Shown here one piece after another: positions 1-64,000 of a DNA stretch of 64,000 nt; the stretch's first letter is position 1, and every line of letters begins with the position of its first letter. Below the pieces are notes generated by a model that had not been told where the DNA came from, did not search any database, and worked only from the letters and a program-made list of their open reading frames with translations. Origin of the DNA: Acidimicrobiales bacterium. Lineage in GTDB: Bacteria > Actinomycetota > Acidimicrobiia > Acidimicrobiales > MedAcidi-G1. The stretch lies in assembly GCA_030747595.1 (NCBI GenBank), contig JASLKK010000004.1, positions 124,001-188,000 on the forward strand, given 5' to 3'. The position numbers were made by a program, and so were the translations under genes.

Positions 1-113
1 TGGATCGTCCGCAAGACGGGCTGACCAAGGTGGCCGGAGCTCGTGCGCCGGCTTCGCTGCACTGGCTGGTCTGAACCTGAGCGAAGACCACCCCGTGGGG
101 ATCAGGACGTTGT

Positions 114-1295
114 CTAGGCGGTGGCCAGAGCCCGTTCGAGGTCCGCCACCAGGTCTTCGACGGACTCGATACCCACCGAGATCCGAATCAGGTCGTCCGG
201 TACCTCGAGGGCCGACCCTGCAGCCGAAGCATGGGTCATCACGCCGGGGTGCTCGATGAGCGATTCCACGGCACCGAGCGACTCGGCGAGGGTGAACACT
301 TCGGTGCTGACCGCCACTTTCTCGGCGGCTTCCCGTCCTCCAGCGAGACGAAACGACACCATGCCTCCAAAGCCGTCCATCTGTCGTCCGGCGATCTCAT
401 GACCTGGGTGTCCCTCGAGCCCCGGGTAGAGCACGTGGGACACTCGGGGGTGTTGGACTAGAACCTCGACGATGGTCGACGCGTTGGTGCAGTGCCGGTC
501 CATGCGCACAGCCAGGGTCTTCATGCCCCGTAGCACCAGGTAGCAGTCAAATGGCCCAGGGACGGCACCCACCGCGTTCTGAACGAAGCCCAGATGGTCG
601 GCGATCCGGTTGTCTGAGGTGGCGACGAAGCCGCCGACTACGTCGCTGTGGCCCCCGAGGTACTTGGTCGCCGAGTGCACTACGGCGTCAGCACCAAGGG
701 AGATCGGGCGTTGAAGGTAGGGCGTGGCAAAGGTGTTGTCGACCACCACGGTTCCTCCGAGCTCGTGGACAACGTCGGCAACTCGGTCGATGTCGATCAC
801 GGTAAGCAGCGGGTTGGTGGGGGTTTCAAGCCATACCATTCGGGTCTCGGGTGTCCAAGAATCCCGAATGGCGTCCGGATTTGTCAGGTCGACCGCAGTG
901 TGTCGGATTCCCGTGGCTCCATGGACCTTCGAGATCAGACGGAACGTTCCGCCGTATGCATCGTCTCCCAGTAAGACCTGATCTCCGGGCTCGAGCATTC
1001 GCAACAGGGCGTCCTCGGCGGCCAGCCCACTTGCGAAGGCGAAGCCGTGCGATGCCCCCTCCAAGCTGGCTAGGCACTCTTCATAGGCGTGCCGGGTTGG
1101 GTTTCCGGTCCGTGCGTATTCGTAGCCAAACTTTGGTTCTCCCACGGCATCCTGGGCGAACGTGGTCGACAGGGCTATCGGAGTGACTACTCCTCCGGTT
1201 CGGGGATCATGTGGCTGCCCAGCGCGGACAGCCCGCGTCTCAAATCCGTAGTCGTCCGGGTTCTCGAATCCCGAAAGCAAGGGGTCACCTCCCAT
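114..1295 (-). CDS. metB: Cystathionine gamma-synthase/gamma-lyase family PLP enzyme
   Basis: A 393-residue PLP enzyme of the Cys/Met metabolism family, cytosolic. It either makes cystathionine from an activated homoserine or cleaves it to cysteine; sequence alone does not separate these. The PLP-binding lysine is visible in SATKYLGGHSD (about K211), with the upstream stretch VVDNTFATPYLQRP and the N-terminal signature YEYARTGNPTRHAYE typical of the family. The frame is open further upstream, but that extension would run into the neighbouring cystathionine beta-synthase gene, so the ATG at 1295 is chosen. It lies 16 bp downstream of the stop of that gene on the same strand. The pairing suggests reverse transsulfuration (homocysteine to cysteine). 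Family assignment is firm, direction of the reaction is inference. Confidence 0.93.
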   Translation of the reverse strand: MGGDPLLSGFENPDDYGFETRAVRAGQPHDPRTGGVVTPIALSTTFAQDAVGEPKFGYEYARTGNPTRHAYEECLASLEGASHGFAFASGLAAEDALLRMLEPGDQVLLGDDAYGGTFRLISKVHGATGIRHTAVDLTNPDAIRDSWTPETRMVWLETPTNPLLTVIDIDRVADVVHELGGTVVVDNTFATPYLQRPISLGADAVVHSATKYLGGHSDVVGGFVATSDNRIADHLGFVQNAVGAVPGPFDCYLVLRGMKTLAVRMDRHCTNASTIVEVLVQHPRVSHVLYPGLEGHPGHEIAGRQMDGFGGMVSFRLAGGREAAEKVAVSTEVFTLAESLGAVESLIEHPGVMTHASAAGSALEVPDDLIRISVGIESVEDLVADLERALATA

Positions 1296-1311
1296 GGCAG
1301 GCCCAGTCACT

Positions 1312-2700
1312 TCAGGTCCTCTCGTCGTGGGGGGACAAGAAGCCCAGGAGGTCGGTTCGCGACACGATCGTTCTGGGTCTCCCACCCTCGAGGACCAGCA
1401 GCGCCGGGGCATGCTCAAGCAGTTCGGCGGCCCTGTCGATTGGCTCACCGGCCCCGATGGTTGGTAGGGCGGTCTGCATGACGTCCTCAACCGGCTTGTC
1501 CAGAATCTCGTCGGACTGGTAACTCTGGGTCATCAGCCAGAGTTCGGATACCGAACCAATCACTTCGGCGGCCGACAGCGGCATCTCGCCCTTGGCCACT
1601 GCGATCTGGGACACCCCGTACTTGCGCATAGTCAGCGCTGCGTCGCGCACAGTGTCTTCCGGACTGACATAGATGAGCTCTGGCAGATCACCGACGCGGG
1701 TTTCAAGGAGGTCGGAGATCACCGTGCCGTCCACTCGGTCGAATCCCATGGTGGCCATCCACCCGTCGTCGAACACCTTGGTCAGGTAGCCGCGCCCAGA
1801 ATCAGGGACCAGTACGACCACCAGATCATCTGCGGTCAACCCGGCAGCCACCTCGAGCGCTGCGGCGACTGCAGTGCCCCCCGACCCGCCGATCAGCAGC
1901 CCTTCCTCTCGGGTGACGCGGTGGGCCATGGCGAACGAATCGGCATCGCTCACCGGCACCGTCGCGTCGACCACGTCAGGGTGGTAGGTATCGGGCCAGA
2001 AGTCCTCACCCACCCCCTCTACCAGGTACGGGCGTCCCGATCCCCCGGAGTAGACCGAACCTTCAGGGTCGCCGACCACGATGGTCACGTTCGGGTTCTG
2101 CTCCTTTAGGTAACGGCCGACGCCGCTGATCGTTCCACCGGTTCCGGCTCCGGCCACGAAGTGTGTAATGCGGCCCTTCGTTTGTTCCCAGATCTCGGGT
2201 CCGGTGGTCTCGTAGTGGGCCTGGGGGTTAGCCGGGTTGAAGTACTGGTTTGGCTGGAAGGCACCGGGGGTTTCATTCATGAGCCGCTCGGCTGTCGAGT
2301 AGTAGGACTGCGGGTCCTCGGGTGGAACGGCGACGGAGCACACGACAACCTCGGCTCCGTAGGCCCGTAGTAGTGAGACCTTTTCGGTGCTGACCTTGTC
2401 GGTCATAACGAACACGCACTTGTAGCCGCGTTGAGCGGCAACGATGGCTAGACCGACCCCGGTGTTGCCTGATGTGGGTTCGATGATTGTCCCACCGGGC
2501 GCAAGGAGGCCAGCCTTTTCGGCAGCGTCGATCATTGCAACGGCTGGTCGGTCCTTGCTGCTGCCGCCTGGATTGGTGGTTTCAAGTTTGATGACCACCG
2601 GGCAGGCCAGGCCGGCACCCATGCGTGACAGGCGGACCATCGGCGTCTTGCCAATTAGTTCAAGGACGGAATCGGCGATGTCAAGGTCGGTGAGGTCCAT
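1312..2700 (-). CDS. cbs: Cystathionine beta-synthase
   Basis: A 462-residue fold-type II PLP enzyme that condenses serine and homocysteine to cystathionine in the cytosol. The catalytic domain (about residues 1-320) shows the PLP lysine in GGSSKDRPA (K49), the substrate loop PTSGNTG and the phosphate-binding GAGTGGT. Two CBS domains follow (about 335-460), as in the mycobacterial-type enzyme; I see no heme-binding N-terminal extension. The ATG at 2700 is the first start that matches the family N-terminus (ADSVLELIGKTP). It is first in a two-gene unit with the cystathionine gamma-enzyme, 16 bp apart. Confidence in function is high. Confidence 0.95.
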   Translation of the reverse strand: MDLTDLDIADSVLELIGKTPMVRLSRMGAGLACPVVIKLETTNPGGSSKDRPAVAMIDAAEKAGLLAPGGTIIEPTSGNTGVGLAIVAAQRGYKCVFVMTDKVSTEKVSLLRAYGAEVVVCSVAVPPEDPQSYYSTAERLMNETPGAFQPNQYFNPANPQAHYETTGPEIWEQTKGRITHFVAGAGTGGTISGVGRYLKEQNPNVTIVVGDPEGSVYSGGSGRPYLVEGVGEDFWPDTYHPDVVDATVPVSDADSFAMAHRVTREEGLLIGGSGGTAVAAALEVAAGLTADDLVVVLVPDSGRGYLTKVFDDGWMATMGFDRVDGTVISDLLETRVGDLPELIYVSPEDTVRDAALTMRKYGVSQIAVAKGEMPLSAAEVIGSVSELWLMTQSYQSDEILDKPVEDVMQTALPTIGAGEPIDRAAELLEHAPALLVLEGGRPRTIVSRTDLLGFLSPHDERT

Positions 2701-2747
2701 AGGAAAATCTGAGTGAATTGGGTGGCGCTTGGTCAGCGGTCGTTGCT

Positions 2748-2939
2748 TTAGACGGCGCACGCCATGTCGGCGCCACAGCACATCGGGGACTTGATCTTCC
2801 CGTGGCCATTGGGACACTTTGAGACCTCAACGGTAGAGCCGTCGTCCTTGTCCAAAATCGCGTCAACTAGGGGTTCATCGCATGCGCCACAAGTGGCGTT
2901 TACGGACATTCCGCACGAGCTGCAGGTATAGGTAGCCAC
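2748..2939 (-). CDS. Small zinc-ribbon protein (63 aa)
   Basis: A 63-residue protein of unknown function. Two CxxC pairs occur near the N-terminus (CSSC and CGAC), with single cysteines further on (SKCPNGHGK, MCCGADMAC) that could complete one or two zinc knuckles. No membrane segment or signal peptide is visible. The start is GTG at 2939, preceded by AAGGA about 6 nt upstream (revcomp of 2944-2949), which supports translation. It lies 47 bp upstream of the cystathionine beta-synthase start on the same strand and may be co-transcribed. Function is unknown; a nucleic-acid or metal-handling role is only a guess. Confidence 0.75.
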   Translation of the reverse strand: MATYTCSSCGMSVNATCGACDEPLVDAILDKDDGSTVEVSKCPNGHGKIKSPMCCGADMACAV

Positions 2940-3308
2940 AGGGGTCCTTACTCTTTAGACGACGGTCGATACTTGTTCGGTGTCTGCGGGTGAGAATCCC
3001 GCTTCTAGGAACAGTACAGCCCTTCACTGGAAGAGCTCATGGTGAACCACGTCATTTCAGTGAGCTTTGGTGCTGACGAATCGGTGGTGGCCACTGGTGT
3101 TTGCGGACAGCCGACACGCCATCGGTAGTGCGAGCAGTCTGTCTGCCTGGAACGCTTCTCGTGCGAGGTGATTGATGGGGTCTGGTGCACGGTCGGCAAT
3201 GGCCGGTCGAATCAGGCTTTCGTTGGGGCTCCGACAGGCTGGTTGTAATCGACTTTGGTGGGCCAGTCGAACAAAGGGTCGGTGGGTGAGAGACCGCCGT
3301 GGCTCCGG
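2940..3308. other. Intergenic region, 369 bp, no gene recognised
   Basis: No coding sequence with convincing codon pattern is seen on either strand between the aconitase stop and the zinc-ribbon start. A short perfect stem, GCGGG/CCCGC with loop TGAGAAT, occurs at about 2985-3001, but I find no larger conserved RNA structure around it. The region probably holds the aconitase 3' end and the promoter of the zinc-ribbon/cbs unit on the minus strand. Confidence 0.5.
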
Positions 3309-5585
3309 TCAGGAGACGGAGCGTGCCCGGATGAGGTTCAGCGCACTACCGGCCTTGAACCATTCGATCTGGTCGGCCGAGTAGGTGTGCCGGCAGCTAA
3401 TCCGGGTCTCGGTGCCGTCAGGAGCGGCGACCACCACGGCTACCGGTACGTTGGGTGCCAGGTCAGCCACCCCGACCACCGATATGCGGTCCTCGGGCCC
3501 AATCAGGTCGTAGTCGGCGGGGTCGGCGAAGGTCAGCGGTAGGACGCCCTGCTTCTTCAGGTTCGTTTCGTGGATTCGCGCGAACGAGCGGGCAATGACC
3601 ACCTTGGCGCCACGGAAGCGGGGCTCCATGGCTGCGTGCTCACGCGACGACCCCTCGCCCATGTTCTCGTCGCCGATGGCCGCCCAGGCCACGCCGGCCT
3701 CGTGGTAGCGGCGGGCGATCTCCGGATAGGTCCGGGTTTCACCATCGGTGACGTCCCAGCCGGTGCCCACTTCGCCAGTGAAGGCGTTGACGGCTCCCAT
3801 GTAGACGTTGCCCGAGATGTTCTCGAGATGGCCCCGGTACTTCAGCCACGGGCCGGCCATCGAGATGTGGTCGGTGGTGCACTTGCCCTGCGCCTTGACC
3901 AGAACGGTTAGGTCGGTCAGGTCACCACCGTCCCATGCCGCGAACGGTGTCAGTAGTTGCAGGCGGTCACTCGTCGGTGACACTTCGACCTGGATGTCCG
4001 AACCGTCGGCCGGCGGGGCCTGGAAGGTCTCTTCCCCCGGGTCGAAGCCGTCGGCGGGCAGTTCCTCGCCGTCGCCCACCGTGAGGCGGACCTCGTCGCC
4101 GGCCTCGTTCAGCAGTGTGTCGTTGGCCGGATCGAAGTCGAGTCGGCCGGCGATGGTCAGGGCGATCACCGTCTCAGGGGAGGTCACGAACGCGTGGGTC
4201 GTGGCGTAGCCGTCGTTGCGCTTGGGGAAGTTCCGGTTGTAGCTGGTGACTATGGAGTTGGGGATCCCGTCGTCGAGGTCCTGACGGTCCCACTGGCCGA
4301 TACAGGGCCCACAAGCGTTGGCCAGCACCTGGGCGCCCAGCGCCTCGAAGTCGGCCAGCAGGCCGTCTCGCTCGATGGTGGCCCGGACCTGCTCGGAGCC
4401 AGGGGTGATGAGTAGTGGTGCTTTGGCGGTCAGGCCCTTGGCTACGGCGTCACGGGCGATGCTGGCCGCCCGTGTGATGTCCTCGTAGCTGGAGTTGGTG
4501 CACGAACCGATGAGCCCGGCACTGACCTCCAGCGGCCAGCCCTCGCGCTTGGCCTCGGCCCCAAGGTCTGCGACCGGACGGGCCAAGTCGGGGGTGTGGG
4601 GGCCGTTGATGTGCGGCGACAGGGTTGACAGGTCGATCTCGATGACCTCGTCGAAGTAGGAGCCGGGGTCGGCCTCAACCTCGTCGTCGGCTCGCAGATG
4701 TTGGGCCACGGCGTTGGCGGCGTCGGCCACGGCCTCACGACCCGTCGACTTGAGGTAGCGGCCAATGGCGTCGTCATAGGCGAACATCGAGGTCGTGGCG
4801 CCGATCTCTGCTCCCATGTTGCAGATGGTGGCCTTCCCGGTGGCCGACATGCTCCGTGCACCTGATCCGAAGTATTCGACAATGGCACCGGTTCCGCCCT
4901 TCACGGTGAGGATGTCGGCGACTTTCAGGATCACGTCTTTCGGGGCTGTCCATCCGTTCAATTCGCCGGTCAACTTCACGCCGATCAACTTGGGCCAACG
5001 CACGTTCCACGGGAATCCCGTCATGACGTCGACGGCATCTGCGCCACCTACGCCAACCGCAACCATTCCGAGTCCACCGGCGTTGGGGGTGTGGCTGTCG
5101 GTCCCGATCATCATCCCGCCGGGGAAGGCGTACTGCTCGAGGACGACCTGGTGAATGATCCCTGAGCCGGGCTTCCAAAAACCGGCGCCGTAGCGGGCGC
5201 AGACCGAAGCCAGGAAGTCGTAGACCTCGCGGTTGCCGTCGAGGGCGGTGGCCAGGTCCAACTTGCCGTCATCGCGAGCTTCGATGAGGTGATCGCAGTG
5301 GGTGGTCGTGGGGACCCGGACCTCATCGAGGCCAGCGGTCATGAACTGCAGCCAGGCCATCTGGGCCGTCGCGTCCTGCATGGCAACCCGGTCCGGTCGT
5401 AGGTCGACGTAGGAGACGCCGCGCTCGAGGCCGGAGGCCTCCGGATCGTCAAGGTGGTTGACAAGCACCTTCTCAGCCAGGGTGAGAGCACGGCCCAGAC
5501 GGCGACGGCCGGTGGCTACCCGCTCGTCGAGAGTCGCGTAGACGCCCTGGATCAATTGGATGGGGGTGGATGCTGCGACTGTCAT
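3309..5585 (-). CDS. acnA: Aconitate hydratase, mitochondrial-type (758 aa)
   Basis: TCA-cycle enzyme interconverting citrate and isocitrate through cis-aconitate, with a labile [4Fe-4S] cluster. The three cluster cysteines are visible: C362 in [10 protein letters not shown], and C425 and C428 in ACGPCIGQW. The substrate-binding loop [10 protein letters not shown] is present in the C-terminal swivel domain. At 758 residues and with this cysteine spacing it resembles the mitochondrial-type aconitase rather than the roughly 890-residue bacterial AcnA/IRP type. The start ATG at 5585 matches the family. It is monocistronic, with its own AT-rich upstream region containing a palindrome (separate entry). 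Confidence 0.95.
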
Positions 5586-5690
5586 AGGGGTGGATTCCTC
5601 TAGGTGGGACGGCGGGGTGCGGTGCGCATCTCGCAGAGGCTGGGCGGTGGATTTCGAAGAATGCAGGTGATCCTGGTCGGATTATTTATC

Positions 5691-5704
5691 AATGTTCGAA
5701 GATT
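5691..5704. promoter_or_regulatory. Imperfect palindrome upstream of aconitase
   Basis: AATgTTCGAAgATT is symmetric apart from the two lower-case positions. It sits in the most AT-rich stretch of the 208-bp region between aconitase and the acyltransferase, about 106 bp upstream of the aconitase start. A second TTCGAA occurs near 5654. Position and symmetry suggest a promoter/operator; the binding protein is unknown. Confidence 0.35.
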
Positions 5705-5793
5705 ATCTATGTGGTTGGTTGGCTAGGGGAGTCGAGTACCCAAATAAAGCCAGTAGTTGGGTTAAAAGTGAAGTGCGAGCGAAATGACGCTAG

Positions 5794-6723
5794 TCAGAGC
5801 GCCGGCCAGCGACGTCGGCGACGTTGTGAACTGCGGTCACGGTCGCCAAGGGCCCAGGCTCGACGCCATGCCCCCACGTCGGGTCCGGTTAGGCCGGGCG
5901 AGGTGCCGGCGTGGGCACGAATGCGGGCCTGGTACCAGTCCGACGTCGCCTCGTCGCCGAGAGCGGCCACTGCGGCCTGCAGGCGGACGGCGAATGCCCG
6001 GGCGCTCTCATCGTGGTCGGCCGTCAACGGGTCACCGAACGTGACCGTTGTGCGTGACGGACGGGGCAGGGTTCGTCCCTTACGCAGAATCCGACCGGTG
6101 CCCTGCAGGTGGATGGGTACGACAGGTACACCACAGCGGATGGCCAGGTAGGCGGCTCCGCCCCGGAACTCCTGGCCCCACCCGTCGGGGCTTCGACCGC
6201 CCTCCGGGTACAGGAGGATCGACCACCCGTCGTCGATCAACCCACGGGCCATGTCGGCCGACTTGCGCCCGACCTTGCTGCGTTCGATGGGCACGGCGCC
6301 GATAGCCAACGCTGAGACCGCGCCGGACATCCGGTTGCTGAAGAAGTAGTCGGCGGCCGCTCCGACCACGATGCGGTGGCGCCACGGCTCGGGGATCGAC
6401 GTCAGCAGCAGCGGCGTGTCAGCGTGACTGTGGTGGTTGGCCACGAAAACCACGGAACCGTCTAGGCAGTCGAGCCGGTCGAGGCCTCGTCGGGCGGGCG
6501 ACGCCAGAACTGCCATGGCCGGGCGCATCACCGATTCGAGGATGGCGGCTCTGGCCACCCGGGCTGGATACCGACGTGCCCACCCGGTGTCGTAGTCGGC
6601 CCCCAAGCCGTGGTCGGGCGACGGTGGCTCGATACCGGTGGGCACGGGCGCTGCACGCCACGGGAAGCCGAGGCCGCCCGCCATCGAGCGAGCCTTCGCC
6701 ACAGATCGGGCCGCAAAACTCAT
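5794..6723 (-). CDS. 1-acyl-glycerol-3-phosphate acyltransferase-like protein (PlsC family)
   Basis: A 309-residue membrane-associated acyltransferase. The HX4D catalytic motif is H97-H-S-H-A-D102 in NHHSHADTP, and the acceptor-binding motif is YPEGGRSPDG (E174). GVPVVPIHL and the downstream RILRKGR are also typical of the PlsC fold. Homologues usually acylate lysophosphatidate, but the preceding gene partners (acyl reductase, alcohol dehydrogenase) leave open an unusual acyl acceptor. It is the last gene of a four-gene operon, 17 bp after the LarA-like gene. The C-terminal tail is Arg-rich. Family is certain, substrate is not. Confidence 0.88.
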   Translation of the reverse strand: MSFAARSVAKARSMAGGLGFPWRAAPVPTGIEPPSPDHGLGADYDTGWARRYPARVARAAILESVMRPAMAVLASPARRGLDRLDCLDGSVVFVANHHSHADTPLLLTSIPEPWRHRIVVGAAADYFFSNRMSGAVSALAIGAVPIERSKVGRKSADMARGLIDDGWSILLYPEGGRSPDGWGQEFRGGAAYLAIRCGVPVVPIHLQGTGRILRKGRTLPRPSRTTVTFGDPLTADHDESARAFAVRLQAAVAALGDEATSDWYQARIRAHAGTSPGLTGPDVGAWRRAWALGDRDRSSQRRRRRWPAL

Positions 6724-6740
6724 TGGGCGGTTCCCACGAC

Positions 6741-8351
6741 TCAGGTCACGTCTGCCATCAGGATGGGTGGGTTCTTCATATGGGTGATGGTCGGCTGAGG
6801 ACCCACCACGTCAGATGCCATCTCCAGGGCGTCCTGCAGTGTCGACGCCGACTGGAAGCCCATGCGGCGGACGGCCGCCGGGTCCCCACCGACGATGATG
6901 ACCCGCCCGAGGTGCTGCAGGGCATGGCTGCCCCAGTACCACATGTAGAACGGGTGCACACCGTGGTAGGCGTATGAATTGCGGTACAGGTGGATGTACC
7001 ACTCGTCCTCGGCGAACTGCTTTTCGTACTTGCGCTCGATCTCTATCGGATCGGTGGTATCGGCCAGCACCTGCTCGAAGAAGTCGATGTAGCTCGGGTG
7101 GTGGATCGGGTTGAACTCCCAAGGGGTGGGGTGGCTCATGATGAGCACACCACCTTCCCGCACCAGCGGCTTCCCCTTGTAGAGGTTGAAGAAGTACCCG
7201 AGCCCGAGACACATGACGAGAATCGGGTTCATGATCGAGTTGACGTTGTACGGACAGATATAGGGAAGGCCCATGGTCAGGATGTCGGTTTGGCCTTCGA
7301 CGGGTACCAGTTGCTGGCGGTACACGTTGGCTGTGGTGACCTCGTGGACGGCCTCAACCTCACCGGCCTGCACCGAGGTGAGGGCGTAGGGCGCCTGCCA
7401 CGACGAGAAGACCTTTCGCTTGGTCTTGGTCGGCATGATCTCCAGGCCGGCCTTCATGCCGAGGAACTGCATGCGGTCACGGGCCGACCACTCCCATTCG
7501 CGTTTCTGGAGGAGAGCGAGCGGGCCTTCCCGGCCGAACGTGTTGTTGTTGACCGTCGTCTCGATCTGGAAGATCTTCACGCCAGCGTCCCGAACAACTT
7601 TGCCCATCCGCCAGTTGGAGGCGTGCAGTTCAGAGTTCTCGCGGTCCATGAACGATTTCGAGTTTTGCATGGTCTTGACGTTGTGGTGGTGGCGCAGGCC
7701 GGTGTAGCCCGATAGGCCGGTGGCCGTGCTCTTGTGGCCGCCGTCCATGGCCACCAGGTTGATGTTGACGTAGACGAGAAGGTCGCTTTCGGCGGCCCGC
7801 TTGCTGAACTGGACGTCCTCGCCGTGGGGGGTCTCGCCGAGCACCACCATGCCGTCGGGATCCTCGGCATCGTGGTTGTAGAGGCGACCATCGGGGGCGA
7901 AGGCGTCGTACACCCGGTCGCCCACCGCGTGGCGCAGCTCGTCTTCGGTCATCCGCCGGTGGATGGCCAGGGCGGCGATGAGGTGTACGTCGTCGACACC
8001 GGCCTCGGCGGCCAGGTCCAGTACAGCTTCGATGATCCGCTGGCGGATGTCAGGCCGCCGCATCGGCGGCAGGGGCAGGGAGATGTCGTCGAAGGCAATG
8101 GTCAGCTTCATGCCCGCGGTCAGTAGGGCCGGCAACGGGTCCGAATCGCCGATCGGGTTGAGGAGGGCGTGGCGGATGGCGCCGTCCGGGTCGGGGAGGC
8201 CCTCCAACGGTTCGGCCGGATAGATGACACGGGAGCGGTCGGACGGCAACCTCTCAAGTCGGAAGCCCTCGCCGTGGTGGAACACGATAGGCGGGCTGTT
8301 GCGGTCGACGTCGAGCACGAAACCCGGTCGGGGTGCGAGATGTCCGGTCAT
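6741..8351 (-). CDS. LarA/DUF2088-like protein (lactate racemase N-terminal-domain family)
   Basis: A 536-residue protein related to nickel-pincer lactate racemase LarA and the broader DUF2088 family. Visible landmarks are the substrate loop TIAFDDISLPLPP (matching the DxTRPxP region), GGHKSTATGLSGYTGLRHHH (matching the GGxKS...PG region), and a His-rich segment. The C-terminal half (about 270-536), with many aromatic residues (YYHPSY-like and WYIHLYRNSY stretches), is longer than in LarA. No larB, larC or larE maturation gene is seen in the window, so the pincer cofactor is unproven. ATG 8351 is chosen because the upstream extension overlaps the preceding gene. It lies 13 bp after the alcohol dehydrogenase gene in the operon. 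Substrate is unknown. Confidence 0.75.
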   Translation of the reverse strand: MTGHLAPRPGFVLDVDRNSPPIVFHHGEGFRLERLPSDRSRVIYPAEPLEGLPDPDGAIRHALLNPIGDSDPLPALLTAGMKLTIAFDDISLPLPPMRRPDIRQRIIEAVLDLAAEAGVDDVHLIAALAIHRRMTEDELRHAVGDRVYDAFAPDGRLYNHDAEDPDGMVVLGETPHGEDVQFSKRAAESDLLVYVNINLVAMDGGHKSTATGLSGYTGLRHHHNVKTMQNSKSFMDRENSELHASNWRMGKVVRDAGVKIFQIETTVNNNTFGREGPLALLQKREWEWSARDRMQFLGMKAGLEIMPTKTKRKVFSSWQAPYALTSVQAGEVEAVHEVTTANVYRQQLVPVEGQTDILTMGLPYICPYNVNSIMNPILVMCLGLGYFFNLYKGKPLVREGGVLIMSHPTPWEFNPIHHPSYIDFFEQVLADTTDPIEIERKYEKQFAEDEWYIHLYRNSYAYHGVHPFYMWYWGSHALQHLGRVIIVGGDPAAVRRMGFQSASTLQDALEMASDVVGPQPTITHMKNPPILMADVT

Positions 8352-8364
8352 GGGAGGTATCCAG

Positions 8365-9588
8365 TCACAGGAGGCGTTCCTTCTCGTCGCGGAGGTCAAA
8401 GGCGATCTTGGTGGCGCCCCGGCGCCCGGCCGAGGCCGCATGCTCAAGGGCGTCGCGGTAGCGGGCAAGGGGATAGGTGGCCGACACGAGCGAACCAAGG
8501 CTGGCAGCACCGACAAGGTCGGCGGCCAGGTCGAAGGTGCGGCGCTCGGTACCGTCAGGAAGCGTCTCGGTGCCGTACGTGTAGGCGCCCACAAGGGTGA
8601 TCTCGCGGTGCCAGAGGGGAGTCAGCTCGAGGGAGACCTCAGCGGGCATGCCGACGAGCACGATGCGACCCCTTGGGCGGACGATGGCCAGCGCGTCGGT
8701 GAGGCTGGAAGAGGATCCGACGCAGTCGATGACCACGTCAGCGCCACCGGTGAGTCGATCCACCAACCCTTCGGTAGGGGTCTCGCCGAGCCCGGGTGCG
8801 CCGATGGCCCGGCTTCCGGTGATCCGACGGACGGCCCGACGGATCTCATCGGGAGCGACCACTTGGTCTGCGCCCAGGGCGGCGGCCTGTCGACGCTGCT
8901 CGGGGTAGCGGGCGGTAGCCACCACGGTGCCGGGCGTCGCGTGCGCCCGGAGGGCGGCCAGGGTGACCAAGCCGAGGGTGCCGGCTCCCAGCACGGCTAC
9001 CACGCCGCCTTCGGGTACCTCGGCCATCAGTGCGGCATGCACCCCGCAGGCCGTGGGCTCAACCATGACGGCCGCTTCGTCGTCGAGGGTCTCGGGAACG
9101 GGATGCAACTGGCTGGGGTGGGCGTTGAATGCCGTGGACCAGCCGCCCCCAGTGTCGTGGCAGGAACCGATCTGGATCCCCGGTCCGAGGTCGCCGAACG
9201 AAGTGTGTTCGCAGTTACCGAGGTGCCCCTCCGCGCACGGGGTGCACGTCGGATCGAGGTTTCGGCTGACGCAGCCCAGAACCGGTTCCAGGACGACCCG
9301 GGAGCCATTGTCAAGGTCGCCGACCACCTCATGGCCGGGGACGAACGGGAACGACACGAGGGGTTCGAAGTAGCGGGCCGAGCGGCCGTCAACGGTGGCC
9401 AGATCTGAGCCGCAGATGCCTGATAGACGAGGGCGGACCCGCACCCAGTCGGGGCCGGGCGTCCGAGAGGTGTCGAGGTCGACGAGCTTGAGGGGTCCGG
9501 CGGACGCTCCCCGCCCGGGCGTGATGCTGCCGGCCACGCGGGCAGCCGCGTAGCGGGGCAGGTTCCGGCGGAACTGCAGGGCCTTCAT
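8365..9588 (-). CDS. Zinc-dependent alcohol dehydrogenase (MDR superfamily)
   Basis: A 407-residue medium-chain dehydrogenase that oxidises or reduces an alcohol/aldehyde with NAD(P). The catalytic zinc ligands appear in GICGSDLATV and GHEVVGDL, the structural zinc cysteines in the loop CVSRNLDPTCTPCAEGHLGNCEH, and the Rossmann motif in GAGTLGLVTL. The ATG at 9588 overlaps the stop of the upstream acyl reductase gene by 4 bp (ATGA, 9585-9588), which fixes the start and indicates translational coupling. In context it probably interconverts the fatty alcohol/aldehyde made by that reductase; this is inference. Confidence 0.9.
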   Translation of the reverse strand: MKALQFRRNLPRYAAARVAGSITPGRGASAGPLKLVDLDTSRTPGPDWVRVRPRLSGICGSDLATVDGRSARYFEPLVSFPFVPGHEVVGDLDNGSRVVLEPVLGCVSRNLDPTCTPCAEGHLGNCEHTSFGDLGPGIQIGSCHDTGGGWSTAFNAHPSQLHPVPETLDDEAAVMVEPTACGVHAALMAEVPEGGVVAVLGAGTLGLVTLAALRAHATPGTVVATARYPEQRRQAAALGADQVVAPDEIRRAVRRITGSRAIGAPGLGETPTEGLVDRLTGGADVVIDCVGSSSSLTDALAIVRPRGRIVLVGMPAEVSLELTPLWHREITLVGAYTYGTETLPDGTERRTFDLAADLVGAASLGSLVSATYPLARYRDALEHAASAGRRGATKIAFDLRDEKERLL

Positions 9589-11918
9589 CTGGTAGTGCCC
9601 ACGGTTCGCATCGGGGCCAGTGGTAAAGGACTGCGGTACATGCCGGGCGACTTCTGGAAGTCCTCGACGAGCCAACCCCGCTTCCGGGCGATGCCGGCCA
9701 GACGGGTCTCCGGGTTGACGGCGACTGGGAAGCCAACGGCCTCGAGCATCGGAAGGTCGCTGGCCGAATCCGCATAGGCCACCGACTCGCTTAGGTCCAG
9801 ACCATGGGCTGCGGAGTAGTCGACGAGGGCCTGGTAGCGAGCCTCGCCAGTCGGTGGCACGGAGGTGAGTTGGCCGTCGTATTTGCCATCCACCACGCCC
9901 AACTCGGCACAGACGATGTCGTCGAAGAGCGGGCGGAACGGCTCGACGACGAAGTCCAGGGCACCGGTGATGAGTAGTGTGCGGTGGCCCAGAGCCCGGT
10001 GCTCGCGTACCCGACGGATGGCCGCCGGAAATGACTTGGCCAGAATCATCTCGCTGAACTTCTCGGTGGCGTCGATAGTGATCTGATCGACGGGGGCCCC
10101 GTCGTACCGGCGGTAGAAGTGACGTAGGAAGTCGCTGCGATCCTTCTTGTCGAGCGACAGCAGGGCAGGCGCCTCGGCTACCAGCCCGGCCACGAAGCGG
10201 ACCCGGTCGCGACCACGTAGACGTCGGCTACCCAGCCACGCATAGCTGGCAACCACGTTGGACGCGATGAGAGTGTTCTCCAGATCGAAGGCGGCCAGGT
10301 GGCGTTCTGGGGCCAGGGCCTGGCGGCGTAGGCGGGCCGATCGGCTCTCGCCGCCCCGGGACGGTGGCTTCATGGGGACCCGGCCGGCCTTGACGACCGA
10401 TGGGAGGTGGACGTCGGGGACGTAGGCCTCCCAGTCGATGATCCTGGGGTCGAAAGCGAAGGCCGCCTGGTCGGCGTCGTCGAGCGAATCCCAGAGGGCT
10501 AGTAGCCGGTCCAGTCCGTATTCGGCCTCGCACTCGGCGTAGGCGCCGTACAGGTCGACGTAGCCCTCAGCCCGCTGGATCAGCTCTCGCTGCTCCTCGA
10601 GGCGGGTGCCCACCAGAGCTTGGCGACCCCGTACCGGTAGGACGTCGAACACCTTCTGGGCATGGTCGAGCATCGTGGCGGCCCGTTGCAACTGCTTCTT
10701 GACCCGTCCCCGGCCAGGGAACGACCACTCGGGCACCGGGATGGGCTGGCCCATGTCGTCGTAGATGGGGTGTTCGGTGAACCACTCGCGCACCTGGTCG
10801 ACCAAGGTGCCGTAGCGAAGCGGATTGACCGAACCAGAGGCCACCTGGACGATGTCGGGCCCACCGTCCGCTGCCAGGGGCCCGCGGGCAGCTACCGCGC
10901 AGATGGCGGCCACCACGAAGTCGACCGGGATGACGTCGATGGTTCCTTCGGGAACGCCGGGGAACTCCTTCAGGAGGCCACGGGCGTACGAGATGATGAC
11001 CGGCTCGGCCATTCGGAAGCCACGGATCCAGCCGGGTGATGGGTCGGCAACGGCCGATTCGATGATCGCCGGACGGACCACGCTGACGGGTACGGCGCCT
11101 CGGGACTCGGCGGTGGCGATCTCGCCGAGGGCCTTGGTGTAGGCGTAGGCGTCGGGGAAGCCAAGCGACGAGGCACGGGCGACACCGGATTCGGCCATGC
11201 GGTCGTCGACCCATCGGGATCGCAGTTGCTCGGTCTTGGCGGCAAGGTTGGGCGTCCCGGCAGCACCGAGTTCGCCGCGAGCCTTGGAGCGGAACTCGGC
11301 GAGGCTTTCCGGGGTGCGGCTGGTCGTCTCGGTTTCGCGACGTATGCGACGTGCGGCGTCGACCTCGGTGCGCCAGTCGACGTCGACGAAGAACGGGCTA
11401 GCGTCGACCGGCTCCTCAGGGGCGGCACCGCGACGGCTGCCAGCCACATAACAGGTGGACACGGTCACCACGTGTGGGGTCACACCCAGCTCGGACAGTG
11501 CCTCGACGACTCGGACTGGTCCCAGCAGGTTGACCTCGATGGCCTGGTCGAGTGGCGAGTCGAAGCTCACCGCAGCGGCCGAATGGATGACGATGTCGCA
11601 TGCGGCGAGAGCGGCCCGGCCATTGTCGTCCAGGCCGAGTCCGTCGACGGTGACGTCGCCAGCCAATGCCGTGATCCGTCGGGCGGCCATTTCGGCGAAG
11701 CCATCGGGACCGAGGGAATCACGCAGTGAGTCAAAGGCGTCGTTGCGAAGAATGTCGCGTTCTACCCGTCGCTCCGCGCCTCGTCGACCTGGCCGGACGA
11801 TCAGGACGAGTTCGCAGTTGGGGGCCGAACGAAGGAGGCGTTCGACGAGCGCGGTTCCGAGGAAGCCGGTGCTTCCGGTGATGGCGATACGCCGCCCAGC
11901 GAGGGATTCGGGGATCAC
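9585..11918 (-). CDS. Fatty acyl-CoA reductase-like SDR fused to a HAD-IB phosphatase domain
   Basis: A 777-residue two-domain protein. Residues 1 to about 400 are an extended SDR of the fatty-acyl reductase (Male-sterility/NAD_binding_4) type: Rossmann motif ITGSTGFLGTALVE and catalytic YxxxK in YAYTKALGE. Such domains reduce acyl-CoA/ACP to aldehyde or alcohol. A linker region (about 400-530) follows, then a HAD-IB domain with nucleophile D545 in AAFDLENTL, LITGALDFVVEPF (motif II) and YADSASDLPML (motif IV). The residue two after the nucleophile is Glu (E547) instead of the Asp usual in phosphatases. The start is GTG at 11918. It is the first gene of the operon and divergent from a TetR gene. 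Possible product: fatty alcohol or ether-lipid precursor. Confidence 0.85.
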   Translation of the reverse strand: MIPESLAGRRIAITGSTGFLGTALVERLLRSAPNCELVLIVRPGRRGAERRVERDILRNDAFDSLRDSLGPDGFAEMAARRITALAGDVTVDGLGLDDNGRAALAACDIVIHSAAAVSFDSPLDQAIEVNLLGPVRVVEALSELGVTPHVVTVSTCYVAGSRRGAAPEEPVDASPFFVDVDWRTEVDAARRIRRETETTSRTPESLAEFRSKARGELGAAGTPNLAAKTEQLRSRWVDDRMAESGVARASSLGFPDAYAYTKALGEIATAESRGAVPVSVVRPAIIESAVADPSPGWIRGFRMAEPVIISYARGLLKEFPGVPEGTIDVIPVDFVVAAICAVAARGPLAADGGPDIVQVASGSVNPLRYGTLVDQVREWFTEHPIYDDMGQPIPVPEWSFPGRGRVKKQLQRAATMLDHAQKVFDVLPVRGRQALVGTRLEEQRELIQRAEGYVDLYGAYAECEAEYGLDRLLALWDSLDDADQAAFAFDPRIIDWEAYVPDVHLPSVVKAGRVPMKPPSRGGESRSARLRRQALAPERHLAAFDLENTLIASNVVASYAWLGSRRLRGRDRVRFVAGLVAEAPALLSLDKKDRSDFLRHFYRRYDGAPVDQITIDATEKFSEMILAKSFPAAIRRVREHRALGHRTLLITGALDFVVEPFRPLFDDIVCAELGVVDGKYDGQLTSVPPTGEARYQALVDYSAAHGLDLSESVAYADSASDLPMLEAVGFPVAVNPETRLAGIARKRGWLVEDFQKSPGMYRSPLPLAPMRTVGTTR

Positions 11919-11929
11919 GGGGTCGTTTC

Positions 11930-11961
11930 TACCAGAAGGTTGGCCTCCTTACCATCTGGTA
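11930..11961. promoter_or_regulatory. Palindromic operator between the lipid operon and its TetR regulator
   Basis: TACCAGA at 11930-11936 is the exact reverse complement of TCTGGTA at 11955-11961. Inside these arms GGT (11938-11940) mirrors ACC (11951-11953), giving a 32-bp dyad. It lies 12 bp from the acyl reductase start and 24 bp from the TetR start, the normal place for a TetR-family autoregulatory operator. No experimental evidence is available. Confidence 0.65.
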
Positions 11962-11984
11962 GAGAAGGGGGCTACGGTTGCGAT

Positions 11985-12611
11985 GTGGCGACCACCGGGG
12001 AGCGGGGCAATACCAGAGAGCTGGTGTTGGACGCTGCCCTCGCCTCTTTCGGTACTACCGGCTACGACGGGACCTCGCTGGATGACCTGGCAGCCGGTCT
12101 GGGGATCCGAAAGCAGACGATCCTCTACCACTTCGTCTCCAAACGCCGGCTGTTGGACTCGGTGGTCGACCACTGCGCCGGCGAGCTGACCATGGCATTG
12201 GAAGGGGTCTTGGTCGAGTCCAGATCCGCCGGGAGAAGCGACTGGGAGCGTGTTGAGGGAATGGTTCGCGAGGTGTTTCGCCTGGCGCTGGACCAGCCGG
12301 TCCTGTTGGGCCTGCTGCGTGAGGTCAGTCGCCCCAACTCGCCGGGCGCTGTTCGGGTTCGGACTCACCTAGAGCCCCTGATGGCCAGGGCCCGCCGGTG
12401 GATGGAGGACGAGATGGCGGCGGGACGCATGCGACGAACTGACGCCCAGTTGCTCCTCTTGAGTGCGTACTCGACCGTGGTGGGGGTAGCCACCGAGATC
12501 GAGGTGTTGCGGGCTGCGGGCGTGGGGCCGACTCTGCGTCCAGTGGTGCAGCGACGTGGCGAACTGCTGCGGTTCCTACGTCGGTCGCTGGATCCCGCCG
12601 CCGGTAGCTAG
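11985..12611 (+). CDS. TetR/AcrR family transcriptional regulator
   Basis: A 208-residue TetR repressor. The N-terminal helix-turn-helix is clear: RELVLDAALASFGTTGYDGTSLDDLAAGLGI followed by RKQTILYHFVSKRRLLDSVV. The ligand-binding domain is the variable C-terminal part (about residues 60-208). The GTG at 11985 is chosen because an in-frame TTG further upstream (11940) would place coding sequence inside the palindromic operator. It is divergent from the acyl reductase/ADH/LarA-like/PlsC operon and probably represses it in response to an acyl-CoA or related lipid; the ligand is inference. Confidence 0.88.
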   Translation: MATTGERGNTRELVLDAALASFGTTGYDGTSLDDLAAGLGIRKQTILYHFVSKRRLLDSVVDHCAGELTMALEGVLVESRSAGRSDWERVEGMVREVFRLALDQPVLLGLLREVSRPNSPGAVRVRTHLEPLMARARRWMEDEMAAGRMRRTDAQLLLLSAYSTVVGVATEIEVLRAAGVGPTLRPVVQRRGELLRFLRRSLDPAAGS

Positions 12612-12635
12612 TTGTCCGCTCCCGACGGTTGGTTA

Positions 12636-13751
12636 TCAGCGGCCGGTGTGGCGACGGCGCCGGGTGTGGCGGGTAACGGCCAGGTCGACCAGACGGTCGA
12701 TGAGCGCCGAGTAAGAGAGGCCGGCGGCCTGCCAGAGCCGCGGATACATCGAGATCGGGGTGAAGCCGGGGATCGTGTTGATCTCGTTACACAGCATCCG
12801 GCCGTCGTCGGCAATGAAGAAGTCCACCCGGGCCATGCCGGTGCAACGCAGGGCAAGGTAGGCACGGGCGGCCATCTCTTGGAAGCCAACGACCACCTCT
12901 GGAGAGAGGTCCGGGTCGATGAGGAGCTCGGCGGCGTCGCTCTCGTACTTGTCGGCGTAGCTGTAGAAGGTGTCACCCGGTCGGATCTCGCCGGGTCCCG
13001 ATACCTGCGGGTTCCGGTCCCCTAGGACGGCGAACTCGATTTCCCGGCCGGCAATGGCTTCCTCGACGACCACCCACTCGTCGTAGAGGGCGGCGGTGGC
13101 GAGGGCCTCGGCGAGGGAGTCCTCGTCGGTGGCCCGCGACACGCCCACCGAAGAACCCATGTTGGCCGGCTTTACAAATAGCGTCGGTCCAAGGTCAGCC
13201 AGCAGGTCGACCAACAGGGCTCGGTGCCCGTCGGAGTTGGCGTCGGTTCCCAGGTTGACCAGTCGGTCGGCGTGGATAGCCCGGTATCGCGCCTGGGCGA
13301 TGTTGTGGTGGGCCAGGACGTCCTTGGTGGCCAGCTTGTCCATGGCTAGGGCGGAACCGAGCACGCCGGACCCCACGTAGGGCACGTCGGCCAGCTCAAG
13401 GAGGCCTTGAAGCGTGCCGTCCTCACCGAGTGGTCCGTGGACGAGGGGAAAGACGACCAGGGACCCGGGCTCGGCATCAGGTCCTGCTTGGGCTGCGAGT
13501 TCGGCGAGGCGGGGGAGTGGATCCCAGGCCGTGCCCGTCGGATCGAGGTGGCCGGGGAGGTTGCCAGCTTCCAGGGCATCGGCCGCCTCGTCGGCGTAGG
13601 CCCAGCGGCCCTCCCGGTCGATCCCGATAGGGATGAGCTCGTAGCGGTCGGGGTTCGCGGCAGCCAGCACGTGGCGGGCCGAGACGCACGAGACATCGTG
13701 CTCGGCACTCCGACCCCCGAACAGGACGACAAGACGACGGCGGCTAGACAC
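12636..13751 (-). CDS. ddl: D-alanine--D-alanine ligase
   Basis: A 371-residue ATP-grasp enzyme that joins two D-alanines for peptidoglycan precursor synthesis in the cytosol. Landmarks are LFGGRSAEHDVS at the N-terminus, VFPLVHGPLGEDGTLQG, the ATP-binding segment LFVKPANMGSSVGVSR, and the metal-binding LCNEINTIPGFTPISMYP near the C-terminus. The start is placed at GTG 13751; earlier in-frame codons read into the divergent murF promoter region. It lies head-to-head with murF across 41 bp, which groups two consecutive steps of the same pathway under a shared intergenic region. Confidence 0.96.
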   Translation of the reverse strand: MSSRRRLVVLFGGRSAEHDVSCVSARHVLAAANPDRYELIPIGIDREGRWAYADEAADALEAGNLPGHLDPTGTAWDPLPRLAELAAQAGPDAEPGSLVVFPLVHGPLGEDGTLQGLLELADVPYVGSGVLGSALAMDKLATKDVLAHHNIAQARYRAIHADRLVNLGTDANSDGHRALLVDLLADLGPTLFVKPANMGSSVGVSRATDEDSLAEALATAALYDEWVVVEEAIAGREIEFAVLGDRNPQVSGPGEIRPGDTFYSYADKYESDAAELLIDPDLSPEVVVGFQEMAARAYLALRCTGMARVDFFIADDGRMLCNEINTIPGFTPISMYPRLWQAAGLSYSALIDRLVDLAVTRHTRRRRHTGR

Positions 13752-13792
13752 CTGAGCATCGTAGGGTCGCGTTCCGTGAGGTATCGGGCACC

Positions 13793-15118
13793 GTGAGGAT
13801 GTGGACGTCAGAGGTCGCGAGAGCGACCGGTGGCCAACTGGTCGGTGAGGACGTGTTGGTCGACGGAGCGACCCAGGATTCCCGCATGGCCACGCCGGGA
13901 TGCCTCTTCGTGCCACTGGTGGCCGAACGCGATGGGCACGAGTTCATCGAGGCGGCCATTGCCGCTGGAGCGGCGGCTCACCTGACAGATCGCAACGAGA
14001 TCTCACGGGCCACGACGGCGATACGGGTCGTTGACACGTCGGTCGCGCTAAGGGCGCTTGGTGCGGCTGCTCGCCGGTCAGTGGGTGCCGGTGGCGGCCG
14101 TGTGGTGGGCATTACTGGGAGTGTGGGAAAGACTTCCACCAAGGACCTGGTCGCAGCGGTGCTGGCCCGTAGCGCCACGACGCACGCCAGTGACCGGTCG
14201 TTCAACAACGAGATCGGCGTGCCGCTGACCCTGCTGGGTGCGCCGGTCGACGCCGCGCATGTGGTGGTCGAGATGGGGGCTCGCAGCGAGGGCGACATTG
14301 CCGACCTTGCTGGGCTGGCCCGTCCCGACGTCGGGGTACTGACCACCGTGGCGCATGCCCACACCGGGAGCTTCGGTTTCCTGGAGGCCGTTGCCCGTAC
14401 CAAGGGTGAACTGTTCGACGGATTGCCGCCCGATGGGTGTGCTGTGGTCCACGCCGACGTCCCCGAGGCTCTGGCCCAGGCGGAACGGGCCCGATGCCCG
14501 GTCCTGACATTCGGTGACCTGGGCGAGGTAAGGGCCCGGGATGTACGGCTCGATGACGTACTCCGACCGACCTTCCGACTGGAATCTCCGTGGGGGCGGA
14601 TCGAGGTGAAACTCGACGCCCGGGGTGCCCACATGGTGGCCAATGCGTTGGCGGCTGCCGCGGTCGGCTTGGTGGAGGGAGTCGGGCTGGACGATGTGGC
14701 GACCGGTCTGGCCGAAGCTCGGCTCACCCCGTGGCGAATGGAGGTGATGACCGGCTCGTCGGGATGCACCGTGGTAAACGACGCCTACAACGCCAATCCG
14801 ACCTCGACAATGGCTGCCCTCGATGCGCTTGTCGCCCTCCCGGAGGACGGACGGCGGATAGCTGTGCTCGGCGTGATGGCCGAACTGGGAGACGACGGAC
14901 CGGCGGCACACGCGGAGGTGGCTGAACACGCTGCCGATCTCGGCGTGGAGCTCCTTGCCGCAGGTACCGATCTCTACGGGGTGGATGGACTAAAAGACAC
15001 GGACGCTGCGATCGCCGTGCTGGGGGAGCGTGCGCTGGGTCAAGGCGACGCCGTTCTGGTGAAGGGGAGCCGTGTGGCCGGACTTGAAGCGGTGGTCGAA
15101 GGCTTGGTGGGCGGGTAG
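13793..15118 (+). CDS. murF: UDP-N-acetylmuramoyl-tripeptide--D-alanyl-D-alanine ligase
   Basis: A 441-residue Mur ligase that adds the D-Ala-D-Ala product of Ddl to the UDP-MurNAc-tripeptide. The ATP-binding P-loop is GITGSVGKTSTKD, followed by SFNNEIGVPLTLL, the Mur-ligase glutamate region VVEMGARSEGDI, and VNDAYNANPTSTMAALD in the C-terminal domain. Start GTG 13793 or ATG 13799 are both possible and give nearly the same protein. It is divergent from ddl with only 41 bp between them. Confidence 0.96.
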   Translation: MRMWTSEVARATGGQLVGEDVLVDGATQDSRMATPGCLFVPLVAERDGHEFIEAAIAAGAAAHLTDRNEISRATTAIRVVDTSVALRALGAAARRSVGAGGGRVVGITGSVGKTSTKDLVAAVLARSATTHASDRSFNNEIGVPLTLLGAPVDAAHVVVEMGARSEGDIADLAGLARPDVGVLTTVAHAHTGSFGFLEAVARTKGELFDGLPPDGCAVVHADVPEALAQAERARCPVLTFGDLGEVRARDVRLDDVLRPTFRLESPWGRIEVKLDARGAHMVANALAAAAVGLVEGVGLDDVATGLAEARLTPWRMEVMTGSSGCTVVNDAYNANPTSTMAALDALVALPEDGRRIAVLGVMAELGDDGPAAHAEVAEHAADLGVELLAAGTDLYGVDGLKDTDAAIAVLGERALGQGDAVLVKGSRVAGLEAVVEGLVGG

Positions 15119-15147
15119 TCGAAGGTCTTCTGCGACGGGCAGACCCG

Positions 15148-15489
15148 TCAGTCGACGTCGTGGGGGAGTTCGGAGGGTCGCAGCGGCGAGTTGGTCTTGT
15201 TCCAGTCGGCCAGGCGTTCGGGGTCGCACGTCGGGCACAGGTACACGACCCGCATCGACTGGATGGACAGCTGGGTTCCACGGGACTTGTCGACAATGGA
15301 CTGCAACGCGGTCCGGACCTCGGCGCTGCCACACGTCGGGCAGGTGGGTTTCAGGTCCCGGACCCACGAGAGGGCACACGATCCGCAGGTCACGGTGATC
15401 GTCTGCTGGCCGGGGTTGCCATCACGATGCCCCGACAGGTCGTCGTCTTCGCCGCAGCCCGGGCAGATCAGGTCGTCCACGCTGTTCAC
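15148..15489 (-). CDS. Zinc-ribbon protein of unknown function
   Basis: About 113 residues with three CxxC pairs: CPGCGEDD near the start, CGSCALSW in the middle, CPTCGSAEV shortly after, and a fourth CPTC close to the C-terminus. This suggests two treble-clef or ribbon zinc sites; no catalytic motif is seen. Start choice is uncertain: GTG at 15489 is used, with GTG 15480 and 15519 as alternatives. A longer form would overlap the divergent J-domain gene. It is convergent with murF across 29 bp. Function is unknown. Confidence 0.65.
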   Translation of the reverse strand: MNSVDDLICPGCGEDDDLSGHRDGNPGQQTITVTCGSCALSWVRDLKPTCPTCGSAEVRTALQSIVDKSRGTQLSIQSMRVVYLCPTCDPERLADWNKTNSPLRPSELPHDVD

Positions 15490-15548
15490 GTTAGGTCCGG
15501 CGTCGGGTGCCCCGGTCACGATTGCTGACTCGACCGTAGGGTGAGCCG

Positions 15549-16181
15549 GTGACCGGTCCCGTCGACCACTACCGCACGCTCGGGGTACCGATTGATGCCG
15601 CACCCGAAGTCGTGCGCGACGCCTATCGGGATCTGGCCCGACGACTCCACCCTGATTGGGTGGTCGACCCGACCAAGCGAACCGGGTCAGCCGAACGGAT
15701 GGCTGAAGTTAACGAGGCTTGGCGGGTGTTGGGCGACGTGGGTCGACGGGCGGCCTATGACCGGTCTCGTCGGCAGGCCCCGGCACCTCGCCGCCCCTCG
15801 ACGGGACCTCCGGTGGATGACCGTCCTAATGGACGACAGGGCGATTCATTCGACGGGGTCGAGGTATCGACGGCTGCCGGGTGTGCACTGCGGGTCGGGC
15901 CGGTGGTGCTGGCCCTCGCGGTGATGCTGGGAATTCTCATCGCCACCGCGGTCCTGGGGCCGGAGGGAGAGGTGCCGTCGAGAATGGAGGCGGGCCGCTG
16001 CGTTGAACTGTCCACGACGGTCCAGGTGGTGCCGTGCACCGTCGAGACGCCGGTGATCGTGGCTCGGGGCGTGGCTGGGACCACCTGTCCGATGGTTGGT
16101 GCATCGGCGGCAGTGGCCGTGCTACTCCCATCGAGGACCGAACAGGTTTGCGTGGCACCACCGGGGACCCCGGTGCCCTGA
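15549..16181 (+). CDS. Membrane-anchored J-domain protein
   Basis: A 210-residue protein. Residues 5-75 form a DnaJ domain (HYRTLGVPIDAAPEVVRDAY, then the HPD motif in RRLHPDWV), so it should stimulate a DnaK/Hsp70. A Pro/Arg-rich linker follows, then one hydrophobic segment (about 116-138, VGPVVLALAVMLGILIATAVL) and a roughly 70-residue outer part with four cysteines that could form disulfides. There is no zinc-finger or C-terminal substrate domain, so it is not the housekeeping DnaJ. The GTG at 15549 starts directly before the J domain. The client is unknown. Confidence 0.8.
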   Translation: MTGPVDHYRTLGVPIDAAPEVVRDAYRDLARRLHPDWVVDPTKRTGSAERMAEVNEAWRVLGDVGRRAAYDRSRRQAPAPRRPSTGPPVDDRPNGRQGDSFDGVEVSTAAGCALRVGPVVLALAVMLGILIATAVLGPEGEVPSRMEAGRCVELSTTVQVVPCTVETPVIVARGVAGTTCPMVGASAAVAVLLPSRTEQVCVAPPGTPVP

Positions 16182-16219
16182 CCGGTCATCCGACGCCGCC
16201 GGTACCCTCTTCGCCCAGC

Positions 16220-16293
16220 GGACCGTTAGCTCAGTTGGCTAGAGCGCTCGCCTCACACGCGAGAGGTCACTGGTTCGAGTCCAGTACGGTCCA
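16220..16293 (+). tRNA. tRNA-Val (anticodon CAC)
   Basis: A full cloverleaf can be drawn. The acceptor stem is GGACCGT/ACGGTCC, the D stem GCTC/GAGC, the anticodon stem CTCGC/GCGAG with loop CTCACAC (anticodon CAC, reading GTG), and the T stem ACTGG/CCAGT with loop TTCGAGT. The discriminator base is A and the terminal CCA is not encoded. Downstream lies a patchwork region with repeats, consistent with tRNA genes being common recombination sites. Confidence 0.97.
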
Positions 16294-16385
16294 CGCTTCG
16301 ACCTGGGGTTTTGCGGCTGTACGTATCTACACGTAGGGGATGAACTACTAAAGCAGAACCCCTGCTGCTGTTGAGGCAGAGGCTA

Positions 16386-16407
16386 GGTGGCCAACTCGCT
16401 GGCCACC
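16386..16407. terminator. Perfect 8-bp hairpin downstream of the P450 gene
   Basis: GGTGGCCA (16386-16393) pairs with TGGCCACC (16400-16407) around a 6-nt loop. It lies 78 bp past the P450 stop on the minus strand and about 90 bp past tRNA-Val on the plus strand. There is no T-run on either side, so a classical intrinsic terminator is uncertain; a GC-hairpin terminator of the kind common in actinobacteria is possible. Confidence 0.45.
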
Positions 16408-16484
16408 GTTACCTGTGTGCGGTACGACACCGGAGCCCCCTGGTGTAAATACGCGTAGGCGTCTTGCTGGAACGCGGTCCGTGC

Positions 16485-17660
16485 TTAAGCGGGGTCCCAG
16501 GCGGCGTAGACGGCTTCGGGCGCACGCAGGGTTGTCGATACCGGTTCGATTCCGGTGGGGTCGTCGAGGCGGAGGCCGGGAAGTCTCTCGAGGAGCACGT
16601 CGAGACCCGTCAGGAGTTCTCGACGGGCCAAATGTGAACCCGGACAGAAGTGCGGACCCGAGCCGAAACTGATGAGGCCAACCGGGTCGCGATCCGGGTC
16701 GAACTCGTCCGGATGATCGTGGACTGTGGGATCCCGGTTGGCCGCGGCGATCCCGAACAGCAGCAACGAACCGGCAGGAATCCCGGTGCCCTGCCACTCG
16801 GCGTTTCGAGTAGCGATCCTGGGCAGGGCACCCAACGGTGGCTCCCAGCGCAGTAACTCCTCGATGATCGCCGGACGCCGCTGCGGATCGTCGAACGCTG
16901 TAACCAGCACGGACTCCCGGGTAAGAAGCACGTAGAGCAGGTTTCCGAGCGCGTGGTAGGTGGTGGCAGCGCCGGCGGCGAAGAACATCCGAATGTGGGC
17001 GACGACCTCCTCGTCGTCAAGTCGTCGACCGTCCACCTCATGGTGGAGCATGGCCGAGAGCACGTCATCGGTCGGCTGCCTTCGCCGCTCCCCGATCACC
17101 GGGCCGAGATGCTCGTCGAATTCGTCGCGAGCCGTCCGAGCGGCCTCCGGGTCACGCATGAAGCCCAGCAGGTCGAACGACCAGCGTCGGAGGCTCTCGT
17201 CACCGGCCGGGGGGAGGCCCAACTTGCGTCGGAGCACCCGGAACGGGAAGACGGCGCAGAACTCGGCCATGAGGTCGGCCCGGCCCCGCCCAATGAAGTC
17301 GTCTACGACCTCGTTCGCAACGGCCGCCAGGCCCCCGGCGTCGAAGCGTTCGATAGCACGAGACCGGAATGCCGGCTGCGCCAGTTGCCGATAGAGGTTG
17401 TGCTCGTCGCCGTCCATGCTTTCGAAGGTGCGCCCCTGGACCGGTTCGATGACGATCTCGTAGTGGGCACCCGCGGGAAACCGCTCGTTGTCCCGGAAGG
17501 CTCCGACCACGTCCTCGCTGCGGGTCAGGAACAGGGCGGACCCGCCGTGGAAGGGAACCTCAACCACCGGGCCCATCTCGCGCACGGTGGCACACGCCCG
17601 GTGAAACGACTCGCCGGGCAGCGGGTCGCTCCCAAAGTCGGGCAGTGGGTCCGGGGGCAC
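16485..17660 (-). CDS. Cytochrome P450
   Basis: A 391-residue soluble bacterial P450 monooxygenase. The heme-thiolate loop is FGSGPHFCPGSHLAR, the K-helix ExxR lies in IEELLRWEPP, and the I-helix is FFAAGAATTYHAL. In the I-helix the acidic residue that normally precedes the conserved Thr pair (AGxE/DTT) is Ala. That residue takes part in oxygen activation in many family members. The start is GTG at 17660. No ferredoxin or reductase gene is adjacent. It is an orphan in the repeat-bearing region downstream of tRNA-Val. Substrate is unknown. Confidence 0.92.
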   Translation of the reverse strand: MPPDPLPDFGSDPLPGESFHRACATVREMGPVVEVPFHGGSALFLTRSEDVVGAFRDNERFPAGAHYEIVIEPVQGRTFESMDGDEHNLYRQLAQPAFRSRAIERFDAGGLAAVANEVVDDFIGRGRADLMAEFCAVFPFRVLRRKLGLPPAGDESLRRWSFDLLGFMRDPEAARTARDEFDEHLGPVIGERRRQPTDDVLSAMLHHEVDGRRLDDEEVVAHIRMFFAAGAATTYHALGNLLYVLLTRESVLVTAFDDPQRRPAIIEELLRWEPPLGALPRIATRNAEWQGTGIPAGSLLLFGIAAANRDPTVHDHPDEFDPDRDPVGLISFGSGPHFCPGSHLARRELLTGLDVLLERLPGLRLDDPTGIEPVSTTLRAPEAVYAAWDPA

Positions 17661-17775
17661 GGCCCACTATCCCATGGTGTAGATACGCGCACCGGGCCAG
17701 GGAGGCGCATGGCCTCCCGTTCGGGGGTTCTGCTTAAGTCGCTTGTCCCAGGGTGTCAGAGACCCCCACCGCCCC

Positions 17776-18063
17776 TCACCGGTTCAGACATCGGGCCGTT
17801 ACCTCCAACATTCGTTCGGATAACTCGCCGGTAAGCAAAAGTTTGTTCTCTTCGTATTCGAAGTCGCTCTGAGTGAGTCGCTCTTCGATGCACTCCAGTG
17901 CGCTGGCACAAACCGACGGAGACGAGCCCGCGTACTCGCAGTTCGTCAGAAATGCGTCGCGCACTTCCTCGTCATAGTCCCGATTCCCTGAACACCCGAT
18001 GGCCGTAGATAGTGAGAGCACAACCAATACGGCCAGTGCAGGAAATCGACCGGTAAGACCCAT
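17776..18063 (-). CDS. Small cysteine-rich lipoprotein (95 aa)
   Basis: A 95-residue protein with a lipoprotein signal peptide: GLTGRFPALAVLVVLSLSTAIGC, the lipobox ending at about C24. The mature part is about 70 residues, acidic, with four further cysteines (TNCEY, SVCAS, LECIEE, ARCLNR) that could form two disulfides. No enzymatic motif is visible. The ATG at 18063 is preferred over an upstream in-frame codon because it puts the signal peptide at the N-terminus. It is flanked by intergenic GC-rich repeats. Function is unknown. Confidence 0.7.
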   Translation of the reverse strand: MGLTGRFPALAVLVVLSLSTAIGCSGNRDYDEEVRDAFLTNCEYAGSSPSVCASALECIEERLTQSDFEYEENKLLLTGELSERMLEVTARCLNR

Positions 18064-18100
18064 CACGATTTCAGTCTCCCAGAAATCGAAGGGGGTCACC

Positions 18101-18171
18101 TCTACACCGAGGGCGTCAGAGGCACCCCCGCCCCCCAGGGGAGGGGGTGACAGACTCAGGCTGTGAAGAAG
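18101..18171 (+). repeat. Intergenic direct repeat, copy 1 (5' of the secreted nuclease)
   Basis: This 71-bp stretch aligns without gaps to 19347-19417. The ends and core are nearly identical (TCTACACC, AGGGGG.GACAGACT, GAAGAAG) and the middle is diverged. It contains the hairpin CACCCCC/GGGGGTG (18123-18129 with 18143-18149), whose partner in copy 2 keeps pairing with A-T replaced by G-C. The last bases overlap the nuclease start (GTG at 18163). Confidence 0.6.
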
Positions 18172-19332
18172 TACGCGGTTGTTCTGACGTTCTTCTTGGT
18201 CGTCTCGGGGTGTGGTGGGAGTTCAGACACAACAGCACCAACCTCAACCACTGCGGCGACACCGACCGCGACGATCAGGGTGGCTCCCACCGCGACAGCC
18301 GTGTCTACGACGATCAGGGTGGCTCCCACCGCGACAGCCGTGTCCACGACGATCAGCGTGGCTCCCACCGCGACAGCCGTGTCCACGACGACCACCGTCG
18401 CCCCCACCATAACTACGGCACCGCCGCCAACGACTGCTGCGACAACTACGACTACACCGCCGCCAGCGACCTCCGTTGCGTCTACGACAACGACGACCGC
18501 GAACATCAACTGGATCTCAGAACTGCTTGCCCCTCTTGTGGTCAGTAGTGCCTCCGCACCTATCAACTACGACCGCGACGACTGGGGCTCAGGGTGGTCA
18601 GATGACGACAGCGACTGCATAAACACACGCCACGAAGTCCTCATCCTCGAATCACTAACTGAGACAGGTTTCAGTTCTTCAGGATGCTCAGTCGTCAGCG
18701 GGCAGTGGTACGCCGCGTTCACTGGCACGTACGTCACCAACCCCAGTTCGTTGGACGTCGACCACTTCGTGCCACTCGCCAATGCCCACGATTCGGGCGG
18801 ATGGGCTTGGTCGTCAGCGACTAAGAGGTCCTATTACAACGACCTTGTTGATCCGCAGCACCTGATCGCAGTTACTGCCTCGGCCAACCGGTCAAAGGGA
18901 TCACGCGGCCCGGAGGAGTGGAAGCCCCCTGATTCCAGTTATTGGTGCCAGTACGCCGACTCTTGGGTGGACATCAAGGTGCGTTGGGGTCTCACAGTGA
19001 CCTCCGCAGAACTGTCCACGCTCCAATCGATGCTCGGTACCTGTGGCGGTCCGCCAACCGGTGTCTACGTCCCACCTGCGGCCCCATCGACCACGACTAG
19101 TACCACTACTAGCACCACGACCACGACCACCACGACTACGACGGTTGCGCCAACGACCACAACCTCTGGAGTACCTGACAACCCGGGTAACACGAAGAAC
19201 TGCTCCGACTTCTCCAGCTACCCGGCGGCGAAGGCATGGTTTGACACCTACTTCCCGTACTACGGCGACGTGGCGCGTCTAGATGGGGACAATGACGGTG
19301 AGCCATGCGAGTCCCTGCCCGGAGGCCCATAA
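18163..19332 (+). CDS. Secreted lipoprotein nuclease: HNH/DUF1524-type domain plus excalibur domain
   Basis: A 389-residue predicted lipoprotein. The signal peptide ends in the lipobox VVSGC (C17). A Thr/Ala/Pro-rich linker (about 18-115) includes three 13-residue repeats. The HNH-type nuclease domain follows (about 120-305), with the histidine motif SLDVDHFVPLANAHDSGG and NDLVDPQHLIAVTASANRSKGSRGPEEW, as in actinobacterial extracellular DUF1524/GmrSD-C-like nucleases. After a second Thr-rich linker comes a C-terminal excalibur calcium-binding domain (NCSDFSSY...DGDNDGEPCE). It should act outside the membrane on DNA or RNA, for nutrient scavenging or competition; this is inference. The start GTG 18163 precedes MKKYAVV. 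Confidence 0.85.
   Translation: MKKYAVVLTFFLVVSGCGGSSDTTAPTSTTAATPTATIRVAPTATAVSTTIRVAPTATAVSTTISVAPTATAVSTTTTVAPTITTAPPPTTAATTTTTPPPATSVASTTTTTANINWISELLAPLVVSSASAPINYDRDDWGSGWSDDDSDCINTRHEVLILESLTETGFSSSGCSVVSGQWYAAFTGTYVTNPSSLDVDHFVPLANAHDSGGWAWSSATKRSYYNDLVDPQHLIAVTASANRSKGSRGPEEWKPPDSSYWCQYADSWVDIKVRWGLTVTSAELSTLQSMLGTCGGPPTGVYVPPAAPSTTTSTTTSTTTTTTTTTTVAPTTTTSGVPDNPGNTKNCSDFSSYPAAKAWFDTYFPYYGDVARLDGDNDGEPCESLPGGP
18271..18387 (+). repeat. Three 39-bp tandem repeats in the nuclease linker
   Basis: Units begin at 18271, 18310 and 18349. Each encodes 13 residues of the pattern TI(R/S)VAPTATAVST, and the units differ by one or two bases. The near identity at DNA level shows recent expansion, and the copy number may vary between strains. 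Confidence 0.9.
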
Positions 19333-19346
19333 ACCACCTGCATGTA

Positions 19347-19417
19347 TCTACACCTTGGGGCCCCAGCAGTCGCCCCACTCCCGGGGGAGGGGGCGACAGA
19401 CTGGGTAGACGAAGAAG
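19347..19417 (+). repeat. Intergenic direct repeat, copy 2 (3' of the secreted nuclease)
   Basis: Ungapped partner of 18101-18171. It carries the hairpin GTCGCCCC/GGGGGCGAC (19369-19376 with 19389-19397). Here GAAGAAG is not preceded by a start codon. The following 50 bp still resemble the signal-peptide-coding part of the nuclease gene, suggesting the remnant of a lost tandem paralogue. Confidence 0.6.
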
Positions 19418-19472
19418 AGCCCGACGGCGTTGGTCACTCAGTTGCCGGTCGTGGTGCTGGGAGTTGGTCGAA

Positions 19473-20132
19473 TCAGTCGGTGCTTCCGCCCGGGGCGATG
19501 ACGACGATGGCACCCGACCCGACGGTTACCTCGGCTGCCGTGCCGATCATCCGATTCGAGAGGCCCAGGCCAACGCCGGGTTCGAGCGTCGCTTCGTTGA
19601 GCGACCAGACCAGTCCGGTCGTCGTCACGCCGGTGGCCGCACCGCCGACGGCCATCAGGCTGACCAGGTCATCGGTACTGCCGTCGATCCGGACCTGATC
19701 CCAGACCACCCAGGCCCGCGCCTCATCGATCCGAACGTCGACCCGGAGAGCCGACCACCGATCACCGGCCAGAATCAGCAGATTTCCGAGGGCGTGATCG
19801 GCCCGCCCGCCCGCGGTGACCACCACCGTCACCGACGTCGCCCCGGCACGCAGCGCCGCCGCCAGGGCCAACTCGAGGTCGCTTTCGTCCTTGTCGACCG
19901 GGTGGCGTTCCACGACCCGGGCAATCACTTCGGCGCCGTCGCTGGCCGAATCCATGTCGCCGACGAGCAGGTCGACGGTTAATCCGAGTCGGAGAGCGTT
20001 ATCGATGCCCTCGTCGGCGGCGATCACCAGATCGGCGTCCGGTAGCGGTGCCAGTCTCCGGGGAAGCGGCCCGCCGGTCACGATCAGTGCGTGTCCACCT
20101 GCGGACCCGACAGTGGACGGGTCGATGGTCAC
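19473..20132 (-). CDS. Thiamine pyrophosphokinase family protein
   Basis: A 219-residue protein that should transfer pyrophosphate from ATP to thiamine, giving the cofactor TPP. Visible motifs are AADEGIDNALRLGL, the GDMDS loop, DKDESDLELAL (the DKDxTDxE motif with Ser for Thr) and AGGRADHALGN. Start GTG 20132 overlaps the stop of the upstream ABC ATPase by 4 bp (GTGA), so translation is coupled. The coupling with an ABC ATPase hints at cofactor or vitamin transport, but no permease or binding protein accompanies it. Confidence 0.88.
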   Translation of the reverse strand: MTIDPSTVGSAGGHALIVTGGPLPRRLAPLPDADLVIAADEGIDNALRLGLTVDLLVGDMDSASDGAEVIARVVERHPVDKDESDLELALAAALRAGATSVTVVVTAGGRADHALGNLLILAGDRWSALRVDVRIDEARAWVVWDQVRIDGSTDDLVSLMAVGGAATGVTTTGLVWSLNEATLEPGVGLGLSNRMIGTAAEVTVGSGAIVVIAPGGSTD

Positions 20133-20938
20133 CTGCCTACCCCGTTGACCCGCACTGTCCAACGGCCCTCCTGACACGTGAGCGACAGGTCAAGCCCGTA
20201 GCAGTCCGAGAGGGCTCGGGCAGTCAGGACGTCAGCCAGCGGCCCAACCGCCACGATCCGGCCGCCCTCCATGAGTAGCCCGTGGGTGAACCCGGGCGGG
20301 ATCTCCTCAACGTGGTGGGTTACCTGGACCATGGGCGGCATCGCCGGGTCGGTCGCCAGGTCGGCCAGCGTCGACACCAGTTCCTCCCGGCCGCCGAGGT
20401 CCAGCCCTGCTGTTGGCTCATCCAACAGCAGGAGATCGGGGTCGACCATCAGGGTCCGGGCCAAGAGCACCCGCTGGCGCTCACCGGACGACAATGTGCC
20501 GAACCGGTGGTCGGCCCGGTGACCACAGCCGATCCTCTTCAAAAGGTCGCGGGCCCGGTCGCGATCCTCGTCGTCGTAGTCGTCCCACCAGGGCTCCAAC
20601 GCACCGTGCCGGGCGGTCATCACCACGTCGGTGGCTGCCAGGTCGGGCCGGAAGGCGTCGGCCAAAGTCGCCGAGGCGTAGCCGATCTGGCGTCGGAGCG
20701 ACCGCACATCGGTTCGTCCCAGTGTCCGGCCCAGCACGGAAACCGTCCCGGTGGTCGGGTGTAGTTGCAGGGCGGCGATCCGAAGCAGGGTGCTCTTGCC
20801 TGACCCGTTGGGCCCCAGGACCACCCAATGCTGGCCGCCCCTGACCTGCCAGTCGATGCTCTCCAGCAGTTGGGTTCCCTCGGTTCGGCGGCTCACGTCG
20901 GCTAGTTCGAGTACGGGGTCCGTGGCTGGCTCCAACAC
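20129..20938 (-). CDS. ABC transporter ATP-binding protein (stand-alone)
   Basis: A 269-residue single ATPase domain: Walker A GPNGSGKST, signature TLSSGERQRVLLARTL, Walker B LLLLDEPTAGLD, H-loop VTHH. The sequence resembles the ModF/iron-chelate group of stand-alone ATPases. No membrane component is encoded next to it, so it must pair with a distant permease or act in a non-transport role. The start is GTG 20938. The downstream thiamine pyrophosphokinase overlaps by 4 bp; upstream there are 39 bp to the TSUP permease gene. Confidence 0.85.
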   Translation of the reverse strand: MLEPATDPVLELADVSRRTEGTQLLESIDWQVRGGQHWVVLGPNGSGKSTLLRIAALQLHPTTGTVSVLGRTLGRTDVRSLRRQIGYASATLADAFRPDLAATDVVMTARHGALEPWWDDYDDEDRDRARDLLKRIGCGHRADHRFGTLSSGERQRVLLARTLMVDPDLLLLDEPTAGLDLGGREELVSTLADLATDPAMPPMVQVTHHVEEIPPGFTHGLLMEGGRIVAVGPLADVLTARALSDCYGLDLSLTCQEGRWTVRVNGVGR

Positions 20939-20977
20939 GCTGATGACCCTAGGCCGACCCGTTGCGACGGGCGCTGG

Positions 20978-21694
20978 TCAGAACAGTGAACGGAGCAGGA
21001 GGAGCACGGCGAAGGAACCGGACAGGACGTACACCGCTGGGGCCAGCCACCCGTGGTCGAGCAAGGGGCGAAGACGGCTACTGAGTGCCACGCCGACCAG
21101 CACCGAGGGGAGCAGGGAGAGCGCCAGGAGGAGGTCCGACGTACCGAACTCACCGGCCAGGGTCAACACGACCAACGAGATGGTCGTCCCTACGAAGAAG
21201 AAGGCGTTGAGGGTGGCCCGTAGTTCCGGGCCCGAGGAACCGTCCAGCACCAGGGCGATCGGAGGGCCGCCGACGGCCACCGAGGTGCCCATGAATCCGC
21301 TCAGGCCGCCGGCCCCCATGAGCGTCCACGGGGTCTTGGTGGCGTGCACTCCGGAGACCTTTAGACCCACGCCGACCAGCAACAGGGTGCCGAAGAGCAG
21401 GCCGATTCCGTCCTCGGACACCGCGGTGAGCGCCCAGGCGCCGAGCAGCACACCAGGAACCCGCCCGATTAGGGCCCACCGGAGGCCCGCCCGATCAATG
21501 GCGCCGTGCTCGCGCCAGGCGTAGAGGGCACAGAGCAACGGGTTGGCCAGCAGTACCGGACCGGGCACGAAGTCCGGGGCGATGAGGGCGAGTATGGGCA
21601 CGGCGAACAGACCGGCACCAAAGCCCAGCACACCCTGAATGGTGCAACCGACGGTGAACACGAGCAGACCGAGTACGAACTCGAGCGTGCTCAA
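20978..21694 (-). CDS. TauE/SafE (TSUP) family permease
   Basis: A 238-residue membrane protein with about seven to eight hydrophobic segments. The N-terminal repeat motif GVLGFGAGLFAVPIL and the second-half GGLSGFMGTSVAVGGPPIAL are typical of TSUP proteins, which move sulfite, sulfoacetate or other small organic anions. Start TTG 21694 overlaps the stop of the upstream ABC exporter by 4 bp (TTGA), so it belongs to the same transcript. The substrate cannot be read from the sequence. Confidence 0.85.
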   Translation of the reverse strand: MSTLEFVLGLLVFTVGCTIQGVLGFGAGLFAVPILALIAPDFVPGPVLLANPLLCALYAWREHGAIDRAGLRWALIGRVPGVLLGAWALTAVSEDGIGLLFGTLLLVGVGLKVSGVHATKTPWTLMGAGGLSGFMGTSVAVGGPPIALVLDGSSGPELRATLNAFFFVGTTISLVVLTLAGEFGTSDLLLALSLLPSVLVGVALSSRLRPLLDHGWLAPAVYVLSGSFAVLLLLRSLF

Positions 21695-23634
21695 CGGAGG
21701 CTCCCTCCGTCGCTGTGCCTATCCCCGATCGGACCGCCTGAGGCGTGCCGCTGCCACGTTTCGACCATGGCCGCATACTGCCCACCGAGGGCTATCAACT
21801 CGGCATGGGTCCCGTGCTCAACGATCCGTCCGTCATCGACGACAGCCACCCGGTCGGCTCGCATGGCGGTGGCCAGACGGTGGGCGATGAGGATGGCCGT
21901 GCGCCCCTCGAGCACCTGATCCAACGCCCGTTCGATGACCGACTCGGACTGCAGATCCAGGTTGGACGTGGCCTCGTCGAGCACCAGCACTCGGGGGCGA
22001 GCCAGGAACGCCCGGGCCAGAGCGACCAACTGGCGCTCGCCGGCAGACAGCGAGGCCCCCCTTTCGTGGATGGGGGTGTGGATACCGTCGGGCATCCGAT
22101 CGAGCAGTGGTCCCAGACCGACTACCCGACACGCTTCGGCCACTTCGTCGTGGGGGGCATCGGGTCGAGCGAACGACACATTGTCGGCGATCGTTCCGTT
22201 GAACAGAAACGCTTCCTGGGGGACCACGCCCAGCTGACGCCGCAGCGAAGTGATACCGACGTTCCGAAGGTCGTGCCCGTCGATGGTGATGTGGCCGAAC
22301 GTCGGGTCGTGGAATCGGGTGACCAGCTTGGCGATGGTCGACTTGCCGGCCCCAGTCGGCCCGACCACGGCCAAGACCTCACCTGGTTCGAGGACCAGAT
22401 TGATGTCTCGCAGCACCAAGTGGTCGGAGTCGTACCCGAAGGTCACCGCGTCGAAATGGATCCGTCCGTCGATGGGGGGAAGGTCGACGGCGTCAACCAG
22501 TTCGACCACGGTTGGCTCGGTGCCGAGGAGGCCACGCAGCTTGAGCACCGCGGCATTGCCCTGCTGGTACTGGTTGTAGAGCTGTACCAGAGTCTGGACC
22601 GGAGCAAAGAAGGAGGTGAGGAACAGGAGGAAGGCGGTAAGTTCGCCGATCGTCACCTCGCCCCGGAGCGCCATTCGCCCACCGACGAGAAGGACCACAG
22701 CCTGGGCGATGATCCCGATGGACTCGGTGCCGGGTCCGAACAGGGCTTGAGCCCGGCCCATGTAGAGGTTGGCCTCCAGGTGGGCGTCGATGATGCGCTG
22801 GTGGCGGGCCACGTCGTGATCGCGACGGCCGAAGGCGGTGATGACCCGGATGCCGGCCAGGCTCTCGGCCAGGTTGGACAGGACGTCGGCGATGCGGTCC
22901 CGCACCCGGAGGTAACCGATGTGAGATACCCGTCGGAACCAGAGGGTCAGCACCACGTTGATCGGGACGACGGTGAGCAGACAGACAAGGGCCAGGCCGG
23001 GGTGGAGCACCAATAGGTAGGCAGTGATGACGATCAACGTCATGCCCTGGACTACGAAGCTGACCAGGCCCTCCTGGAGCAGGGTGGTGAGGGCCTCGAT
23101 GTCGCTGGTCATCCGGGTCATCAGCACGCCCGACTTCTCGCCTGTGAAGAAGTCCAGCGACTGGCGCTGGAAATGGCTGAACACCCGGACGCGGAGGTCG
23201 TAGACGAGACGCTCGCCCAGTCGACCGGTGAAGCGGGTCCGTAGGAACGATGCGCCGGTGGAAAGCACCACGGCACCCAGGTAGGCCGACGCAACAGCCA
23301 TCAGAACGCCGATCTCGCCGGCCAAAACGCCCTGGTCGATGCCGATCTGGGTAAGCAACGGACCCACGTGGAGAAGACCGGTCTCGGCGATGACCAGGAG
23401 AAGGGCCACGAACAGGCCGCCGGCGTGTGGGATCAGGAAGGTGCGAAGCCCGAACGGTCGCCGATCCCAGCGGGAATGCGAGAACGATACGTCCGGCTCG
23501 GGGTGGTCGGGTTCGTGGCGGAGGACGTCCTCGATCCGGGTTCGAAGCTCGTCGGGCACGTCGGCGTAGGGGAGACCGGCCTGGGCGTTGGCTTGGACCG
23601 ACGAAGGTCCGGCGAAGAAACCGTGGCCGCCCAT
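21691..23634 (-). CDS. ABC exporter half-transporter, catalytically intact subunit
   Basis: A 647-residue type IV ABC exporter: an N-terminal extension (about 60 residues), six transmembrane helices (about 70-360) and an ATPase domain with Walker A VGPTGAGKST, Walker B VLVLDEATSNLD carrying the catalytic Glu, and H-loop AHR. The signature is altered (SLSAGERQ instead of LSGGQ). The partner subunit upstream has the complementary defect, so the two form a heterodimer with one consensus and one degenerate ATP site. The ATG at 23634 overlaps the partner's stop by one base. It probably exports drugs or lipids; substrate unknown. Confidence 0.92.
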   Translation of the reverse strand: MGGHGFFAGPSSVQANAQAGLPYADVPDELRTRIEDVLRHEPDHPEPDVSFSHSRWDRRPFGLRTFLIPHAGGLFVALLLVIAETGLLHVGPLLTQIGIDQGVLAGEIGVLMAVASAYLGAVVLSTGASFLRTRFTGRLGERLVYDLRVRVFSHFQRQSLDFFTGEKSGVLMTRMTSDIEALTTLLQEGLVSFVVQGMTLIVITAYLLVLHPGLALVCLLTVVPINVVLTLWFRRVSHIGYLRVRDRIADVLSNLAESLAGIRVITAFGRRDHDVARHQRIIDAHLEANLYMGRAQALFGPGTESIGIIAQAVVLLVGGRMALRGEVTIGELTAFLLFLTSFFAPVQTLVQLYNQYQQGNAAVLKLRGLLGTEPTVVELVDAVDLPPIDGRIHFDAVTFGYDSDHLVLRDINLVLEPGEVLAVVGPTGAGKSTIAKLVTRFHDPTFGHITIDGHDLRNVGITSLRRQLGVVPQEAFLFNGTIADNVSFARPDAPHDEVAEACRVVGLGPLLDRMPDGIHTPIHERGASLSAGERQLVALARAFLARPRVLVLDEATSNLDLQSESVIERALDQVLEGRTAILIAHRLATAMRADRVAVVDDGRIVEHGTHAELIALGGQYAAMVETWQRHASGGPIGDRHSDGGSLR

Positions 23635-25469
23635 CAGTCGGCGCTCCGTGTTGCATCGGCGCCGACTCCGTCGGTCTGGGTGAGGATTGCCGCGTAGCGG
23701 GGCTCGGTGGCCAGGAGGCTGGCGTGCGTACCGTCGGCCACCACCCGTCCGCCCTCCATGAGGACCACCCGATCCGCGAGGCTGATGGTGGACAGGCGGT
23801 GGGCAATCACGATGGTCGTGCGGTCGGCCATGAGATCAACCAGCCCCTGGTGGATGTCTTCCTCGGTCTGGACGTCGATGGCGCTCGTCGCGTCGTCAAG
23901 GATCAGTATGCGGGGATCGGTCAGGATGGTGCGGGCAAGCGCGATCCGTTGGCGTTGCCCGCCCGACAGGGTGTAACCCCGCTCGCCGACCACTTCGTCG
24001 TAGCCGTCGGACAGACCGACGATGAACTCGTCGGCCCGGGCGATGTGAGCCGCTGCCTCAACGTCCGGGCGGGAGGCATCGGGTCGACCGAAGGCCACGT
24101 TGTCGTGGAGTCGCTCGGAGAACAGGAACGACTCGTCGGGCACCTGGCTCACTGTGTGGCGCAGCCCGTCCAGTCGGCGGTCACGGACGTCAATGCCGTC
24201 GACGAGCACCGCACCGGAGGTCACGTCGTAGAAGCGGGGGAGGAGTCGGGCCACCGTCGACTTCCCGCAGCCCGTCCTACCGACGATGGCCACCGTCTCG
24301 CCGGGCTCAATCACCAGGTCGAAGCCGTCTAGGACCGGGCGGGGGTCTCCCTCGTGTTCCGGGTCGGCCGTGGGATAGGAGAACACCACAGAGCGGAACT
24401 CCACCCGACCCAGTTCGGGGGAAGCCGTTGCCGGCTCACGGGCGCCGGGTCGGTCGACGATGGCCGGCTCCTCGTCGAGGATCTCGTAGATCCGCATCGA
24501 CGAGGCGGCCGCCCGTTGTGCCTGGATGAGGACGAAGCCGAACATTCGGAACGGCATGGCGATCATGGTCACGTATCCGCTGAAGGCCAGGAGTGAGCCG
24601 ACCCCCACCTGACCGTCGATGGCCAGGTGGCCGCCGTAGAGCAGCACGAGGGCCATGCCGAGGCGGGGGAGGGCTTCAATCATTGGATTGAATCGGGCGC
24701 GGGCTTCAATCAGGGCGGTGGCCGACCAGCGGAGACGGTCGGCGGCCCGTGCCAATAGGGCGATCTGGTCGAATTCGGCGGCAAACGACTTGACGACCCG
24801 GGTCCCGTTGACGTTCTCGTCGACCACCATGGCCACTTCGGCCATACGACCCTGGGTGACCCACGACAGGGGAAAGACCCGGTCGCGGAGTTTCTGGCCT
24901 AGTACGAAGACGAACGGCATGGTGGAGACGGTGACCAACGTGAGTGGTACGTGGATGCTGAGCATGAATCCGAAGGCCATGAGAAAGCTGACTGCCGAGA
25001 GGCCGGCCAGCGGACCGAAGGCCAGCAGGAGTTGAATGGAGCGGATGTCGGAGTTGGCTCGGGAGATCACCTCACCAGCCGCCACCCGGTCGTAGAAGGA
25101 GAACGAGAGCCGGGTTAGGTGCTGGTAGACGGTGTCCCGCAGGTCGGTTTCGATCCGACATGCCGTGCCAAAGAGGAGGTATCGGTAGGTGAACCGGAGC
25201 CCAAACGACGCGGTAGCCATGACGACCAGGAGGATGGCGTGGCGCTCCAGGTCGGCGAAGGCCGCGGAACCGTCGAGGCCGCCTAGTGACCGGTCGACGG
25301 CCTGCCGCAGGACCATAGGGACAGAGACCTGGAGGGCGAGGCCCACAAGTCCGGTAACCAGGACAACGGTGAAGGCGGCCCGTCGGGCGACGATCATCGG
25401 GAGGAGCCGACGGAACCAGCCCTTAGAGGTGTCGGGATCGATCTGGGGCGTCGCCTTCTTCGCTCCCAT
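23634..25469 (-). CDS. ABC exporter half-transporter, degenerate-site subunit
   Basis: A 611-residue ABC exporter subunit with six transmembrane helices (about 25-320) and an ATPase domain: Walker A VGRTGCGKST, consensus signature TLSGGQRQR, H-loop IAHRLST. Walker B reads LILDDATSAID, where the catalytic Glu is Asp. This is the hallmark of the non-hydrolysing site in heterodimeric exporters. ATG 25469 is chosen because it starts 4 bp after the MarR stop; an earlier in-frame start would overlap MarR. It is the second gene of the MarR-ABC-ABC-TSUP operon. Confidence 0.92.
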   Translation of the reverse strand: MGAKKATPQIDPDTSKGWFRRLLPMIVARRAAFTVVLVTGLVGLALQVSVPMVLRQAVDRSLGGLDGSAAFADLERHAILLVVMATASFGLRFTYRYLLFGTACRIETDLRDTVYQHLTRLSFSFYDRVAAGEVISRANSDIRSIQLLLAFGPLAGLSAVSFLMAFGFMLSIHVPLTLVTVSTMPFVFVLGQKLRDRVFPLSWVTQGRMAEVAMVVDENVNGTRVVKSFAAEFDQIALLARAADRLRWSATALIEARARFNPMIEALPRLGMALVLLYGGHLAIDGQVGVGSLLAFSGYVTMIAMPFRMFGFVLIQAQRAAASSMRIYEILDEEPAIVDRPGAREPATASPELGRVEFRSVVFSYPTADPEHEGDPRPVLDGFDLVIEPGETVAIVGRTGCGKSTVARLLPRFYDVTSGAVLVDGIDVRDRRLDGLRHTVSQVPDESFLFSERLHDNVAFGRPDASRPDVEAAAHIARADEFIVGLSDGYDEVVGERGYTLSGGQRQRIALARTILTDPRILILDDATSAIDVQTEEDIHQGLVDLMADRTTIVIAHRLSTISLADRVVLMEGGRVVADGTHASLLATEPRYAAILTQTDGVGADATRSAD

Positions 25470-25473
25470 CAGG

Positions 25474-25947
25474 TCAGGCGGTGCCGGCGGCACGGGCAGC
25501 ACGGATGGCGTCGCCGAACTTACTGAGGTTCTCGATAAGCGGCGTGGGGTCGCCGGCGTTCACGTGTGCTCCGAGCGCCATGAGGCGGTCGGCCACCGCA
25601 CGGTCGGCGATCTCGAGGATCCGTCGGCCGCTTTCGGTCAGGTGGTGGACAACCCGTCGTCCGTCGTCGGGGTCGTCGTGGCGCTCGACGAGGTCCCGCT
25701 CTCCTAGCCCGTCCATCAGTGCGGTGATCGACGGGCGGCTGACCGAGAGCCGGTCGGCCAAGTCGGAGGGCGCGGCGCCGCCCTCGTCAAGGAAGACGAG
25801 GACCCGGTACTGGGAGAGGCTGAGCTGGTGTTCGGTCAGGGGAATGGTGATCTGGCGGGCCAGCTTGGCTGCGGCCCGGGCGGCGTCGACCTCCCTGGTG
25901 GGATGCCCCTCCTTGGCGGGAGGCGAGTCGTCAGGAGGGTTGGTCAT
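25474..25947 (-). CDS. MarR family transcriptional regulator
   Basis: A 157-residue winged-helix regulator. The helix-turn-helix and wing are visible in APSDLADRLSVSRPSITALMDGLGERDLVERHDDPDDGRR. It begins the operon that encodes the heterodimeric ABC exporter, the usual arrangement of a MarR protein that represses its own efflux operon and is released by a transported compound. The ATG is at 25947. An AT-rich stretch at about 25950-25972 (GTTAACGTATCGAACTATTT) just upstream is the likely promoter/operator; no clear dyad is seen there. Confidence 0.88.
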   Translation of the reverse strand: MTNPPDDSPPAKEGHPTREVDAARAAAKLARQITIPLTEHQLSLSQYRVLVFLDEGGAAPSDLADRLSVSRPSITALMDGLGERDLVERHDDPDDGRRVVHHLTESGRRILEIADRAVADRLMALGAHVNAGDPTPLIENLSKFGDAIRAARAAGTA

Positions 25948-26026
25948 GATGGTTAACGTATCGAACTATTTCTGAGGGCTCGCATCGGCCGTTACCGGTT
26001 GACGGGCATCGGTAGCCTTAGACCAG

Positions 26027-27355
26027 ATGTCCACCTCCACGGGTTTGATGGCTATCGCCGCGCTGTTGATCATCAACGCGTTCTTCGTGGCGGCCGAGTT
26101 CAGCCTGGTGGCCGTGGACCGGGCCCGAATCGAGGCGGCTGCCACTGACGGCGACCCGGGGGCCCGGCGGGTCCGTGCTCTCCTGCACCGCTTGACTTCG
26201 CATCTTTCCGGAGCCCAGTTCGGGATCACCCTGTCAGCGCTGCTACTGGGGTTCGTGGCCGAGCCAACGGTGGCGCGCATCTTGACCGGCGATGACCACC
26301 CGACCGGGGCGTCGGTGGTGGTGGCCATTCTCGTGGCGACTTGTCTACACCTCGTGGTGGGCGAACAGGTGCCCAAATACCTGGCCTTGGCTGCGCCCGA
26401 GCCCCTCGCTCGCGGCTTGGCTCCCGCGGTGACGGTGATCGGTGTGATTGGTCGCCCGTTGGTGGCGGTGCTCGACGGAGCCGCCAACGCCGTGGTACGT
26501 CGCCTGGGAGTGATCCCGCGGACCGACCTCGACCCGTCGCGGACGCTCGACGAAATCGGGGACCTGATTCGAACCTCGGCCGACGAGACGCTGGATCCCG
26601 ACGACGTGGCCTTGCTGACGCGCTCGGTTCGGCTGGCCGACAAGGTGGCCGCCGAAGTACTTGTGCCGCGACTCGACGTCCACTCGCTGGACGTCTCAGC
26701 GGTGGGCGCCGACCTGTTGGCCGAGGCGGAACGAACGGGCTGTTCCAGGTTCCCGGTGATCGACGGCGATCTCGACCATGTGGTGGGCATCGTCCACGTG
26801 AAGGCGCTGTTGACCATTGCCCGCGACTCGCGAGATCGGGTGCCGGTCGCCGAACTGATGGCACCGGCGCTGGCTGTCCCAGAGACTCGGGCGCTCGATG
26901 GCCTCATGGACGACTTCCGGGCGGCGCGCAGCGCCCTGGCTGTCGTGGTCGACGAGCATGGAGGAACCGCTGGCCTGGTGACCGAGGAAGATGTGGTCGA
27001 GGAACTCATCGGTGAGATCGACGATGACCTGCTGGACCTCACCGGAAAGTCGGCGCCACTTCCGCGAACCCAGGTAGACGGCCCCGGCAACATCGTGGTC
27101 TCAGGACGGCTGGGCCCCGACGACGTATACGAGGCCACGGGATTCGCCATCCCCGATGGCCCGTACGAAACTTTGGCCGGGTACGTCCTCCATCGGCTGG
27201 GGCGGATCCCCGAGCCCACGGCGAGGATCGACCACGAGGGTTGGCGCATCGAGGTCCTGGCTGTCGACGGTCGCCGGATCGAAACGCTCAGAATGGTGGC
27301 CCCCGCGCCGTCGCCGCCCGAGACTGAGGCCGAACCGGGGAGTCACCGATGGTGA
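26027..27355 (+). CDS. CNNM/CorC (hemolysin C-like) transporter with full domain set
   Basis: A 442-residue membrane protein: a CNNM (DUF21) domain with about three to four helices (1-180; LLIINAFFVAAEFSLVAVDRARIE is the signature), a pair of CBS domains (about 200-330; VDEHGGTAGLVTEEDVVEE) and a C-terminal CorC_HlyC domain (about 345-430). Family members are linked to magnesium/cobalt efflux. The ATG at 26027 starts the gene. The stop overlaps the start of a second CNNM gene by 7 bp, indicating a co-translated pair that may form a heterodimer. Confidence 0.92.
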   Translation: MSTSTGLMAIAALLIINAFFVAAEFSLVAVDRARIEAAATDGDPGARRVRALLHRLTSHLSGAQFGITLSALLLGFVAEPTVARILTGDDHPTGASVVVAILVATCLHLVVGEQVPKYLALAAPEPLARGLAPAVTVIGVIGRPLVAVLDGAANAVVRRLGVIPRTDLDPSRTLDEIGDLIRTSADETLDPDDVALLTRSVRLADKVAAEVLVPRLDVHSLDVSAVGADLLAEAERTGCSRFPVIDGDLDHVVGIVHVKALLTIARDSRDRVPVAELMAPALAVPETRALDGLMDDFRAARSALAVVVDEHGGTAGLVTEEDVVEELIGEIDDDLLDLTGKSAPLPRTQVDGPGNIVVSGRLGPDDVYEATGFAIPDGPYETLAGYVLHRLGRIPEPTARIDHEGWRIEVLAVDGRRIETLRMVAPAPSPPETEAEPGSHRW

Positions 27356-28422
27356 CCGCGCTGGCGTTGTGCAGTGTCCTGCTCCTCGTCGCCGTCAACG
27401 CTCTCTTCGTGGCGACGGAGTTCGCGCTGGTGGCTGCTCGACCGACGGTGTTGGCCGACGCGGCAGAGGGCGGATCGCGAGCGGCATCCCGGGCGCTCCG
27501 GGCCCGGCGGGACCTCCGTCTGCAGATGTCGGGTGCCCAGTTGGGAATCACGGCCAGCAGCATCGCCCTCGGGGTGCTCGCCGAGCCGGCGATCGGCGGC
27601 CTGCTGGAAAATCTGTTCTCAGCGGTCGCGGTCCCCGAGGAAGCGGCCGACACGGCGTCTTGGGTGGCAGCGATCGGCCTGGCAGCCGTGATCCAGATGT
27701 TGTTCGGCGAGTTGGTACCCAAGAACCTGGCCATTGCGGCTCCCGAACGCACGCTCCGGTGGACGGTGACCCTGCATGCAGCATTTGTCTCTCTGGCCAA
27801 ACCTGCGGTAGTGGCCCTCGATCGGATGTCGGCGCTACTCATCCGCCCATTCGGCCTGACGGCCGTCGACGAGGTCCACCGTGCGGTAGGGGCCCCGGAG
27901 CTCACGTCAATGCTGGATGCGTCACGGCGCGAGGGCCTCATCGACGGGTTCGAACACGATCTCCTGTCGGGAGCGTTGGACCTAGGGCAGCGGACAGTGG
28001 CATCGGTGATGGTGCCCCGGTCCGAAGTAGCGACGGTCGACCGTTGGGCCCCGGTCCACGAGGTAGAACGCGTATTGGCCTCCTCGGGCCACAGTCGGCT
28101 GCCGTTAACCGGCCCAGATGGTGGCTTGGTGGGCCTGGTGCACGCCCGATCGGTGCTACGCCTACCGGTCGGAGCGGCCGACGACACCCTGACCACCGAG
28201 GAGGTCAGGACGATGGCCGTCCTGTCGCCCGACCAACCGCTGGACGAGGTACTCCATCTTCTGCAGCGAGAACGGATCCGTCTTGCTGCCGTGATCGGCA
28301 CGGAGGGCTGGATTGGGATCGTGTCCCTGGAGGACGTCTTGGAGGAACTCGTCGGAGACATCCGCGATGAGACCGACGGGTATTCGGCTGGTGAAATCGA
28401 TCCCAGCACGATGAGCACGTGA
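27349..28422 (+). CDS. CNNM/CorC-like transporter, second subunit lacking the CorC_HlyC domain
   Basis: A 357-residue paralogue of the upstream gene: a CNNM membrane domain (VNALFVATEFALVAARPTVL; FGELVPKNLAIAAPE) and two CBS domains (about 200-345). The C-terminal CorC_HlyC domain present in the partner is missing and the protein ends soon after the CBS pair. The ATG at 27349 lies inside the end of the upstream gene (7-bp overlap). Such paired CNNM genes are common in actinobacteria. Confidence 0.9.
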   Translation: MVTALALCSVLLLVAVNALFVATEFALVAARPTVLADAAEGGSRAASRALRARRDLRLQMSGAQLGITASSIALGVLAEPAIGGLLENLFSAVAVPEEAADTASWVAAIGLAAVIQMLFGELVPKNLAIAAPERTLRWTVTLHAAFVSLAKPAVVALDRMSALLIRPFGLTAVDEVHRAVGAPELTSMLDASRREGLIDGFEHDLLSGALDLGQRTVASVMVPRSEVATVDRWAPVHEVERVLASSGHSRLPLTGPDGGLVGLVHARSVLRLPVGAADDTLTTEEVRTMAVLSPDQPLDEVLHLLQRERIRLAAVIGTEGWIGIVSLEDVLEELVGDIRDETDGYSAGEIDPSTMST

Positions 28423-28484
28423 GTAGCCACGGTCGGTGGTCACCGGTCCATCAGGCATCGGAAGCCCGCCGGTAGGATTTCGGG

Positions 28485-29393
28485 GTGCATCGCCGCCTTG
28501 GCATGACCGTCGTGCTCGCCGGGCTGGTCACCGCCCTCCTTTCGACCGCTGTTCAGGCCGCGCCCCCCGCGGGCCGATCGGATCCCGCCGGTTCGGGTAG
28601 TGCCTCGAAATCGGTGGCTTTCACCAGCGACCCATCCCAGGATCTGGTCATCGACCGAGCCACCGGCCTGCTACCGCTTATCTCGGCAGCATCCGATGTG
28701 CTTCCCCTCGCCTTGGACGGCATCGCCGCCGCCGAACGACGACTCCGAGCCATGATCGATCTGCTGGTCAGCGCCCGGCAACGCCACCGTTCGGCGGTCC
28801 GGGCGTTCGCGGACGCCAACCGACTGGTCGCCGACAACGTGCGGGATGCGGCTCAGTTGCAGTCGGGTTATGGCGACGTCCTCGCCGGCATCTCCGCCAC
28901 CGAACGTGCCCGCCTCGAACGCGACGCCAAAGGCCGACGCAACCGCTCGTCAGTGGTTCGTCAGGCGACGTCGTCGGACTGGGTTTGCCCGGTCGAAGGT
29001 CGCGTCAAATTTTATGATTCTTGGGGCGAGCGAAGGTCGGGAAACCGTCGCCATGAGGGCGTGGACCTAGTGAGCTTCAGGAACGCCCCGATCCTTGCAC
29101 CGGTGGATGGTGTGGTCACCCACCGGTGGGACACCATCGGTGGCTGGTCCTTTGACCTGGTGGCCGGGGATGGCGACTACTACTTCGGAACCCACATGTC
29201 GGGATTTGGAAAAGTCGGTGAGGTCCGGGCCGGAGAGGTGATCGGATTTATGGGAGACACCGGCAACGCCGAGGGCGTGCACCTGCATTTTGAATACCAC
29301 CCGGGTGGTCGTGAAAACGCCGTGAATGCCTACCCGATCGTGGATTCCCGCTGCAGCAACCGGACGCCCATGGACACGTCTCTCTACGACTGA
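28485..29393 (+). CDS. Secreted M23 family metallopeptidase
   Basis: A 302-residue predicted secreted peptidase acting on peptidoglycan cross-bridges. The N-terminal signal peptide is MTVVLAGLVTALLSTAVQA (after a short basic lead). A helical region (about 45-150) follows, then the LytM/M23 domain (about 165-285). All zinc and catalytic residues are visible: RRHEGVDLVS (HxxxD), FGTHMSG and VHLHFEY (HxH), so it should be active. The start is GTG 28485; an ATG six codons later gives the same signal peptide. It stands alone, 62 bp after the CNNM pair. Confidence 0.9.
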   Translation: MHRRLGMTVVLAGLVTALLSTAVQAAPPAGRSDPAGSGSASKSVAFTSDPSQDLVIDRATGLLPLISAASDVLPLALDGIAAAERRLRAMIDLLVSARQRHRSAVRAFADANRLVADNVRDAAQLQSGYGDVLAGISATERARLERDAKGRRNRSSVVRQATSSDWVCPVEGRVKFYDSWGERRSGNRRHEGVDLVSFRNAPILAPVDGVVTHRWDTIGGWSFDLVAGDGDYYFGTHMSGFGKVGEVRAGEVIGFMGDTGNAEGVHLHFEYHPGGRENAVNAYPIVDSRCSNRTPMDTSLYD

Positions 29394-29405
29394 GGCCCTA
29401 CGAAC

Positions 29406-30173
29406 TCAGGCGCCGATGGCGTGGTAACCGCCATCCACGTGGACTATCGACCCGGTAGTCGCCGGGAACCAGTCCGACAGGAGCGCCACGCACGCCCGAG
29501 CGACGGGTTCGGTGTCGTTCACGTCCCACCCCAGCGGCGCCCGCTTCTCCCAGGACTCCTCGAACTCGGAGAAACCCGGGATGCTCTTGGCGGCGATGGT
29601 GCGGATGGGGCCGGCGGCCACCATGTTCACCCGGACGCCATCGGGTCCGAGCCCCCGCGCCAGGTAGCGCGACGCAGACTCGAGAGCCGCCTTGGCCACG
29701 CCCATCCAGTTGTAGGCAGGCCACGCAAACCGGGCGTCGAAGTCCAGCCCAACGATCGAACCCCCGTTGGTCATGAGCGGTGCGACAACCTCAGCCACCG
29801 TCTTGAGCGAGTACGCAGAGATCTCCATGGCGACCGCCACGTCCGACCACTGGGCGGCCATGAAGTCCTCCCCAAGGCACACCTCGGGGGCGAATCCGAT
29901 GGCATGCAGCGCTCCGTCCACCCGGCCCCACCGATCAGCCAGATGCCGCCGGAGGGACTCGGCCTGTTCGGCCGACGTGACGTCGAACTCCAGGACCTCG
30001 GCCTCTAAGGGCAACTTACGTGCCGTGCGTTCAGTGAGGCGAAGGCCCCGTCCAGCGCCGGTCAGGATCACCTCGGCGCCCTGCTCCTGGGCCAAACGGG
30101 CTACGGAGAAGGCCAGCGAAGCGTCGGTAAGTACGCCGGTGATCAGCAACTTCTTGTCGTCCAGGATGCCCAC
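29406..30173 (-). CDS. fabI: Enoyl-ACP reductase, InhA/FabI type
   Basis: A 255-residue NADH-dependent SDR that carries out the last reduction of each fatty-acid elongation cycle. The N-terminus KLLITGVLTDASLAFSVARLAQEQGAEVILTG closely follows the InhA pattern. DFDARFAWPAYNWMGVAKAALES holds the catalytic Tyr and Lys (YxxxxxxK spacing), and VRVNMVAAGPIRTIAAKSIPGF is the mobile substrate loop. It is divergent from the F420:NADPH oxidoreductase gene across 89 bp and convergent with the M23 peptidase. Confidence 0.95.
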   Translation of the reverse strand: MGILDDKKLLITGVLTDASLAFSVARLAQEQGAEVILTGAGRGLRLTERTARKLPLEAEVLEFDVTSAEQAESLRRHLADRWGRVDGALHAIGFAPEVCLGEDFMAAQWSDVAVAMEISAYSLKTVAEVVAPLMTNGGSIVGLDFDARFAWPAYNWMGVAKAALESASRYLARGLGPDGVRVNMVAAGPIRTIAAKSIPGFSEFEESWEKRAPLGWDVNDTEPVARACVALLSDWFPATTGSIVHVDGGYHAIGA

Positions 30174-30262
30174 GTGGAATCCGTCCTTGTCTGTTGGGAA
30201 ACCGACGCACTCGTCGGGGAACCGATTCGGAGGCTACCGGACGACCCCGGTAGCCTCGCCGG

Positions 30263-30919
30263 ATGGAGATCGGACTGCTCGGAGCAACAGGCCCCGCCGG
30301 ACAGGCCCTCGCTGCACGGCTGGCCGGAGTGGGACACGACGTGGTGGTCGGGTCACGCTCGAAGTACCGAGCCATGGAGGTACGGGACGCGATCCTCGAC
30401 AAGTGGCCCGACCGGTCGCTCTCGATCCGATCAGCCGACAACTCGGGTGCCGCGGACGCCGAGGTAGTGGTGATCGCCACCCCATGGGACGCCGCTGCTG
30501 CCACCGCCCGGTCGGTGGCCGATCACCTTCACCGCAAGGTGGTGATCTGCATGTCCAACGCCATTGCCCAGGTGGCCGGAGAGTTTCAGCCGCTAGTGCC
30601 GCCGCGCGGGTCGGTATCGGCCAGCGTCCAGGCCGAGGTGCCCGATGCCTACGTGGCGGCCGCCTTGCACCATGTGGCAGCAACCGAGCTAGGCAACCTG
30701 GACACCGCATTAGCCAGCGACGTACTGGTCTGTTCTGACCACCAGCGGGCTACCGAAACGGCCTCAGAGATCATTGCCAAGATCCCGGGAGCCCGACCGT
30801 TGGACGCCGGCGGCCTATCCAACGCCATGGCCATAGAGGCCTTCACCGCCGTACTGTTGCAGCTCAACAGCCGGTACCGGACCCGGGTGGCCGTTCGGCT
30901 GACCGGCATCGACGACTGA
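30263..30919 (+). CDS. F420-dependent NADP oxidoreductase (Fno/NpdG)
   Basis: A 218-residue Rossmann protein that exchanges hydride between NADPH and coenzyme F420. Signature parts are EIGLLGATGPAGQALAARLAGVGHDVVVGSRS (dinucleotide motif plus the SR that selects the NADPH phosphate), IATPWDAA and ALHHVAATEL. It should supply reduced F420 for the luciferase-like enzymes encoded at 41-43 kb. The ATG at 30263 starts the gene. Only 9 bp separate it from thrS downstream, so the two are probably co-transcribed. Confidence 0.9.
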   Translation: MEIGLLGATGPAGQALAARLAGVGHDVVVGSRSKYRAMEVRDAILDKWPDRSLSIRSADNSGAADAEVVVIATPWDAAAATARSVADHLHRKVVICMSNAIAQVAGEFQPLVPPRGSVSASVQAEVPDAYVAAALHHVAATELGNLDTALASDVLVCSDHQRATETASEIIAKIPGARPLDAGGLSNAMAIEAFTAVLLQLNSRYRTRVAVRLTGIDD

Positions 30920-30928
30920 GACCCTTTC

Positions 30929-32932
30929 GTGCCCGATCTCACCATCACCCTTCCCGACGGTTCGCAGCGCACTCTGCCCGAAGGTGCCACGGGCGCCGAT
31001 CTGGCGGCAGACATCGGCCCCGGCCTGGCCAAAGCGGCGGTCATCGTCAGCGTCGACGGCGAGGGCCGTGACCTCGGTCGACCGTTGGCTGATGGTGACG
31101 CCGTCTCGGTGGTGACCGCCGACAGTGATGAGGGCCTCCACACGCTGCGTCATTCCACCGCCCACGTGCTGGCCCAGGCCGTCTTGGATCTCTGGCCGGG
31201 CGCCACCCACGCGATCGGCCCGCCCATAGAGGATGGCTTCTACTACGACTTCGAACTTCCGGACGGTGCTTCCTTCACCGCGGACGACCTGGCGGCAATT
31301 GATGCCCGGATGCGGGAGATCATCGACGCCGACCAACCCTTCGAGCGATTCGAAGCGGGAGCCACCGAGGCACTCGAGCTCTTTGCCGATCACCGCTACA
31401 AGCGGGAGATCATCGAGAAGGTCACGGCCGGTGGAGCGGACCCAGAGATGGCCGGCGAAGCATCGAACGACGGATCGGTCTCCTGGTATCGCAACGGAGA
31501 GGGTTTCGTTGACCTCTGCACCGGGCCCCACGTGGCGTCCACCGGGCGACTGGGCCACTTCGCGTTGCAGAAGGTGGCCGGCGCCTACTGGCGGGGTGAC
31601 GAGAAGCAGCCCATGTTGCAGCGCATCTACGGCACTGCTTGGGCTGACAAGAAGGCACTCAAGGGGTACCTGCATCGTCTCGCCGAAGCGGAGAAACGCG
31701 ACCACCGCCGGCTGGCCGCCGAACTGGACCTGGTGTCCTGGCCGGATTCGCTCGGACCCGGACTGGCTGTGTGGCACCCCAAAGGTGCTCTGGTGCGAAA
31801 GATCATCGAGGACTACAGCCGGGCCCGTCACGAGACGGGCGGCTACGACTTCGTCTTCAGTCCCCACATCGCCAAGTCAGTGCTGTGGGAGACCAGTGGG
31901 CACCTCGACTTCTACGCCGACGGCATGTACCCGCCCATGGAGCTGGACGGGGCGAGCTACTACCCGAAGCCCATGAACTGTCCATTCCACGTGGCCGTCT
32001 ACCAGAGCTCCCAACGCAGCTACCGGGACCTTCCCCGCCGGTTTTTCGAGTTGGGAGCCGTGTACCGCTACGAACTTTCGGGGGCCATCCACGGCCTGCT
32101 TCGGAGCCGCGGATTCACTCAGGACGACAGCCACATCTTCTGCACGCCCGACCAGATTCCCGACGAGCTGGCCTCGCTGTTGGAGTTCACCCTGAGCGTG
32201 CTGCGGGCCTTCGGCTTCGAGGACTTCCAGGCCAAGTTGTCGACCCGCCCCGATGAGAAGTCGGTGGGTGACGACGCCCTGTGGGACATGGCCACCGACG
32301 GGCTCCGGCAGGCGTTGGAGTCGGCAGGCCTCGACTACGTGGTCGAAGAGGGTGGCGGTGCGTTCTACGGGCCAAAGATCGACGTGGACGTCACCGACGC
32401 CATCGGGCGACCCTGGCAATTATCGACCATCCAGCTGGACTTCAACCTCCCGGAACGTTTCGACCTGGAATACGTGGGCGACGATGGCGGTCGGCACCGT
32501 CCGGTGATGATCCACCGTGCGCTGATGGGGTCGATCGAACGGTTCTTCGGCGTGCTGCTGGAGCACTACGCGGGCGCGTTCCCGCTGTGGCTGGCTCCCG
32601 AGCAGGTGCGGGTGCTGCCGGTGGCCGATGAGCATCAGGCCTACGCCGAGTCGGTACGCGACCGTCTGGTGGCTGCTGGACGACGGGCCACCGTGGACCC
32701 GGCAGATGAGCCGCTGGGCAAGCGAGTACGGGCCGGCAAGGTCGGGAAGATCCCCCACGTGCTCGTGGTGGGTGACGACGACGCGGCCCACGGCACGGTG
32801 GGCGACAACGCCCGGGGTGCCGCTGCTCCCGAGCGTGACCTTTCGCTGGACGTGTTCCTGGTCCGGCTGGCCGATGCAGTGGAGTCCGGTGCGCTGGTGG
32901 CTTCGGGGCCAGCGGGGGAGACCAAGCCCTGA
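30929..32932 (+). CDS. thrS: Threonyl-tRNA synthetase
   Basis: A 667-residue class II synthetase that charges tRNA-Thr. Domains in order are TGS (1-62), the editing SAD region (HSTAHVLAQAV, later TGPHVASTG), the catalytic core with the zinc cysteine in PMNCPFHVAVYQ, ELGAVYRYE (motif 2) and the C-terminal motif MIHRALMGSIERF (motif 3), and the anticodon-binding domain (about 560-660). Start GTG 30929 lies 9 bp after the upstream stop, leaving no room for a T-box leader. Its stop TGA (32930-32932) overlaps the likely CTG start of the HIT gene. Confidence 0.97.
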   Translation: MPDLTITLPDGSQRTLPEGATGADLAADIGPGLAKAAVIVSVDGEGRDLGRPLADGDAVSVVTADSDEGLHTLRHSTAHVLAQAVLDLWPGATHAIGPPIEDGFYYDFELPDGASFTADDLAAIDARMREIIDADQPFERFEAGATEALELFADHRYKREIIEKVTAGGADPEMAGEASNDGSVSWYRNGEGFVDLCTGPHVASTGRLGHFALQKVAGAYWRGDEKQPMLQRIYGTAWADKKALKGYLHRLAEAEKRDHRRLAAELDLVSWPDSLGPGLAVWHPKGALVRKIIEDYSRARHETGGYDFVFSPHIAKSVLWETSGHLDFYADGMYPPMELDGASYYPKPMNCPFHVAVYQSSQRSYRDLPRRFFELGAVYRYELSGAIHGLLRSRGFTQDDSHIFCTPDQIPDELASLLEFTLSVLRAFGFEDFQAKLSTRPDEKSVGDDALWDMATDGLRQALESAGLDYVVEEGGGAFYGPKIDVDVTDAIGRPWQLSTIQLDFNLPERFDLEYVGDDGGRHRPVMIHRALMGSIERFFGVLLEHYAGAFPLWLAPEQVRVLPVADEHQAYAESVRDRLVAAGRRATVDPADEPLGKRVRAGKVGKIPHVLVVGDDDAAHGTVGDNARGAAAPERDLSLDVFLVRLADAVESGALVASGPAGETKP

Positions 32933-33450
32933 CCGGTCTGGATCGCCTGTGGGCCGGCTGGCGACACGCCTATGTGTCGGGACTGAACGAGGAGTCCGAC
33001 GCGCCCCTTGATGACGGCGAGGGCCGCACACTGTTCGAGGTGCTGGCCGATGGCGACCATCCCGACGACGAGACCCTGGTGCTGCAACGGGGGCCGACGT
33101 GCTTCGCGGTGATGAACGCCTATCCGTACACCAGCGGACACCTGATGGTGCTGCCCCGGCGGGCCGTGGGCGAGTTGGCTGAACTAACCGACGACGAGCA
33201 CGCCGAACTGTGGGCGACGGTCCGGGATGCGGTGGCGGCCGTGAACTCGGCCCTAGATCCCGGTGGGGTCAACGTGGGCGTGAACCTCGGCCGGGCGGCT
33301 GGTGCCGGGATCCCGGGACACCTGCACGTTCACGTGGTGCCTCGCTGGTCTGGCGACACCAACTTCACCACCACGGTGGCCAACGTCCGGGTACTACCCG
33401 AGGCGCTGGGCGAGTCTTGGCGACGCCTCCGGGAGGCCTGGCCGGCGTGA
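32929..33450 (+). CDS. HIT family hydrolase/phosphorylase (likely Ap4A-type), probable CTG start
   Basis: A histidine-triad protein; the triad is GHLHVHVVPRW. In mycobacteria the gene after thrS is a HIT protein described as an Ap4A phosphorylase, so the same role is likely. The first ATG/GTG/TTG in frame is GTG 32974. The codons before it read LDRLWAGWRHAY, which looks like the conserved N-terminus of this family (LxRLWxPxRMxYI). The CTG at 32929 overlaps the thrS stop as CTGA and would include it, giving 173 residues. If that is wrong, the protein starts at 32974 with 158 residues. Confidence 0.85.
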   Translation: MTGLDRLWAGWRHAYVSGLNEESDAPLDDGEGRTLFEVLADGDHPDDETLVLQRGPTCFAVMNAYPYTSGHLMVLPRRAVGELAELTDDEHAELWATVRDAVAAVNSALDPGGVNVGVNLGRAAGAGIPGHLHVHVVPRWSGDTNFTTTVANVRVLPEALGESWRRLREAWPA

Positions 33451-33493
33451 CCGGAGCCGGATGGGCTCCCGATTATGCACGGGACCTGACCCG

Positions 33494-34963
33494 ATGATTC
33501 GTTCGGTACTGCTCGGACCAGCCATGGTCAGCATGGCCCTGATGGCTACGGCTACAGCCTGCGGCGAGACCGCCGAGTCGGGGGTCAAAGGATTCGCCCC
33601 CGAGCCGCTGATCTGGGAGACCTGCGGATACACCGAATGCGCCACCCTCATCGTTCCGATGGACCACGCTGTTCCGGAAGGACCGACCATTGAGGTGGCC
33701 GTGGCCCTGAAGCGGGCCGTCGCCGAGCCTCGGATCGGGGTGCTGGTGATGAATCCCGGCGGTCCGGGCGGGTCGGGTATCGAGATGCTGGAGTGGATGG
33801 GTCCAGCAATAGCCCATACGGACTTTCTGGGACGCTTCGACCTCGTCGGATTCGACCCTCGGGGATCGGGGTCCAGCACGACCGTCTCGTGCGTCGACGA
33901 CTTCGACGACGAGATCATGGTGCTGGGACCCGAAACTGGTCTTCAGGAGGCAGTGGCTGAAGCCGAGGACCTGGTCGCCGACTGCCTGGAACGCAGCGGA
34001 GACCTCGCCCATCATGTGGGGACCAATGCCGTGGCCCGCGACATCGACATGCTGCGCCGGGCCATGGGCGAAGAACAGATCTCGTACCTGGGATATTCCT
34101 ATGGGACCCGCCTGGGTGCCGTGTACGCCGCCCTGTTCGGAGACCGGGTCCGGGCCATGGTTCTGGATGGGCCGGTGGATCCGGCTGAACGGGCGAGTCG
34201 TCCCAGCCGAAACCAGGCCGACGGGTTCGAGGCTTCCTGGTCGGCCTTCGCCGCGGCGTGCGACGCTGAGCCGGACTGCCCACTGGGAGTCGTGGGGGGC
34301 GCTGAGCAAGCGTTCGCCGACGCGGTGGCCGCAGTGGCGGCGTCTCCGGTTCCGGCGGGCGATCGACAGGTGACCCATGGCGAGTTCTACCTGGGAGTGG
34401 CCGCCGCCCTGTATTCGCCCGAGACCTGGCCGATACTGGGAGAGGGCCTAGCCGAAGTGGTGGTCTCCGGTTCAGCCGTGATCCTCCAGGACCTTGGCGA
34501 CATACTCCTGGGGCGCCGGGATGATGGCTCGTACGACGGTTCGATGGACGCCATGTTCCTGGTGGACTGTGCGGACGACCCCGAACGGCCGCCGCCCAGC
34601 GAGGTTTTCAGCGCCTCGTTGGCGATTGCCGATTCGCTGACCCACTTCGGTCCGGCATTCGCCGGTTCAACCGGCTGTCATCCGCTGCCGGCGGCAGTGG
34701 ATCCACTTCACGTGGGGCCAGCGGACCTCGTGGTGCCAGCGTTGGTGGTGTACCTCGAAGGGGATCCGGCGACCCCGCCGATATGGGCAGGTGCGCTGAT
34801 CGCGTCTCTGGGCGACGCCGTGGGGATCTCGTCGGATGCCGAGGGACATGGCGGCTACCTGGCAAACTCGTGGTGTCTGACCGAACCGGTCACCCGGTAC
34901 CTGGTGGATCTCGAGGTACCCGCCGATGGGTGGTCATGTCGGGAACCAGGACGAGAGCATTGA
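33494..34963 (+). CDS. Secreted alpha/beta hydrolase, TAP-like (S33) lipoprotein
   Basis: A 489-residue predicted lipoprotein of the tripeptidyl-aminopeptidase-like alpha/beta hydrolases. The signal peptide ends in a lipobox (MALMATATAC). The oxyanion region is NPGGPGGSGIE, the nucleophile elbow LGYSYGTRLG, the acid is in YLEGDPATPP and the base histidine in DAEGHGGYL. The C-terminal TAP-like domain is present. The ATG at 33494 places the signal peptide at the N-terminus. It probably trims peptides or esters outside the membrane. It lies 43 bp after the HIT gene. Confidence 0.88.
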   Translation: MIRSVLLGPAMVSMALMATATACGETAESGVKGFAPEPLIWETCGYTECATLIVPMDHAVPEGPTIEVAVALKRAVAEPRIGVLVMNPGGPGGSGIEMLEWMGPAIAHTDFLGRFDLVGFDPRGSGSSTTVSCVDDFDDEIMVLGPETGLQEAVAEAEDLVADCLERSGDLAHHVGTNAVARDIDMLRRAMGEEQISYLGYSYGTRLGAVYAALFGDRVRAMVLDGPVDPAERASRPSRNQADGFEASWSAFAAACDAEPDCPLGVVGGAEQAFADAVAAVAASPVPAGDRQVTHGEFYLGVAAALYSPETWPILGEGLAEVVVSGSAVILQDLGDILLGRRDDGSYDGSMDAMFLVDCADDPERPPPSEVFSASLAIADSLTHFGPAFAGSTGCHPLPAAVDPLHVGPADLVVPALVVYLEGDPATPPIWAGALIASLGDAVGISSDAEGHGGYLANSWCLTEPVTRYLVDLEVPADGWSCREPGREH

Positions 34964-35022
34964 CGGCCCGGGTTCCAGGATCCTGATCGGGTAGTCCGTG
35001 GGCCAACCAGTCGGCCAGCCGT

Positions 35023-36069
35023 CTAGCTGGCCAGATCGCCGGCCTGATCGGACGTCAGGTGGCCGGCGGTATACATCCAGCGGATGGTGTCAGTCAGCGT
35101 CTCTACGGTCGTCCGCGCGGGGAAACCGAAGGCCTCGGTCGCACTGGTCTGGTCCACGTTCCGAAGGCCGCCGGCCCTGGCGTTGCCTACCGTGATCCGA
35201 GCCGTTTCGCCGGTCAGGGGCATCTGATTGCCGGTGGTCCGGCTGACCAGATCACAGACGATTCCACCCAGAGTGATGGTCCACAGGGGGCTGCCCATGA
35301 CCCGGACCTTCCGGCCCGTGAGTTTTGCGGCCATGCCCAACATGTCGACCATTGTGTTGATGTGTCCGGCCAGCAAGTGGCGGGCAGGTGCCTCACCACC
35401 GGTGAGCGAACCGACACAGACCGCTGCCACGTCACGGACGTCGACGAAGCCGAATCGGATGGTCCGGGGAATAGCCGTGGTTCGCATCCGAATCCAGTCG
35501 CGCATGGTGGCCATTGAGTCGCTCAACTCCGGGCTGGGATCCAGCGGTCCGAGGATGCCGCCCGGGCAGACGACGACCACTGGGTGGCCGGCATCCTGAT
35601 GAGCCACGGCCACGGCGTCGGCGGCGATCTTGGAGGCGGTGTAGGCACCGGACTCGGGCCCTACCGGACTGTCGGGGTTGATGTCGATCAGGGACGCGGC
35701 ATAGACGCCCATGGACGAGACGTGAACGATCCGCTGGAGGCCCCGGACGACAGCCTCGTCGAGGATGGCGGCTGTCGAGGCGGGGTTGACCGCCCGCATG
35801 ACGCCGGCCTGACGGGGGTCAAGACTGAACACCGCTCCAGCATGAATCAGGCCGTCAACGTCGACCAGCGAGGCGCGTAGGCGATCGTGGTCGGTCAGGT
35901 CGGCCTCGAAGACCTCGGCGGCATCGTGGGCCAGGCCGTGAACGGCAAGTGCCGACCGGGCCTTGTCGGGATTACGGACGACCATCCGGACGTCATGCCC
36001 GGCGGCCAATGCCGCGGCCGTGCAGTGCGAACCGACCAGACCCGTCGCTCCCGTGACCGCCACCTTCAT
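35023..36069 (-). CDS. NAD(P)-dependent epimerase/dehydratase family (extended SDR)
   Basis: A 348-residue extended SDR similar to dihydroflavonol-4-reductase-like proteins. The Rossmann motif is VTGATGLVGSHCTAA, the nucleotide region VSSMGVYAAS, and the catalytic Tyr-Lys lies in AYTASKIAADA. These proteins reduce ketones or sterol-like carbonyls in many actinobacteria; the substrate here cannot be told. The gene stands alone on the minus strand between plus-strand operons. Confidence 0.85.
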   Translation of the reverse strand: MKVAVTGATGLVGSHCTAAALAAGHDVRMVVRNPDKARSALAVHGLAHDAAEVFEADLTDHDRLRASLVDVDGLIHAGAVFSLDPRQAGVMRAVNPASTAAILDEAVVRGLQRIVHVSSMGVYAASLIDINPDSPVGPESGAYTASKIAADAVAVAHQDAGHPVVVVCPGGILGPLDPSPELSDSMATMRDWIRMRTTAIPRTIRFGFVDVRDVAAVCVGSLTGGEAPARHLLAGHINTMVDMLGMAAKLTGRKVRVMGSPLWTITLGGIVCDLVSRTTGNQMPLTGETARITVGNARAGGLRNVDQTSATEAFGFPARTTVETLTDTIRWMYTAGHLTSDQAGDLAS

Positions 36070-36163
36070 GGCATTCCCTCCGATCCACTCGCCGACACTG
36101 ACCTGTCCCCGGTGACGATCCTAGGTTCGGCCGAACCGCCTGACGGTCTGCCAACATGTTGCG

Positions 36164-36322
36164 ATGAACCGCCTACCGAGGCTTCCCCTCATTGCTGCCC
36201 TGAGCCTGCTGATCGCCGCGGCGGCCGGGGTGGTAGCAGTCAGTGCCGTGGTGTTCCTCCTGGTTCTGGCGGGCTTCACCGGAGCCATGGCGCTGTTGGC
36301 CGACCGCTACCAGAAGCGCTGA
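36164..36322 (+). CDS. Small hydrophobic membrane protein (52 aa)
   Basis: A 52-residue reading frame from ATG 36164 to TGA 36322. It begins MNRLPRLPLIAALSLL, is almost wholly hydrophobic through residue 43 (two possible membrane segments, about 8-24 and 27-43) and ends in a charged ADRYQKR tail. The basic N-terminus, uninterrupted hydrophobic core and charged C-terminus look like a real small membrane protein, not chance. It lies about 100 bp upstream of mscR on the same strand. Function is unknown. Confidence 0.55.
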   Translation: MNRLPRLPLIAALSLLIAAAAGVVAVSAVVFLLVLAGFTGAMALLADRYQKR

Positions 36323-36424
36323 CTGCTGGGACACGGAGGACGAATCGGCCCACCCTGCTACTGTCCTGCGGCCATCCAGACCTCGACGTCCGATGGGCGT
36401 CAAACCGATCGCAGGGAGCAGTCG

Positions 36425-37507
36425 ATGCCGCACAGCGTCCGGGCCGTGGTGGCCCGATCCAAGGGACAACCGGTCACCATCGAAACCATCGAGGTGCCCG
36501 ATCCGGGGCCCGGTGAAGTCCTCGTGGCCGTGAAGGCCTGTGGGGTCTGCCACACCGACCTCCACTATCGGGAGGGTGCCATTAACGACGAGTTCCCGTT
36601 CCTCCTCGGCCACGAGGCGGCGGGGATCGTCGAGGAGGTGGGCCTCGACGTGACCGAGGTGGCCGTTGGCGACTTCGTGGTACTGAACTGGCGAGCCGTC
36701 TGCGGTCAGTGTCGATCCTGTCGCCGGGGACGCCCCTGGTACTGCTTTTCCACCCACAACGCCTCGCAGAAGATGACGTTGGACGGCCAGGAACTCTCAC
36801 CGGCTCTGGGCATCGGGGCGTTCGCTGAGAAAACACTGGTCGCTGCCGGTCAGGCCACCAAGGTCGACCCGGCGGCGCCCGCCGAGGTGGCGGGACTGAT
36901 CGGCTGCGGGGTCATGGCGGGGCTCGGTGCTGCCATGAACACCGGCGACGTGGGTCGAGGCGATTCGGTCGCCGTCTTCGGCTGCGGCGGCGTCGGCGAC
37001 GCGGCGATCGCCGGGGCCCGACTCGCCGGCGCACACACCATCGTGGCCGTCGACCTCGACGACCGGAAGCTCGAGATGGCGAAGGAGTTCGGCGCCACCC
37101 ACACGGTCAACTCTTCCAACGAGGATCCGGTAGAGGCCATCCGGGCCGTCACCGGCGGCAACGGCGTTGACGTGGCCATCGACGCGGTCGGCCTCCCGAT
37201 CACCTACCAGCAGGCGTTCAACGCCCGGGACCTGGCCGGCACCGTGGTCCTCGTCGGAGTGCCCAATCCGGAAGCCGCCTTGGAGTTACCGATGATCGAT
37301 GTCTTCGGTCGAGGTGGGACGTTGAAGTCCTCGTGGTACGGCGACTGCCTGCCCAGCCGGGACTTCCCGATGCTCATCGACCTCTACCTGCAGGGGCGAC
37401 TCGACCTGGACCGGTTCGTGTCCGAGACGATTGCCCTGGACGAGGTCGAGGAGGCCTTCCACAAAATGGAACGTGGTGAGGTGCTGCGTTCGGTCGTGGT
37501 GCTCTGA
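36425..37507 (+). CDS. mscR: S-(hydroxymethyl)mycothiol dehydrogenase / S-nitrosomycothiol reductase
   Basis: A 360-residue zinc MDR dehydrogenase that oxidises the formaldehyde-mycothiol adduct and can reduce S-nitrosomycothiol. The catalytic zinc ligands lie in [11 protein letters not shown] and [13 protein letters not shown], the structural zinc cysteines in [15 protein letters not shown], and the NAD motif in [10 protein letters not shown]. Together with the metallo-beta-lactamase gene that follows 7 bp later, the arrangement matches the mycobacterial mscR (Rv2259)-Rv2260 pair. This is indirect evidence that the organism makes mycothiol. Confidence 0.9.
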
Positions 37508-37514
37508 GACGACG

Positions 37515-38135
37515 ATGGGTCTGCGTATTGATCACGTGGTGACCAGCGGGATCTTCTCACTGGATGGCGAAGACTTCGAGGTCGACAACAACATCTGGTT
37601 GATCGGTGACGACCATGAGGTGGTGGTTGTCGACGCCGCCCACGACCACCGACCCATTGCTGAAGCGGTCCGAGGTCGGAGGGTCCGGGGTGTGCTGTGC
37701 ACCCACGGCCACAACGACCACATCAACGCGGCCGTGGAGTTAGCCGAAGCGACCGATGCCCCGATCTGGTTGCACCCCGACGACGGAATGCTGTGGGACG
37801 TCGTCCATCCCGACCGACGCATCGACGACCCGTTGAGAGATGGCCTGACCATTGGAGTGGGTGGCGATGAACTGACGATCCTGCACACGCCCGGTCACTC
37901 GCCGGGTGGCTGTTGCATCCATGTGCCCGCCCTCGGCGTGGTGTTCTCCGGAGACACGCTCTTCAATGGGGGCCCCGGAGCCACCGGCAGGTCGTTTTCG
38001 GACCAGGGCGTCCTCGTTGAGAGCATCCGTTCGAGGCTGTTCGTGCTGGACCGGGTGACCACCGTCCACACGGGGCACGGTGACTCGACGTCGATCGGGG
38101 CCGAAGTCGACCGGTTGGATGCTTCTGACGACTGA
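37515..38135 (+). CDS. Metallo-beta-lactamase-fold hydrolase, mscR partner
   Basis: A 206-residue MBL-fold hydrolase. All metal ligands are visible: CTHGHNDHINA (HxHxDH), HTPGHSPGG, FSGDTLF and VHTGHGDS, as in glyoxalase II-like enzymes. Encoded directly after mscR, it probably hydrolyses the S-formylmycothiol product, the step analogous to S-formylglutathione hydrolase. The ATG at 37515 (MGLRIDHVVTSG) is preferred over an in-frame start inside mscR. Confidence 0.88.
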   Translation: MGLRIDHVVTSGIFSLDGEDFEVDNNIWLIGDDHEVVVVDAAHDHRPIAEAVRGRRVRGVLCTHGHNDHINAAVELAEATDAPIWLHPDDGMLWDVVHPDRRIDDPLRDGLTIGVGGDELTILHTPGHSPGGCCIHVPALGVVFSGDTLFNGGPGATGRSFSDQGVLVESIRSRLFVLDRVTTVHTGHGDSTSIGAEVDRLDASDD

Positions 38136-38161
38136 CCTCAGGGGGTCGCGTCCGGTAAGGG

Positions 38162-39526
38162 CTAGTTGATGACGGGGACGTTTTCCATCGCCTCGGCAAT
38201 GGCTGCTTCCGGGAACTCGTAGTCGACGAGTTCTCCAGCGAGGTACTTCTCGTACGCGGCCATGTCCATATGGCCGTGCCCACACAAGGCAGTGAGGATG
38301 ACCTTCTCTTCGCCGGTTTCCTTGCAGCGAAGAGCTTCTCGGATAGCGGCGGCAATGGCATGGGTGGGCTCGGGCGCGGGAACGATGCCCTCGCTCCGGG
38401 CGAACTGCAGCGCTGCCGCGAAGCACTCTGTTTGGTGGATTGCCTCCGCCTCGACGAGGCCGAGGTCGTAGACGTGGGACACCAGGGGTGCCATGCCGTG
38501 GTATCGGAGCCCTCCCGCGTGGATCGGGTCCGGGATGAACGTGTGGCCGAGGGTGTGCATCTTGACCAGTGGGGTCAGCTGGCCGGTATCACCGAAGTCG
38601 TACCGGTACTCGCCGCGGCTGAGAGACGGGCATGCTGCCGGCTCCACGCATCGGATCACTGGGTCCATCCGGCCAGCGAGCTTCTCGCGGAGGAACGGAA
38701 ATGAGAGGCCGCCGAAATTGGAGCCACCGCCGGTACACCCGACCAGGAGATCAGGGGTCTCGTCGACCTTGGCCAACTGCAGAAGCGCCTCTTCTCCAAT
38801 GATGGTCTGGTGGAGCAGCACGTGGTTGAGGACGCTCCCAAGGGCGTAACGGGTCTCCTCGCTCTGTGCGGCCTGCTCGACGGCTTCGGAAATGGCGATA
38901 CCGAGACTCCCCGGACTGTCGGGGTCGGTTGCCAGGATGGCGCGACCTGCCTCGGTCAGGTTCGAAGGACTGGCGTGGAGTGTCGCGCCCCACAGTTCCA
39001 TCATCGTCTTGCGATACGGCTTCTGGTCGTAGGACGCCCGAACTTGCCAGACTTCACAGTCCAGCCCGAACTGGGCCGTAGCGAAGGCGAGAGCGGAGCC
39101 CCACTGGCCCGCTCCAGTCTCGGTCGTCAGTCGCTTTACGCCTTCCTGGGCGTTGTAGAACGCCTGGGGGACAGCGGTGTTGGGCTTGTGGGAGCCAGCG
39201 GGGCTGACGCCTTCGTACTTGAGGAAGATCTTTGCCGGGGTGTCCAGGGCCTTCTCGAGGCGGCGAGCCCGCAGGAGTGGACTCGGACGCCAGAGTCGGT
39301 AGACGTCAAGTACCTCGCCGGGAATGTCGATGTACGAGTCCGTGGAAACCTCCTGCATGATGAGGGCCATCGGGAAGAGCGGGGCCAGGTCATCGGGGCC
39401 AATCGGCTCGAGGGTGCCGGGGTGTAGCGGCGGCGGTGGCGGCGTCGGTAGGTCCGGAATGACGTTGTACCACTGTGTTGGCATCTCGGATTCTTCGAGC
39501 AGCACCTTGGAGTAGTCGTCGGACAT
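38162..39526 (-). CDS. Tryptophan synthase beta subunit-like, TrpB2 type
   Basis: A 454-residue PLP enzyme of the TrpB2 group, which condenses indole and serine and works without a tightly bound alpha subunit. The PLP lysine lies in [11 protein letters not shown], the phosphate-binding loop in [12 protein letters not shown], and [13 protein letters not shown] is the family signature. The N-terminal stretch [13 protein letters not shown] and the total length are longer than in TrpB1. No other trp gene is nearby, so it may serve indole salvage. It is convergent with the MBL gene. Confidence 0.9.
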
Positions 39527-39655
39527 GGCTGTTTCTCATCTCTGGATTGGAGGAAATGGATCTGCCGGGAGGCCAGCACAGGCCGACAATGGTTTCGTCG
39601 GAATGTTTTGTCAACCTGTGTCGTCACAGGTCTGGGAACCGACGAGACTGCCGGG

Positions 39656-41089
39656 ATGACCAGGGGCGGGCCGGAGAGCGGACTGGAGATCGGCGCTGTC
39701 GAAGCCAGCCTCTCGCCCTGGCGGACGTATGCCCTGTTGGCCGGCTCGGTGGTGGCCGCGTCGATGAACTACTCGGTGACCTTCGTGTCGTTTGGCGAGA
39801 TCGAGCGAACTTTCGATGCCGGTCCGGCGGCCACCTCGTGGGTCCTCAACGCTTTTGCCATCACCCTCTGTGCCCTCCTGATTCCGTGCGGCTGGCTTTC
39901 GGACCGGTTCGGGCGGCGCCGGATGTTCCTGTCGGGAGTGACCCTTCTGGCTGTGGGGTCAGTGTTGGTTGCCGTGTCGCCCACGCTTCCGTTCCTGGTG
40001 GCGGCCCGGGTGGTCCAGGCAGCAGGGTTGGCCCTTGAGGGTCCAGCGGCCATGGCCATCCTGTTGAACGCCTTCCCCGCGGACCGCCGAAGCACCGCGG
40101 TGGGAGCCTTCGGTGGACTCGGCGGGATCTCCCTCGTGCTTGGCCCGGTGGTTGGGGGCCTGGTCATCGGTGCCGTGGGGTGGCGCTGGACGTTCGGGTT
40201 CAACACGCCAATAGCCCTGGTCACCGTGCTTCTCGGACTCCGGTTCCTGCCCGTGGATCGACCGGCGACCACTGAGTCGAGCCGGCTCAGACCTGATCTA
40301 TGGGGAGTCCTGCTGCTGGTGGCCGGGTTGGCCGCGTTGGCCACCGGGATCGTGCAGGCCGAGTCGTGGGGCTGGACTGGAGTGGGGACAGTGGTCGCCC
40401 TCGTGGCGGCGCCGGTGGCCATGGTGGGGGTGGTGGTGCGATCCTCGAAGCGGGACGACGCCATACTCGACATGTCGCTGTACCGGATCCGGTACTACCC
40501 GCGTGGTAACGCACTTGCTTTTCTCATCGCCGGGAACTTCGCCGGAACGTACCTGGCGTTCATCACCCTGCTGGTCGGGCCGTGGGGGATGGCACCGGCG
40601 GCCGCCGGAGCGACGCTGGCCATCGTGCCCCTAATCGGCGGGCCAATGAGCTTCCTGAGCGGACGCATGGCCGACCGGTTTGGTCACCGACGTCTCATCG
40701 TGCCCGGAGGCCTGTGCATGGTGGTCGGCGCCCTGTGGTTTCGATCCGGGGTTGGGGAGACCACCGACCTCTCGTTGTGGTTTCCGGCGGTAGGGCTTTA
40801 CGCGCTGGGCATCGGGCTGGCCCATGCCAACAGTGCGTCGCTGGCTATGCGGTACGTACCGGTCAAGTCTCTGGGCCAGGCCGGGGCCACCAATCGGATC
40901 ATGTCCGAATTTGGCAGCGTGGCCAGCGTGGCCGTCACCGTGGCCCTGCTGATCGGTACCGACGACCCCGTCCAGGGGGCCCGCCGGGTGATGCTGATGT
41001 TGGCCGTCGTCGGGGTGGCTGGTGTGCTTGTGGCCCTCGGCGTCGACACACGCCCAGACCGGGAGATCGCCACCTCAGGCATCAGCTGA
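39656..41089 (+). CDS. MFS transporter, DHA2 (14-TMS, EmrB/QacA) type
   Basis: A 477-residue membrane protein with about 14 hydrophobic helices. The motif between helices 2 and 3 is GWLSDRFGRRRMF and the antiporter-type motif C appears as GGISLVLGPVVGG, which indicates a proton-driven drug or metabolite exporter. ATG 39656 is used; an in-frame TTG upstream (39608) would add a non-hydrophobic leader without a good ribosome site. Its last 8 bp overlap the end of the convergent LLM gene. Confidence 0.9.
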   Translation: MTRGGPESGLEIGAVEASLSPWRTYALLAGSVVAASMNYSVTFVSFGEIERTFDAGPAATSWVLNAFAITLCALLIPCGWLSDRFGRRRMFLSGVTLLAVGSVLVAVSPTLPFLVAARVVQAAGLALEGPAAMAILLNAFPADRRSTAVGAFGGLGGISLVLGPVVGGLVIGAVGWRWTFGFNTPIALVTVLLGLRFLPVDRPATTESSRLRPDLWGVLLLVAGLAALATGIVQAESWGWTGVGTVVALVAAPVAMVGVVVRSSKRDDAILDMSLYRIRYYPRGNALAFLIAGNFAGTYLAFITLLVGPWGMAPAAAGATLAIVPLIGGPMSFLSGRMADRFGHRRLIVPGGLCMVVGALWFRSGVGETTDLSLWFPAVGLYALGIGLAHANSASLAMRYVPVKSLGQAGATNRIMSEFGSVASVAVTVALLIGTDDPVQGARRVMLMLAVVGVAGVLVALGVDTRPDREIATSGIS

Positions 41090-41951
41090 ACTTCAACCGG
41101 CCTGGTGTCTCGGCGATGAAGTTCAGGACGGTGCTGGCCCGTTCAGGATCAGGGCCACGGCCCACGTCTCGAAAGTCGCGGACGAGGATCATCCGATCCA
41201 CGCCGAGATCCTCGTAACGGGAGACCAGGTCACGGTCGACGGGTTCGGACGGCGAGACCGATATGGCGACCTCGCCGAGGCCCTCTGGTCGATCGAACTC
41301 GCGCTGGAGGTTCTGGATGTTGGCCACGGCTTTGGCTGTGAAGTCCAGCGTGGTTAGGAAGCCGTACCAGCCGTGGGCCTTGTGCACCGCCCGGCGAAAG
41401 GTGGCCGGTGAGCCACCGCCCACGTGTATGGGTGGGCCGCCCGACTGGATGGGTCGGGGTGAGGCCTCCACGCCGGACCACGACGTGAATCGGCCATCGA
41501 ACGTCGGGTCACCGCGCCACAGGGAAGCCATGGCATCTAGGTGGTCGTCGGTCCTAGCCCCCCGCTCGGTGAACGGCACGCCGATGGCCTCGAACTCCGC
41601 GGGCACGTAGCCCACGCCGAACCCGGCTTCCAGACGACCGCCGGAAAGCACGTCGACCGAGGCCAGTTCCTTGGCCAGGACCACCGGGTTTCGTTGGGGG
41701 AGGATCACGATGCCGGTGCCGAGACGGATAGTCGACGTGTGGGCGGCCAGGAAGGACAACGAGGCGATCTGGTCGACGAAGTGGGTTCCGGGAGCGACGG
41801 GAGACGGGGGCCGCTGGGGGTCAGCCACCACCACGTGCTCGCCGGTCCAGATGGATTCCCAGCCGGCGTCCTCGGCGGTTCGGGCCGCCGAGGCCATGGT
41901 TTCCGGGTCGGCCAGTACACCGCTGTTGACGCCGAAGAATCCGAACTTCAC
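41082..41951 (-). CDS. LLM class F420-dependent oxidoreductase (1)
   Basis: A 289-residue TIM-barrel luciferase-like enzyme using F420 or flavin. Landmarks are the N-terminal KFGFFGVNSG, TGEHVV, IRLGTGIVILPQRNPVVLAKELASVDVLSGGRLEAGFGVGY, and PIHVGGGSPA. Start GTG 41951 overlaps the stop of the upstream LLM paralogue by 4 bp (GTGA). It is the last gene of a coupled DUF1214-LLM-LLM operon. The substrate is unknown. Confidence 0.9.
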   Translation of the reverse strand: MKFGFFGVNSGVLADPETMASAARTAEDAGWESIWTGEHVVVADPQRPPSPVAPGTHFVDQIASLSFLAAHTSTIRLGTGIVILPQRNPVVLAKELASVDVLSGGRLEAGFGVGYVPAEFEAIGVPFTERGARTDDHLDAMASLWRGDPTFDGRFTSWSGVEASPRPIQSGGPPIHVGGGSPATFRRAVHKAHGWYGFLTTLDFTAKAVANIQNLQREFDRPEGLGEVAISVSPSEPVDRDLVSRYEDLGVDRMILVRDFRDVGRGPDPERASTVLNFIAETPGRLKFS

Positions 41952-42913
41952 GAGGGTCCCCCTTCAGTGGGTCGACCGACGGTAGTGCGGAAGGCACGGA
42001 CCAGGTCGGCGAGCATGTACTCAGCGGCCGAGCGGTCCCCGGGAAGGGGGAGGGCTATTCGGCAGTCGGTCACGCCGGCTTCAACCAATGGGGCGACGCT
42101 CTCCATCGTGCGGTCGAGGTCCACCACGCCATCGTCGCTGCGAACCACTGGGAGTGATCCCTGGACCTCGAAGGCAGATGCGTCCAGTCCGAGCTCCTCC
42201 TGAAGGTTCCGCATCCGCGCGATCCCGCCAATCACGTCGGCCCGGTCTGCGCCCCACGGAATCCATCCGTCACCAAAGGTGGCGAGGCGTCGTGCGGTCC
42301 GGCGGTTCACGGTTCCGCTGATCCAGATTGGCACGGCGTTTCCATGTACGGGCGACGGCATGGACTGGACGTTGCCGAAGCCCAGTTCGTTGCTGGCATA
42401 GGAGGCTGGCTCCCCGGCCCACAAAATTCTGCACACCTCCAGGCTGTGGTCCAGGAGACGGCCCCGGTCGGCAAAATCCAGACCAGCGGCCTCGTATTCG
42501 GCAGCCTGCCAGCCCACTCCGACGCCGAGGTCGAGGCGGCCGTTGGACAGCACATCAAGCGTGGCCGCGGTCTTTGCCAACACGACTGGGCGTCGTAACG
42601 CGGCCAGGAGGATTCCGGTCTGGAGACGGATTCGATCGGTTCGGGCTGCCAGCCACGTAAGAGTGGTGAGGGGCTCCAACCACGCTCCGCCCGGACCGGT
42701 CGGTTGGCGACCACCCACCGTCCCCCCCTTGGACGGATCGCCGTAGTCGTCGAGGTTGTCGCCGAACACCACGTGATCGGCCACCGCCAGTCGGTCCACG
42801 CCGGCCCGGTCTGCGGCCACCGCATGATCTGACAACCGCGCCCAGTCCCCAGGTGGTTCGTCGGCGAAGTTCACCACCTGGATCGAAAGTTGGGGGTGCG
42901 TCATGGCGGTCAT
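41948..42913 (-). CDS. LLM class F420-dependent oxidoreductase (2)
   Basis: A 321-residue luciferase-like monooxygenase/reductase. The barrel motifs are VDRLAVADHVVF, IRLQTGILLAALRRPVVLAKTAATLDVLSNGRLDLGVGVGW and PIWISGTVNRRTARR. The start is set at ATG 42913 because it overlaps the stop of the DUF1214 gene as ATGA; a second ATG follows at 42904. Middle gene of the operon. Two paralogous LLM enzymes in one transcript suggest successive or alternative steps on one substrate. Confidence 0.9.
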   Translation of the reverse strand: MTAMTHPQLSIQVVNFADEPPGDWARLSDHAVAADRAGVDRLAVADHVVFGDNLDDYGDPSKGGTVGGRQPTGPGGAWLEPLTTLTWLAARTDRIRLQTGILLAALRRPVVLAKTAATLDVLSNGRLDLGVGVGWQAAEYEAAGLDFADRGRLLDHSLEVCRILWAGEPASYASNELGFGNVQSMPSPVHGNAVPIWISGTVNRRTARRLATFGDGWIPWGADRADVIGGIARMRNLQEELGLDASAFEVQGSLPVVRSDDGVVDLDRTMESVAPLVEAGVTDCRIALPLPGDRSAAEYMLADLVRAFRTTVGRPTEGGPS

Positions 42914-44115
42914 CGTCGGAACCTCCGGAGGGCGGCGCGGCGCCGATCGCGGAGCACCACGGCACGTTGTTCGCGGCTGATGGGAGCCCAGCGGTCGTCG
43001 AAGTGCTCGGCGATCGAGGCGACGGGTATCAGGGTGCAGGTCGGAACGGGTTGGCGGTCGGCCTGATTCCATCGGTAGGTAATACAGCCCTGGGTGGATC
43101 CCGTGGTGTCCAGCCAATTGGCGATGCCAGGGTCCTGATGGGCGACGACGGCCCGAAACACCCCATCGGCGGACACCACGGCCTGGTGTCCGTTGAGGCT
43201 GGACTGGTGGTCCCACCAGTCCAGCGATTGGTACCAGACGTCACCCAACTGGATCCCCCAATAGACGCAGTCGGGAATCTCGACCTCCAGAAGGAGGGCC
43301 TCGTCGTCGGCGATCCGATACCAGGTCTGGCCGTAGCCCTGGTCGACACTTCCACCGAGGTTCGAGACCGAGCCCTGGGCGGCCTGGACGTGGTCGAAGG
43401 AGTTGACCTCGGCACGGGCCACGTGTGCGTAGCCGAAGTCGGCCCAGAAGGCCGTCATGTCGAGCACTTGGTCGGCCGCTGTGGCCAGATGTCGGATCAT
43501 CGACTCGCCAGTCATGCGACTGGCGCCCGGTTCCGGGTTGACGCATTCCAGATGCAGATCGGCGGGGATCTCCGAAGCCCAGTCGGAGAAGAACTGGCGG
43601 ATGATGAGAGTGCAGTGCTCCGGTGGAAGTTCGAACCAGCTGGCGTCAGCCACTCCATCGGGAGATGGACCGGCACCAAAGGCCACCTCGAATCGACCAT
43701 CGGCATCGGTAGGCAGGTCGCTGCCATTGAGCGTCAGGAACTGTTCGATTCCCCGCTCGGCGAAGTTGGTGGTCATCGCTGTGATGCCGAGGTAGCAGAC
43801 CGTCCCGATGGTCCCCGAGAGTCGATAGGTGCGGGCCAGGTCGATCTCAGCTGCCTGGTACAGGCCATCGGGATTGTCCTGCCCGTTCTTGAACGGATGG
43901 AACCACGCGAGTTGTGGATGCTCGAGGTCGCCGCCCTCCAGAACCCGGCTGGTATCGCTGGCAAGTCGACGAAGAAGTGCCCGAATGCCCTCGGCGCGAT
44001 CCATGTCGTCCATCGGGCGATCGGACTCGAGGACTATTGCTGCGCCGTCCTTTAGGCGGTCACAGAAGTCGCACCAAGCGCTCCGTAAGTCGTTCTGATT
44101 CGTTGACTCCTGCAT
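42910..44115 (-). CDS. DUF1214 domain-containing protein
   Basis: A 401-residue protein. Near residues 70-95 it has WFHPFKNGQDNPDGLYQAA. The C-terminal DUF1214 part (about 265-380) contains VYWGIQLGDVWYQSLDWWDHQSSLNGHQ and the FRAVVAHQDPG pattern. No signal peptide is seen. DUF1214/DUF1254 proteins occur next to catabolic and F420 genes in actinobacteria, but no reaction is known to me. First gene of the three-gene operon with two LLM oxidoreductases, 4-bp overlap downstream. Confidence 0.8.
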   Translation of the reverse strand: MQESTNQNDLRSAWCDFCDRLKDGAAIVLESDRPMDDMDRAEGIRALLRRLASDTSRVLEGGDLEHPQLAWFHPFKNGQDNPDGLYQAAEIDLARTYRLSGTIGTVCYLGITAMTTNFAERGIEQFLTLNGSDLPTDADGRFEVAFGAGPSPDGVADASWFELPPEHCTLIIRQFFSDWASEIPADLHLECVNPEPGASRMTGESMIRHLATAADQVLDMTAFWADFGYAHVARAEVNSFDHVQAAQGSVSNLGGSVDQGYGQTWYRIADDEALLLEVEIPDCVYWGIQLGDVWYQSLDWWDHQSSLNGHQAVVSADGVFRAVVAHQDPGIANWLDTTGSTQGCITYRWNQADRQPVPTCTLIPVASIAEHFDDRWAPISREQRAVVLRDRRRAALRRFRR

Positions 44116-44228
44116 GGACCGACCCTAACGAGGAGCGTCTCTGGGAGCCGGGTCGGACCGTTGGGCCTCCAGTCAGCAGCCAGGGCACGTAGGCGGTTGA
44201 AGTCGGGCCGGGCCGCTACCGTTTGGCC

Positions 44229-45101
44229 ATGGCACGGTTTCAGTTCCTAGAGCGGTGGCGGCGCCCCGTGGAGCCCGTTGATGACCGGGACCACATCGTG
44301 TTTGTCCTGTCCGGCGGGTCGGTTCGTGGCGCTGCTCAGGCGGGGATGATCCGGGTGCTTCTCGATCATGGGATCGTTCCCGACGAGGTGGTCGGGGTGT
44401 CAGCGGGGGCGCTCAACGGCACCTTTCTGGCGGCGAACCCGACTGTTGAACAGGCCCGGCTTCTTGAAGGTGTGTGGCGTGACGTGGCTGACCGGAAGCC
44501 CATCCGGGGCAGCTTCATCCGCAATGTGGCGGCCATCGTGCGCGGGCGACCGAGTTTCGACAACGGCGACCGGCTACGGGCCCTTATTGCCGATCACGCA
44601 CCGATGGAGGATCTAGCCCAGGCTTCAGTGCCGTGCCATGTCGGTACCACGGATGCCTCGACCGGCCAGTTGAGCTGGTGGACGAGCGGGCCGTTGGTCG
44701 ACCTGTTGTGCGCGACCACCGCGGTGCCCGGCGTGCTGCCTGCCGTGGATTTGGGCGACGGGACACTCCACATCGACGGTGGAGTGGTATCCAACATCCC
44801 GTTGCGTCGTGCGCTATCCCTCGCGCCGACGCGGCTCGTGGTGTTGGACGTAGCGGCCAAGTTCACGCCGGCCACCAAGCAGACGGCGTTGTCGTTGATG
44901 CTGGTGGGCTTCCGGGCGGCTGCCGCCGAGCTCACCCGACAGCAGTGGTTGGACGTGCCGGCCGATCTAGACGTCCTGCACATTGAGCTGCCGACCGTGG
45001 ACGATGCTCCGGACTTCGAGTTCGAATTGGTGCCCGACCTGTTGGTGCAGGGCGCACAGGTTGCCGAGGAGGCGCTGGCCACAGTGGCCACGGCTGGCTG
45101 A
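44229..45101 (+). CDS. Patatin-like phospholipase
   Basis: A 290-residue cytosolic serine acyl hydrolase with a Ser-Asp dyad. The oxyanion loop is LSGGSVRGAAQAG, the nucleophile motif VGVSAGALNG (GxSxG) and the aspartate HIDGGVVSNIP. ATG 44229 is chosen over the in-frame TTG two codons earlier. It is compact and has no membrane segment or cNMP domain. It is convergent with the homocysteine S-methyltransferase gene (11 bp apart). It probably cleaves phospholipid or acyl esters. Confidence 0.9.
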   Translation: MARFQFLERWRRPVEPVDDRDHIVFVLSGGSVRGAAQAGMIRVLLDHGIVPDEVVGVSAGALNGTFLAANPTVEQARLLEGVWRDVADRKPIRGSFIRNVAAIVRGRPSFDNGDRLRALIADHAPMEDLAQASVPCHVGTTDASTGQLSWWTSGPLVDLLCATTAVPGVLPAVDLGDGTLHIDGGVVSNIPLRRALSLAPTRLVVLDVAAKFTPATKQTALSLMLVGFRAAAAELTRQQWLDVPADLDVLHIELPTVDDAPDFEFELVPDLLVQGAQVAEEALATVATAG

Positions 45102-45112
45102 CCACAGAAGGG

Positions 45113-46129
45113 TCAACTGCGGCGGCGGCGTCGGCCGACACGTTCGGTCCGCTCGGCGGCTCCGACGGTGGCGGTGGGTGTTGGCGGAGCGATGTCGGGC
45201 ACCGGAAGGGTTCCGTCGAGAACGCCGCGGATGAAGGCAATGTGTTCTGGGTCGGTGCCGCAGCAGCCTCCAATCACCGAGATTCCCGCCTCCCGCAGGC
45301 GATAGGCGTGGGCAGCCAGAACCTCGGGACCAGCGTCGTACTCGAGCTCGTTGCCCCTCCAAACCGGGATCCCGGCATTGGCCTTGGAGATCACCGGAAT
45401 ATCGCCACAGACCGAGCGAATGGCGACCACCGCTGCTTCGGTGTCGGCCAGATTGGCGCCGCAGTTAGCGCCGATGCCGGCCACGCCGAGTTCAGTCAGG
45501 CGGGTTCCGGCTTGTTCACCGGTGACACCCATCATGGTTCGGCCCGCCGTGTCGAAGCTGAGGGTGGCCACGATCGGAAGATCGGATGTCGAACGGGCGC
45601 CCCGAATCCCTGCCTCGATCTCCGGAAGGGCGCTCATGGTCTCGAGCCACAACACGTCGGCGCCACCGTCGGTCAGGCCGGCTGCCTGTTCGGCGAAAGC
45701 CTCGGCGACTTCATCCTCGGTGAGTTCACCTAGCGGCTCGATGAGTTCACCGGTGGGGCCCATGGAACCGGCGACGACAATGGGTCGCCCCGCCTCGTCG
45801 GCCACGGCACGTGCCGCAGCGGCTGCAGCGGCATTGAGTTCATGGCCCCGACCCTCGAGGGAGTGCAACTTCAGCCGGTGACGACCGCCTCCGAATGAGT
45901 TGGTGAGCACCATGTCGCAACCGGCATCGACGTATTCCCGGTGGATGGCCTGGATGCGATCAGGGTGATCGACGTTCCAGATCTCCGGCGGATCACCAGC
46001 CGTCAGCCCGGCGGCAAAGAGCTGGGTTCCCATGGCCCCATCGAGGACGAGATACCCGTTCGCTGCGATTAGTTCCCCGAAGTCGGCCACGTCGCTGACC
46101 GTACCGGCCTCCGTCTGGGCTGGATGCAT
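45113..46129 (-). CDS. Homocysteine S-methyltransferase family protein (1)
   Basis: A 338-residue zinc TIM-barrel methyltransferase. The zinc cysteines appear in GANCGAN and in VIGGCCGTDPEHI; the N-terminal LDGAMGTQLFAAGL and VLTNSFGGGRHRLKLH fit the MetH N-terminal/BHMT family. No cobalamin domain is attached. It would methylate homocysteine to methionine, or act as a related thiol methyltransferase with a separate corrinoid protein. ATG 46129 is the best start. The 270 bp upstream contain a strong hairpin but no SAM riboswitch I could recognise. Confidence 0.88.
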   Translation of the reverse strand: MHPAQTEAGTVSDVADFGELIAANGYLVLDGAMGTQLFAAGLTAGDPPEIWNVDHPDRIQAIHREYVDAGCDMVLTNSFGGGRHRLKLHSLEGRGHELNAAAAAAARAVADEAGRPIVVAGSMGPTGELIEPLGELTEDEVAEAFAEQAAGLTDGGADVLWLETMSALPEIEAGIRGARSTSDLPIVATLSFDTAGRTMMGVTGEQAGTRLTELGVAGIGANCGANLADTEAAVVAIRSVCGDIPVISKANAGIPVWRGNELEYDAGPEVLAAHAYRLREAGISVIGGCCGTDPEHIAFIRGVLDGTLPVPDIAPPTPTATVGAAERTERVGRRRRRS

Positions 46130-46316
46130 GGGTTGGAGGAGAGGGGTGTCGAGACGGCCATTTGGATTACAAGCACCTGTCTTGAAATGGGCCGGCTCTT
46201 GCCGTGGAGGAGATCTGGTGCGAACATTGGAGGGACGGAGCGACTGGGTGCAGGTGTTCGACGGAAACTCGAACAGCACCGTAGGGAGTGGTTCCGTTCG
46301 GGACATCCCGGGATGC

Positions 46317-46342
46317 ACCCGCCTCGAGTTGGAGGCGGGTGT
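46317..46342. promoter_or_regulatory. Strong hairpin in the divergent region 46130-46399
   Basis: CACCCGCCTC pairs with GAGGCGGGTG around a 6-nt loop (10 bp perfect). It sits in the 270-bp region between the divergent methyltransferase and the 572-residue unknown protein, about 58 bp before the latter. No T-run follows on either strand. It could be a leader-RNA element or a GC hairpin terminator; the rest of this region shows no gene. Confidence 0.5.
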
Positions 46343-46399
46343 TCCGCGTGGCAGGCCCGATTCGAGACCTTGCCCCTTGAGAGGACATACGCTGCCGCC

Positions 46400-48118
46400 G
46401 TGTCGTTGATTCCTCCGACGAGTGCAGATGCGTTGCAGGCCGAGTTAGCGACCCGCTCCGGGCGTATTCGGCCAGCGGCCTACGTGATGCGACCCGATGT
46501 GCTGGGTGCCGCACGTCTCAGCCGCTACAGCTTCAGCCGGACCATGCTCCGCCGGGCGGTGGCTGATGGTTGGACGGCAGGTCGGGTTCATCAGGACCTT
46601 GATGCTGAGGGTCGTGGGGAAACGATTTACTTCGTGGATGCCGGTACGAAGCGGTTCAGTTTCGTGGTGTTCACGACAACGATCGACGAGTCCGCCCACA
46701 CCGATCGGGTGATTGCCGATCGGTGGGAGGTGGCTGGGGCCCTCGTGGAGGGGGACGTCGACGACGATCTGCTGGCCCGACTTCGCATCGAGGTTCCCGA
46801 ACAGGAATCCGGTCGCATGGACCCGCGGGTCCTGAGTCTGACTAGGGGCAATCGCAGTGTCCGGTTCTTCGGCTACCTGGTCGACGAGCTGGCCGCCGGC
46901 CGTCAGCCCGACCCCGACCGGGTGGGTGATGCCGGCTACATCCTCCGAAGCACAGCGTTCTACGCCAACGGCAAATTCGGAATGCGCTCGTTCGCTGGCT
47001 ACCCGGGCGACCACCCGTTCCGGGTCCCGTATCGGGCCCAGTTCGTGGCCGCCTGGATGTTTCGGGAACTCGGCTACGACATGGTGGAGCACTGCGCCCG
47101 CGCTAAGGGTGGTGACACAGCGGTCGGGTTCGATGGCCAATGGCGCCGCTACTTTGGGCTCGGAAATGCCACGGGTCTCGGTCTCGTGCCGTATGCCTTC
47201 AAGCACCCGCGGGTGCTCGATGCCTGGGTCGGGGTGCGGGAGATAGCGTTGGCTGACGTGCGTGAGCGGGTGGCCGCACCGACAGACGGGGCGGTGCTCC
47301 GGGGATGGATCGCCAAGGCCCGGGAACACTTCGCGTCGGGATCCAATGACGACTGCACGCCGTTCCTGAACTCGCAGGCTCTGGTCCCGCTTCTGGATGA
47401 CGTCGCCGAGGCGTGGGGCCGTGTGGCCGCTGGAGCGGACCCCTATGACGCCCTCTACCGATGGGCTGAGGACCAGGGCCCGGAAATGTCGGAGATGGTG
47501 GTATCGCTTCTTTTGGAACTTCATGACGGTGACGACGACCTGTTCGACCTGCTCTTCCTCGTCGACGAGCACTCCTCGGCTGACCCGACGGCCACGGTGG
47601 CAGAGGTCCGGGCGAAGCTCGATGAACGGTTTGGATGGTTGGGTGAACTCAACCTCGACGAGTCGCCGGCTGACGCCTTCTGGTGGGTGGTCAGCGACAA
47701 CACCGAGGAGCCTCGACGAGCCCGACGTGACCGACTGGCCCCTGAGGGGCGGGACGTAGCCGTCGACGTGGCGCTACGTCTCTGGAGGTTTGGGAAAACG
47801 TTGGAGGACCGACATGCCGACGAGCCGGTGGCCGTTGTTCTGGCCGACCACCCGGAACACCGGATGGCGTTGGAACGCCTGGTGGCGAGTGACCGACGTT
47901 ACGGCGAGCCTCGGGACAACACGTGTGCGACCAGCTACCTGCCGTTGCAGATCCAACGCTTTCAGTTGGCGCAGTACGGGATGGACGAGTTCAAGCCGAA
48001 GGACACCGACTGGCTCCGAGTGACGCTGTTCCAGGGGGCGCCACGACTAGCCGAACTGGGACCCGACACGACCGACGACTGGGTGCTGCCAGCCCGGCCC
48101 ACCTCACGAAAGGAATGA
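46400..48118 (+). CDS. Protein of unknown function (572 aa), first gene of the 46-49 kb cluster
   Basis: A 572-residue soluble protein that I cannot assign to a named family. It has no signal peptide or membrane segment. Stretches that look conserved are MRPDVLGAARLSRYSFSRTM near the N-terminus, DAGTKRFSFVVFTTTID, EQESGRMDPRVLSLTRGNRSVRFF, ILRSTAFYANGKFGMRSF and RRYFGLGNATGLGLVPYAFKHP. Start GTG 46400 is used (MSLIPPTSADALQ); the frame is open upstream, so the start is uncertain. Two bp separate its stop from the M19-like gene, with which it is surely co-transcribed. My unverified recollection is that similar proteins occur beside similar dipeptidases in marine alphaproteobacteria. Confidence 0.75.
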   Translation: MSLIPPTSADALQAELATRSGRIRPAAYVMRPDVLGAARLSRYSFSRTMLRRAVADGWTAGRVHQDLDAEGRGETIYFVDAGTKRFSFVVFTTTIDESAHTDRVIADRWEVAGALVEGDVDDDLLARLRIEVPEQESGRMDPRVLSLTRGNRSVRFFGYLVDELAAGRQPDPDRVGDAGYILRSTAFYANGKFGMRSFAGYPGDHPFRVPYRAQFVAAWMFRELGYDMVEHCARAKGGDTAVGFDGQWRRYFGLGNATGLGLVPYAFKHPRVLDAWVGVREIALADVRERVAAPTDGAVLRGWIAKAREHFASGSNDDCTPFLNSQALVPLLDDVAEAWGRVAAGADPYDALYRWAEDQGPEMSEMVVSLLLELHDGDDDLFDLLFLVDEHSSADPTATVAEVRAKLDERFGWLGELNLDESPADAFWWVVSDNTEEPRRARRDRLAPEGRDVAVDVALRLWRFGKTLEDRHADEPVAVVLADHPEHRMALERLVASDRRYGEPRDNTCATSYLPLQIQRFQLAQYGMDEFKPKDTDWLRVTLFQGAPRLAELGPDTTDDWVLPARPTSRKE

Positions 48119-48120
48119 CG

Positions 48121-49074
48121 ATGATTATCGACGGACTGCAGATCAACGACTGGTCACGTGAGGTGATCGCCGAGGTGCGGTCCGGTGGGGTCGACGTGGT
48201 GCACGCCACGGTCGGCGTATGGGAGGACCTCGCCGGAGCCATGACCCGGATCGGTGCCTTTCGGCACCTCTGTCGGCACAACGCCGACATGATCCGAATC
48301 GTCCGAACCGTTGATGAGATCCATTTGGCGGCGGCCGACGACGTACTGGCGGTTGTCCTGGGCTTTCAGAACAGCTCCATGCTGGGTGATGACCCGGAGA
48401 TGGCGGGGATCTTCGCCGACGTCGGTATCCGGGTCGTCCAAGTGACCTACAACATTGCCAACCATCTCGGGTCCAGCTGTTGGGAGCCTCGAGACGGCGG
48501 TCTGACCCGTGCCGGCTACAGAATGGTCGCGGCGCTCAACGAGGCCGGCGTGCTGGTTGACATCTCCCACGTCGGCAACGTCACAGGCCGCGACACCGTG
48601 GATGCCTCGTCCCAGCCCATCGCCATCACCCACGGCAACCCGGCTGCGTTCTGTGATTCGCCTCGCAACAAACCTGATGACCTGGTCGCAGCGGTGGCCG
48701 CACGGGGAGGCGTCATCGGTTGCACCCTCTATCCGCTCTTCATGGGCGGGGCCGACGTGACCCGAACGGAGTACTGCTCGATGGTTGCTTCGTTGGCAGA
48801 GTCGGTCGGCGTGGAGCATGTGGCCATTGGGTCCGATGCAGTCCTCGGTTGGAGCCCCGACTCGCTCGGCTGGATGCGAAACGGGCGTTGGGACCGGGCG
48901 ACCGCCCCGTCCCAGGCGCCGTCGTTTCCTCCGTGGCCGACATGGTTCGACGGTCCGAAGGACTTCGGGAGTCTGTCCGACGGTCTCGATGAGGCCGGCT
49001 TCACGCCCGATGAGCGCGATCTGGTCCTGGGCGGGAACTGGTTGCGTCTGTTCGGCGAGGTATTCCCCTCGTGA
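48121..49074 (+). CDS. M19 (membrane dipeptidase)-like protein with altered metal site
   Basis: A 317-residue TIM-barrel protein related to renal dipeptidase (M19). The later metal/catalytic residues are present: H150 in VDISHVGN, H171 in AITHGNPAAF and D239 in AIGSDAVL. The N-terminal HxD zinc motif (normally DGHND) reads IDGLQINDW, and the bridging Glu position reads LGFQNSS. It may bind a single metal or catalyse a different reaction. ATG 48121 has AAAGGA 6 nt upstream, better than ATG 48115, which overlaps the upstream stop. Its stop overlaps the next gene as GTGA. Confidence 0.82.
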   Translation: MIIDGLQINDWSREVIAEVRSGGVDVVHATVGVWEDLAGAMTRIGAFRHLCRHNADMIRIVRTVDEIHLAAADDVLAVVLGFQNSSMLGDDPEMAGIFADVGIRVVQVTYNIANHLGSSCWEPRDGGLTRAGYRMVAALNEAGVLVDISHVGNVTGRDTVDASSQPIAITHGNPAAFCDSPRNKPDDLVAAVAARGGVIGCTLYPLFMGGADVTRTEYCSMVASLAESVGVEHVAIGSDAVLGWSPDSLGWMRNGRWDRATAPSQAPSFPPWPTWFDGPKDFGSLSDGLDEAGFTPDERDLVLGGNWLRLFGEVFPS

Positions 49075-49619
49075 CCGACGGTCGCCCCCAGGTGCTGGTC
49101 GCTCCCCGGGAGATCCACGACCTGGTGTTCCGTTGTGCCCGGGTGGCAGGCCTGGATGCCGGGGCCGCGGATCGGTCTGGTCGAAACGTCACCGCGGCTG
49201 AGGTGCACCTGGGTGGAGCGGTGGAAACCTTCTCCTCGGTTCTCGGCGATCCGCAACGGCTGGCTGCCGAGTTCGGTGCCGGGCCAGATGTCCTGGCGGA
49301 GGCTGAGGTCGAGGCGAGGGCGACAGGTTCCGCGGTGGCGAGGTTCGGCGTACCGACGCCGTTGGCTGCATTGGCCTCCGCGATCGCAGATATTGGTGGC
49401 CGTGGACTCGGCGTGGACGGTGTGAAGGTCGGGGCCACAGCGGCTACGACGGTCGATGAACTGGAGGTCACTGGGCCGCCGCCACCTTCTGACGGCACAG
49501 CGGCCGCCCGGGCGGCCCGCGACGGTCTAGCCGTGGACCGGGTCGCCTTCGATGCGTTAATCGCGGCAGCTAGACCGTTCCTGGTGGCCGAGTCGATCCT
49601 GGACGAGATCGAGGACTGA
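49071..49619 (+). CDS. Protein of unknown function (182 aa), third gene of the cluster
   Basis: A 182-residue protein without membrane segment. The N-terminal part, APREIHDLVFRCARVAGLDAG, is helical and distantly reminiscent of DUF3726 proteins (SxxEIExLAxxAARGAG), an unverified impression. The remainder is Ala/Gly-rich with no catalytic motif. Start GTG 49071 overlaps the M19-like stop by 4 bp, so it is translated with it. It is convergent with the LDH2 gene (9 bp apart). Likely a partner of the enzymes around it; function unknown. Confidence 0.65.
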   Translation: MTDGRPQVLVAPREIHDLVFRCARVAGLDAGAADRSGRNVTAAEVHLGGAVETFSSVLGDPQRLAAEFGAGPDVLAEAEVEARATGSAVARFGVPTPLAALASAIADIGGRGLGVDGVKVGATAATTVDELEVTGPPPPSDGTAAARAARDGLAVDRVAFDALIAAARPFLVAESILDEIED

Positions 49620-49628
49620 CGGGTCGGG

Positions 49629-50636
49629 TCAGTCACCGGCGAGCTCGAGGGCCCGCGCCCAGACAGGCCCTTCGACCGTCACGGGATCGGAGGGCACCCG
49701 ACCGGCGCCGGGAAGACGTGCACCGGGCTGGGACGCGATGCTCTCGCCCAGCGCTTTCAGACGGTCGTGGAACCCCCGGCCGCTGTACGAGGTCGGATCG
49801 ATCACGATGTAGAACTGGCCCAGGTCGTGGGGTTGGCCATCGGTGGTCTTGAGCGGGGGCACGTCGGCGCTCAGACGGCAGCCGGTCATTGCCCCGGCCA
49901 GCAGTTCGACCATGAGGCTGATGCCGTAGCCCTTGTAGCCGCCGGCCGAGACCAGCGACCCGGCGAGCGCGGCCTCCGGGTCGCTAGTTGGGATTCCCTC
50001 GGCGTCCACCGCCCAGCCCAGCGGAATCTCCTCACCGGCCGCCGCTGCCATGGTGATCTTGCCGAGGGCCACCGCACTGGTGGAGAAGTCAAACTGTAAG
50101 GCGATGCCGCCGCCACCGTCGGGAACGGCCATGGCAATGGGATTGGTACCCAGGACCGGTACCGACCCGCCGGGCGGCGAAACTCGGGGGGAGGCGTTGG
50201 TGGCTCCGATAGCCAGCAGGCCCTCCCGTGCGAACTGCTCGGTGAAGTACCCGAGCGACGTACAGGTGTGGGTGTGTTCCACGGACATGCCGCAGATCCC
50301 GTTGGCTCTGGCGGCGTCTACGGCGGTTGGGAATCCGGCTGCGAACGCTGCTTGGGCAAAACCGAGCCGTCCGTCCACGCGGACGGCACCGGGCCGATCG
50401 TTGGTCACCACCGGTTCAGCGACACCGTCAATTCGCCCCGACTCGAGCTGCAGGCAGTAGCTCTCCAGGTAGTAAAGGCCGCAGATCCGGTTGCCGTTGC
50501 CTTCGGCCACACGGACGGCCCGTGCGACGAGAGCAGATACGTCGTGTCCGGCTCCGTGGCGTATCAGGCTCCGCCGGGTGGTTTCCTCGACTTCATCCAG
50601 AGTGACTTCGAGAGTGGCAGGCGTGGTGTCAGACAT
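49629..50636 (-). CDS. LDH2 family malate/L-lactate dehydrogenase-like oxidoreductase
   Basis: A 335-residue NAD(P)-dependent dehydrogenase of the YlbC/LDH2 fold, which includes malate, ureidoglycolate and cyclic imino acid reductases. Visible motifs are EEVEETTRRSLIRHGAG, MSVEHTHTCTSLGYFTEQ (catalytic His region), TNASPRVSPPGG, LGTNPIAMAVPD and GGYKGYGISLMVELLAGA. The ATG at 50636 is used. It is divergent from the Rieske oxygenase across 47 bp and faces the M19-like cluster. In this company a role on imino acids or N-alkyl amino acids is plausible but unproven. Confidence 0.88.
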   Translation of the reverse strand: MSDTTPATLEVTLDEVEETTRRSLIRHGAGHDVSALVARAVRVAEGNGNRICGLYYLESYCLQLESGRIDGVAEPVVTNDRPGAVRVDGRLGFAQAAFAAGFPTAVDAARANGICGMSVEHTHTCTSLGYFTEQFAREGLLAIGATNASPRVSPPGGSVPVLGTNPIAMAVPDGGGGIALQFDFSTSAVALGKITMAAAAGEEIPLGWAVDAEGIPTSDPEAALAGSLVSAGGYKGYGISLMVELLAGAMTGCRLSADVPPLKTTDGQPHDLGQFYIVIDPTSYSGRGFHDRLKALGESIASQPGARLPGAGRVPSDPVTVEGPVWARALELAGD

Positions 50637-50683
50637 CCCCGAACCGTAGGTGACCGGGGGTCCGCTGCTCCTACAATCCGCGT

Positions 50684-51838
50684 ATGGGTTCGGGGGTGCG
50701 ACTTTCCGGCGATCTGGCCGAGGTGCTGAGCCGCTGTACCGGAACGTCGGCGACCGGCCATTCTCTGCCGGCCGCTTGCTACGTGGATCCAGATGTTGCC
50801 GCCCTTGAGGCAGAAGTGATCTTCCGACAGGGCTGGGTGGGGGTCGGTCGGAGCGACCGGTGGCCCAGCACCGGTGACTATGCGGCAATCGACCTTGGTG
50901 GAGTCCCGGTGGTGGTGGTCCGAGATGACGAAGGGGTCCTCAGGGCCTACGCAAACACGTGCCGCCACCGATCGACTCAGGTGATGGACGGGGAGGGGCA
51001 CTGCACCCGGATGCGTTGCCCGTTCCATTTTTGGACCTACGGGCTCGACGGTCGCCTCCTCGGCGCACCGAGTATGCAAAAGGCCGAAGACTTCGACCGG
51101 GACGAACACGGACTTCACGAGTTTGCGGTGACCGAGCGTCACGGGTTCGCCTTCGTGAGTCTCGAGGCGTCACCGCCATCGATCGACTACTGGTTGGGCG
51201 ACTTCGGCGTAATTCACGCCCGTTGGGATCTGGCTTCCCTGGTGACGACCCGTCGACGCGAGTTCACTGTGGACTGCAACTGGAAGGAATTCGCCGAGGT
51301 CTTCAACGAGTACTACCACCTGCCGTACGTGCATCCGGGCAGCATCAACGACACCTACGACGACCCTGACGAGCCCGAGGATGTGGTCGGGGCGTGGTCC
51401 ACGCACTCTGGCACCACGCAGGGCACCGGTGGTCTCCTGGAGACGGATCAGGCCAAGGCCCTGCCGAGGATCGGTGCACTGACCGACCGTGAGGCTGACG
51501 GCGTCCGGTACTCGTGGTTGCATCCGACGCTGGTTATCGCCACGGGAGCCGAGGGGATGTGGATGTACGAGGTGTACCCGGACGGCCCGAACCGGTGCCG
51601 ATGCGCACAGGTCGTGTGCTTTCCGCCGGAGACGGTCGCTCTGGATCGGTTTGAGGCGGTAGCGGAGGCCTACTACGAACGCTTTGACGTGGCGATCGCA
51701 GAGGACATACCGATGCTCGAGCGGCAACATCGGGGAATGCAGTCGCCCTTCGCTGGGCAGGGACGATTTTCGTATCTGGAGCCCAATGTGGCCCGCTTCG
51801 CCGGTTGGTATGCCGATCGGTTGTTGTCCGTGGGCTGA
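50684..51838 (+). CDS. Rieske non-heme iron oxygenase, alpha subunit
   Basis: A 384-residue ring-hydroxylating-type oxygenase. The Rieske [2Fe-2S] ligands are C93-R-H95 in CRHRSTQV and C112-P-F-H115. The mononuclear iron histidines lie in FNEYYHLPYVHPG. The overall form is close to choline/betaine/carnitine-type demethylating oxygenases as well as aromatic ones. No ferredoxin reductase or beta subunit is adjacent, so electron supply comes from elsewhere. The gene is divergent from LDH2 with a 47-bp shared promoter region, suggesting joint regulation. Confidence 0.9.
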   Translation: MGSGVRLSGDLAEVLSRCTGTSATGHSLPAACYVDPDVAALEAEVIFRQGWVGVGRSDRWPSTGDYAAIDLGGVPVVVVRDDEGVLRAYANTCRHRSTQVMDGEGHCTRMRCPFHFWTYGLDGRLLGAPSMQKAEDFDRDEHGLHEFAVTERHGFAFVSLEASPPSIDYWLGDFGVIHARWDLASLVTTRRREFTVDCNWKEFAEVFNEYYHLPYVHPGSINDTYDDPDEPEDVVGAWSTHSGTTQGTGGLLETDQAKALPRIGALTDREADGVRYSWLHPTLVIATGAEGMWMYEVYPDGPNRCRCAQVVCFPPETVALDRFEAVAEAYYERFDVAIAEDIPMLERQHRGMQSPFAGQGRFSYLEPNVARFAGWYADRLLSVG

Positions 51839-51867
51839 AGGCCCAACGGTGGACCGTCGCCTGACAA

Positions 51868-52473
51868 TCAGTTGTTCTGCTGGCGACCTAGCCGCATTTC
51901 ACTTATGCAGCCCTGTGCCTGCTGACTTTCGCTTGGGTTGACATCAGAGGAGCGGAGGGTGGATCGCAGATCTAGGGCACCAGTTTCGTCCTGAACCGGG
52001 TCATCGAGGTCCATGCCCTTCGTGCGAAGGCAGGCCACCACGTCAAGGATGGCCTCATTGTCGGCCCGAATCTGATCCGGAGTGCGGTTGGCCCGGGATT
52101 CAGCGAACCCGCTGCGGAGGTCGGCGATACCCGACTCGGCTGAGCAGCGGCTCAGCGCCTCTTGATATCCGGGGTCCTCGATGAGCACTGCGTCGCCCTC
52201 GTCTCCGGCAAAGCCACGGAATTCGTAGCCGGATTCGTCCAGACAGGAGTTGAACCGCGCCTGGGTTGATTCCATTACCTCTCGCCGGTCGGTCTCGGAT
52301 TCGGCGAGTGGGATCGTCTCCTTGGGCGTCTCGGATCCAGTTCCCGCCGAACCACAGGCCCCGACCACCAGGCCAAGGAGTAGAAGCCCGACAGGCCGCC
52401 CTATGGATCGCTTGGCAGGTATGCCGACGGATCGGTGGCTCGATAGAGGAGTCGACCGGTAGGAGCGTCGCAT
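51868..52473 (-). CDS. Predicted lipoprotein of unknown function
   Basis: A 201-residue lipoprotein. A basic N-terminus is followed by the hydrophobic stretch PVGLLLLGLVVGAC with lipobox Cys (about C40). The mature part is acidic with cysteines in FNSCLDESGYEFRGF, LSRCSAESG, VVACLRTKGM and QGCISEM, spaced as in a family of actinobacterial secreted proteins of unknown role. ATG 52473 is preferred; a GTG five codons earlier is possible. It follows the DEAD-box helicase after 64 bp on the same strand. Confidence 0.75.
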   Translation of the reverse strand: MRRSYRSTPLSSHRSVGIPAKRSIGRPVGLLLLGLVVGACGSAGTGSETPKETIPLAESETDRREVMESTQARFNSCLDESGYEFRGFAGDEGDAVLIEDPGYQEALSRCSAESGIADLRSGFAESRANRTPDQIRADNEAILDVVACLRTKGMDLDDPVQDETGALDLRSTLRSSDVNPSESQQAQGCISEMRLGRQQNN

Positions 52474-52537
52474 GGCAGGAGTCTTCACTCGATCCCGTTG
52501 ACGGCAGGTGTTGGCCAGATGAGGGTCCGGTGAGGGA

Positions 52538-54115
52538 TCAGGCGGCGCTGCGACGCTGACCGCCGCTGGAGTTTCCGCGTCGACGCTGGCCGGGCTTACC
52601 GCCGTTGCGAGTCGGTCCACCGGAACGCTGACTGCCGGGCTTGTGGCCCTCCGACTGGCCATGGCTGCGGTTCTGGCCGCCGTGTTTGTGGCCGCCCTGC
52701 TTGCCGGAACCTGCCTTGGGTCCGCCGTTTCGTTGGCCAGGCTTGCCGTTTCGCTTCGGTCCATTCTGGCGGTTGCCGCCGCCGGCACGGTTTCCGTTTT
52801 CGGTCCGGTCGTCGTTGCGGTTGCGGTTCCCGTTGCGGTTGCCGTTGCCGGAGCCGTGTCTGGGCCCACCACGGTGCTTGCCGTTCGAGCGGTTTCGGCG
52901 GGGTTGGTAGTCAGGCGATCGGTCGTCGCCACGGTTGGCACGTCGCTCTTCGCGCTCGGCGGGGGCGAGCTCTCGAACGGCCGGCGGAGTCAGATCTCGG
53001 ACGGTGGCCAGGTCGGGGCTCGTTACCGGCTCGTCGAGGCCGACGTCGCGCTGGAGGCGACGGGTATCCCTTTTTTGGTCGGGCTGGACGAGAGAGATCA
53101 CCACGCCGTCCTGACCAGCACGGGCAGTTCGACCGGAACGGTGTACGTAGGCCTTGTGATCCTCGGGCGGGTCGTAGTGGACGACCGAAGCCACGCCATC
53201 GACGTGGATGCCTCGGGCCGCCACGTCGGTGGCCACCAGCGCGTGCACGCGACCGCCGGTGAAGTCGGCGAGTGCTCGGGTGCGTTGGCTCTGGCTGCGT
53301 CCACCGTGGATGGCGGCGGCTTTGATCTCGGAACGGGCCAACTGCTTGGCGAGGCGGTCGGCGCCGTGCCGGGTCCGGCAGAAGATGATGGCCGGCCAGG
53401 CGGCAGTCACGGCTTCGGCGGTCAGGTCCACTCGGGCGGTCTTGTCGACCGTCCAGAAGAGATGGGTCGCCGCAGTGATGTCGGGCGTTTGGTCGCCGAC
53501 CTCGTGACGCACCGGATTGTTCTGGTAGTCGCGGGTCAACTTGGCAATGTCACCGTCCAGCGTCGCCGAAAACAACACGGTCTGGCGGTCGTGGGACGTC
53601 TGGTTGAGCAGGCGTCGGACGGCGGGCATGAAGCCCATGTCGGCCATCCGGTCGGCCTCGTCGAGGACGACCCGATCGACGTCGCCGAGATTCACGGCGC
53701 CCTGGTCGATGAGGTCTTCGAGGCGACCCGGGCAGGCGACGAGGATGTCGACGCCGTCACGTAGGGCCTTGAGCTGGGGGCCGTAGCCGACGCCTCCGTA
53801 GACGACGCCGACCCGGACCTTGCCAGCGAAGGTACGCAGGTCAGTGCGGATTTGCTCGGCGAGCTCCCGGGTGGGGGCGAGCACGAGTGCTCGGGGGCGA
53901 CGGGGCTCGGCCCGGCCCACGGACGCTACGAGGGGAATCCCGAAGGCGAGGGTCTTGCCGGAGCCGGTAGGGGCTCGGCCGCAGACGTCGTGGCCGGCGA
54001 GGGCGTCGGCGATGGTGACCGCCTGGATGGCGAACGGCGAGGTGATTCCTTGTGCGCTGAGCGCATCGCAGATCGCAGAGGGCACGCCGAGATCGGCGAA
54101 GGTTGGGGATGACAT
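52538..54115 (-). CDS. DEAD-box RNA helicase with Asn/Gly/Arg-rich tail
   Basis: A 525-residue RhlE/DeaD-type helicase that unwinds RNA. Core motifs are Q-motif PFAIQAVTI, motif I APTGSGKT, motif II VLDEADRM, motif III FSATL, motif V ATDVAARGIHVD and motif VI HRSGRTARAG. The core ends near residue 365; the remaining 160 residues are low complexity, rich in Asn, Gly, Arg and Gln (for example SGNGNRNGNRNRND), typical of RNA-binding disordered tails. The ATG at 54115 starts the gene. The 298-bp upstream leader contains hairpins and may be regulated by cold. Confidence 0.93.
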   Translation of the reverse strand: MSSPTFADLGVPSAICDALSAQGITSPFAIQAVTIADALAGHDVCGRAPTGSGKTLAFGIPLVASVGRAEPRRPRALVLAPTRELAEQIRTDLRTFAGKVRVGVVYGGVGYGPQLKALRDGVDILVACPGRLEDLIDQGAVNLGDVDRVVLDEADRMADMGFMPAVRRLLNQTSHDRQTVLFSATLDGDIAKLTRDYQNNPVRHEVGDQTPDITAATHLFWTVDKTARVDLTAEAVTAAWPAIIFCRTRHGADRLAKQLARSEIKAAAIHGGRSQSQRTRALADFTGGRVHALVATDVAARGIHVDGVASVVHYDPPEDHKAYVHRSGRTARAGQDGVVISLVQPDQKRDTRRLQRDVGLDEPVTSPDLATVRDLTPPAVRELAPAEREERRANRGDDRSPDYQPRRNRSNGKHRGGPRHGSGNGNRNGNRNRNDDRTENGNRAGGGNRQNGPKRNGKPGQRNGGPKAGSGKQGGHKHGGQNRSHGQSEGHKPGSQRSGGPTRNGGKPGQRRRGNSSGGQRRSAA

Positions 54116-54413
54116 GTGTTCTCCGGCCCGCGGTTCTTGGGGCCTGCCTCAGAAAGGCTTCTGATGGGATCGCCCGGCACTGATCGGCGGAGCGGGTGGT
54201 TCACCTCGACCGGGGAACCATCTCCCGTCAGCGAACCCACCGAGGTTTATCCATCGGCGTACCAACAGACTACTGGGCCAGCGGCCAGTTCCCCGGGCGG
54301 GTGACTAGAGGCACCCTTGCCGTTTCCAGTTGGTCGTAGGTGCTGGGTTCGGTCATCTAGAGTCCGGCGACCGCTGGAGTCCCAGTAGATCCCTCCTCAG
54401 GAGCAGTAGGCCG
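54116..54413. other. Divergent intergenic region, 298 bp
   Basis: No gene is seen. The region lies between the divergent helicase and EamA transporter genes. It holds a hairpin TGGTTC/GAACCA at 54197-54220 (12-nt loop), which on the minus strand lies in the helicase leader about 80 bp before its start. Long structured leaders are common for DEAD-box helicase genes that respond to cold; no specific RNA family is recognised here. Confidence 0.45.
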
Positions 54414-55382
54414 ATGGCGCCCACACTGAATCGGTTCCAGGGTTCGGTCGCCGTACTGCTCTGTGGAGTGGCATTCAGCTTCGGGCCGCTCACCCTTCGG
54501 GCTCTCCATGAGGCCGACGAGTGGCAGTACCTCACCTACCGGAGCTTCTTCGCAGCAGCGGTGTCTCTCGTGATCATCGTGGCGGCAGGTCGTAGCCCGG
54601 TCCGTGCGGTCATGGACGCCGGCGTTCGACAGGTGCTCGCCGGGTTCCTGTTTGCCGCGATGTTCACTCTCTTCGTTGTGGCGCTCAGCCGGGTCTCAGC
54701 GGCTTTCGTGTTGCTGATGCAGTCGACGAGCCCGTTCTACGCGGCGATCCTCGGCCGGGTGTTCCTCGGTGAGCCGGTCAGCCGGGACACGTTGTGGGCC
54801 ATAGCGGTTGCTGGAATCGGTGTCGTAGTGATGGTGGGCGGAAACGTAGGTGTAGGCGACCCGGTGGGGATCCTCCTTTCGGTTCTTCTGCCTGTGGCTC
54901 TCGGCGGTTACGCGGTTCTGATCCGGAGTGCCCCGGCGCGTGACCCCGGGGTGCCGACCCTCATCGGTGGCACGACAGCTGCTGTGGTGGCCGGGCTGGT
55001 GGCGGCCTCGGGCCCCGGTGTGGGTGTTCCGGCATTCGACCTCTGGATGGCCTTCATTGCCGGGGGCCTGATGATCGGGGTCTTCACCCCGATCTGGAAC
55101 TACGTCCACCGGTTCGTGCCGCCTGCCGACGTCAGTCTGCTCCTCATCTCCGAGGTCGTGATGGCCCCGTTGTGGGTCTGGATCTGGCAAGAGGAAGAGC
55201 CGACGGCTGAGACATTGGTAGGTGGGGCAATTGCCTTGGGGGCCGTCCTGTGGTTGACCATCCGGGCGGCACGGTCTGGTCGGCATGAGTTGCCGGATCG
55301 CATGGGCCGGGTGCGGGGACTGCATGTCGGCGCCGTGCCGGGATTTCGGCGCTACCGGGAGCTCGACGACGAGAGCGTCTGA
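54414..55382 (+). CDS. EamA/DMT superfamily transporter (1)
   Basis: A 322-residue membrane protein with ten hydrophobic segments in two EamA repeats (about 10-145 and 160-290). LLMQSTSPFYAAILGRVFLGEPVS in the first and LLLISEVVMAPLWVWIWQEEEPT in the second repeat are typical of drug/metabolite exporters. ATG 54414 is chosen because the upstream extension is not hydrophobic. The C-terminal tail (about 292-322) is charged and cytosolic. Substrate is unknown. Confidence 0.88.
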   Translation: MAPTLNRFQGSVAVLLCGVAFSFGPLTLRALHEADEWQYLTYRSFFAAAVSLVIIVAAGRSPVRAVMDAGVRQVLAGFLFAAMFTLFVVALSRVSAAFVLLMQSTSPFYAAILGRVFLGEPVSRDTLWAIAVAGIGVVVMVGGNVGVGDPVGILLSVLLPVALGGYAVLIRSAPARDPGVPTLIGGTTAAVVAGLVAASGPGVGVPAFDLWMAFIAGGLMIGVFTPIWNYVHRFVPPADVSLLLISEVVMAPLWVWIWQEEEPTAETLVGGAIALGAVLWLTIRAARSGRHELPDRMGRVRGLHVGAVPGFRRYRELDDESV

Positions 55383-55400
55383 TCCGGGCCCGGACGCGAA

Positions 55401-55426
55401 AGAACCCGCCCCGTGGGACGGGCTCT
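55401..55426. terminator. Hairpin between convergent EamA and cold-shock genes
   Basis: AGAACCCG (55401-55408) pairs with CGGGCTCT (55419-55426) with one mismatch, 19 bp past the EamA stop. A second small perfect stem, CCCC-GAA-GGGG, follows at 55438-55448. Placed between two convergent genes, they probably end transcription from both sides. Confidence 0.5.
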
Positions 55427-55512
55427 CTGCCACCTCACCCCGAAGGGGAAGCGTGCAGCGGGTTGGGCTGTGGCCTCAGGCTAACGCCAGGGCCCAGCGC
55501 ACCAGTTCGGAC

Positions 55513-55713
55513 TCAGACCTTGCGGACGTTCAGAGCCTCGGGGCCCTTGCGGCCGGGGCCGACCTCGAATTCGACGGCCTGACCCTCGTCGAGGCTGCGG
55601 TAGCCCTCGCCCTCGATGTTGGAGTAGTGAACGAAGACATCTTCTTCACCGGACACGGAGAGGAACCCGTAGCCCTTTTCTGCATTGAAAAACTTCACGG
55701 TGCCGTTCGGCAT
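55513..55713 (-). CDS. cspA: Cold-shock protein (CspA family)
   Basis: A 66-residue OB-fold RNA chaperone. RNP1 reads GYGFLSV and RNP2 VFVHYSNI; the N-terminus [17 protein letters not shown] is standard. ATG 55713 is preferred over an upstream in-frame ATG because it matches the usual length. A roughly 130-bp upstream region reaching the cupin gene could hold the long 5' leader usual for these genes. It is near the DEAD-box helicase, another cold-linked RNA protein. Confidence 0.96.
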
Positions 55714-55844
55714 ATTCAGGTATCGCTTTCTTTTGAACAAGACCGGGTCGGTTGTCGAACCGGCAGGGGTAAGCGTACGAGTTCCGATATCTAACCGGGC
55801 GTTTACTGACCACAGGAAATTTGGTTGAGTTTTCCGTGTCTTGC

Positions 55845-56198
55845 CTAGGCCTCGCCGACGCCCCGCTGCCCCACGAAGTAGCCGACGCCGTAGTCCTCGG
55901 TCGAGAAGGTGATTGTGCTGCCTGGAGGGAAGTAGAAGAGGTCGCCCTTGGTGGCCGTCACCGACTGGCCGGTGTCGTCGGCAATGGTGATCTCACCATC
56001 GACGATCAACTTCATCTCGTGGTACGTGTACGTGTAGGTCATCGACTGGCCTGCCTCAAGGCGATAGCACCCGGCGGTGATCGGCTTGTCGGGGTCCTCG
56101 GAGACGGCGAAGTCGTCGAGGAATGCGTTGGCGTCGAACTCGTCCATCGCCGGGAGTTCGCGTCCCTTGATGGATCCCTTGAACTGCATCGCTGCCAT
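55845..56198 (-). CDS. Cupin domain protein (EutQ-like)
   Basis: A 117-residue small cupin. Motif 1 appears as [21 protein letters not shown] and motif 2 as [17 protein letters not shown], with one clear His in the first motif. The sequence looks most like the cupin domain of EutQ-type proteins, which act on small carbonyl or acyl phosphate compounds in ethanolamine pathways, but no eut gene is nearby. It follows the aldo/keto reductase gene after 83 bp on the same strand. Function unproven. Confidence 0.8.
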
Positions 56199-56281
56199 GG
56201 ATCGTTGCTCGTTTCATTTGATGGGGTAAGACGAACGGAGATTCTGTCACGTATCGGGGGACGGTCTGCCAGACGAGTTGC

Positions 56282-57154
56282 TCAACCCCAGGCCGATACT
56301 GCGTGGTCCACCAAGGGGAAGATGAAGGCCTCATCGGTCGACAGGAGGGCGGTCCATTCGGTGGCGTCGAGGGGCTCGAGTCGTTCTGCGGCAGCGATCG
56401 CCAGTCGGGCGGTGGTCTTGTCGCTGGGCGTGCAGAAGGCGTCGACGCTCGGCGTCGAGAGCGCGAAGCGGACCCCGTCCTCAATCCCCTTGGGGGTTCG
56501 TTGCGGTTCGTACCAGGTGCGTAAATCCGGCGTTCGGTCTCCCCAAGGTCGCCAGGCCACGGCTTTGATGGCCATGACGCCCACGTCCCGGTTGATGCAC
56601 TCAGCCAGCAGCGCCTCGACGTCGGCCCGGTAGTCGGCGTCGGCCATGACCCGCGGGTAGACGGGGAACATCACCGTGTCGAGGTCGTAGCGGCGGACCG
56701 CCTCGAGGTGAGCCCGCGGGGCGCTGAGGTCGTGACCGGTGACGCCGACGAAACGGGTCAGGCCCTGATCTCGTGCTTCGAGAATGACCTCGAACGCCTC
56801 GGCCCGCTGGTCGAGGACCTCCAGGGAGGTCACGCCGTGGGCCTGGTAGAGGTCGAGATAGTCGACCTGCAGTCGGTCGAGGGTGCGTCGCAGACGGGTG
56901 CGGGCCCAGTCGCGCTCGGTCTCGGCTGTCTTGCCGGCCACGAACAGGCGGTCCCGAAGCGCTGGGATATGAGGGCCGACAGCCCGTTCAGCGAGCCCGT
57001 ATCCGGGGGCGATGTCGAGGTGGTTGATCCCGGCGTCGATCGCCTCGTGGAGGAACACGGCAGACTCATCGGAAGTGTCGGCGGCGAAGGCCGCACCGCC
57101 CAGGATGGCGATGCTGCTTTGATGGTCGGTCCGACCGAGGCGACGGGTCTGCAT
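56282..57154 (-). CDS. Aldo/keto reductase
   Basis: A 290-residue NADPH-dependent TIM-barrel reductase. The N-terminus is RRLGRTDHQSSIAILGGAAF; the catalytic tetrad can be placed at LDIAPGYGLAER (Asp, Tyr), FVAGKTAE (Lys) and YLDLYQAHGV (His). The cofactor segment near the C-terminus (GIEDGVRFALSTPSVDAFCTPSD) resembles the group that includes L-glyceraldehyde/oxidoreductase-like proteins. Divergent from the VOC gene across 62 bp. Confidence 0.88.
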   Translation of the reverse strand: MQTRRLGRTDHQSSIAILGGAAFAADTSDESAVFLHEAIDAGINHLDIAPGYGLAERAVGPHIPALRDRLFVAGKTAETERDWARTRLRRTLDRLQVDYLDLYQAHGVTSLEVLDQRAEAFEVILEARDQGLTRFVGVTGHDLSAPRAHLEAVRRYDLDTVMFPVYPRVMADADYRADVEALLAECINRDVGVMAIKAVAWRPWGDRTPDLRTWYEPQRTPKGIEDGVRFALSTPSVDAFCTPSDKTTARLAIAAAERLEPLDATEWTALLSTDEAFIFPLVDHAVSAWG

Positions 57155-57216
57155 TCGACCGACCGTAGCAACGACGATTAGGTCGGCTGGCCGGTCGCTG
57201 GGTTACCTTCGTAGCC

Positions 57217-57912
57217 GTGACTCTTCGACTACGGCAGGTAGCTCTGGTGGCCCACGACCTCGATCTCGTGGAGCGTGATCTGATCGCCCATCTGGGCCTG
57301 GAACCGTGCGTCCATGATCTCGGGGTATCGCAGTTCGGCCTCCGAAACGTGCTGTTCCCGGTGGGGGAGTGCCTCCTGGAGGTCGTCTCCCCGACGGCGA
57401 CCGGAACGACCGCCGGTCGACAGTTGGAACGCCGTGATGGGGATGGTGGCTACATGGTCCTCATCCAGACCGATGACCTGGCCGGAGATCGCCGTCGACT
57501 CGCCGATCTCGGTATTCGTATCGTCCTGGACGCGAAGATGCCGGGCATCGAAGGAGTGCATATCCATCCCAAAGACGTCGGTGGTGCCATCCTCTCGATC
57601 GACGAGACCGAGGACTGGGCAGACTGGCCGTGGGCCGGACCGGCTTGGAGCGACCACGTACGGACTGGCGTGGTCTCGGATCTCGTCGCCGTCGAGGTCC
57701 AGGCTGACGACCCGGCGGCCATGGCTGAACGTTGGGCAGACGCCTTGGGGGTGTCTCGCTCGGGCAACGCAGTGTCGCTTGACGAGGGCGAGATCCGTTT
57801 CGTGGAGCCGGCCGATGGTCGTGGAGAGGGCGTCTCCGGTCTCGAGTTTCGTTCCAAGCGGTCGGCCGATCTGATAGTCGGCGGAGTCCGGATGGCGCTT
57901 CGGCCTGCCTGA
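57217..57912 (+). CDS. VOC (glyoxalase/dioxygenase-like) family protein
   Basis: A 231-residue protein with a VOC beta-alpha-beta fold (LRLRQVALVAHDLDLVERDLIAHLGLEP; later GYMVLIQTDDLAGDRRRLADLGIRIV; VHIHPKDVGGAILSID) and a second, weaker repeat (about 140-231). The metal-binding His/Glu pattern is only partly visible, so the reaction is uncertain. Start GTG 57217. It lies 48 bp upstream of the selenoprotein gene on the same strand and is probably co-transcribed with it. Confidence 0.82.
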   Translation: MTLRLRQVALVAHDLDLVERDLIAHLGLEPCVHDLGVSQFGLRNVLFPVGECLLEVVSPTATGTTAGRQLERRDGDGGYMVLIQTDDLAGDRRRLADLGIRIVLDAKMPGIEGVHIHPKDVGGAILSIDETEDWADWPWAGPAWSDHVRTGVVSDLVAVEVQADDPAAMAERWADALGVSRSGNAVSLDEGEIRFVEPADGRGEGVSGLEFRSKRSADLIVGGVRMALRPA

Positions 57913-57960
57913 ATCCTGTTGGGTGCCCACTCGCAGGCCCCGGGCTGGAAGAATCAGTCC

Positions 57961-59019
57961 GTGCCGACGTACACGACCGAGTTGCCAATTCGTGACGAAT
58001 TGGATGCTGCGCATGGGGAGGCCATGGACGAATGGTCCAGTGCGGGAACGTGGTGGACCGGAGCGCAACGACTCGCCATGGTTGCCGAAGTACGCCGGGC
58101 CCGAGACGCCGACACTCTCGCCCCGTGGGAGTCGCCGTCAGCGGTCGATGGGCTGATTCCGGATGGCCATCCGCTGCCCGACGCTGTGGTCGACCTGGTG
58201 TGGCGGCTCACCAACCACCCAGGAACCCTGACCCCCGAGTGGCATGCCTCAATCCTCGGCCGAGGTGTGGAGGCACTGGCCTACGTCGAGGTGGTGTCGA
58301 TCGTGGCCCAGGTGAACTGCGTCGACCGGTTTGCCGACGCTCTGGAACTGGATCGTGTACCGGTACCGGAGGCGCAGCCCGGAGAACCCGACGGGCAGGT
58401 GCCCGCCGACGCCGAGGTACGCCTGCACTGGGTGCCGACAGTCGACATAGGAGGACCGAACGTCTGGCTGGCGCTCAGCGGCGTACCTTCGGAACTGGAG
58501 GCCAGGTCACGGCTCTCGACGCCTCACTACCTGGAGGGTCGGGCGGTATTCGGCGATGTGGTCTCGGATCGGTTCTCGCTGCAGCGGGTCCAGATGGAAT
58601 TGGTCGCCGCCCGCACGTCGAAACTGAACGAATGCTTCTACTGAACGACCAGTCACGCGTTGTTGCTCGGTCTGAGCGGCCTCCACCAGGACAATGAGGT
58701 GACCCTTGAAGCCATCGGCGGCTCGGGGAACGGTGATGGTGGAGTTCGACACGGCGATCTGCTCGTCCGATTGACCGAAGCCATGTGGGAAGGAGAGCCG
58801 GGGCCCCTGGCAGCGGTACGCGAGGAACTCTTGGCGGTCGCCGGAGCCGACGTTCTGGTCGATGCCGTGGCGGTGAGCGCCAACTTCCACATGATGACTC
58901 GGGTCGCTGACGGCACAGGTACGCCGTTGGACCCCGACACCGATGCTGCCTCTGTGGATTTCCGCAACGAGATCGAGGTGAACGACCTCGTGTCACGACG
59001 CCATGTCCTGGCGTCGTGA
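57961..59019 (+). CDS. AhpD/CMD-like peroxidase-related selenoprotein (in-frame TGA = Sec)
   Basis: One 352-residue protein read through a TGA at codon 228 (58642-58644). Before the TGA the sequence ends LVAARTSKLNECFY; after it, in the same frame, TTSHALLL begins 124 further codons to the TGA at 59017-59019. The joined motif E224-C-F-Y-U228-T-T-S-H232 has the CxxCxxxH layout of AhpD/carboxymuconolactone-decarboxylase-fold peroxidases, with selenocysteine for the second Cys. I recall this family from actinobacteria as alkylhydroperoxidase-related (seleno)proteins. The start is GTG 57961 (MPTYTTELPIRDELDAAHG). The helical region WWTGAQRLAMVAEVRRA also fits the family. A SECIS-like hairpin follows the TGA. 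It probably reduces peroxides. Confidence 0.88.
58663..58679 (+). promoter_or_regulatory. Candidate bacterial SECIS hairpin
   Basis: TTGCTC (58663-58668) pairs with GAGCGG (58674-58679), the two outer pairs being T-G wobbles, around the loop GGTCT. The loop begins 25 nt after the TGA, within the distance usual for SelB-recognised elements, and its first bases are G, as bacterial SECIS loops require. The stem is short, so this is a prediction. Confidence 0.55.
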
Positions 59020-59038
59020 TCGGTTGAGGTGCCGTAGG

Positions 59039-59905
59039 TCAGGCGTCTAGTGCCTGTCGGATCCGGGCGATGTGGTTGGGTCCGATCTCACAACATCCGC
59101 CAACCACATCTACGCCCATCTCCACCCACGAGAGCACCATCGCGGTGTAAGGATCGGCACCCATGTCGGTCCGGGCGGAGGGAAGGGGGCTTCCATCACG
59201 GCCCCGCCAGCCCAGCGGCATGTCGCAAAACGCGTTGGCGTAGACACCCAACGGCCGATCGGTGGCGTCACGAAGTACCGGAAGGGCCTCGGTTATCTGT
59301 TCAGGTGGACAACAGTTCAGAAGGTAGAGGTCAGCCTGGATCTCGCTACAGGCCCGGTCGAAGGATGTGCCATCCAGCAGGTGGGGGCCGGTCCCGCCTT
59401 GAAGGGTGAACGAGGTCCACACCTCTTTCCCACTGATTCGTGCGGCATCGGTGGCGGCTCGAGCCTCGTGGAGGGCACCCATGGTCTCACAGAGGAAGAT
59501 GTCGACGTGTTCGTTGAGCTGGTCGACCATGACGGTGTACTCACCCAGTAGTTCCTCGTAGGTGGCCTCCGGTGTGGGGTTGTAGCTGTGGCGGAGTGGC
59601 GGCAGTGAACCGGCGACTCGGACGGAACGTTCCGATGTATCGGCGGCTTCCCGGGCAAGGCGGCCGGCGGCCCGGCACAGCTCATCAGACCGTCCACCCA
59701 GACCATGAGGCTCCAGCCTGTTGGCGAACGTCGAGTAACTGTTGGTAGTCAGTACGTCACAGCCCGCAGCTACATAATCGGCGTGTACGCCTCGAACAAG
59801 ATCCGGATCCTCGATCATTGCCCAGGCTGACCAGAACTCGGCTGAGCGGGGTGACCCACGCCGAATCAACTCCTGGCCCATACCCCCGTCCAGCAGCGTC
59901 GTCAT
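59039..59905 (-). CDS. Homocysteine S-methyltransferase family protein (2)
   Basis: A 288-residue zinc methyltransferase resembling MmuM/BHMT-type enzymes. N-terminal LLDGGMGQELIRRG; zinc cysteines in LLNCCPPEQI and VVGGCCEIGPNHI. It may use S-methylmethionine, betaine or a related donor to methylate homocysteine or selenohomocysteine. ATG 59905 has GGAGGA about 6 nt upstream, so it is preferred over an earlier in-frame start at 59944. Convergent with the selenoprotein gene across 19 bp. Confidence 0.87.
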   Translation of the reverse strand: MTTLLDGGMGQELIRRGSPRSAEFWSAWAMIEDPDLVRGVHADYVAAGCDVLTTNSYSTFANRLEPHGLGGRSDELCRAAGRLAREAADTSERSVRVAGSLPPLRHSYNPTPEATYEELLGEYTVMVDQLNEHVDIFLCETMGALHEARAATDAARISGKEVWTSFTLQGGTGPHLLDGTSFDRACSEIQADLYLLNCCPPEQITEALPVLRDATDRPLGVYANAFCDMPLGWRGRDGSPLPSARTDMGADPYTAMVLSWVEMGVDVVGGCCEIGPNHIARIRQALDA

Positions 59906-60020
59906 CGGGTCCTCCGGGAGGCGGTGTGTCTGATCGAGAAACACTAGGTGCCTGTGGACAAGGGGCCTATTGTCCAGCGATGTTCAGCCCGGTGATGTCG
60001 AGCATGGAGAGGGTCTTCTG

Positions 60021-60845
60021 ATGGGCGCTCTGCTCGGTGCTCTCAGCGCCATGTCGGTCGGGTGCTCTGAGATGTTCGGTCGGAAGGGCTCGCTCGCTGC
60101 CGGGGTGCTAGCCGTTGGTGTGGTCTCTCAGGGTGTTGCGGCGGTGACAGCACTGGTGTTCGCGCTGGCCCTCTCCGGCGAGTTCCTGTGGCCCGACCTC
60201 GCCCGCGGCGCACTGTCGGGGGTGGGGTTCGGCGTGGGGATGGTCACCTACCTCGGGGGCGTGATTCGTAGCTCCTCTACGGTGGTCTCCCCGTTGGTGG
60301 CCACCATGACCGTGGTGCTGCCGTTCAGCGTCGCGGTATCCGGCGGCGAGGAGGCGTCGATTCTGGCCTTCACCGGCGTCGGGGTGGCAATACTCGGTCT
60401 GGTGTTCATCACCGTGGGCGGCCGTGCAACGGTAGGGGTTCGACAGGGGTTTCTGTGGGGAATGACGTCGGGCCTCGGCTACGGGCTTGGACTCTCAGTG
60501 CTGATCGACACGTCATCAGCCAGTGGCCCGTGGCCGGCCGCCGCCCAGCGACTGGTGGCCTGCATCCTTACAGTCCTGCTGGCCGTCGCACTCCGCCAAT
60601 CGGTGCTGCCGTCGAAAGGGGTCCGGTGGCCTCCGCTGGCCTCAGGAACGTTCGGAGGCATTGCTTCTGCGTTGTACGTCCTAGGTGTCCAGGCTGACGC
60701 CCTTCCCGCCGCGGTGACCGGTGCGATGTTCCCGGCGGTGAGCGTGGCCGTTGGCCGTGTGGTGTTTGGTGATGTCGTCAAACCCCCACAACTGCTGGGC
60801 CTGGGTCTGGTCTTGGCCGGGGTGTCAGGTGTAGTAGCCGGATGA
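60021..60845 (+). CDS. EamA/DMT superfamily transporter (2)
   Basis: A 274-residue membrane protein with about ten hydrophobic helices in two repeats. Short loops, conserved SSSTVVSPLVATMTVVLP in the first half and ALPAAVTGAMFPAVSVAVGRVVF in the second fit the EamA fold. ATG 60021 follows GGAGAGGG about 10 nt upstream; an in-frame start at 59970 would add a polar leader. It lies 28 bp before the crotonase gene on the same strand. Confidence 0.85.
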   Translation: MGALLGALSAMSVGCSEMFGRKGSLAAGVLAVGVVSQGVAAVTALVFALALSGEFLWPDLARGALSGVGFGVGMVTYLGGVIRSSSTVVSPLVATMTVVLPFSVAVSGGEEASILAFTGVGVAILGLVFITVGGRATVGVRQGFLWGMTSGLGYGLGLSVLIDTSSASGPWPAAAQRLVACILTVLLAVALRQSVLPSKGVRWPPLASGTFGGIASALYVLGVQADALPAAVTGAMFPAVSVAVGRVVFGDVVKPPQLLGLGLVLAGVSGVVAG

Positions 60846-60873
60846 TTCAGCGGACTGCGCGAGGCTGTGCAGC

Positions 60874-61806
60874 ATGAGTGACTTTGAGACTGACGGGCAC
60901 ACTGGCGGCTCAGAAACCGGCGGAGCGCCGGTCCTGTACGAAGAACGAGATGACCTGGCGATCATCACGTTGAACCGCCCGGATAAGAAAAACGCGTTGA
61001 CCGATGCGGTGATCGAGGGCATCGCCGACGGGATTGATGCGGCGACGAAATCCCCTGACGTGGTAGCCGTGGTGCTTCGGGGCTCGGGCGGCACTCTGAC
61101 CGCTGGCTACGACCTGACGGCCGGGACGGGAGTGGGTACGTCGTCGGGAGACGAGGAGGGATGGTCCACGCCCTACGGGGCGAAGGGCCCCGAACCACGG
61201 CAAGGCGCCTGGGATCCGGTCCGCGACTACCAGTTCATGAATAACAACGTCCGGCGGTTCATGAAGGTATGGGAGTGCCCGAAGCCTGTAATCGGAGAGA
61301 TCCGGGGTTGGGCGATCGGTGGCGCCACTGACCTCATCCTGTGCGCCGACTTGTTGTACATGGCATCCGACGCCCACATCGGGTACGCCCCCAGCCGGAT
61401 TTTCGGCACTCCGACCACCATGCTCTGGGTGTACCGACTTGGCCTCGAACATGCCAAGCAGTTCCTTCTGACCGGTCGGGCCATCGACGCCGAGACGGCC
61501 CATCGAATTGGTCTGGTGTCTCAGGTCTATGGGCCCGACGAACTCTCGGCGGAGGCTGAGGCCGAGGCCCGGCGATTCCGTCACATTCCGGCCAATCAGT
61601 TGGCGCTGAACAAACTGCTCGTCAATCAGGCCTACGAGAACATGGGGCTTCGAACCTCCCAGATGCTGGGCACGTTCTTCGACGGGGTGACCCGTCACAC
61701 CGAGGAGGCCTACCGGTGGGCCGAATCATTCGACGACAAGGGCTTTCGCGAGGTCATCAGGGAACGCGACGCACCGTGGAAGGACTACGGCGAGAGCCCC
61801 CAATGA
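60874..61806 (+). CDS. Enoyl-CoA hydratase/isomerase (crotonase) family protein
   Basis: A 310-residue crotonase-fold protein. The oxyanion-hole segments are LRGSGGTLTAGYDLTAG and GEIRGWAIGGATDLILCADLLY. The two glutamates of canonical enoyl-CoA hydratase are not obvious (the region after ASDAHIGYAPSRIFG has no Glu at the usual place), so it may be an isomerase, hydrolase or a hydratase subtype with a different acid/base. The ATG at 60874 starts the gene. Likely co-transcribed with the EamA transporter upstream. Confidence 0.87.
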   Translation: MSDFETDGHTGGSETGGAPVLYEERDDLAIITLNRPDKKNALTDAVIEGIADGIDAATKSPDVVAVVLRGSGGTLTAGYDLTAGTGVGTSSGDEEGWSTPYGAKGPEPRQGAWDPVRDYQFMNNNVRRFMKVWECPKPVIGEIRGWAIGGATDLILCADLLYMASDAHIGYAPSRIFGTPTTMLWVYRLGLEHAKQFLLTGRAIDAETAHRIGLVSQVYGPDELSAEAEAEARRFRHIPANQLALNKLLVNQAYENMGLRTSQMLGTFFDGVTRHTEEAYRWAESFDDKGFREVIRERDAPWKDYGESPQ

Positions 61807-61877
61807 GCGGAGTCAGATGGATCCGAAATGGGCCGCCAACACGGCCGGGTGCAACGATTCCCTAGGCTGAAGTCACT

Positions 61878-61950
61878 GGCGGATGGCTGAGGAGCCGCCG
61901 CTGGACACGGTCTTCCCACCGTGCGATCGGCCCCCACTTCGGTGGGGGTC
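61878..61950. terminator. Three consecutive hairpins between convergent genes
   Basis: Stem 1 is GGCGG/CCGCC (61878-61882, 61895-61899). Stem 2 is CACGGT/ACCGTG (61906-61911, 61918-61923). Stem 3 is a 9-bp GC stem closed by a TTCG tetraloop (61929-61937, 61942-61950). The array lies in the 250-bp gap between the crotonase and the DUF6159 gene. Stem 3 alone would serve as a terminator; the ordered set could be a small structured RNA. No gene is otherwise seen in the gap. Confidence 0.55.
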
Positions 61951-62056
61951 GTCTCGCGTCCCGGATAAGCCAAGTAGGGCTCCGTGTGCCAAGTCCATCA
62001 GCTGTGTGGCTACCACGCCTATTTCGAAAGCTGTCGTGTGAGGCGTGTTGTAATCG

Positions 62057-62866
62057 TCAGCGAGTGGCAAACGCCTCGGTCAGGCCTGCGCCCTGGAAGC
62101 CGTCCGGAATCGAACCGGTCGTGGCGTAGAGGTAGAGCGCGGTCTGGAAAACAGCTCCGAGAGCGATCAGCACGACGACGACCAACGCCACCCAGGGCAC
62201 GGCGATTACCAGACCGACGGGGCCGGCCAGGAACACCACGAGGATCGCCGGGATCATGGCAGCCAGTCCCAAGAGGCCGAACCCGATCTGGGAAGCGAGG
62301 TTCTCTCCCCACGTGCGCTTGAGTAGCGACGCTGAGGCCTTAAGGCCACTGACCGCACGGTGATCATCGACCACGATGGCTGGGATGACGAGGAACGATG
62401 CTGCCTCCCAGGCCATACCGATCATGCTGACGGCGAACTGACCGAGTCGACCCGAGCGTTCCTTGAGTGCTGAGAGGACGAGGCCCACAGTGGCCGTGAG
62501 GAGCGCCCACGGCAGCAGGCCGCCGAGATGGGAGAAGGCCCGACTCAGCGCCGACTTCACGGTGGGGTCGCCACCCGAGAGCCGTTCGTGGGCTCCGGCC
62601 ACCAGGGCGCCCTTGAAGAACACTCCGACCACGCTGAGGATCAGGGCGCTAGCGATACCGGCGAACACCAGCACCGGGTCGACCTGCCCTTCCTCTGACG
62701 AGAGGCCAGAGAGATCAGTCGCGGCGAGAGTCGGAAGCCAGAGCACGAGGAGCGCCCCGACGGACACCAGGAAGGAGAGCACCGGGAGTACGAGCAGCTC
62801 CCGATCCTTCCGTAGTACCTGCCACGACACCTTGGCCAACGTGATCGTTCTCGAGATGCGTCCCAT
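62057..62866 (-). CDS. DUF6159-like multi-pass membrane protein
   Basis: A 269-residue membrane protein with about six hydrophobic segments (about 24-48, 68-92, 115-140, 150-172, 190-215, 218-245). The charged N-terminus RTITLAKVSWQVLRKDRELLVLPVLSFL, the FKGALVAGAHERLSGGDPTVKSAL segment and VIPAIVVDDHRAVSGLKASASLLKRTWGENL match the DUF6159 pattern as I recall it. No enzymatic residues are visible. Function is unknown. The ATG is at 62866. Confidence 0.78.
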   Translation of the reverse strand: MGRISRTITLAKVSWQVLRKDRELLVLPVLSFLVSVGALLVLWLPTLAATDLSGLSSEEGQVDPVLVFAGIASALILSVVGVFFKGALVAGAHERLSGGDPTVKSALSRAFSHLGGLLPWALLTATVGLVLSALKERSGRLGQFAVSMIGMAWEAASFLVIPAIVVDDHRAVSGLKASASLLKRTWGENLASQIGFGLLGLAAMIPAILVVFLAGPVGLVIAVPWVALVVVVLIALGAVFQTALYLYATTGSIPDGFQGAGLTEAFATR

Positions 62867-62978
62867 ACGGCGACCGTAGCGTCGATCGGTGACAGCCCGA
62901 AAAGCCTGTCGGTTGGGTCTAGTGGCGGCCCGCTAGCCCTGTCTCATGATGAGATCTGAACGCAATGGGATCGGAGAA

Positions 62979-64000
62979 TCAGGCGCCTGGGGCAAGGGTG
63001 GCGAGGATCTCAGTGAGGTCGTTGATGGTCGTCCGGGGGTTGACGATGCACACGCGCATGGCCGGCTCGCCGTCGAACGTGGTCGTGGTGAGCATGGCGG
63101 TCCCGTCGGCCATCAGTCGGTCACACCACGCCTGGTAGTCGTCCGCACCCCATCCGTGGCGGCGGAAGGCCACGACCGACAGTTCGGGTTCGACGATCAG
63201 TTCCAGGTGGTCGGCAGCCACCACGAGATCACGGGTGGCTCGGGCGACTGTGAGCGTCTCTTCGATGGCGTCCCGGTAGGCGTCGGTCCCGTAGGTGGCG
63301 AGCGAAAACCAGAATGGCACTCCGAGGGCTCGGCGGGTCAAAACGTGGGCGTGGTCACACGGGTTGAACACCGTGTCATCCATGAGTGGTTCGAGGTAGC
63401 CGGCGTGCTGGGTATGGGCCCTGCGGGCGGCCGCTGGCTCCCGGTAGACGAGCGCCGCACAATCGAATGGGGAGAAGAGCCACTTGTGGGGATCCACGAC
63501 GAGCGAATCGCAACGCTCCACCCCGTTGTAGAGGTTTCGGACCGAGGGCGCAGCCAAAGCCGCACCCCCGTAGGCCCCATCGACATGGAACCAGGCACCG
63601 GAAGCGGCACAGGCGTCGGCCACCGAGTCGAGGGCGTCGACGATTCCCACGTTGGTGGTTCCGGCGGTGGCCACCACGGCGAACACCTCGGTCCCGGCGG
63701 GACGACCGTTGATGGTCGCCGTGACGGCATCACCGGTGAGGCGCAGTTCGCCGTCAAGGTCGGCGAGGAGTACATCGACGTCCATGACACGCGCTGCCGA
63801 GTCGATCGAGGCATGGGTGCTGGCCGATGCCACGACCGCCCATCGGATCGGTCGGTCCAGTCCGCCGGCCATTCGGGCCCGGTTGGCGACGTCGCGTGCG
63901 GTGACTAGCGCGGACAGGTTCCCCATCGTCCCGCCGGTGACGAAGCAGCCTCCCGCCGTGTCGGGCAGGCCGGCCAGATCGGCGATCCAGTCCAAGGCCT
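62979..64000 (-). CDS. Group II pyridoxal-dependent decarboxylase (5' end outside window)
   Basis: The C-terminal 339 codons of an aromatic-amino-acid/glutamate/aspartate decarboxylase-type PLP enzyme; the start lies beyond the window edge. Visible motifs are GCFVTGGTMGNLSALVTAR, STHASIDSAARVM, WFHVDGAYGGAAL (the PLP-pairing Asp) and the PLP lysine in SLVVDPHKWLFSPFD. Substrate could be tryptophan, tyrosine, aspartate or another amino acid. The reading frame is continuous to base 64000, so the truncation is only by the window. Confidence 0.9.
   Translation of the reverse strand, partial: ALDWIADLAGLPDTAGGCFVTGGTMGNLSALVTARDVANRARMAGGLDRPIRWAVVASASTHASIDSAARVMDVDVLLADLDGELRLTGDAVTATINGRPAGTEVFAVVATAGTTNVGIVDALDSVADACAASGAWFHVDGAYGGAALAAPSVRNLYNGVERCDSLVVDPHKWLFSPFDCAALVYREPAAARRAHTQHAGYLEPLMDDTVFNPCDHAHVLTRRALGVPFWFSLATYGTDAYRDAIEETLTVARATRDLVVAADHLELIVEPELSVVAFRRHGWGADDYQAWCDRLMADGTAMLTTTTFDGEPAMRVCIVNPRTTINDLTEILATLAPGA

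Follow-up and report, generated by a model that had tools for sequence, protein, structure and literature searches.

The window, by which we mean the whole stretch of 64,000 nucleotides analysed here, carries towards its 3′ end a gene that is interrupted by an in-frame TGA. The features of this locus are as follows.

57217..57912, + strand: Glyoxalase-like gene (Pfam Glyoxalase_3), directly upstream of the selenoprotein gene
57961..59019, + strand: AhpD-related selenoprotein gene, very probably so read; GTG start, 352 residues plus stop, Sec as residue 228
57961..58410, + strand: N-terminal half (residues 1-150), a predicted AhpD-like domain that has neither a CxxC nor a CxxU pair, delimited from the predicted model and the Sestrin2 alignment
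58597..58656, + strand: predicted active-site helix-turn-helix, residues 213-232, with E213, C225, Y227, U228 and H232
58642..58644, + strand: in-frame UGA, the putative codon of selenocysteine 228; TGA is kept in relatives, and Cys is found in single-domain relatives and solved AhpD structures
58662..58680, + strand: bacterial SECIS-type hairpin, with stem 58662-58668/58674-58680 and loop GGUCU at 58669-58673

The reading frame and its surroundings

The joined frame starts at GTG 57961, runs through TGA 58642-58644 and closes at TGA 59017-59019, so that the 124 sense codons claimed for the far side of the internal TGA in the initial annotation are indeed open, and the encoded protein of 352 residues contains the motif C225-F-Y-U228-T-T-S-H232. 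The start codon is supported by a GGAAG at 57947-57951, 9 nt upstream of the GTG, and by homologues whose alignment with the predicted protein begins at residue 1. The per-codon coding score is 0.25 bits before the TGA and 0.33 bits after it, both within the range of ordinary genes in the window; the two alternative forward frames of the downstream part score about -0.5. Differences from six related loci fall mostly at third codon positions on either side of the TGA; for one of them (L022), the counts at positions 1/2/3 are 29/15/110 before and 16/13/59 after. Together, the scores and the substitution pattern bear out the proposal that coding character is continuous across the TGA.

The Glyoxalase_3 gene is possibly co-transcribed with the selenoprotein gene. 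It is kept beside it in the loci L019-L025 and was not seen in the more distant loci, and as the neighbour is thus retained only in the closest relatives, any functional link between the two, though possible, is weak. Downstream, on the opposite strand, lies a homocysteine S-methyltransferase gene. Elsewhere in the window, two further TGA-ended open reading frames, at 28476-29393 (+) and 20978-21718 (-), are followed by in-frame sequence that scores positive on the crude coding score; in both cases the probable explanation is an ordinary gene end with other coding sequence behind it.

Family membership and conservation of the UGA

The joined protein matches the NCBIfam model NF041238, ‘alkylhydroperoxidase-related (seleno)protein’ (AhpD_rel_CFYUT, an equivalog-type model of 357 positions with a curated cut-off of 175 bits), with 336.6 bits over residues 10-343, covering model positions 1-355. 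The part before the TGA matches positions 1-238 by itself and the part after it positions 240-355, and the CFYUT motif is present with UGA at the Sec position (NECFYUTTSH). In Pfam the protein gives only a weak match, to CMD, and its relatives of solved structure are single-domain AhpD proteins with CxxC in place of CxxU. The family itself is not new: it corresponds to ‘hypothetical protein 1’ of the Sargasso Sea selenoproteome described in 2005, for which Cys homologues were also counted (PMC1088965), and it is listed with CxxU in a 2026 review (PMC13188914). We find no essential difference between the window protein and this family, which shares the CFYUT motif, the CxxU pair, the SECIS-type hairpin and the full-length match. 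A text search of the literature for ‘CFYUT’ returned no paper. The AhpD-like selenoprotein TIGR01926 (PMC1088965, PMC13188914) likewise carries CxxU in an AhpD motif but differs in being a single domain of about 190 residues. Given that the family is already catalogued and has been on record since 2005, the finding is correct but ordinary within its field, and what the present analysis adds is a class-wide SECIS consensus and a sestrin-like architecture.

A scan of GTDB genomes recovered 22 related loci, all from Acidimicrobiia, with TGA at the Sec codon in 21; in the remaining one (L040) the TGA is preserved and a small frameshift just before it (near 5680) is possibly an assembly error. Copies of NF041238 above the cut-off occur in 33 of 247 genomes of the class, and among the matches listed all 37 above-cut-off copies have one internal TGA, which persists even in relatives that are only about 30% identical. 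Homologues continue in the same frame past the TGA rather than all ending at the equivalent of residue 227. Such a pattern bears directly on whether the TGA is a true stop, arising from a pseudogene or from a sequencing error that splits an ordinary CxxC gene. The source genome is unfinished, in 84 contigs, which would leave room for error; the TGA nonetheless recurs at this codon in dozens of separate assemblies and is shared across families of the class, purifying selection continues after it and no family member was seen to have another codon there. This refutes the pseudogene or error reading, to which we assign a negligible probability.

In the genomes searched, no two-domain family member with Cys instead of Sec was seen, and the exchange of Sec and Cys is therefore judged on single-domain relatives, two of which (L080 and L081) have Cys at the Sec position. 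No copy above the cut-off was found outside Acidimicrobiia among 396 sampled genomes of the phylum, and the plasmid collection contained no relative.

Several related genes were observed alongside the family. The genome that contains the window (G000) has a second NF041238 copy (L071 nt 3001-4026, G000:C12:9352-10377; 322.5 bits, NECFYUATTH). It also has a short single-domain AhpD-like gene (L072 nt 3001-3579, G000:C2:94956-95534) that matches TIGR01926 with 151 bits and has an in-frame TGA within NDCHYUTVHH, making it a third AhpD-type selenoprotein candidate there. Short AhpD-like genes with an in-frame TGA (NECEYU) also occur at L077 and L078, in two genomes of about 1 Mb from the same class (G053 and G073). 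With selA in both and tRNA-Sec in G053, these small genomes appear to retain the use of Sec.

SECIS-type hairpin and selenocysteine machinery

The hairpin downstream of the UGA has 7 pairs and a 5-nt loop that begins 24 nt after the UGA. The published rules for bacterial SECIS elements call for a loop of 3-9 nt, a stem of 4-16 bp, a G in the first two loop positions and a distance of 16-37 nt from the UGA (PMC13188914), and the window hairpin agrees with these loop, stem, G and spacing rules. Throughout the 58 distinct sequences of the family, CTC (Leu) stands at codon +8 and AGC or AGT (Ser) at codon +11, compared with 40% of Leu codons and 25% of Ser codons elsewhere in the same genes, a contrast that serves as a description and not a strict test, since the 58 sequences are related rather than independent. 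Codon +9 has G at its middle position and codon +10 ends in G, again in 58/58. These bases, which are fixed although synonymous codons would have allowed others, form the core of the hairpin, C-U-C / G-A-G closing the 5-nt loop, with G at loop position 2 in every sequence. Across 32 aligned sequences three of the outer pairs covary, each with at least one sequence in which both partners have changed. In this alignment 90.6% of cells pair; shuffling the columns gives 85.4% and sliding the alignment 30-50%. The hairpin of the paralogue L071 shows two compensating changes (columns 24-36, A-U, and 21-39, C-G). Folding of the single sequence gave no excess stability over shuffled sequence (z 1.04), and as the folding energy is not distinctive, the case for the hairpin rests on conservation. 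A search of the gene region with Rfam produced chance hits only.

The hairpin also bears on the suggestion that the TGA ends a functional protein of 227 residues and that what follows belongs to a separate gene, for which an open reading frame starting with TTG (119 aa, 58660-59019) could be put forward. Termination would deprive the protein of His232 and leave the AhpD domain without its second half, the sequence beyond the TGA continues the NF041238 match, and a hairpin obeying the SECIS rules is conserved at a fixed distance after the UGA, which together make two genes highly improbable. Some termination at the UGA is to be expected alongside Sec insertion.

It had been anticipated that the organism would possess SelA, SelB and tRNA-Sec, and these, together with selD, are all present in the genome. 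A tRNA-Sec with anticodon tca (UCA) lies at C2:25067-25158 (66.9 bits), selA at C2:10213-11367 (398 bits) and selB at C2:9070-10131 (267 bits), the latter two adjoining, their matches separated by about 80 bp, and selD at C4:97516-98439 (358 bits), about 26 kb before the window. The selD gene (L018 nt 1501-2424, G000:C4:97516-98439) has an in-frame TGA of its own (GAGUGCK), which suggests that it is also a selenoprotein gene. Across the class, selA is present in 32 of the 33 genomes that bear the family and in 136 of the 214 that do not (Fisher p = 2e-5); the sole exception, G234, is 90% complete and has tRNA-Sec. The presence of this machinery, and of Cys rather than Trp at the position in relatives, leaves next to no likelihood that the TGA is decoded as another amino acid, either Trp or the product of near-cognate readthrough. 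Furthermore, 43 of the 56 long open reading frames of the window end in TGA, more than in any other stop, so TGA has not been reassigned.

Because the gene is whole and the organism uses selenium, an annotation that splits the gene is wrong. The split that had been predicted for ordinary gene calling holds in part: the first fragment has 227 residues when counted from GTG 57961, whereas a mechanical caller starts at TTG 57919 and returns 241 aa.

Active site, predicted fold and proposed mechanism

Across 29 family members Glu213, Cys225, position 228 and His232 are invariant, and Tyr227 is conserved in at least 90%. The spacing of E213, C225, Y227, U228 and H232 is that of the proton relay residues of Mycobacterium tuberculosis AhpD (PMC3141380), and the relay pattern (Glu, Cys, His or Tyr, Cys, His) is reproduced with Sec for the second Cys. 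The invariant columns and this spacing substantiate the earlier assignment of a CxxCxxxH AhpD motif with Sec for Cys and, with the family match and the machinery, support a selenoprotein with an AhpD-like CxxUxxxH centre.

The predicted model (pLDDT 93.1, pTM 0.93) places helices at residues 209-222 and 226-242. Residues 154-333 align with AhpD structures with Z up to 13.2 (8.3 to 13.2 for AhpD folds with the C-terminal half), and the whole predicted chain aligns with human Sestrin2 with a Z of 17.5 over 242 residues at 3.4 Å. These alignments suggest that the protein resembles two AhpD units fused into a pseudo-dimer, with the active site in the second domain. Comparison of the N- and C-terminal halves with hhalign gave a probability of 7.9%, which is no convincing sequence evidence of duplication, and the two-domain reading thus rests on the predicted structure.

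Fused two-domain AhpD proteins of Corynebacterium ureicelerivorans and Comamonas aquatica have been described as sestrin analogues (PMC11429811). Like the window protein, they pair an N-terminal domain free of a cysteine pair with a catalytic C-terminal domain, but have a second Cys where the window protein would have Sec. Human Sestrin2 also has two AhpD-like domains per chain, as predicted for the window protein, although its redox site is in the N-terminal domain rather than the C-terminal one, and at the sequence level the window protein does not match sestrins; when solved structures were searched with a profile, AhpD proteins came up and no sestrin. Sestrins proper have an N-terminal redox site, and their C-terminal domain contains a hinge with DDYDY (PMC11429811); in the window protein the predicted redox site is C-terminal and the sequence contains no DDYDY. 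In the literature that we found, a sestrin-like architecture is not named for the NF041238 family. One could imagine a bacterial Sec counterpart of sestrin, a fused AhpD pseudo-dimer in which the first domain, lacking a cysteine pair, has come to sense a ligand or bind a partner and tunes the selenium redox site of the second, though we regard this as a rather unlikely speculation.

We propose that the gene very probably encodes an NF041238 selenoprotein in which SelB and the hairpin provide Sec at UGA 58642, with two AhpD-like domains and the redox centre in the second. The proposal builds on the frame, family, conserved UGA, SECIS-type hairpin and machinery, as read from the sequence, and on the predicted two-domain fold; from these we infer Sec insertion, peroxidase chemistry, the attacking residue and the reductant. 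SelB bound to the hairpin just 3′ of the UGA would deliver Sec-tRNA(Sec), and the ribosome would read UGA 58642 as Sec to give a single protein. The redox centre in the second domain would then comprise Glu213, Cys225, Tyr227, Sec228 and His232. Most likely, Sec228 would act as the nucleophile and reduce an organic hydroperoxide or an oxidant of a similar kind, after which Cys225 would close a selenenylsulfide, itself reduced by a cellular thiol system. In redox enzymes Sec usually takes the place of the nucleophile, and U228 is located four residues before the invariant His232, both of which argue against the converse arrangement, in which Cys225 attacks and Sec228 resolves, or the protein is a disulfide reductase and not a peroxidase. 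This arrangement differs in chemistry only and overlaps with the proposed mechanism; it gains from Sestrin2, in which the second cysteine of the pair is missing and the first carries the activity (PMC4674687), and we consider it the less probable of the two, albeit a serious contender.

The hairpins of the class yield a clear and testable SECIS consensus, CUC-NGK-NNG-AGY, with its loop 24 nt after the UGA, and NF041238 in Acidimicrobiia provides a good case of long-term Sec retention.
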